Shown here: positions 1 through 27,802 of the stretch, piece by piece
How positions within the stretch are numbered: position 1 is the stretch's first letter
Layout: each line of letters begins with the position of its first letter
Program-made: the position numbers and the translations under genes
Notes under the pieces: model-generated
The model's database searches: none
Told to the model about the DNA's origin: nothing
What the model saw: the letters and a program-made list of their open reading frames with translations, nothing else
Source: a virus
Virus record (IMG/VR): IMGVR_UViG_3300034060_000730
Span: 1 to 27,802 of that record
Reading direction: 5' to 3' (one strand)
Length of the DNA: 27,802 bases

Positions 1-1624
1 CAAGCGCCCCGCCGAGTGCCGTGCCAACCTCTTGCAATACTGGGCCGAGTGTTTCAGCGAGCTTAGAAAACACATCAGCGAACACCGTTACAATAGGCAG
101 CAGCCCTGCGCCGAACGATTCCTTCAAGTTGTCAACAACGGTTTTCAACCGTTCCATCGGGTTAGCCGCAGCCGCAGCCGCACCACCCATCTGACCTTCG
201 ACCTCACCGAGAATAAGTTTCTGCGCGCTTAGTAGATCGCCTGCTTCGACTAGCCCCTTGATCGTTTCCTTCTGCTCCGCAGTGAACTGGATACCAGATT
301 TGCCAAGAGCAGTCATGCCCTTGATCGGGTCGTTGAGCGCCTTGCCGAGCATCACCGATGACCCGGCGAAGTCCTTACCAAGAACGGTTGAAACGTCAAG
401 GACTGCTTTCTGAGTCCTAGCAAAGATGTCGTTGCCTTCGCCCATCTGGTCTTTAATATTCTTGAACGTCAACAGCACATTCGACGAGGACTTGATTGCC
501 TCATCGTCGATACCAGTCTTGTTAGACAACGACACGGCAAGATCGTCAATTTGTTTCGCTGAAAGGTTTGCCGCCCCGCCGGTGGCCGCAATGACAGCTT
601 CAGTGATCCGCCCGATACGAGCAGACTCGTTAGCCGCCTCAACCGATTCCTTGATCGCGCCGCCGAGAACATAGAACCCGGCAGTCGCGATACCAATACC
701 AATAGCCGCCTTACCAAACCCGCCCATCCCCGTCTTACCAGCCTGATCAACTTGCTGCATTGCGCGTTCAGACTCGCGCGCCGATTCCTTAAACTCCCCG
801 GTTATCCTCTCGCCCGCAGCTTTGGCCGCCGCCAACAAACCCTGAAAAGTAGAACTGTCACCAATAGCCCGCAGCGCCGCCTGCCCCTGACGACCCGCTT
901 CCTTAAACGCCCCCGTGACTTTCTCCCCGGCGCTCGAAGCCGCCGCCGCCAAACCCGTGAACGCTGAACCATCGGCCACGCTCCGCAACGCCGTCGAAGC
1001 TTGCCGACCCGCTTCCTTGAACGCGCCTGTAACCTTCTCCCCAACAGCAGACGCAGCAGCAGCCAGACCTTGAAACGCACCCGCCTGAGAAACCGTGTCT
1101 AGCGCCGCAGATGACTGCCGTGCAGATTCCTTGAACGCAGCCGTGACCTTCTCGCCTGTCCCATACGCCGCCGTCATCAACTTCTGAAAGTTGACTGCCT
1201 TATCAACGGTGTCAAACGCAGCAGAAGATTTGCGCGCCGATTCCTGCATCGAAGAAGAAACCTTGTCGCCCGCACTATAAGCAGCGGTCATCAACTTCTG
1301 AAAGTCAACGGCCTTATCAACGCTCTCAAACGCCGCCGACGATTTACGAGCGGAGTCCTGCAACGACGAAGAAACCTTCTCCCCCGCCTTGCTCGCATCC
1401 GCAGCGACCTCGGTGAACGCTTTACCAGTGGCCGCTAATAGGTTATCGCTGGCTTTCTTTCCCGCCTCGCCAAACGACTTAGCAAGCGGTGCAGCAACAT
1501 CAGACTTAGCTAACTGCTGGGCCATCTCACGCGTCAAAGCCTGAATCGTTTGAGACATCTCTTTACGGAACAGAGAGAAGTCAGGAACGATCTCAATGAC
1601 CGCGCGCCCTATGACGTCAGCCAT
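1..1624 (-). CDS. Tape measure protein, N-terminal 541 residues (runs off left edge)
   Basis: Partial gene; only the amino-terminal part is in the window. The product should set tail length by spanning the lumen of the tail tube during assembly. The start ATG at 1624-1622 overlaps the stop of the tail assembly chaperone frame by one base (TGATG), the classic chaperone to tape-measure junction. Residues 1-80 begin MADVIGRAVIEIVPDFSLFR, a common opening for actinophage tape measures. Residues 81 to about 300 are tandem 38-residue repeats with a G-E-K-V-x-x-x-F-K-E-x-x-R core. A Gly/Ala/Ile hydrophobic segment near residue 300 (GIGIATAGFYVLGG) may be a membrane helix. After that comes a helical region of the type annotated as TP901-like tape measure in other phages. 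High Ala/Lys/Ser content and lack of Cys fit this role. Identification is confident; total length is unknown. Confidence 0.93.
   Translation of the reverse strand, partial: MADVIGRAVIEIVPDFSLFRKEMSQTIQALTREMAQQLAKSDVAAPLAKSFGEAGKKASDNLLAATGKAFTEVAADASKAGEKVSSSLQDSARKSSAAFESVDKAVDFQKLMTAAYSAGDKVSSSMQESARKSSAAFDTVDKAVNFQKLMTAAYGTGEKVTAAFKESARQSSAALDTVSQAGAFQGLAAAASAVGEKVTGAFKEAGRQASTALRSVADGSAFTGLAAAASSAGEKVTGAFKEAGRQGQAALRAIGDSSTFQGLLAAAKAAGERITGEFKESARESERAMQQVDQAGKTGMGGFGKAAIGIGIATAGFYVLGGAIKESVEAANESARIGRITEAVIAATGGAANLSAKQIDDLAVSLSNKTGIDDEAIKSSSNVLLTFKNIKDQMGEGNDIFARTQKAVLDVSTVLGKDFAGSSVMLGKALNDPIKGMTALGKSGIQFTAEQKETIKGLVEAGDLLSAQKLILGEVEGQMGGAAAAAANPMERLKTVVDNLKESFGAGLLPIVTVFADVFSKLAETLGPVLQEVGTALGGAL
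740..1384 (-). repeat. Six tandem 114-bp (38-codon) repeats inside the tape measure gene
   Basis: The codons for the G-E-K/R-V/I core recur at exact 114-bp intervals; marker positions on the plus strand are about 801, 915, 1029, 1143, 1257 and 1371. Five units are complete (residues 81-270) and the sixth is partial. DNA identity between neighbouring units is high in the cores (A/C-CCTTCTCSCC) and lower elsewhere, so the duplications are not very recent. The units keep frame and length, consistent with unequal recombination changing tail length in steps. Confidence 0.9.
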
Positions 1625-1926
1625 CAACGCACCCCGTGGAACTGTGTATCAGAGTCAGCAAGCGTGTGCTGATCCGCGAAAGCATCATGGTCACTATTCC
1701 ACCACGCCGGAGCCTCTTTGCCCTGCATACTTGCAGGCAACATCGGATCGTCGATGATCTCGCCGCCGTGTTCACCGAGCCGTCCTGCCAGAGCGAGGTT
1801 CACTTTCTTTCTGCCTTCCTCGTCAGCGTCAGCAACAAGATGCGAGTAAGCAAAGTTCAGCATCTGTATTAACGACAGGTCGGTCAGCCGTAAACCTTTG
1901 CCGACCAACACGCCGTCAACTTCCAA
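1624..1926 (-). CDS. Tail assembly chaperone, downstream reading frame
   Basis: This is the second frame of the paired chaperone genes that precede the tape measure gene in siphoviruses, where the C-terminal extension (gpT-like) is made by ribosomal frameshifting from the first. The given start is a TTG without a convincing ribosome binding site. The frame is actually open upstream to 1989, so it overlaps the end of the upstream chaperone gene. That supports synthesis as a -1 frameshift extension and not as a separate protein. The product contains LVGKGLRLTDLSLIQMLNFA, similar in style to chaperone second frames, followed by an acidic, His/Trp-containing tail. It overlaps the tape measure start by one base. 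The role follows from position and architecture, not from a recognised domain. Confidence 0.75.
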   Translation of the reverse strand: MEVDGVLVGKGLRLTDLSLIQMLNFAYSHLVADADEEGRKKVNLALAGRLGEHGGEIIDDPMLPASMQGKEAPAWWNSDHDAFADQHTLADSDTQFHGVR

Positions 1927-1958
1927 AGCGTTAGCGGCACACCATGAGGAGAGAAGGG

Positions 1959-2303
1959 TTACGGCTCGGAAGGGCGCGCAGCGATAACCTCAGTGGCCCG
2001 CTCAAGAATTTTGTTCAACTCCTCGAAGTCGATGATCGGGTCAGCGTCTTCAAGGAACTCGTTGAACCTATCGCGGTCATCTGGGATGACTGCGTGTTCC
2101 AGAAAGTTAGCAATCGCTGTCATCTGGCGGGCCGGTGGGGTCTTGGGGTCGCCCGCCGCTGATAGCCGCAACATAACGATTGCAGGGATCTCCGGTGCTA
2201 AACCAAACACCTCGTCACGGACTTTCAATTCAAGCGTCGTGCCTGCGGCTTCAGCCGCAAGAGATTCCAATACGTCACTCGTGGCAACTACTTCATCAGC
2301 CAT
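1959..2303 (-). CDS. Tail assembly chaperone, upstream frame
   Basis: This is a 114-residue acidic protein starting ATG with a GGAG motif about 7 nt upstream. It lies immediately before the second chaperone frame and the tape measure gene, the conserved place for the gpG-like chaperone that coats the tape measure during tail assembly. Sequence features fit: LELKVRDEVFGLAPEIPAI (a beta-rich opening with the FxL..EIPA pattern typical of actinophage chaperones), then helices rich in D/E/R including DDRDRFNEFLED. It ends ARPSEP-stop, overlapped by the downstream frame. The assignment rests on synteny plus the N-terminal pattern. Confidence 0.82.
   Translation of the reverse strand: MADEVVATSDVLESLAAEAAGTTLELKVRDEVFGLAPEIPAIVMLRLSAAGDPKTPPARQMTAIANFLEHAVIPDDRDRFNEFLEDADPIIDFEELNKILERATEVIAARPSEP
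1962..1989 (-). other. Probable -1 programmed frameshift window
   Basis: The -1 frame has stop codons TGA near 2003 and at 1992-1990. The zero frame stops with TAA at 1961-1959. Any shift joining the two chaperone frames must therefore fall between about 1989 and 1962. The best slippery candidate is C-CCT-TCC (zero-frame codons CGC CCT TCC, 1976-1968). It allows Pro-tRNA re-pairing on CCC but is not a perfect X-XXY-YYZ heptamer. Confidence 0.5.
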
Positions 2304-2339
2304 GTTTGCTCCATGTTTGCTAGTGGTAACACGATGATG

Positions 2340-2732
2340 TTACCTGATAACAGCGAGCATTGCGTTGAGCATAAAAGGCTGCGGTTTTGTCCCCGGATGG
2401 TTGACCTTGTTTGCAAACACGATCTCGCCAGCCTTATTTGGGAAGCGGAGCATCTTTGCTTTCTTAGGCATGATGACGTGGGGCCGTGTTCCCCTATTCA
2501 CATATGTGGCATAGAGGGTGTTGGCCGATACCTCAATCGCTGTTCCGTTGCGACCGGCAGACCGCTCGGTAACCAAAATTGAAGATTTGAGTTTGCCTGT
2601 ATCTACCGGGGCGGTTGCACTGGCCACGGCAGCGACTTGGTTTCCCAAACCTCGCAAGTACTCGGTGACCATTCCTGTTGGCGCTACTAGACCCGCGATG
2701 GCCTGTTCGTTGAGCGTGAATTTTGTTGGCAT
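2340..2732 (-). CDS. HK97 gp10-like head-tail connector / tail completion protein
   Basis: The product has 130 residues. It contains the hallmark TAPVDTGKLKSSI (residues about 40-52), followed by a beta-rich stretch, YATYVNRGTRPHVIMP and a C-terminal TKPQPFMLNAM. This is the usual order in HK97-gp10_like (PF04883-type) proteins, which act at the head-tail interface or in tail completion. Start ATG at 2732 is one base beyond the upstream stop, so the two genes are coupled. Its position between the adaptor genes and the tail chaperones agrees. Confidence 0.85.
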   Translation of the reverse strand: MPTKFTLNEQAIAGLVAPTGMVTEYLRGLGNQVAAVASATAPVDTGKLKSSILVTERSAGRNGTAIEVSANTLYATYVNRGTRPHVIMPKKAKMLRFPNKAGEIVFANKVNHPGTKPQPFMLNAMLAVIR

Positions 2733-2733
2733 G

Positions 2734-3270
2734 TCAGCACCTACAGTTTGAGAGTTCCATCATCCACGTCGCCGTGAACCCCGCGCAACCGCCTCGTGGT
2801 TTATCGGGACGCAGATCACCGATCATCGACAACAGACAGTCTCTTTCGTTTACGTTGTAGAAGTTATTTGCAAACGCAGAAACGAGACGGCACCAAACTA
2901 CGTTCGAATCAATTAAAAGTTCTTCAGCCGCCGCTTGCATCTCACCCGCAGACGGGAACGGGGACTGGGCGTTATCTCGCACGACAGGCCAACAGGGGCG
3001 CACTAGGCGGGCTTTTACCCGCATCATGCGTAATACCCCGCACTGGAACGGGTCGCTGTTATTTACCGCAGGGAAGCCCGCTGTCGGCAATAGCTCATCC
3101 ATCCACACCGCTAGGAAGTTGCAGCAGTCATCCGGCGGCGCGGTCCACGAAATAAAACACGACTCAGGCGCGCCCGCCGTAGTGCATTCCTCTAGGGCAA
3201 CACAAAGATCGTCAACGACGAGTTGCAGCACCTCGTTGATATACGCAGGCTCAAGAAGGTCGCAGGCCAC
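2734..3270 (-). CDS. Cysteine-rich head-tail connector candidate
   Basis: The product has 178 residues and no domain I can name securely. It starts with GTG at 3270, three bases after the adaptor stop, and ends one base before the gp10-like gene, so it belongs to the connector operon. That position usually holds a head-tail stopper or similar neck protein. There are about 13 cysteines in 178 residues (for example DDCCN, a CRC carboxy terminus), which is high for a phage virion protein. The opening MACDLLEPAYINEVLQLVVD looks like other actinophage connector proteins. The role is inferred from position only. Confidence 0.6.
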   Translation of the reverse strand: MACDLLEPAYINEVLQLVVDDLCVALEECTTAGAPESCFISWTAPPDDCCNFLAVWMDELLPTAGFPAVNNSDPFQCGVLRMMRVKARLVRPCWPVVRDNAQSPFPSAGEMQAAAEELLIDSNVVWCRLVSAFANNFYNVNERDCLLSMIGDLRPDKPRGGCAGFTATWMMELSNCRC

Positions 3271-3273
3271 TGG

Positions 3274-4401
3274 TTACGTCCACGTTGTGTTTGGTTTACG
3301 GTGGTCAGCCCGATAGACAGCCGCACGCCGTTGCAGCCCAGCAGGGTTAACGGACTTCAACCACAAGTCCACCTCGTAAATCCCAACCTGCCCTTTGTCC
3401 AAAAAGTCCAGCGGGTCGCCAAAGTCCATCGATACACCTTCACGCGTTATCTGCTTCAGCCTTTGCGGGAGGATGCACCCGTCGCCGCCGCAACGGTTCA
3501 AAGCGATCTGGCAAGCAAACATTGCTGCTGCGTACTGCCCGCCCGGAGGAGGTAGCGACCCCTGCGTATAACTAATCGACCACGTTCCAAGCCCCGCTAT
3601 ACAGCCCGCCTCAATGATGGTCACGGCCACTGCGGGGTCTGGCCCCGCTAGAGATACGTCCGCTACAGCCACGACAGGCAACCCCGCAACAGCGTTAGCA
3701 AACGCAATCAGGTATGGGGCCACTGTTCCCGGTCCACCGGAAACGATCTCAACCGTTCCCGGTCCGAAGACCAGATCGATTGCTGTAGCTAAATCTGCGG
3801 CAGAGAGTGTTGAATCGAATATTCCCGTTACACCGTCAAGCGATAGTTCCCAGTCGCCGCCAGTGGCCGTTATCTCAACCTCAACGATCTCGTCTGTTGT
3901 TTCGCACTGCTCGGCACCGAGATGGTTTGAGCAAGGCCAGTGACCGCCATCGACACGGCAGACACGTTTGTACGCCTCAACCTTATAAGCCGACGGGTCA
4001 AGCGCGACCCCGTCAATAAGAATCTGTGTTACCTCGTCAACCGTTCCCGGCAAGTCGACGCAGTCCAAATGGCAGATACCTTTACAGCCTGCCCACTTGT
4101 TTACCCACCCGCCAGCGACCATATACGGCAACGACGGATACCCCGCATACGCCCAACCCCAGCCGGATGCTGCGAACCACGACCAAGTGTCTCCTTTGCA
4201 TCCACAGTTGTCGCCTGCGCACGGGTAGACCGTCCGGTTGCACTCTCCCGGCCACCGCCGCCCGGACAGTCGAAACAGAATCTCCGATGCGAACTGTATC
4301 GCTTCGGTCAGATCGTAGTCAGGGTCCAACCCCGTGCAGCACAAACGAACCTGCTCGGGTGTAGTCCACTGGGAACACGGCGGGGGAGGAGGAGCGGCCA
4401 C
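3274..4401 (-). CDS. Head-to-tail adaptor with an inserted beta-rich domain
   Basis: The 375-residue product's first part (WTTPEQVRLCCTGLDPDYD, then EAIQFASEILFRLSGRRWPG) and last part (AAAMFACQIALNRCGG, LPQRL, GVSMDFGDPLDFLDKGQVGI, VDLWL) match the actinophage head-to-tail adaptor pattern. This protein sits under the portal as a ring. Residues about 171-270 interrupt that pattern with a Thr/Gly/Val-rich module (ITATGGDWELSLDG ... EIVSGGPGTVAPYLI). A similar module is inserted in the 411-residue protein at 9342-10577. The core has 17 cysteines, many in pairs (CAGDNCGC, CKGICHLDC). Start is GTG at 4401; an in-frame stop lies just upstream, so no longer start is possible. The AGGAG is unusually close to it. 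Confidence 0.78.
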   Translation of the reverse strand: MAAPPPPPCSQWTTPEQVRLCCTGLDPDYDLTEAIQFASEILFRLSGRRWPGECNRTVYPCAGDNCGCKGDTWSWFAASGWGWAYAGYPSLPYMVAGGWVNKWAGCKGICHLDCVDLPGTVDEVTQILIDGVALDPSAYKVEAYKRVCRVDGGHWPCSNHLGAEQCETTDEIVEVEITATGGDWELSLDGVTGIFDSTLSAADLATAIDLVFGPGTVEIVSGGPGTVAPYLIAFANAVAGLPVVAVADVSLAGPDPAVAVTIIEAGCIAGLGTWSISYTQGSLPPPGGQYAAAMFACQIALNRCGGDGCILPQRLKQITREGVSMDFGDPLDFLDKGQVGIYEVDLWLKSVNPAGLQRRAAVYRADHRKPNTTWT

Positions 4402-4416
4402 ACTCCTAGCCTACAT

Positions 4417-4668
4417 TCACCCCGACGGATCTTCAGGGTGGTTACCCGCCATTGCTTCCAACCAGAAATCTAACGGTTCCATATCAGCGTGGTTTGCAAA
4501 GTCTCTTATCGCTTGACCGAGAAAACCCATTGTCGCGACTGTCACGTTTTTCGCTTCAGACTCGGTAAGCCCTTCGACCATTAAAATGAAGCCGTCCCAA
4601 TCTTTCTGGAGTACAGCGGCCATCAGTGCGGACATATCTCTCTGTGCGTCGACCATCTCGTTAGGCAT
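4417..4668 (-). CDS. Small protein of unknown function
   Basis: The 83-residue product has no recognised domain. It is mostly helical and acidic, with MSALMAAVLQKDWDGFILM followed by ESEAKNVTVATMGFLGQAI. I chose ATG 4668 because the longer GTG start (4725) would place the strong hairpin at 4693-4721 inside the coding region. An AATACT box lies 6 nt before this ATG, which resembles the leaderless arrangement seen elsewhere in the window. Starts at 4656 or 4635 (the latter preceded by AGAGAG) are possible. It lies 15 bp before the adaptor gene. Confidence 0.6.
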   Translation of the reverse strand: MPNEMVDAQRDMSALMAAVLQKDWDGFILMVEGLTESEAKNVTVATMGFLGQAIRDFANHADMEPLDFWLEAMAGNHPEDPSG

Positions 4669-4692
4669 GGGTTGAGTATTGCACGGCGGGTA

Positions 4693-4721
4693 GACGCAGG
4701 GGGCTTGGCCCCCTATGCGTC
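4693..4721. other. Strong inverted repeat (hairpin) between accessory cassette and connector genes
   Basis: The arms GACGCA + GGGGGC pair with GCCCCC + TGCGTC around a three-base loop. That gives 12 GC-rich base pairs with one two-base bulge. No T-run follows on either strand, so it is not a textbook intrinsic terminator. It could attenuate or stabilise mRNA, or mark a junction of the inserted cassette upstream. Confidence 0.7.
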
Positions 4722-4741
4722 CCACCCGCTTATTTGAGATA

Positions 4742-5146
4742 TTAAAAGAGGGTGTTGCCAGCAGGTGGCGGTTCCTTCTTATCGAAAATCAGTCCGGGAA
4801 ACTCTCCACGTTTTCTTTGCGCATGCGTCACCTGAACATGGCAGGTATGGCACAACACCTCAAGATTGGTTTGGTGGTGGATACAGGACTCCGTCCGTGG
4901 CCGACCCGCTAACGGAACAATATGGTTGACCTCTAGCTCCTCGTCCGTCCCGCAGTGAACACAAACCTTGTCGCGATTCATAGCTGCGGGTCGTGCGTAC
5001 TTCCAAACATGGTGCCGCCGATATTTGGAAATGCACAACGGGCTGCACCAGCGGGTTTGTCTCGCGTTCAACCACCCGCCACACCAGTGGCAACCCTCGT
5101 CTCCATTGTTTGGAGCGACCGGACAAGTTCTTAAATCAATCGCCAC
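4742..5146 (-). CDS. HNH endonuclease with N-terminal zinc-ribbon
   Basis: The product has 134 residues. An N-terminal cysteine set (CHWCG, then WCSPLC followed by a basic KYRRHHVWKYAR helix) resembles a DNA-binding zinc finger. The HNH core follows: VCVHCG, EVNHIVPL, and HHQTNLEVLCHTCH with the metal-binding cysteine pairs and catalytic His. The GTG start at 5146 overlaps the stop of the preceding small gene by 11 bp and has GGAG upstream. It lies inside the structural module between tail-tube and connector genes, so it may be a free-standing homing-type nuclease. A packaging-type HNH normally sits beside terminase, which is not seen here. Confidence 0.85.
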   Translation of the reverse strand: MAIDLRTCPVAPNNGDEGCHWCGGWLNARQTRWCSPLCISKYRRHHVWKYARPAAMNRDKVCVHCGTDEELEVNHIVPLAGRPRTESCIHHQTNLEVLCHTCHVQVTHAQRKRGEFPGLIFDKKEPPPAGNTLF

Positions 5147-5288
5147 TAGATGTCTCCAAGCACTGCGGGCAATGTTCTGGACACCACCACCGCTCGCCAT
5201 CTTTCTCGTCGTATGTATCGTGATCAATTCCCGGCAACACCCCAGCCCCGCACTGGTGGCAGTGGTGCAGCTCAACCGGATCAGGCAT
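5136..5288 (-). CDS. Small zinc-ribbon-like protein
   Basis: This 50-residue protein carries two CxxC-type pairs (CHQCG near the N terminus; CPEHCPQC near the C terminus), enough to bind one zinc ion as a treble-clef or ribbon. Its ATG at 5288 overlaps the upstream stop in the sequence TAATG, and its end overlaps the HNH start, so the cassette is translationally coupled. The function is unknown; DNA or protein binding is plausible. Confidence 0.7.
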   Translation of the reverse strand: MPDPVELHHCHQCGAGVLPGIDHDTYDEKDGERWWCPEHCPQCLETSSGD

Positions 5289-5629
5289 TACGCATTCATC
5301 CGAGAGGATATAAAACCAGCGCCGCCCGCAACAGCGAACGCGCTTATCCATCCGTCGACACCGAGTTGCCACGGCCACGCACGAAACCAGACGCAAACCA
5401 GAATCCACGAAACGTGCATGCCGAGACACCAGACGCAGGTCAGCAAGTCGCCAATGAATCCACGGACCCAGTTTCGGTTGCCGCCGTCAGGGGTGTAACA
5501 GAACTCGTCTAACCGCTGCGACATCTTTGATTCGGATTCCAAACTGAAACCGATGAGCGAGTCGCGCACAAAGAAACGAGTGATCCTGTAGGCGGCGAGG
5601 ATCAGTCCTGCGTATACGAGCGCGCTCAC
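5288..5629 (-). CDS. DUF1360-like integral membrane protein
   Basis: The 113-residue product begins with a hydrophobic segment, LVYAGLILAAYRITRFFVRD. The Y/R-x-T/R-R...D pattern is characteristic of DUF1360 proteins. The cysteine motif LLTCVWCLGMHVSW in the second hydrophobic segment corresponds to the conserved CpWCxGxW of the family. A third hydrophobic stretch is near the C terminus. DUF1360 proteins occur in actinophages and in Bacillus (YjcA-like), with no firm biochemical role. The GTG start overlaps the HTH gene stop in GTGA. Confidence 0.72.
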   Translation of the reverse strand: MSALVYAGLILAAYRITRFFVRDSLIGFSLESESKMSQRLDEFCYTPDGGNRNWVRGFIGDLLTCVWCLGMHVSWILVCVWFRAWPWQLGVDGWISAFAVAGGAGFISSRMNA

Positions 5630-5961
5630 AAACTGAACCGGACGTTCTCGTCGATGTTGACAGCGATCAAACCCGCTCCGGTCAGCGCAGCAATATTCTC
5701 GGCCTTGGCTTTCTTGCCGCCACGGGGAATGGTCACGTCGGTGTTTGCTTCAGCGCGGAGGCTCTCTGGTAGGCGACCTGTTTCAGCGGCCCAGTCGACG
5801 ATGGTCTGACGGTCCCACGCGCGGATGCCGTTGATCGATGCGTAGTCCGGGACGGGGAGGAGTTTTCTGTAGTGCCAAGCGTGCGGGGTGCGCCCGTCTA
5901 CTTCTAGCAGCGGGCCGATCTCTTTCAGTCCAACGATGGGTTGCTCTTCTGGTGTTGACAT
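5626..5961 (-). CDS. Helix-turn-helix DNA-binding protein
   Basis: The 111-residue product's residues about 10-60 (VGLKEIGPLLEVDGRTPHAW, then a basic YRKLLPVPDY loop, INGIRAWDRQTIVDWA) have the layout of an AlpA/excisionase or MerR-like winged helix: recognition helix, wing, then a final W-D-R helix. The C-terminal part (PRGGKKAKAENIAALTG) is basic and probably flexible. It is the first gene of a four-gene minus-strand cassette. It lies back to back with the plus-strand operon promoter at 6026-6086, about 65 bp away. That makes it a natural candidate for a local regulator of the repeated promoter family, which is inference only. Confidence 0.75.
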   Translation of the reverse strand: MSTPEEQPIVGLKEIGPLLEVDGRTPHAWHYRKLLPVPDYASINGIRAWDRQTIVDWAAETGRLPESLRAEANTDVTIPRGGKKAKAENIAALTGAGLIAVNIDENVRFSL

Positions 5962-6025
5962 GTTTGCTTTCTGTTTGGCGTAGCGGATGTGCTACTGCCG
6001 TCGAGTGTATCGCTACAGGTGGACG

Positions 6026-6093
6026 AAAAGAAATCTGAAGAAATATTTGATATTGGTTTGATACTGTCCCAGCCCTGTAGTACGGTTGTCTAC
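6026..6093 (+). promoter_or_regulatory. Plus-strand promoter P1 of the moron-like operon
   Basis: AAAAGAAATCT at 6026-6036, -35 TTGATA at 6058-6063, 17-bp spacer, -10 TACGGT at 6081-6086, then 7 nt to the ATG at 6094. The expected transcription start falls at or next to the ATG, so the message should be leaderless. The inverted repeat CTGTAG-N9-CTACAT (6075-6095) overlaps the -10 and start site. It is related in sequence to promoters at 15546 and 19213 (plus) and 23477 and 26064 (minus). Confidence 0.72.
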
Positions 6094-6318
6094 ATGAGAA
6101 CAGCAGAGCAACTACACGACCTGATGCAGAGCCAGACGCTTCTGCTACAAATACACACAATCGACTTCAACGGTTTCGGCCACGCCACCGACCTTGACTG
6201 GCTGGTATTCCTCCTAGAGGACATCCGCAACCTGATGCGCAACGAGGGCGCAGTAGCAACGCCCGCACAGGCACGCCGCCTGCGTAACGCACGGCGAGCA
6301 GTACGGGCCGCAGCATGA
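6094..6318 (+). CDS. Moron-operon gene 1, unknown 74-residue protein
   Basis: This is the first of four plus-strand genes that interrupt the minus-strand structural module. It has no ribosome binding site; the ATG lies 7 nt after the -10 of P1, suggesting leaderless translation. The product is mainly helical, with ATDLDWLVFLLEDIRNLMRN and a basic Arg/Ala-rich C terminus (ARRLRNARRAVRAAA). No family is recognised. It ends in an ATGA overlap with the next gene. Confidence 0.68.
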   Translation: MRTAEQLHDLMQSQTLLLQIHTIDFNGFGHATDLDWLVFLLEDIRNLMRNEGAVATPAQARRLRNARRAVRAAA

Positions 6319-6473
6319 ACCACGAACTAGCCACCGCCAAGCGGGAACTAGCGGCACACCGCCGCACCTGCAAAACCGCTACAGACATCCTTGACCCGCA
6401 TGTCGCACACGCGATACGCGAATCAGTACGGCTACAACTTCGAATCTTCGAACTTCAAAAAGGAGCAGCATGA
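6315..6473 (+). CDS. Moron-operon gene 2, unknown 52-residue helical protein
   Basis: ATG at 6315 overlaps the previous stop in ATGA, and the TGA at 6471-6473 overlaps the next ATG in the same way. The product is short, charged and probably a single helical hairpin (ELATAKRELAAHRRTC ... VRLQLRIFELQKG). The overlap signature at both ends is the main reason for calling it a gene. Its function is unknown. Confidence 0.62.
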   Translation: MNHELATAKRELAAHRRTCKTATDILDPHVAHAIRESVRLQLRIFELQKGAA

Positions 6474-6859
6474 ACACCAAACAACACGGACGCGTAACGC
6501 TCAACCACGGACGCGCAATGCTCAAGAACGGGCGCTTCGACTGGTATCAAGTCAAAATAGACGGACGGCTGGTCTGCGAAACGCAAGACCACACCGAGGC
6601 ACGGCGTGTCGCCAACTTCTGCTTTAAGCACAAGACCACCCCCCCGGCAGACATCATCGCCGCCTACGTCGTATCAAAAACACGCGACCCTGAAACAGCT
6701 TGGGGGATGGTCAACCTTCTTCTCGGCTGCTGCGCAGACGGCTGCTGCGGCGGCGTTGACCGCTTCGAACCAAACAGCAAAGAGTTCAACGAGTACACCG
6801 CATGGGCCAACACCCTCTGCGCCGCTCTATCCAAACAACTTAAAGGAGTAGCAGCATGA
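6470..6859 (+). CDS. Moron-operon gene 3, unknown 129-residue protein
   Basis: This is the largest gene of the plus-strand operon, with a strong AAAAAGGAG ribosome site before the ATG. The N-terminal half looks like a small beta-rich module (MLKNGRFDWYQVKIDGRLVC followed by TEARRVANFCFKH). The C-terminal half has a cysteine-rich turn (LLGCCADGCCGG) followed by a helix ending SKQLKGVAA. No family is recognised. It overlaps both neighbours by 4 bp (ATGA), so all four operon products are translationally coupled. Confidence 0.7.
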   Translation: MNTKQHGRVTLNHGRAMLKNGRFDWYQVKIDGRLVCETQDHTEARRVANFCFKHKTTPPADIIAAYVVSKTRDPETAWGMVNLLLGCCADGCCGGVDRFEPNSKEFNEYTAWANTLCAALSKQLKGVAA

Positions 6860-6960
6860 TCGCAGCAACCTCGTGGGGCGCGCTAGAAGCGCTCGGATTC
6901 TGGTTCTACCTCATCGGAGCCGCCGTAGCACTCGCCTACCTGCTAGGACCAAAAAGCTAG
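6856..6960 (+). CDS. Moron-operon gene 4, single-pass membrane microprotein
   Basis: This is a 34-residue protein with one clear hydrophobic helix (FWFYLIGAAVALAYLLG) and a short GPKS tail. The ATG overlaps the previous stop (ATGA) and is preceded by AAAGGAG. It is followed directly by a hairpin terminator, so it is the last gene of the operon. A membrane microprotein at the end of a moron operon could act in superinfection exclusion or anchor gene 3, but there is no direct evidence. Confidence 0.68.
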   Translation: MIAATSWGALEALGFWFYLIGAAVALAYLLGPKS

Positions 6961-15012: not shown

Positions 15013-15237
15013 TTATTGTACAGGTCGTTGAGCGCCCGGCGGTCTAGGTGGCGGCGGGGTTGATCTGCCTTCTACAAACTGAAACTCAGGCGACAAGAAA
15101 CCTTCAGCAACTCGCTCAGGCTGGGGCATCGGGGTCGCCGGGTTCGGGGTCGCCGGGGCCGGGGTTTCCTCGGGGTTCTCGTTCTTCCCACGGTTCCGCC
15201 TGTGCCGTGAGGTTTCGATAGTAAGAACGATTTTCAC
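15013..15237 (-). CDS. Proline-rich small protein overlapping the WhiB gene end
   Basis: This is a 74-residue frame with a GTG start at 15237 preceded by GAGGAAGG at good spacing. It overlaps the 3' end of the WhiB gene by about 120 bp in another frame. The product starts MKIVLTIETS, has a Pro/Asn/Thr-rich middle, then GFLSPEFQFVEGRSTPPPPR. Overlapping low-complexity GC-rich DNA makes both frames open, so it may be spurious. The good ribosome site is the main support. Confidence 0.42.
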   Translation of the reverse strand: MKIVLTIETSRHRRNRGKNENPEETPAPATPNPATPMPQPERVAEGFLSPEFQFVEGRSTPPPPRPPGAQRPVQ

Positions 15238-15490
15238 TTTGCTGCCTTCCTCTTTCTGCTCGCTTGATAGCGCGCCTCATCTCTTTGCGTTGCCGCCCGC
15301 TAGTCCCACCGTATACCCCGTCGTCTTCATCGATGTTGGCTGTTAAACATTCCCGTTGGACTTCGCACTCGGCACAGAATTGTTTGGCTCTGACAACGTC
15401 TTGGTACTGCCCCTGTTTGGGAAAGAACATGCTCGGGGGTTTGCCCCGGCAGCGCGCTTTAAGTTTCCAGTCATCGGGGCCGTCTTCGAT
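15116..15490 (-). CDS. WhiB-family iron-sulfur transcription factor (start codon uncertain)
   Basis: WhiB proteins hold a 4Fe-4S cluster through four cysteines and bind the principal sigma factor; they are confined to Actinobacteria and their phages. Here the frame reads DDWKLKARCRGKPPSMFFPK, then FCAECEVQREC and GVYGGTSGRQRKEMRR. The cysteine spacing is C-x24-C-x2-C-x5-C, with the G(V)W/YGG turn and basic C-terminal region. The first cysteine lies upstream of the only ATG (15430). Between the in-frame TAG and that ATG there is no ATG, GTG or TTG. I give the frame from an ATC at 15490, 6 nt after a TAGCAT box. Alternatives are a truncated start at 15430 or a frameshift from the overlapping ORF that begins near 15534. 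Confidence 0.75.
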   Translation of the reverse strand: MEDGPDDWKLKARCRGKPPSMFFPKQGQYQDVVRAKQFCAECEVQRECLTANIDEDDGVYGGTSGRQRKEMRRAIKRAERGRQQSENRSYYRNLTAQAEPWEEREPRGNPGPGDPEPGDPDAPA

Positions 15491-15545
15491 CCGCTGATGC
15501 TATCGGACGGGCGGGGCTGTTGTTTGTTTATCAATTGCGGGGTCC

Positions 15546-15611
15546 AAAAGAAATCTCAAGAACTGTTTGCTATTGGCTTGATGCTGTAGCTCACCGTGCT
15601 ATAGTAAGTAC
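15546..15611 (+). promoter_or_regulatory. Plus-strand promoter P2 (leaderless type)
   Basis: AAAAGAAATCT 15546-15556, TTGATG 15578-15583, 16-bp spacer, TATAGT 15600-15605, then exactly 6 nt to an ATG at 15612. The inverted repeat CTGTAG-N9-CTATAG spans 15584-15604. It is the best -10 match of the family and diverges from the WhiB gene. Confidence 0.78.
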
Positions 15612-15704
15612 ATGCCAAACGACAACGAAATCGACTGGGAACAAGAGGACGAAGACTGGGACCAAGAATGGGAAGACGACGAGCGCGACGACGAGCGGGG
15701 CTAA
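15612..15704 (+). CDS. Leaderless acidic microprotein (30 residues)
   Basis: The ATG lies 6 nt after the TATAGT -10 of P2, so translation would start at or near the first base of the mRNA. The product has 17 Asp/Glu against two Arg and four Trp, with repeats of the type D/E-W-E/D (IDWEQEDEDW, EWEDDE). It would be a highly acidic peptide, perhaps a DNA mimic or a ligand for a basic protein. No homologue is recognised. The stop is TAA 15702-15704; the 80 bp to the opposing gene at 15787 hold no further recognisable gene. Confidence 0.6.
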   Translation: MPNDNEIDWEQEDEDWDQEWEDDERDDERG

Positions 15705-15786
15705 CCCCCCTAGTCAACGCAACACACGGGCCAGCCGGAGCAGCGTCGCCCGGACCCCAGCAAGCCTACGGCGGCGGCGAGCCAAC

Positions 15787-16131
15787 CTAGACTTCACGGC
15801 CCATCTTCCTCCGCACCAAATGCAACGCCCCGCACCCGTCGATCAAATCCCCGTCCCAGCACTGCCCCTCGCACCGTGCTATCCACGCAGACTTATTCAC
15901 CCGGCGAATAACAAATTCTGAAAGGCCACAGCCGTCGCACTGGTCGCCCGCAACAACCTGCCCCTCATCCGGCTCGGTCTCAGAAACAAAGAACCATTCA
16001 GTTGCCAACCTGTCGTTAGGTCGAAACGCCCACACAAAGTCGCCGTGCTGTTTGCAAAACGTTGTGTTATCAACCGACCGCGTCTCGTGCGATAGGACCA
16101 CCCCGCATCCACGATCAGCGCACCTAGACAA
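15787..16131 (-). CDS. Cysteine-rich protein of unknown function
   Basis: The 114-residue product has several metal-ligand-like groups: CADRGCG, FCKQHGDF, CDGCG, ARCEGQCWDGD and DGCG. This suggests two or more small zinc modules. The start is uncertain; TTG 16131 overlaps the previous gene stop and keeps the first cysteine group, while GTG 16101 would lose it. It converges with the acidic microprotein gene. The function is unknown. Confidence 0.6.
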   Translation of the reverse strand: MSRCADRGCGVVLSHETRSVDNTTFCKQHGDFVWAFRPNDRLATEWFFVSETEPDEGQVVAGDQCDGCGLSEFVIRRVNKSAWIARCEGQCWDGDLIDGCGALHLVRRKMGREV

Positions 16132-16711
16132 CCTTCGAAACCAAACGCTTAACACGACTAGAAAATATGACGTCCTTATCGGGGTCGTGGTTCCACGGGT
16201 TCGGCAAACCCAACAACCGGGCAACCCTGCTATGAACAGACATCACATCCCCGCCTCGCGTACCCGGCACCGCCCAACGGGACGGCGGCTCAGTGTTCAT
16301 CCGAGCCAACCCATACATCACCGCTAGAGCAGCGCGTAGTTCCTCAACCTCAGAGCGGCTTTCTTTAACCGGATGGATCTCGCAAACCAAAGACGACCAG
16401 ACCACCGTGGCCGACCCATGTTTCCCGTTAGCCAGCGTGTTCAACTTGCGACCAGAGTTGCAAATGATCCCCGCCGCCGCCGCCGACCTGAACCTCGCGC
16501 CAAGCGCACTATTAGCGCCCGTCGGATTAGCAGGCAAACCCATATGCCAAACATCCTCAGACGTAAATTCCAGTGAGCGCTTTGCCAACCGGAAAATGTA
16601 ATCGTCCGCTAGAGACTTCCACTCTTCGAGAGCGTTCCCGTCCGCTCTATCGATCCCTGCCGTGGCCGCTTTATTAGCAGCCTCCCAATCCAAACCAATC
16701 TGCTCGTTCAT
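16124..16711 (-). CDS. Phage protein with possible winged-helix DNA-binding region
   Basis: The 195-residue product's ATG 16711 is chosen because the N terminus MNEQIGLDWEAANKAATAGI is coherent and the longer frame runs back into the protease gene. Residues about 40-105 (FTSEDVWHMGLP, GARFRSAAAAGIICNSG, SATVVWSSL) follow the pattern of small winged-helix domains seen in phage replication and regulatory proteins. The C-terminal half (VEELRAALAVMYGLARMN, SVHSRVARLLGL) is not recognised. It follows the protease gene by 58 bp. Confidence 0.62.
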   Translation of the reverse strand: MNEQIGLDWEAANKAATAGIDRADGNALEEWKSLADDYIFRLAKRSLEFTSEDVWHMGLPANPTGANSALGARFRSAAAAGIICNSGRKLNTLANGKHGSATVVWSSLVCEIHPVKESRSEVEELRAALAVMYGLARMNTEPPSRWAVPGTRGGDVMSVHSRVARLLGLPNPWNHDPDKDVIFSSRVKRLVSKVV

Positions 16712-16769
16712 ACTCGCAGAGTACACGGTCGGGTGGACACCCCAGATGCCCACCCGACCTGCCCAACAG

Positions 16770-19091
16770 CTAGTGGCCTGTGCCGCAGGAGCAACCCGAC
16801 TCAACGTCACCAGCAGGGGAAAGAGCAGCGAACTTCGCAGCCGCCGCAGCAGCCCGGACCGGGCGGAGCGCATCCCGGAACTCGGCAAGCTCAACCCGGA
16901 TCGAATCCAGCTCTCGCCGCAGATCGGACCGCTCAGTATCGGCAGTGTGGATCATGCCCGCCGCTACCAGAGCGGTGACTTCACCAGCCACAGAATCCCA
17001 CACGCCTCGTGGCGCAGAAACCTCAGCGCCTGAAGCGACCAGCCCTTCGACGATAAAGCCAGAAACGTTTACGGAGAGGAGGCCAACAACTTCGAGCCTG
17101 CCACCCAACTGCCGCCAGTCCGGGGAAACATCCGAGCCACGGAACTTGCGGACCTGCTCCGCAGACAAACCGGGACGCAACGCACCGGCAGCTACGATGC
17201 CGAACTCGTTCTCGTAGAGCGCGACATCGGCCACGCCGCAACCCGTGTCTGCGTAGAACGCTTGGGAATCGGAAGCGACCAGACGGAGGTTAGGGTGAAC
17301 CGTGTCCATGTAGATAGGCCCTGTGGCCACGAGCGTGCCTTCAGCGGTCAACACGTTCTTGTTACGGAAGTGCTTGTAAGCGCAACCTGACTTTGGAACC
17401 GGGACACACCGATCAGCAAACCCGATGTGGCAAGAACCCCACGCAGCGACTAGCCCGTAGCAGCGCCCATCGGGGTGAACCGTGAAAGGCTCAATGCCCG
17501 TCATGTTGCCGGGGAGGAACCAATCCATCGGAGGGTTAGTAGGAACCTCAACCGAAGCGGCAGCAGAGGCCACTAGAGCGGCAAGCCCGTCCTCTGCGTT
17601 GCCCTGCCCGGACAGCCACACGCCTAGAGGTGAAGGCACCCGCCATACGTCGCCCGCTGCCGTAGCGCCTGAAGCGACGAGGGTCTCGTCGACCTGTACG
17701 TCGTCTCCGCTCAGGACGGTAACGAATGCCTCTTGGAAGGCGGGGAACGGTGTGAGGGTCGCGCCCATCATGCGCCCGGCGACAAGAACTTCGAGTGCGT
17801 CAACGCCGCCGAACAACATATCTTCGGCGCTGATTGCTGAACCGTCTGCGGTCAAGAACTCAACCATCACGGAATCGATGTCGGCAGACACGCCGCGCAT
17901 CGTTCCTTCTTTGAGTAGGCGGTGCGCTTCAACCCCAGCGGAGCCTGAATCGAAGAAGCCACGGCCAACGATGTTCTGGCCCTGCCGTTCGATCTCGTGA
18001 ATCGACCCTGCGATCACTGCTCCGTCGTGGCCGGAAGCATTTGCTGTTTGAAGCATTAGTGGCAACGGCAGTTCACGCCATGTTAAAGCGTTCTCAGCGA
18101 TCTTGCGGCCATCGCCTGAAGCGATCCCTTCAACGATCAGCACGCCTTCCCAGTCGTAAAGCGTAACGGGTGCTTGGACCATCTCTGGTTCCTCGGCAAG
18201 CGTTGTGCCGTCAGCGGCCATCATCGCCTCGCCGCCATGCTCATCTTTATAACCGTGTTCATAGTCGTCGCCTTCCTCTGACTCAGCTTCGACAACGATA
18301 GAAGAACCGGCAGGGATCGTAACAACGATCTTGTCGTCCTCTTCGTCTTCCATGCCGCCGCCGCACATGCAACCTTCGCCGTGGTCTTTGGCGTAGCAGC
18401 CCTTTTCTTTAGACCCACCAATTTCAATCTCGGCTTCGACCTGTGTCACTTCAAGTTCGACTTCAATGACCGGATTGCCGAATGCTTCAGCGTCCTCAGC
18501 AGCAGCAACAGTAACCGGCTCCTCAATAGCATCATCGGGGGACAGACCAGCGACTGTTGTTTCAGCCCAGCGGCGTGCAAGCTCGGCCATCAACTCGTCA
18601 TCGGTAATGCCAGACATGTCGCCATCGGTGACAACGATCTCGCCTTCTTCAAGTTCGACCGGCTCAAGCGCTTCCGTCCCAAGGAGGTCGTCTTCTAGTT
18701 CACCCTCGTGCATATCAAACGATTCTGTTTCTACTGTTTCGCTCACTGCTTCAACCTCCATCTCAGCGGTGACCACGGGAGCGGTAACCGATTCCTGTAA
18801 CTCTGACATTGCTCCGGCAAGCATCGCGGTGAGCATCGCTTCCCGGTTTACAAACCCTGTCGGGGTCGTGCTGTTTGTCGCGACCTCTGGAACCTCCGGC
18901 GGCAACGCCTCGGCAGTCAAGTCGACATCGGGGTTATCCATCTGTCCGATCCACGCCTCTGCTTCGGCAGTAGTTAGGTGGCACGAGTCGTGAATGATCG
19001 TCCCGTCCTCTGCGGCGGATACAACGGCCACTGCGAAGCCCCCTGTTGGGAGCGGGCAGTACGGGCTATCGGGTACGACTTGGAAGCTCAT
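16770..19091 (-). CDS. Capsid maturation protease with long acidic N-terminal and C-terminal domains
   Basis: The 773-residue product's residues about 310-460 hold the prohead protease core: WEGVLIVEGIASGDGR, LTWRELPLPLMLQT, GHDGAVIAGSIHEI (candidate catalytic His 355) and MRGVSADID (candidate Ser 402). This is the actinophage version of the S78/U35-type prohead protease. Residues about 530-690 (IEPFTVHPDGRCYGLVAAWG, PDWRQLGGRLEVVGLLSVNV) form the C-terminal domain usual in that lineage. Residues 720-750 are a coiled coil. The first 300 residues are an unusually long, Glu/Val-rich acidic region with a Cys group (GCYAKDHGEGCMCGGG). The ATG has GGAG upstream. It should cleave the capsid delta domain. 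Confidence 0.88.
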   Translation of the reverse strand: MSFQVVPDSPYCPLPTGGFAVAVVSAAEDGTIIHDSCHLTTAEAEAWIGQMDNPDVDLTAEALPPEVPEVATNSTTPTGFVNREAMLTAMLAGAMSELQESVTAPVVTAEMEVEAVSETVETESFDMHEGELEDDLLGTEALEPVELEEGEIVVTDGDMSGITDDELMAELARRWAETTVAGLSPDDAIEEPVTVAAAEDAEAFGNPVIEVELEVTQVEAEIEIGGSKEKGCYAKDHGEGCMCGGGMEDEEDDKIVVTIPAGSSIVVEAESEEGDDYEHGYKDEHGGEAMMAADGTTLAEEPEMVQAPVTLYDWEGVLIVEGIASGDGRKIAENALTWRELPLPLMLQTANASGHDGAVIAGSIHEIERQGQNIVGRGFFDSGSAGVEAHRLLKEGTMRGVSADIDSVMVEFLTADGSAISAEDMLFGGVDALEVLVAGRMMGATLTPFPAFQEAFVTVLSGDDVQVDETLVASGATAAGDVWRVPSPLGVWLSGQGNAEDGLAALVASAAASVEVPTNPPMDWFLPGNMTGIEPFTVHPDGRCYGLVAAWGSCHIGFADRCVPVPKSGCAYKHFRNKNVLTAEGTLVATGPIYMDTVHPNLRLVASDSQAFYADTGCGVADVALYENEFGIVAAGALRPGLSAEQVRKFRGSDVSPDWRQLGGRLEVVGLLSVNVSGFIVEGLVASGAEVSAPRGVWDSVAGEVTALVAAGMIHTADTERSDLRRELDSIRVELAEFRDALRPVRAAAAAAKFAALSPAGDVESGCSCGTGH

Positions 19092-19212
19092 ATGGACTCC
19101 GAGAGTAACACGGCGGGTGCGCTAGTTGCGGGTGGCCTGACCTTACTATGAAGAAACCCAAGTCTCGGATGGGTTAGTTGATAGCAAATTGCAGGGGCTG
19201 GAATTGGGGCCA

Positions 19213-19272
19213 AAAAGAAATCTCAGAAATCTTTCCTAATTGGCTTGCTCCTGTAGAAGCGTGTGCTACAGT
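19213..19272 (+). promoter_or_regulatory. Plus-strand promoter P3
   Basis: AAAAGAAATCT 19213-19223, TTGCTC 19245-19250, 16-bp spacer, TACAGT 19267-19272. A perfect inverted repeat CTGTAG-N9-CTACAG lies at 19251-19271. It sits in the 355-bp gap between the protease start and the 58-residue gene, pointing opposite to both. Confidence 0.75.
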
Positions 19273-19295
19273 AGACCTTGTACCGCAGGAACGGC

Positions 19296-19379
19296 AAGCA
19301 ACCACCGCAGCAGAACATCGCAGCGACCGCCCCAAACACCGGCGATACAGAGCAGGACGATAAGCAACCACCGCAGCAG
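19296..19379 (+). repeat. 18-bp direct repeat pair, 66 bp apart
   Basis: AAGCAACCACCGCAGCAG occurs at 19296-19313 and 19362-19379, each followed a little later by a related CNGCGACCGCC. The 66-bp spacing is a multiple of three, which would fit a duplicated coding unit, or a repeated RNA element. Confidence 0.8.
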
Positions 19380-19411
19380 CAAACAACACTGCGACCGCCT
19401 CCACACCTGCA

Positions 19412-19441
19412 AAGAAGCCCTCCGGCAACGGGGGGCTTCTT
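19412..19441. terminator. Bidirectional terminator hairpin
   Basis: AAGAAGCCC and GGGCTTCTT form a perfect 9-bp stem with a 12-base loop. It ends the plus-strand P3 transcript and lies directly after the stop of the minus-strand 58-residue gene, so it can serve both. Confidence 0.8.
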
Positions 19442-19446
19442 CGATT

Positions 19447-19623
19447 CTATATCTCGATCTCCAACTCAGCGTCCCCGTCCGACAAACCCAAGAACACCTC
19501 TCGCCCCAACATCGCAACACCAGACGTTCCAAACAAACGGTCCAACGCCGCTTCCTGCTCCGCCGAAGTCAGGTCATCGAAATCCACAACGTCTATCGGC
19601 GGCATCGGCGGCATATCAGGCAT
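19447..19623 (-). CDS. Small acidic protein after MuF
   Basis: The 58-residue product starts at ATG 19623, 7 bp after the MuF stop. The sequence begins MPDMPPMPPIDVVDFDDLTS, then a helix SAEQEAALDRLFG and a Gly/Asp-rich end. It is conserved neither to a family I know nor obviously noise; codon choice and operon position support it. It could be a small scaffold-associated or MuF-partner (immunity-like) protein. Confidence 0.55.
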   Translation of the reverse strand: MPDMPPMPPIDVVDFDDLTSAEQEAALDRLFGTSGVAMLGREVFLGLSDGDAELEIEI

Positions 19624-19630
19624 AGAAAAA

Positions 19631-21253
19631 TTATGCCACACCAGATAGACGTAAAGCTTTACGGATCGCTTCGCGTACTGGGCCAAACGCCGCATCGCTC
19701 CACACATATGAAATGGCTGCAATCTCTGGAGTCTGCATCAGAGCCAGCTCTGCAAGCATCGCGACGTTGCCACTTTCAACCGCTACAAATTGTGCATAAG
19801 CCCTTGCGAAGACTTCGACCGGCTTCAACAGGTAATCCGTATGCGCGGTTATTGCCGCGCCTCTCATCCTGAACCCGTCATAGATAAACGAACCCTGATC
19901 AATCGCCGCCGCCCGCAAAGCAATCAGCGATTCAATTTCAGGTGTTGCGTACAGCGCCTCCAAGACCCCAGCCATTTCAGCGCTCGCACCAGACAGCCCT
20001 GCTTCAGCGCTCCAGACTCCGGTGCCGTAGCCGCCGGGCGCTGTTCCAATATCTCCCCAGTCCATATAATGCCCAATCTCGTGAGCAACCGTGTTCAGAT
20101 TTGTGGCCCCATCTTTAATCGAAATGTAGCTCAACAAGTCGCCAGTTTCGTTATCAAGTAAACGGACAAAATTGCCCTGCCCTTCACCAGTTAAAACATG
20201 AAACGTGACGTCTGGAGTACCAGCAGGGACACCGTGAAGTCCTTCAACCGTACTAATGACTTCGTCGACCGCCGCCTGAACCCGAGTGGCTGCAACCTCA
20301 ATACCTCTAACAGGAGCTGTAGGCACGAAACGAACGTCTTTGGGCAAACCCAGTTCAGATTTCCACGCCGCCCTTAGTTCTCTGTCAGCAAAATTGCTTA
20401 ACGGTCTCAGTTCGCCATTTGCCAAAGCATCAAGAACTTGCTGCCCGCCAGATTCAAGTACCGCTGAACCAACCGCACCGTCCTCCGCTGCCGCCGCAAC
20501 CACCGACCAATCCTCACCAAGGACCGTGGCCCTTGGATCTTCCATCTCGTAATCGGTTTCACACTGGCAGTTAATAGCTTCAGCATCCGACAACGCAGGG
20601 TCGCCGGGGAATTCGCACTCCTCGCCGCCAACCATAAACATCTCGTCAAAGCCAACGACCTGCCCGTCAGCATCCAGATGAGTAGGTCTGGTATTAGCGC
20701 CAGCCGCAACCCAAGTCTTAAACCCCTGCTGCAACTCCGCACCCGCAGACAGCCCGCCTTGATCCGCTGCGTCGCCCTCCGTCAAAACCACACCATCTTC
20801 GATACCCGCAGACAAAGGTCCAGCCGCCGCTACAAGTCCAAGCTGCTCCAACATCCACCCACGGGTTTCGCCCTGTCCGGTATCCGCTAGAACAGCAACC
20901 CGCTTGCCAACCGTGACAGCAAGATGCCGAACCCTGTTGACTTGCGCGCGCCACGAAGTCTCCGCAGACCACAGCACCCACGGCGGGACAGTCTTTGTAT
21001 CGGGAGGCAACGTTAGAAACGCCGCCCGCATATACGCATCCCACAAGACCGGGGCCACGAACTTATCCGTGGCCTCAACCCACCACGAGTCATCCCATAG
21101 CTCCGCCGCCGAGTAAACCCCCGGCTCTGAAGCCATCACCGCCGCCCGCAACTTTGACCGTGAAGCATCAAAGGCTTCGCTTGTAGCCTGCCGCAATCTC
21201 AGCCGAGTGAGATTCTGGTTCCTAGCCGGTAGCTGAACTTTGCGAGTTGCCAT
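19631..21253 (-). CDS. MuF-like minor capsid protein fused to an HExxH metallopeptidase-like domain
   Basis: The product has 540 residues. Residues about 1-235 form the MuF part, ending in the diagnostic WVAAGANTRPTHLDADGQVV ... FPGDPALSDAEAINCQC. MuF proteins sit at the portal, are packaged in the head and may be ejected with DNA. Residues about 300-540 form a second domain with NLNTVAHEIGHYMDWG (HEIGH at 391-395) and KPVEVFARAYAQF (E480 a candidate third zinc ligand). This resembles metallopeptidase domains in polyvalent phage proteins and MuF polymorphic toxins. The ATG overlaps the portal stop (TGATG). A small acidic ORF follows. Confidence 0.87.
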   Translation of the reverse strand: MATRKVQLPARNQNLTRLRLRQATSEAFDASRSKLRAAVMASEPGVYSAAELWDDSWWVEATDKFVAPVLWDAYMRAAFLTLPPDTKTVPPWVLWSAETSWRAQVNRVRHLAVTVGKRVAVLADTGQGETRGWMLEQLGLVAAAGPLSAGIEDGVVLTEGDAADQGGLSAGAELQQGFKTWVAAGANTRPTHLDADGQVVGFDEMFMVGGEECEFPGDPALSDAEAINCQCETDYEMEDPRATVLGEDWSVVAAAAEDGAVGSAVLESGGQQVLDALANGELRPLSNFADRELRAAWKSELGLPKDVRFVPTAPVRGIEVAATRVQAAVDEVISTVEGLHGVPAGTPDVTFHVLTGEGQGNFVRLLDNETGDLLSYISIKDGATNLNTVAHEIGHYMDWGDIGTAPGGYGTGVWSAEAGLSGASAEMAGVLEALYATPEIESLIALRAAAIDQGSFIYDGFRMRGAAITAHTDYLLKPVEVFARAYAQFVAVESGNVAMLAELALMQTPEIAAISYVWSDAAFGPVREAIRKALRLSGVA

Positions 21254-23145
21254 CAGCTTGCCGTTTCCATATTTGCAAACGTCGCTAACGCGCGCCGCAA
21301 TGGAATCAACACCACCTCTTGCGGAACTTCCAAAACCCCACCCTGCACAGAAACTTGATGTGTAAAGGAATCCAGAGAGAGCATAACGGAATCCAAAACG
21401 TTCTCCGTAACCGTCGCAGCCATTACCGGCTCAAAGCCCGTCGCCAATAACCAATCGGAAACGAACACGCCTGCCACCGCTTTGAACTCTTCCCAGCCGC
21501 CTGTTTCCTGCCCCGCTCCAAGCGCTTTCACAAGGGCCACGTCCGCCGCCCCGGTCAACTTGTCTACTAGGTCACCCGTTGCCGCCACAGACGGCTCTGT
21601 CCCCGCAGACGGGGCCACGGATGGTTCCGCCGGTGGAAGCATCGCTGCCGCCGGGTCGGGGGGAACAGCGGCCACAGGAGCGGCCTGTGCGGGACTAGAG
21701 GATGGAGTAGGCGCTACGCCAGCGAACAGGTAGCCCAGCTCGGGGTATAGCTCGGGGAGGAGCAGTGGCCCATAAGTTCCGGGGTCGGCCATCAAAACTT
21801 TTTCTAGCGTGCGCCGCCGCCGCTCATCCTCAGACGGGTAGTCCTCTAACTGAAACCCGTTGGCCCGCAAATACGAAACGTCAGAAAGGGCCAAGCGGTC
21901 CCACGCGCCAGTGGCCGCTGGACCCTCATCCTGCCGAGCAGTCAAAATGCGTGAATCAAAGACCAACTCAAACCGTTGAACGTCCTCGTCAGATACATGT
22001 TCGAACTCTGCGAGCATCGGACGCAGGTACGCGACCGTTATGAACTCTGCGATCATCTCGCCAACCGGATTCACATGCTTACCAATTAGGTCGGCATCGA
22101 CGTTGTAGCTAGACCAGTGGTTCAACCCCGCCTTGCCACCAATGATCTCCGGCGGCGCGTCCAACCCTTTAGCCAGCCGATCCAACAACTCCATGCGGAG
22201 GTCGTGGAACGTCGAATCCAAATCCTGCGCCAACTGAACGAGCCTGATCTTGTCGCCATACTCCGCAGCGCCACGAACAACTAGCGGGACCAACCCAGCC
22301 GCAGAGGTACGATCCCTAACCGGAGCAGACATATGTTCCACGAGCGTCCCAATGAACTCGTCAAAGTCATCGGAGTCGTTTGGCGCTTCAGTCTCGTTGA
22401 TAGGACCAAAGCTCATCTCCTCTGGGATAAACAACATGCCAGACGAGAGCCGCGACTTAGCGATTGAATCAACGACCTCCGATAGGACAACTAGTTCACG
22501 GCAGATCGGCAACACACGTTTCATCGGTGAATCAGCCCGCAAAGAATACCTCGGGTCCGGTCGCCACAGCCGTGCGATAAACGCTTCAACATCAACGAAG
22601 CCTGCGTCGCCATCGGATAGCCCGCTGGCGTTTCGTTTGATCCGTTGCCCGCCCTGACCTGCGGTGACACGGATCTCCTCGGTGGACAAGAACTCCCACA
22701 AGAACCCTGCGGCCCGGTCAAACTTATCTTTGAGCGGTGTCCCCAACAGATAACTCTCACCAGCTATTTGCAAATGCATTGCCGCTCGGCGTTTCAGTTC
22801 TTTCTGCCCGCCCTGCGGTCCGGTAAACGCTTCCATAACGCGAACGGCACGAGGGTCAGTTGACTCGTCCATCTCCAAACCGTCAACCCCGATTTTGCTT
22901 TCCACCACGCGAAGCTCACAAGTCGAAACCAGATTCGCAACCAAATTGTTGAGGTAGCCGATCTCGCCAATCAACTCGTTAAACGAAAACGCATCCCGCT
23001 GCCACTCGTGGCCTTTACGAGCAGGGACGGTCCAAGCGTCAATTCGTGACAGCGCCGCCGAAGACACCGATGCAATATTTGGTTGCGGCGCGATCATCGC
23101 AAACTCGGCGGCGGTCTGTTGGTTCCATCTTGAAGCGCGAGGCAT
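21253..23145 (-). CDS. Portal protein
   Basis: The 630-residue product's N-terminal and middle parts match actinophage (SPP1-like) portals: ELIGEIGYLNNLVANLVSTC, AGESYLLGTP, LWRPDPRYSLRADSPM, LVVLSEVVDSIAKSRLSSGM, and the stem and clip region DLRMELLDRLAKGLDAPPEI followed by GLNHWSSYNVDADLIGKHV. Residues about 480-540 are a Pro/Ala linker, then a helical C-terminal domain. Portals form the dodecameric DNA gate. The ATG has no ribosome site; TACAGT lies exactly 6 nt upstream, suggesting a leaderless message. It overlaps MuF by 1 bp. Confidence 0.93.
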   Translation of the reverse strand: MPRASRWNQQTAAEFAMIAPQPNIASVSSAALSRIDAWTVPARKGHEWQRDAFSFNELIGEIGYLNNLVANLVSTCELRVVESKIGVDGLEMDESTDPRAVRVMEAFTGPQGGQKELKRRAAMHLQIAGESYLLGTPLKDKFDRAAGFLWEFLSTEEIRVTAGQGGQRIKRNASGLSDGDAGFVDVEAFIARLWRPDPRYSLRADSPMKRVLPICRELVVLSEVVDSIAKSRLSSGMLFIPEEMSFGPINETEAPNDSDDFDEFIGTLVEHMSAPVRDRTSAAGLVPLVVRGAAEYGDKIRLVQLAQDLDSTFHDLRMELLDRLAKGLDAPPEIIGGKAGLNHWSSYNVDADLIGKHVNPVGEMIAEFITVAYLRPMLAEFEHVSDEDVQRFELVFDSRILTARQDEGPAATGAWDRLALSDVSYLRANGFQLEDYPSEDERRRRTLEKVLMADPGTYGPLLLPELYPELGYLFAGVAPTPSSSPAQAAPVAAVPPDPAAAMLPPAEPSVAPSAGTEPSVAATGDLVDKLTGAADVALVKALGAGQETGGWEEFKAVAGVFVSDWLLATGFEPVMAATVTENVLDSVMLSLDSFTHQVSVQGGVLEVPQEVVLIPLRRALATFANMETAS

Positions 23146-23151
23146 GGGCTA

Positions 23152-23157
23152 ACTGTA
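23152..23157 (-). promoter_or_regulatory. Possible leaderless -10 box before portal
   Basis: TACAGT on the minus strand is 6 nt from the portal ATG, the same spacing as in promoters at 15605, 23418 and 26245. No TTG -35 or AAGAAATCT box is visible 16-17 nt upstream, where the DNA is GC-rich. It may therefore be a weak internal promoter. Confidence 0.45.
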
Positions 23158-23243
23158 CTCCCCAGCCCGGACCGGGACCGTGTTAGTTGGGGGGCTATAG
23201 GTGTAGGCCCGTCCGCTACTAGCGGCGTGCCTGCGGCCTTGGT

Positions 23244-23411
23244 TCAGGAACCGTGGCCGCAGGTCACCACCGCGCGGGGTGCCAGCGTATCGGCGCGGTG
23301 TGCGGGGATGACCCGGATGCAACCGCAGTAGCCGCAAGCGCCAGAGGTCTGTGCGGCGATGGTCCGCCCGCTGTTAGCGGTGCGGCGGGTGGTTGTTGTG
23401 GTGGTGTCCAT
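23244..23411 (-). CDS. Leaderless 55-residue cysteine protein at the head of the portal operon
   Basis: The ATG at 23411 lies 6 nt after the TACAGT of P4. The product starts with six Thr in a row, then RRTANSGRTIAAQ, CGYCGC at residues 26-31 and a final CGHGS; the cysteines could bind a metal ion. It is too short for most gene finders. The function is unknown. Its stop is about 100 bp before the portal ATG, and that gap shows no other gene. Confidence 0.62.
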   Translation of the reverse strand: MDTTTTTTRRTANSGRTIAAQTSGACGYCGCIRVIPAHRADTLAPRAVVTCGHGS

Positions 23412-23417
23412 GCCGTT

Positions 23418-23477
23418 ACTGTAGCACGTCAGTCTACAGATTCAAGTCACGGCCAAACAAATAACAAGATTTCTTTT
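23418..23477 (-). promoter_or_regulatory. Minus-strand promoter P4 (head module)
   Basis: Reading the minus strand: AAAAGAAATCT 23477-23467, TTGAAT 23445-23440, 16-bp spacer, TACAGT 23423-23418, 6 nt, ATG 23411. A perfect inverted repeat CTGTAG-N9-CTACAG covers 23439-23419. It overlaps the 3' end of the sulfotransferase-like gene and probably contributes to transcription of the portal operon. Confidence 0.78.
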
Positions 23478-23922
23478 CAACCACCCGATGCTTCACATTG
23501 CCGTCAACCACCGGCTCGGGACACTCCACCGGCTCCACATCCAACCAACGAAACAACGCCGCAAAGCTCGCCGGAGCCACCAAGATTTCCTCATAGATCA
23601 ACGGGTACAAGGGGATGCCACGAGCAACCGACCAAGTCAACACCCGCATCTGCGCCTGCACAATATTCGCTTCAGCCTCCTCACGACAAGAAGCAATACC
23701 ACGATCCACCTGCGAACCAATCGTTGACTCGAAAGACCTCAACACCAGAACAACCGCCTCCGGCCACTCCCCGTCAAAGTCAAAGTCCGTCGGCCAATGC
23801 GACATCCACTTATCCCCGGACGGCATCGACCAATGCCGGGCCACCACCGCAGGATTCGCTTCCAACCACCTAGACACAAACCGGGTTGCCGACCCCGCCG
23901 GTCCGGTAACAACCACATTCAC
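23434..23922 (-). CDS. Sulfotransferase-like / P-loop protein
   Basis: This is a protein of about 162 residues opening VNVVVTGPAGSATRFVSRWL. A beta strand running into a G-x-x-x-S/G-T-R loop is the 5'-phosphosulfate-binding loop pattern of sulfotransferases. Later, AVVLVLRSFESTIGSQVDRG resembles the 3'-phosphate region (R...S pattern), and EEILVAPASFAALFRWLDVE is the conserved helix near the end. It probably transfers sulfate or is a related kinase-like fold. The start is uncertain (GTG 23922; GTG 23943 or TTG 23955 possible). It follows the methyltransferase by 8 bp. Confidence 0.65.
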   Translation of the reverse strand: MNVVVTGPAGSATRFVSRWLEANPAVVARHWSMPSGDKWMSHWPTDFDFDGEWPEAVVLVLRSFESTIGSQVDRGIASCREEAEANIVQAQMRVLTWSVARGIPLYPLIYEEILVAPASFAALFRWLDVEPVECPEPVVDGNVKHRVVEKKSCYLFGRDLNL

Positions 23923-23930
23923 ATGATCGC

Positions 23931-24494
23931 TTACGCGCTCCACTCGCCAACCCAAACAGACTCAGCCCAGCCTGCTGCTTGCCCATAGGGGAGAATCTGA
24001 ACCTCAGAGGTTTGCCGCCAATGCGCTCCATCCCTGACCAACGTGCAAGCACGATCAACGCCCGTCTCGCCCGCAGCAAGCCACTCGTCCAAAGGCGGGT
24101 TGCACCCCGTAGGGACAGTCACGAGTAGCCGCCCGCCCGGTGCAAGCACAGAGCGGAGATGATGTATCGCCGCAACCGACCCGCCCGGCTCACGAGGTTT
24201 CTCGTCCCAACGAACATGCTCCAGCGTTGAGATAGAAAATATCTGATCCCACGAACCAGCCACATCGAATACGTCAATGTTCTCCACGCCCGGCGCTTGC
24301 TCCCAGCGATCTACGACAGCGCGTTCAGGTGCTTCAGGGTAATGGCCGAGTACGTTGCCAACCTCAAGGATCGACCCAGTTTTCAACCAGTGGCGAACAA
24401 TAGGAATCTCAACCGCCCGCTCGTTCAAACGAGTTGTGTTGTACTCGAAGTCAGCGTAAGCAAGAACGTGGCCCCAATAGGTGAAAACTTCCAT
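23931..24494 (-). CDS. Class I SAM-dependent methyltransferase
   Basis: The product has 187 residues. Motif I is SILEVGNVLGHY, acidic motif II is near NIDVFDVAG, motif IV-like is QIFSISTLEHVRWDE, and LAPGGRLLVTVPTGCNPP is the typical post-motif III strand. This is the methyltransferase_11/23-like pattern used for small molecules or glycans more than DNA. ATG 24494 is preceded by AAGGAAGG; the longer frame upstream is a DR/R-rich shadow of repeats. It sits beside a sulfotransferase-like gene, which suggests sugar modification. Confidence 0.8.
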   Translation of the reverse strand: MEVFTYWGHVLAYADFEYNTTRLNERAVEIPIVRHWLKTGSILEVGNVLGHYPEAPERAVVDRWEQAPGVENIDVFDVAGSWDQIFSISTLEHVRWDEKPREPGGSVAAIHHLRSVLAPGGRLLVTVPTGCNPPLDEWLAAGETGVDRACTLVRDGAHWRQTSEVQILPYGQAAGWAESVWVGEWSA

Positions 24495-24549
24495 GCGTCT
24501 GCGTGCCTTCCTTCGATCAGTTGTATTGCGAGGAAACTGTCTGCGGTCA

Positions 24550-24577
24550 GGGAGATGCCTGCGATCAGGTATCTCCC
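24550..24577. other. Strong hairpin at the junction before the methyltransferase gene
   Basis: GGGAGATGCCTG pairs with CAGGTATCTCCC around a CGAT loop (12 bp, one G-T pair). It contains the stop of the upstream 74-residue gene. No T-run follows. A further copy of the C/A-TGA(T/C)CGCAG unit lies on each side, so the region looks like short tandem repeats. It may act in mRNA processing or attenuation. Confidence 0.65.
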
Positions 24578-24789
24578 TGCGATCCATCCGCATCATCGTA
24601 GTCAGGAATGTCAAGAAAACAGGGCAGGACCACCATGTCCATTCCAAGCACCGGCTCCAGCAACTCCAGCTCAGTCAGTTTCGCAACGACCCGCTCGTAG
24701 TCTTTGGCGGTCAGAACAATGTACGCCCCATAACCATTCCAGTTATAGAGCGCCTGTTCGATTGAACCTTCTACCGGTTCTAAGCCCAC
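24565..24789 (-). CDS. Unknown 74-residue acidic protein
   Basis: The product begins MGLEPVEGSIEQALYNWNGY and continues with a helix DYERVVAKLTELELLEPVLG and an acidic end (DIPDYDDADG). The GTG start at 24789 overlaps the previous stop by 10 bp. No family is recognised. Its operon position and coherent sequence support it. Confidence 0.6.
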   Translation of the reverse strand: MGLEPVEGSIEQALYNWNGYGAYIVLTAKDYERVVAKLTELELLEPVLGMDMVVLPCFLDIPDYDDADGSQGDT

Positions 24790-25109
24790 ACGACTTCCCT
24801 TCTTAGTTGGCGGGCCACAGTAGCAACCCTGATCACGTCCGCAACTCTACGCGCTGTCACGTTCTGCCACCCGCCTCCAACAACCCAAGTCGATTCGTAG
24901 CGGCCTGCTTGAGCAAGCGGGTCAACGCCGCTATCAAGAAACGCTTCAGCAGGGAGCGAACCCACGACCTGATCTTCGACGGTCAAGTTGAAGCACTCCA
25001 GCACGTTGGCCCATGAGGAGTACCCCATGTCAGCGGAGTAGAAACCCTCTGACTCAAGCGCGTTCCATTCCTGCGCGGTCTCGCATGACACCGATATTGA
25101 AATCCCCAT
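24780..25109 (-). CDS. Unknown 109-residue protein
   Basis: ATG 25109 overlaps the preceding stop (TGATG). The product opens MGISISVSCETAQEWNALES and contains SSWANVLECFNL, then a basic C terminus (RRVADVIRVATVARQLRREV). The style resembles small actinophage proteins of the right arm, but no domain can be named. Confidence 0.62.
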   Translation of the reverse strand: MGISISVSCETAQEWNALESEGFYSADMGYSSWANVLECFNLTVEDQVVGSLPAEAFLDSGVDPLAQAGRYESTWVVGGGWQNVTARRVADVIRVATVARQLRREVVWA

Positions 25110-25279
25110 CAGGCTTCCTTTCCAAAGTCTTCGATCTTCACACCAAGGACGATGCGCCCGGTGCGGTTGCTGGTCAAGTCATAAACGAACCTGCCGTCGA
25201 CCATCCGGCATCTGGCAAGCGTGTGGGTTTCCCCGGCGTACTCAAACCGCTCGCCCGTCTTCGGCATCAGGTAACTCAC
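25109..25279 (-). CDS. Unknown 56-residue beta-rich protein
   Basis: GTG 25279 overlaps the upstream stop in GTGA, so I prefer it to TTG 25294. The sequence (PKTGERFEYAGETHTLARCR, then GRFVYDLTSNRTGRIVLGVK) suggests a small SH3- or OB-like barrel. The function is unknown. It is coupled downstream by TGATG. Confidence 0.6.
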   Translation of the reverse strand: MSYLMPKTGERFEYAGETHTLARCRMVDGRFVYDLTSNRTGRIVLGVKIEDFGKEA

Positions 25280-25644
25280 TTGGCAACCCACCAAGGCAGC
25301 ATGCGGTTAGGAATCTCACCGGAGACGGTGCCGTCGGTGTCGATGACCCCTACTACTTCTGCTCCCTGAGCAGAACACAAGATGCGGTGATTGAGCGACG
25401 AACGAACTGCGAATCTCCAGCCGACACGCATTTCTGCCGAGCCGTATTGAACATAGACACGCAGCTTTTGCGTAGCAAAGCTTCCGCGTCCTCTGCGAAT
25501 ACCATCGACAGACTTCGGTGCATGAACAAAGTCTTTGCTGACGTTGATGATGTAGATGGTTGAACGAGCTTGTGTTTCGCGTGCAGCGCGTTCGCCTGTC
25601 GGGTTGATCTTCTCTTGCGTGTTGTATGCGTAGTGGGTAGTCAT
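25276..25644 (-). CDS. Unknown protein, tandem paralogue B (122 residues)
   Basis: ATG 25644 has GGAG upstream. It is paralogous to the upstream neighbour. Shared blocks are IYIINVSKD versus IYVIDVTRD, LRVYVQYGSA versus LRVYTSYGSA, a stretch RSSLNHRILC versus RSSLQPNRSLC, VVGVIDTDGT versus VVAVIDTDGT and a closing WWVAK versus HWVAK. It has an insert (KSVDGIRRGRGSFATQK) that the other copy lacks. It is a predicted beta-rich protein of unknown function. Confidence 0.72.
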   Translation of the reverse strand: MTTHYAYNTQEKINPTGERAARETQARSTIYIINVSKDFVHAPKSVDGIRRGRGSFATQKLRVYVQYGSAEMRVGWRFAVRSSLNHRILCSAQGAEVVGVIDTDGTVSGEIPNRMLPWWVAK

Positions 25645-25670
25645 GCTTTGCTCCTTGTTTGTTGTGGGTG

Positions 25671-25985
25671 TTACTTGGCAACCCAGTGGGGAAGGCCTCG
25701 GGTTGGAAGGGTGCCGGTAGTGGTGCCGTCGGTGTCGATGACCGCTACTACGGTCGCTCCTCGGTATCCGCAGAGGCTGCGGTTTGGCTGGAGGCTGGAG
25801 CGCATGTCCAGCCTGTCGCCTACGGCGTGGGTGGCGCTGCCGTAGCTCGTGTATACCCGCAGGCTTGGCCGTGCTGGGTCGCGGGTTACGTCGATGACGT
25901 AGATGCAAACCCGCTCGTCGTAGTACGTCGCCGCTGATGGGTTGCTTGGGTTCATTCTTGTCTCGGTGTTCAGTGCGTATTCCAT
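25671..25985 (-). CDS. Unknown protein, tandem paralogue A (104 residues)
   Basis: It is the first gene after promoter P5, with an AAGGAG ribosome site before ATG 25985. It shares its fold and most motifs with the 122-residue neighbour, including an identical 22-bp DNA stretch encoding VIDTDGT. It opens MEYALNTETRMNPSNPSAAT. The two are a tandem duplication, with A the shorter form. Confidence 0.72.
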   Translation of the reverse strand: MEYALNTETRMNPSNPSAATYYDERVCIYVIDVTRDPARPSLRVYTSYGSATHAVGDRLDMRSSLQPNRSLCGYRGATVVAVIDTDGTTTGTLPTRGLPHWVAK

Positions 25986-26015
25986 CTTGCTGTTCTCCTT
26001 GTTCGTTGTGTAATA

Positions 26016-26064
26016 ACTGTAGCTCGTCGTCCTACGGCTTGCAAGCCAAACCGTAAGATTTCTT
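26016..26064 (-). promoter_or_regulatory. Minus-strand promoter P5
   Basis: AAGAAATCT 26064-26056, TTGCAA 26044-26039, 17-bp spacer, TACAGT 26021-26016. The inverted repeat CCGTAG-N9-CTACAG (26037-26017) has one mismatch to the family. Unlike the other members, the gene start is about 30 bp downstream with a ribosome site. It should drive the operon at 25985 to about 23434. Confidence 0.72.
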
Positions 26065-26073
26065 ATTTATTTA

Positions 26074-26238
26074 TTAGGCCTGCTCGTTGGCCGTGGCCTC
26101 TTCGATTGGGGGTGCGATCCAAACCTCTACGAGCGTGCCGTCGCAAGTGATGACTTCCGTTCGCCAACCTTTGTGAAGCAGCCAAGCTACGTCTCGCTCG
26201 TTGTAGCTCCATACTGCTGTGCGTTCAATGTTGTCCAT
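26074..26238 (-). CDS. Leaderless 54-residue protein
   Basis: ATG 26238 is 6 nt after the TACAGT of P6, matching the leaderless spacing. The product MDNIERTAVWSYNERDVAWL continues with GWRTEVITCDGTLVEVWIAP, a probable small alpha/beta protein. No family is recognised. A start at 26244 is possible. Confidence 0.62.
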   Translation of the reverse strand: MDNIERTAVWSYNERDVAWLLHKGWRTEVITCDGTLVEVWIAPPIEEATANEQA

Positions 26239-26244
26239 GCCCAT

Positions 26245-26273
26245 ACTGTAGCAGCCCTGTAGGACACTATGCG
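26245..26273 (-). promoter_or_regulatory. Minus-strand promoter P6 (degenerate)
   Basis: TACAGT 26250-26245, 6 nt before the ATG at 26238. The -35 (CGCATA) and upstream box (AAAGATT) are weak, and only half of the inverted repeat is present. Confidence 0.5.
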
Positions 26274-26308
26274 ACACCAGTTGGAATCTTTCTCAAATAG
26301 CTTTCACG

Positions 26309-26701
26309 TTAACGCAGCCCCGCAACAACACCCACCGCAGGAAACCCACGCGACAACCACCCGCAAACCTCAAGCTCACGCGACGGGCGCACCACCAACG
26401 CAGGAACACCAGCCCGCACCAAATCATCCAACCAATCGATCTGCTCCGGCGACAACTTCCCCAGCTCTTTCTTCAACTCCAAACACGCAAATCCAAACCT
26501 CGGATGCACCAACGCGAGATCAGGAAACCCCTTAGCGTCAGCGTCGCCAACAAACACCCCCGGCTTTACCTGCCGTCTCGAATCATGAAAGTGCGCGACC
26601 CGCCACCCGTACAACCGGGCAAACGCCATCAACCGACTTTGCAATTCACGCTCCGTCACTAACCGGAGCGCCTGCTCCTTTGGAGTAAGACGCGCGCTCA
26701 C
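26309..26701 (-). CDS. VRR-NUC-type nuclease
   Basis: The product has 130 residues. The segment GFPDLALVHP (catalytic Asp) followed by FACLELKKELGKLSPEQ (E-x-K) and WLDDLVRAGVPALVVRPS is the compact VRR-NUC fold (PF08774-type), a PD-(D/E)XK relative in phage and repair proteins. An N-terminal helix (ERELQSRLMAFARLYGWRVA) with H-F-H-D-S-R-R completes the site. GTG 26701 overlaps the previous stop in GTGA. It could act as a Holliday-junction or structure-specific nuclease in phage DNA processing. Confidence 0.87.
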   Translation of the reverse strand: MSARLTPKEQALRLVTERELQSRLMAFARLYGWRVAHFHDSRRQVKPGVFVGDADAKGFPDLALVHPRFGFACLELKKELGKLSPEQIDWLDDLVRAGVPALVVRPSRELEVCGWLSRGFPAVGVVAGLR

Positions 26702-26910
26702 GGCTTCACCCCGACCGCTCTATTTTCTAACATCTCCCACACCTGCTCCTCCGTAAATTCGACATTCCACAAACCCGCAACCTTGCCAACTGGCATCCCC
26801 TCAACACCGAACAGATACACGCTACTCATCGCGAGTATCAACCCGTGGCCTTCCTGAGCAGCTTCGATAACAGCCGCCTCAAGAGAGTCAGGGGCAATAT
26901 GAAATCTCAC
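26698..26910 (-). CDS. Unknown 70-residue protein
   Basis: GTG 26910 overlaps the preceding stop in GTGA; the longer frame upstream (to 27042) overlaps a better gene. The sequence opens VRFHIAPDSLEAAVIEAAQE and ends with EEQVWEMLENRAVG. It is probably a small alpha/beta protein; its function is unknown. Confidence 0.6.
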   Translation of the reverse strand: MRFHIAPDSLEAAVIEAAQEGHGLILAMSSVYLFGVEGMPVGKVAGLWNVEFTEEQVWEMLENRAVGVKP

Positions 26911-27092
26911 CGTCTCGAATCCCAAAACGTATCCGCCCTTGTCCGGGAAGCAGAAATGCCGCCAACCATAAAAGCAATCCCGTGAGCAGGGCAGCGACCG
27001 GACTTCACGATTCGCGCACCCTGCCAAACAGACCACGACCAACTCCGTGGCCCTTTACGTTTCACGTCAAACCAAACTTGGTCAGCGGTCAT
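26907..27092 (-). CDS. Unknown 61-residue protein
   Basis: ATG 27092 overlaps the HNH stop by 11 bp. The start of the product, MTADQVWFDVKRKGPRSWSW, continues with VWQGARIVKSGRCPAHGIAF, a short beta-sheet-like pattern common in phage right-arm proteins. No role is known. Confidence 0.58.
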   Translation of the reverse strand: MTADQVWFDVKRKGPRSWSWSVWQGARIVKSGRCPAHGIAFMVGGISASRTRADTFWDSRR

Positions 27093-27441
27093 TGCGCGCA
27101 CCGAGCCGCTCCCAATCTTCGTCGCCTTCCCGGACAACCAATGCCTGACCAAACAGGTCACGAATCAGCGCCGGTTGATCCTCAACAAAACCGTTAGACC
27201 AATTGCACGCCGGTATCAGGTTCTCAGGATTGACCAGACTCCCACCCGCCGACCGTTTCCTACGCTCGTGCAATCCCTGAATCCGACCAGCACAACGGAT
27301 CTCCAAACCCGCCTCCTCAAACATTGGGCAGATCAAACATCCAACGCCTGCGTCAACCAACGCTTCGATTCGCGGAATCCGATCAGTGGCCATTAACCGC
27401 TGCCGCTTCGCTGACCTCGATTTCAACCCTGAACGTTTCAC
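27082..27441 (-). CDS. HNH endonuclease (phage type)
   Basis: The product has 119 residues. A basic N terminus (MKRSGLKSRSAKRQR) precedes a zinc pair (CLICP) and the HNH core: GLHERRKRSAGGSLVNPENL followed by PACNWSN, the H...N...N/H order of the fold. GTG 27441 is 6 nt after TAACCT, possibly another leaderless start. It is divergent from the plus-strand gene at 27504. Terminase-linked HNH proteins have this size, so the gene may sit beyond or near a packaging module outside the window. Confidence 0.85.
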   Translation of the reverse strand: MKRSGLKSRSAKRQRLMATDRIPRIEALVDAGVGCLICPMFEEAGLEIRCAGRIQGLHERRKRSAGGSLVNPENLIPACNWSNGFVEDQPALIRDLFGQALVVREGDEDWERLGARNDR

Positions 27442-27503
27442 GCCCGCAGGTTATCTTTCCAGATAGACCCAAAACGTCTAGCCAGCCAACTATCCTGAGT
27501 CCC

Positions 27504-27746
27504 GTGTACGAGGAAGACTATGAACCAGAGTGGCTCCAATCCGACCCGCCCCGCTTAGAAGAAATTGCTATCGGCCAAGTCGCATCTCTTGACGACGACG
27601 GCGTGTCCACATATCTGGCGTTTGAAATACTCGCAAAGAACTCCTCCGGCCACCACAAGATTCATTTCCTAGTCAAACCAGAAGACGCGATTCAGGTCGC
27701 TGCTCTCATAGTCCAAGGGATTACAGACGCAGCCAAACCAGTGTGA
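27504..27746 (+). CDS. Unknown plus-strand acidic 80-residue protein
   Basis: The likely GTG start at 27504 is preceded by TATCCT at 7 nt (leaderless-like). The product has an acidic opening (YEEDYEPEWLQSDPPRLEEI), then a compact alpha/beta part (ASLDDDGVSTYLAFEILAKN, HKIHFLVKPEDAIQVAALIV). No family is recognised. It is convergent with the gene end at 27721-27802, overlapping by about 26 bp. Confidence 0.6.
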   Translation: MYEEDYEPEWLQSDPPRLEEIAIGQVASLDDDGVSTYLAFEILAKNSSGHHKIHFLVKPEDAIQVAALIVQGITDAAKPV

Positions 27747-27802
27747 AGTCCGGGTCGGGCCGGGGTCCGAAGATTTCCCACAGCACTTTCATATTTGCGT
27801 CC
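27721..27802 (-). CDS. C-terminal fragment of a gene entering from the right edge
   Basis: In the minus strand a frame is open from the window edge to TAA 27723-27721, encoding DANMKVLWEIFGPRPDPDFT and a short end (LVWLRL). It could also be a tiny gene starting at the internal ATG. Function is not assignable. Confidence 0.35.
   Translation of the reverse strand, partial: DANMKVLWEIFGPRPDPDFTLVWLRL

What the first reader, a model, noticed from the sequence alone, without database searches (positions are those of the whole stretch)
19631..21253. MuF protein carrying an HExxH metallopeptidase-like C-terminal domain
The N-terminal MuF motif is intact, and the extra 240 residues hold HEIGH and a downstream PVEVFARAYAQF. 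MuF proteins with C-terminal enzymatic or toxin domains are known as polymorphic toxins, and metallopeptidases occur in polyvalent phage proteins. Packaging such a domain in the head would allow delivery of a protease into the host. The adjacent small acidic gene (19447-19623) could be a partner.
Basis: partly seen in the sequence, partly recalled or inferred. Interest (0 to 1): 0.75.

Follow-up and report, generated by a model that had tools for sequence, protein, structure and literature searches.

The report
Phage head protease plus small partner
A phage head protein carries at its end what looks like a working zinc protease, and the gene is followed by a tiny acidic gene that recurs beside the same protease in many unrelated phages, so the two are probably an injected effector and its safety catch.

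Summary
The gene is on the minus strand (19631-21253): a MuF minor head protein, directly after the portal gene, with a C-terminal HExxH domain. AlphaFold2 gives a confident zincin fold (pLDDT 87, pTM 0.87); the best structural matches are gluzincin proteases. HExxH is kept in 88 of 88 aligned relatives and the third-ligand glutamate (E480) in 87. In four close phages the portal, MuF and protease genes are 83-94% identical, but the zincin falls to 48-52% in five of six pairs. The main new result is the small acidic gene (19447-19623). Homologous 46-88 aa acidic ORFs, usually overlapping the zincin stop codon, follow the zincin in most of 90 divergent clusters, also where no MuF is detected. 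The small protein's similarity tracks the zincin, not the N-terminus. Pfam and PHROGs hold no consistent match. MuF toxins, MuF-metallopeptidases and downstream ORFs as putative immunity genes are already published (Jamet 2017), and two other MuF toxins have proven immunity proteins. I read this as a MuF-delivered protease effector with a dedicated inhibitor: a new, unusually widespread member of a known kind. Proteolysis, packaging and inhibition are inferred, not shown.

The parts
19631..21253 (-). MuF-zincin gene, 540 aa
   Evidence: Open frame ATG to TAA; MuF PHROGs hits
20537..20719 (-). MuF motif region, aa 179-239
   Evidence: phrog_2468 1.4e-17, PF04233 E 0.00098 below cut-off
19634..20302 (-). 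Zincin domain, aa 318-540 (first core helix to the end of the protein)
   Evidence: AlphaFold2 model pLDDT 87.3, pTM 0.87; core helix, three strands, HExxH helix, glutamate helix; gluzincin matches
20069..20083 (-). HEIGH, aa 391-395: predicted zinc ligands H391 and H395, general base E392
   Evidence: 88 of 88 in alignment A4; coordinates
19814..19816 (-). E480, predicted third zinc ligand, in PVE480VFARAYAQF
   Evidence: 87 of 88, one D
20234..20236 (-). H340, invariant histidine of unknown role
   Evidence: 88 of 88
19447..19623 (-). 58-aa acidic ORF starting 7 nt after the zincin stop codon; member of a small partner family
   Evidence: Conserved at +10 in L025-L028; partner-family profile; model pLDDT 82, two helices
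21253..23145 (-). Portal protein gene, immediately upstream, overlapping by 1 nt (context)
   Evidence: phrog_776 portal 7.3e-90
16770..19091 (-). Downstream gene matching the protease half of mycobacteriophage MuF-protease fusions (context)
   Evidence: phrog_859 positions 360-779, 1.7e-73; phrog_18402 head maturation protease 1e-24

Best explanation
The gene encodes a MuF-type polymorphic effector. The MuF part places a few copies at the portal inside the head (inferred from MuF proteins such as SPP1 gp7). The C-terminal gluzincin goes into the cell with the DNA and cleaves a host protein (inferred). The 58-aa acidic protein, translated from the overlapping or adjoining downstream ORF, binds and blocks the zincin in the producing cell or lysogen (inferred). 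Shown here by computation: the zincin fold, the conserved catalytic set, the family-wide small partner that travels and co-varies with the zincin, and the fast divergence of the zincin against its neighbours.
For: Fold: AF2 pLDDT 87.3, pTM 0.87, core H37-58, E68-72, E79-85, E92-98, H104-119 with HExxH, H197-213 with the Glu. VIA-align top rows are gluzincins: lethal factor Z 8.9 (159 aligned, 3.5 A), PPEP-1 7.7, ERAP1 7.2, thermolysin 6.7. Catalytic set 88/88 and 87/88. Partner: 82 of 90 clusters have a 40-115 aa ORF starting at -30 to +60 of the zincin stop, against 204 of 516 other ORF ends. An iterated profile gives 72 adjacent hits at E<=1e-3 against 1 elsewhere, itself 213 nt downstream of a zincin. 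Held-out loci: 16-23 of 40-41 recovered at E<=0.01, 0-3 hits elsewhere. In 25 whole genomes, about 120 Mb, all 13 hits with E<0.005 abut a zincin, four of them not in the profile. Small-protein similarity follows the zincin (partial rho 0.39, 0 of 1000 permutations), not the N-terminus (0.07, 76 of 1000). The zincin diverges faster than its neighbours. The zincin ends the protein in all 88, the position Zhang 2012 assigns to toxins rather than releasing proteases. Bxa and Apk2 are MuF toxins with adjacent immunity proteins.
Against: No wet evidence for activity, packaging or inhibition. HExxH folds need not be peptidases: Foldseek rank 3 is an HExxH oxygenase. No Foldseek match reached E 0.001, and best VIA Z values of 7-8 are typical of models without a clear match (note). 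The partner profile finds only 13 of 30 zincin loci in the 25 genomes below E 0.005. In 288 Verrucomicrobiota genomes, 11 of 12 partner hits at E<=0.01 were not at zincins, mostly weak hits inside long frames, one at 1.2e-4 unresolved. Some zincins lack a recognisable partner (L024, L051, L121, L172, the Akkermansia phages). Temperate lifestyle of this phage could not be tested.
Confidence: 0.62

Rival explanations
1. Virion self-processing protease: the zincin cleaves the MuF protein or other head proteins during assembly or ejection, and the small protein is its timing inhibitor or chaperone.
For: Iyer 2017 discusses autoproteolytic processing for MPTases in packaged proteins such as P1 DdrB. 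The zincin also occurs in portal-type and MuF2 head proteins, where processing would fit. A dedicated inhibitor fits this too.
Against: The phage has a separate maturation-protease gene. The domain is at the very C-terminus in 88 of 88, so nothing lies beyond it to be released. Its fast allelic divergence suits a conflict better than capsid assembly. It also occurs in short proteins with no detectable head domain (L094, L107, L123, L125, L126).
Confidence: 0.2
2. Counter-defence effector: the injected protease destroys a host defence protein, and the small protein only protects related host proteins or the phage's own proteins late in infection. This overlaps the best explanation and differs in the target and purpose.
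For: Jamet 2017 suggests that mild MuF effectors may counter host defence or bias lysis-lysogeny. Strong zincin divergence between close phages would fit changing targets.
Against: Nothing here identifies a target or links the gene to a defence system.
Confidence: 0.25
3. The HExxH domain is a structural or non-peptidase metal domain and the small gene is an ordinary head-completion or DNA-binding protein.
For: An HExxH oxygenase is among the weak Foldseek matches. Small acidic proteins are common in phage head operons (general knowledge, not tested).
Against: The full gluzincin set, including the distant Glu, is kept and gluzincin peptidases lead the structural list. The small family follows the zincin even where no MuF is detected and was absent after 5 of 5 MuF genes that lack the zincin.
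Confidence: 0.1

Closest known systems
MuF polymorphic toxins of temperate phages (Jamet 2017, PMC5576092)
   Same: MuF N-terminus next to portal, C-terminal effector, small downstream ORF; [quoted passage not shown]
   Different: In the sections I read (7, 8, 13) they treat small ORFs as a class; here one homologous partner family is tied to one zincin family across many phyla and N-termini. Their supplementary tables could not be read, so overlap with their metallopeptidase set is unknown.
Bxa (MuF-ADP-ribosyltransferase, PMC11699363) and Apk2 (MuF-pppApp synthetase, PMC12226406)
   Same: Experimentally toxic MuF C-termini with adjacent immunity proteins, some acting by direct binding. N-termini of 10 of 82 members scanned match phrog_16625, named Bxa ADP-ribosyl transferase.
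   Different: Different enzyme; no proteolytic MuF toxin appears in the passages read.
Zincin-like MPTase of polyvalent proteins and LPD1 (Iyer 2017, PMC5512222; Pfam PF18796)
   Same: HExxH with a Glu on a later helix, an Asp three residues after HExxH (83 of 88 here); LPD1 matches 43 of 88 at E<=0.01.
   Different: LPD1 matches are weak (the window member has none at 0.01). Their extra His is at the end of strand 2, whereas H340 here follows the first core helix.
Lethal-factor/PPEP gluzincin fold (family label M34 recalled)
   Same: Best VIA-align rows, Z 8.9 and 7.7.
   Different: 11-13% identity; Pfam ATLF matches only 2 of 88, best E 0.0028.

Membership tests
MuF polymorphic toxins | N-terminal MuF domain | tested here: met
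   phrog_2468 1.4e-17 and others; PF04233 below its cut-off
MuF polymorphic toxins | Gene immediately downstream of portal | tested here: met
   Portal at 21253-23145, phrog_776 7.3e-90
MuF polymorphic toxins | Variable C-terminal domain on a shared N-terminus | tested here: met
   MuF 83-94%, zincin 48-52% in 5 of 6 pairs of four phages. No close relative with a different kind of C-terminus was found.
MuF polymorphic toxins | Small downstream ORF, putative immunity | tested here: met
   58-aa ORF, conserved in L025-L028
MuF polymorphic toxins | Encoded by a temperate phage | tested here: inconclusive
   The contig is a fragment; relatives lie in 35 bacterial genome loci, some likely prophages
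MuF polymorphic toxins | Toxicity neutralised by the partner | not testable with these tools
   Needs expression assays
Gluzincin metallopeptidases | HExxH plus downstream Glu | tested here: met
   88/88 and 87/88
Gluzincin metallopeptidases | Zincin fold | tested here: met
   Model and structural matches; distances at the zinc site were not measured
Gluzincin metallopeptidases | Zinc-dependent proteolysis | not testable with these tools
   Needs assay
Lethal-factor/PPEP family | Specific sequence or fold kinship | tested here: inconclusive
   Top VIA rows but Z near background; ATLF in 2 of 88
Polyvalent-protein MPTase clade | Asp three residues after HExxH and conserved His at the end of strand 2 | tested here: inconclusive
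   Asp 83/88 met; the invariant His lies after the first core helix instead

The most novel reading that the evidence does not exclude
An old protease-inhibitor pair, with a small inhibitor family unnamed in Pfam and PHROGs, is passed as one cassette among different virion ejection proteins (MuF, MuF2, portal fusions) of phages from many bacterial phyla, making it the first proteolytic MuF toxin-immunity system.
Probability: 0.5. Interest if true: 0.66.

Novelty: new member of a known kind. Interest (0 to 1): 0.52.

Why it matters
A 2024 paper named Apk2, besides its own Bxa, as the only characterised MuF toxins (PMC11699363, passages). A protease version with one recognisable partner family, found across many phyla including culturable hosts (Akkermansia muciniphila, Microbacterium aoyamense, Subtercola boreus, Haloferula luteola), makes the open question of what MuF effectors do during infection directly testable. 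A natural 58-aa inhibitor of a gluzincin would also be of structural interest.

Tried and rejected
Sequence search of the zincin against PDB chains: the window domain alone hit only designed proteins; the profile hit ADAMTS-5 around HExxH (9e-5), which I read as a shared motif, not kinship.

L029's second zincin gene: by eye its N-terminus looked like a fused partner. Shuffles (25 of 1000 at best) and a small profile (E 10) do not support this; dropped.

Foldseek with the small protein: no match better than E 4.3. Weak single Pfam hits (RuvA_C, UBA, HHH) are suggestive at most.

I first thought the 58-aa ORF was not conserved, because an early listing missed ORFs whose frame began before the first start codon shown; one search corrected this.

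PHROG labels 'portal protein' for phrog_859 and phrog_2662 were taken as mislabels of fusion proteins and not as evidence that this gene is a portal.

Rows dropped before counts: identical or overlapping loci (L001, L002, L004, L007-L011, L129-L136) were left out; loci were clustered at 70% identity to 90; the window record, L005, L006 and L124 were left out of the list made (the window was then added back as first row of A4). One of the 90 clusters (L124) is a broken reading frame. Some N-termini are cut by contig ends (for example L128). The covariation test used 51 loci with a profile-detected partner and an N-terminus over 150 aa, which favours recognisable pairs.

Full report
What is there. 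Window 19631-21253 on the minus strand encodes a 540-aa protein in a virus contig of 27,802 bases. The gene follows the portal gene (phrog_776, 7.3e-90) with a one-base overlap and precedes, after a 58-aa ORF, a gene matching the protease half of mycobacteriophage MuF-protease fusions (phrog_859; its MuF half matches the present gene). So the two halves of that fusion are separate genes here, and the zincin sits at the end of the MuF half.

The C-terminal domain is a zincin. In the annotated phage collection only two records match the C-terminal 259 aa at E<=1: the Akkermansia phages Chantilly and Chambord, in proteins annotated 'head morphogenesis'. Profile scans gave 15 viral loci, then 118 (80 kept) and 35 bacterial-genome loci, from Verrucomicrobia, Actinobacteria, Chloroflexi, Deinococcota, Acidobacteria, Armatimonadetes, Planctomycetes, Proteobacteria, Bacteroidetes and others, judged by record titles. 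These collapse to 90 clusters at 70% identity. In an alignment of 88 domains, H340, H391, E392, G394, H395, R484, Y486 and Q488 are invariant, E480 is kept in 87 and D398 in 83. The search patterns were HEIGHY-like and [FW]AR[AS]YAQ-like, so R484, Y486 and Q488 are partly selected; HExxH is not, because 79 clusters without the first pattern all keep it. The AlphaFold2 model is confident (pLDDT 87.3, pTM 0.87) with the helix, three-strand sheet, HExxH helix and Glu helix expected of a zincin. VIA-align puts the lethal-factor protease domain (Z 8.9), PPEP-1 (7.7), ERAP1 (7.2), leukotriene A4 hydrolase (6.7) and thermolysin (6.7) on top. Foldseek alone had no hit below E 0.001, its best being a putative zinc metallopeptidase (0.022), and a non-peptidase HExxH oxygenase was third. 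Pfam LPD1 matches 43 of 88 domains weakly.

The small partner. The window ORF (58 aa, charge -12) starts 7 nt after the zincin stop codon. Close relatives L025, L026, L027 and L028 keep a 56-57 aa homologue at the same distance. Across 90 clusters, 82 have a 40-115 aa ORF starting between -30 and +60 of the zincin stop, against 204 of 516 other plus-strand ORF ends in the same loci (the control set may include spurious ORFs). Of 56 partner sequences matched at E<=1e-3 after redundancy removal, 54 are negatively charged (median -9), length 46-88 aa, and 28 start exactly at -10. Their shared core reads roughly LG...A..I.AIE.GE.DGD. An iterated profile run over 19,366 ORFs gave, at E<=1e-3, 72 hits next to a zincin and 1 elsewhere; that one is 213 nt downstream of a zincin, behind another small ORF. 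Because the seeds were chosen beside zincins, I repeated it with half of the clusters held out: 16-23 of 40-41 held-out loci were recovered at E<=0.01, with 0-3 hits elsewhere. In 25 whole genomes, about 120 Mb, the 13 hits with E<0.005 all abut a zincin. Nine of those 13 belong to sequences in the profile; four do not (G021:C438, G028:C19, G013:C146, G004:C153). The profile missed 17 of the 30 zincin loci there at that threshold. Among 288 Verrucomicrobiota genomes, zincins occur in 6 (5 strong); 12 partner hits at E<=0.01 include only one at a zincin, the rest being mostly weak hits inside long frames, one (1.2e-4) unresolved. Reading six further intact zincin loci directly, five have a small ORF at the expected place (L171, L173, L174, L175, L176) and one does not (L172). 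Of 14 Pfam MuF hits in the 25 genomes, 5 lie in genes without a zincin, and none of these 5 has a partner-family ORF after it.

The partner belongs to the zincin, not to MuF. N-termini differ: of 82 scanned, 46 match PF04233, 4 match PF06152, and portal families PF04860, PF06074 and PF06381 match 1 each. Six further clusters have almost no N-terminus (L128 is cut by its contig end), and a small ORF follows in all six. A very divergent or split-off MuF cannot be excluded for these. In 51 pairs, small-protein similarity follows zincin similarity (rho 0.43; 0.39 after removing the N-terminus; 0 of 1000 permutations), but not the N-terminus once the zincin is accounted for (0.07; 76 of 1000). One Chloroflexi locus has lost the catalytic middle of the zincin, yet the partner frame is still open (L177): a single case compatible with retained immunity.

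The zincin diverges as an effector would. Between the window and L025, L026 and L028, MuF is 83-85% and portal 84-86% identical, but the zincin 49-52%. L025 and L028 share 92% in MuF and 48% in the zincin; dN is 0.46 against 0.055 and dS 1.26 against 0.71, so both older alleles (or exchange) and weaker constraint are involved. Only L026 and L028 share one allele (81%), and their partners are also the most similar (84%, others 66-74%). Synonymous distances with the window are near saturation.

What it probably does. MuF-carried C-terminal enzymes are established as polymorphic toxins. Jamet 2017 (passages and sections 7, 8 and 13 read) reports 191 putative MuF toxins, 20% with a metallopeptidase domain and 89.4% followed by a small ORF against 25.5% of 952 short MuF genes. 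Bxa (passages and discussion read) and Apk2 (abstract read) are toxic in bacteria and have adjacent immunity proteins, some acting by binding. Zhang 2012 (two sections and passages read) argues that N-terminal peptidases act as releasing autoproteases and that ones at the extreme C-terminus take the place of a toxin; here the domain ends the protein in all 88 aligned cases. The most economical reading is a virion-delivered protease held in check by its small acidic partner. Delivery, proteolysis, toxicity and inhibition are inference. Self-processing of head proteins (Iyer 2017, section 8) remains the main rival.

Novelty. Architecture, delivery idea and the immunity-ORF idea are in print. I found no description of this partner family: no consistent match in Pfam or PHROGs, and seven text searches gave none in what I saw of them. 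The supplementary tables of Jamet 2017 could not be read, so the family may be listed there unnamed.

Noticed in passing
window 16770-21253: The MuF and maturation-protease halves that are one protein in many mycobacteriophages (phrog_859) are two genes here, with the zincin and the small ORF in between.
   Followed up: partly
L029:2971-5934: A relative carries two zincin genes in tandem, one on MuF and one separate, followed by one small-partner ORF.
   Followed up: partly
L029:4539-8445: A motif close to RGAPIRGEGGRFGGSEPG occurs in the second zincin gene and in the following large gene; it might be a head-targeting or processing signal.
   Followed up: no
L177 (G021:C438): A zincin remnant lacking its catalytic middle lies beside a transporter-like gene in a Chloroflexi genome, with the small-partner frame still open.
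   Followed up: partly
window 10653-12780: Three genes between major head and tail genes; the one at 10653-11240 matches a glycosyltransferase family (PF04488, 5.7e-9), the other two look similar by eye only.
   Followed up: no
L049 and L092, just after the zincin: The small-partner-like frame lies on the opposite strand, converging on the zincin gene.
   Followed up: no
zincin C-terminus, many loci: The partner often starts at -10, which places its start codon inside the codons of the conserved terminal GW of the zincin, so part of that conservation may serve the small gene (the link to GW is my reading).
   Followed up: no
A5 N-termini: Single members carry an intein-splicing domain (1.5e-9) and an inorganic-pyrophosphatase-like domain (1.2e-19) before the zincin.
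   Followed up: no
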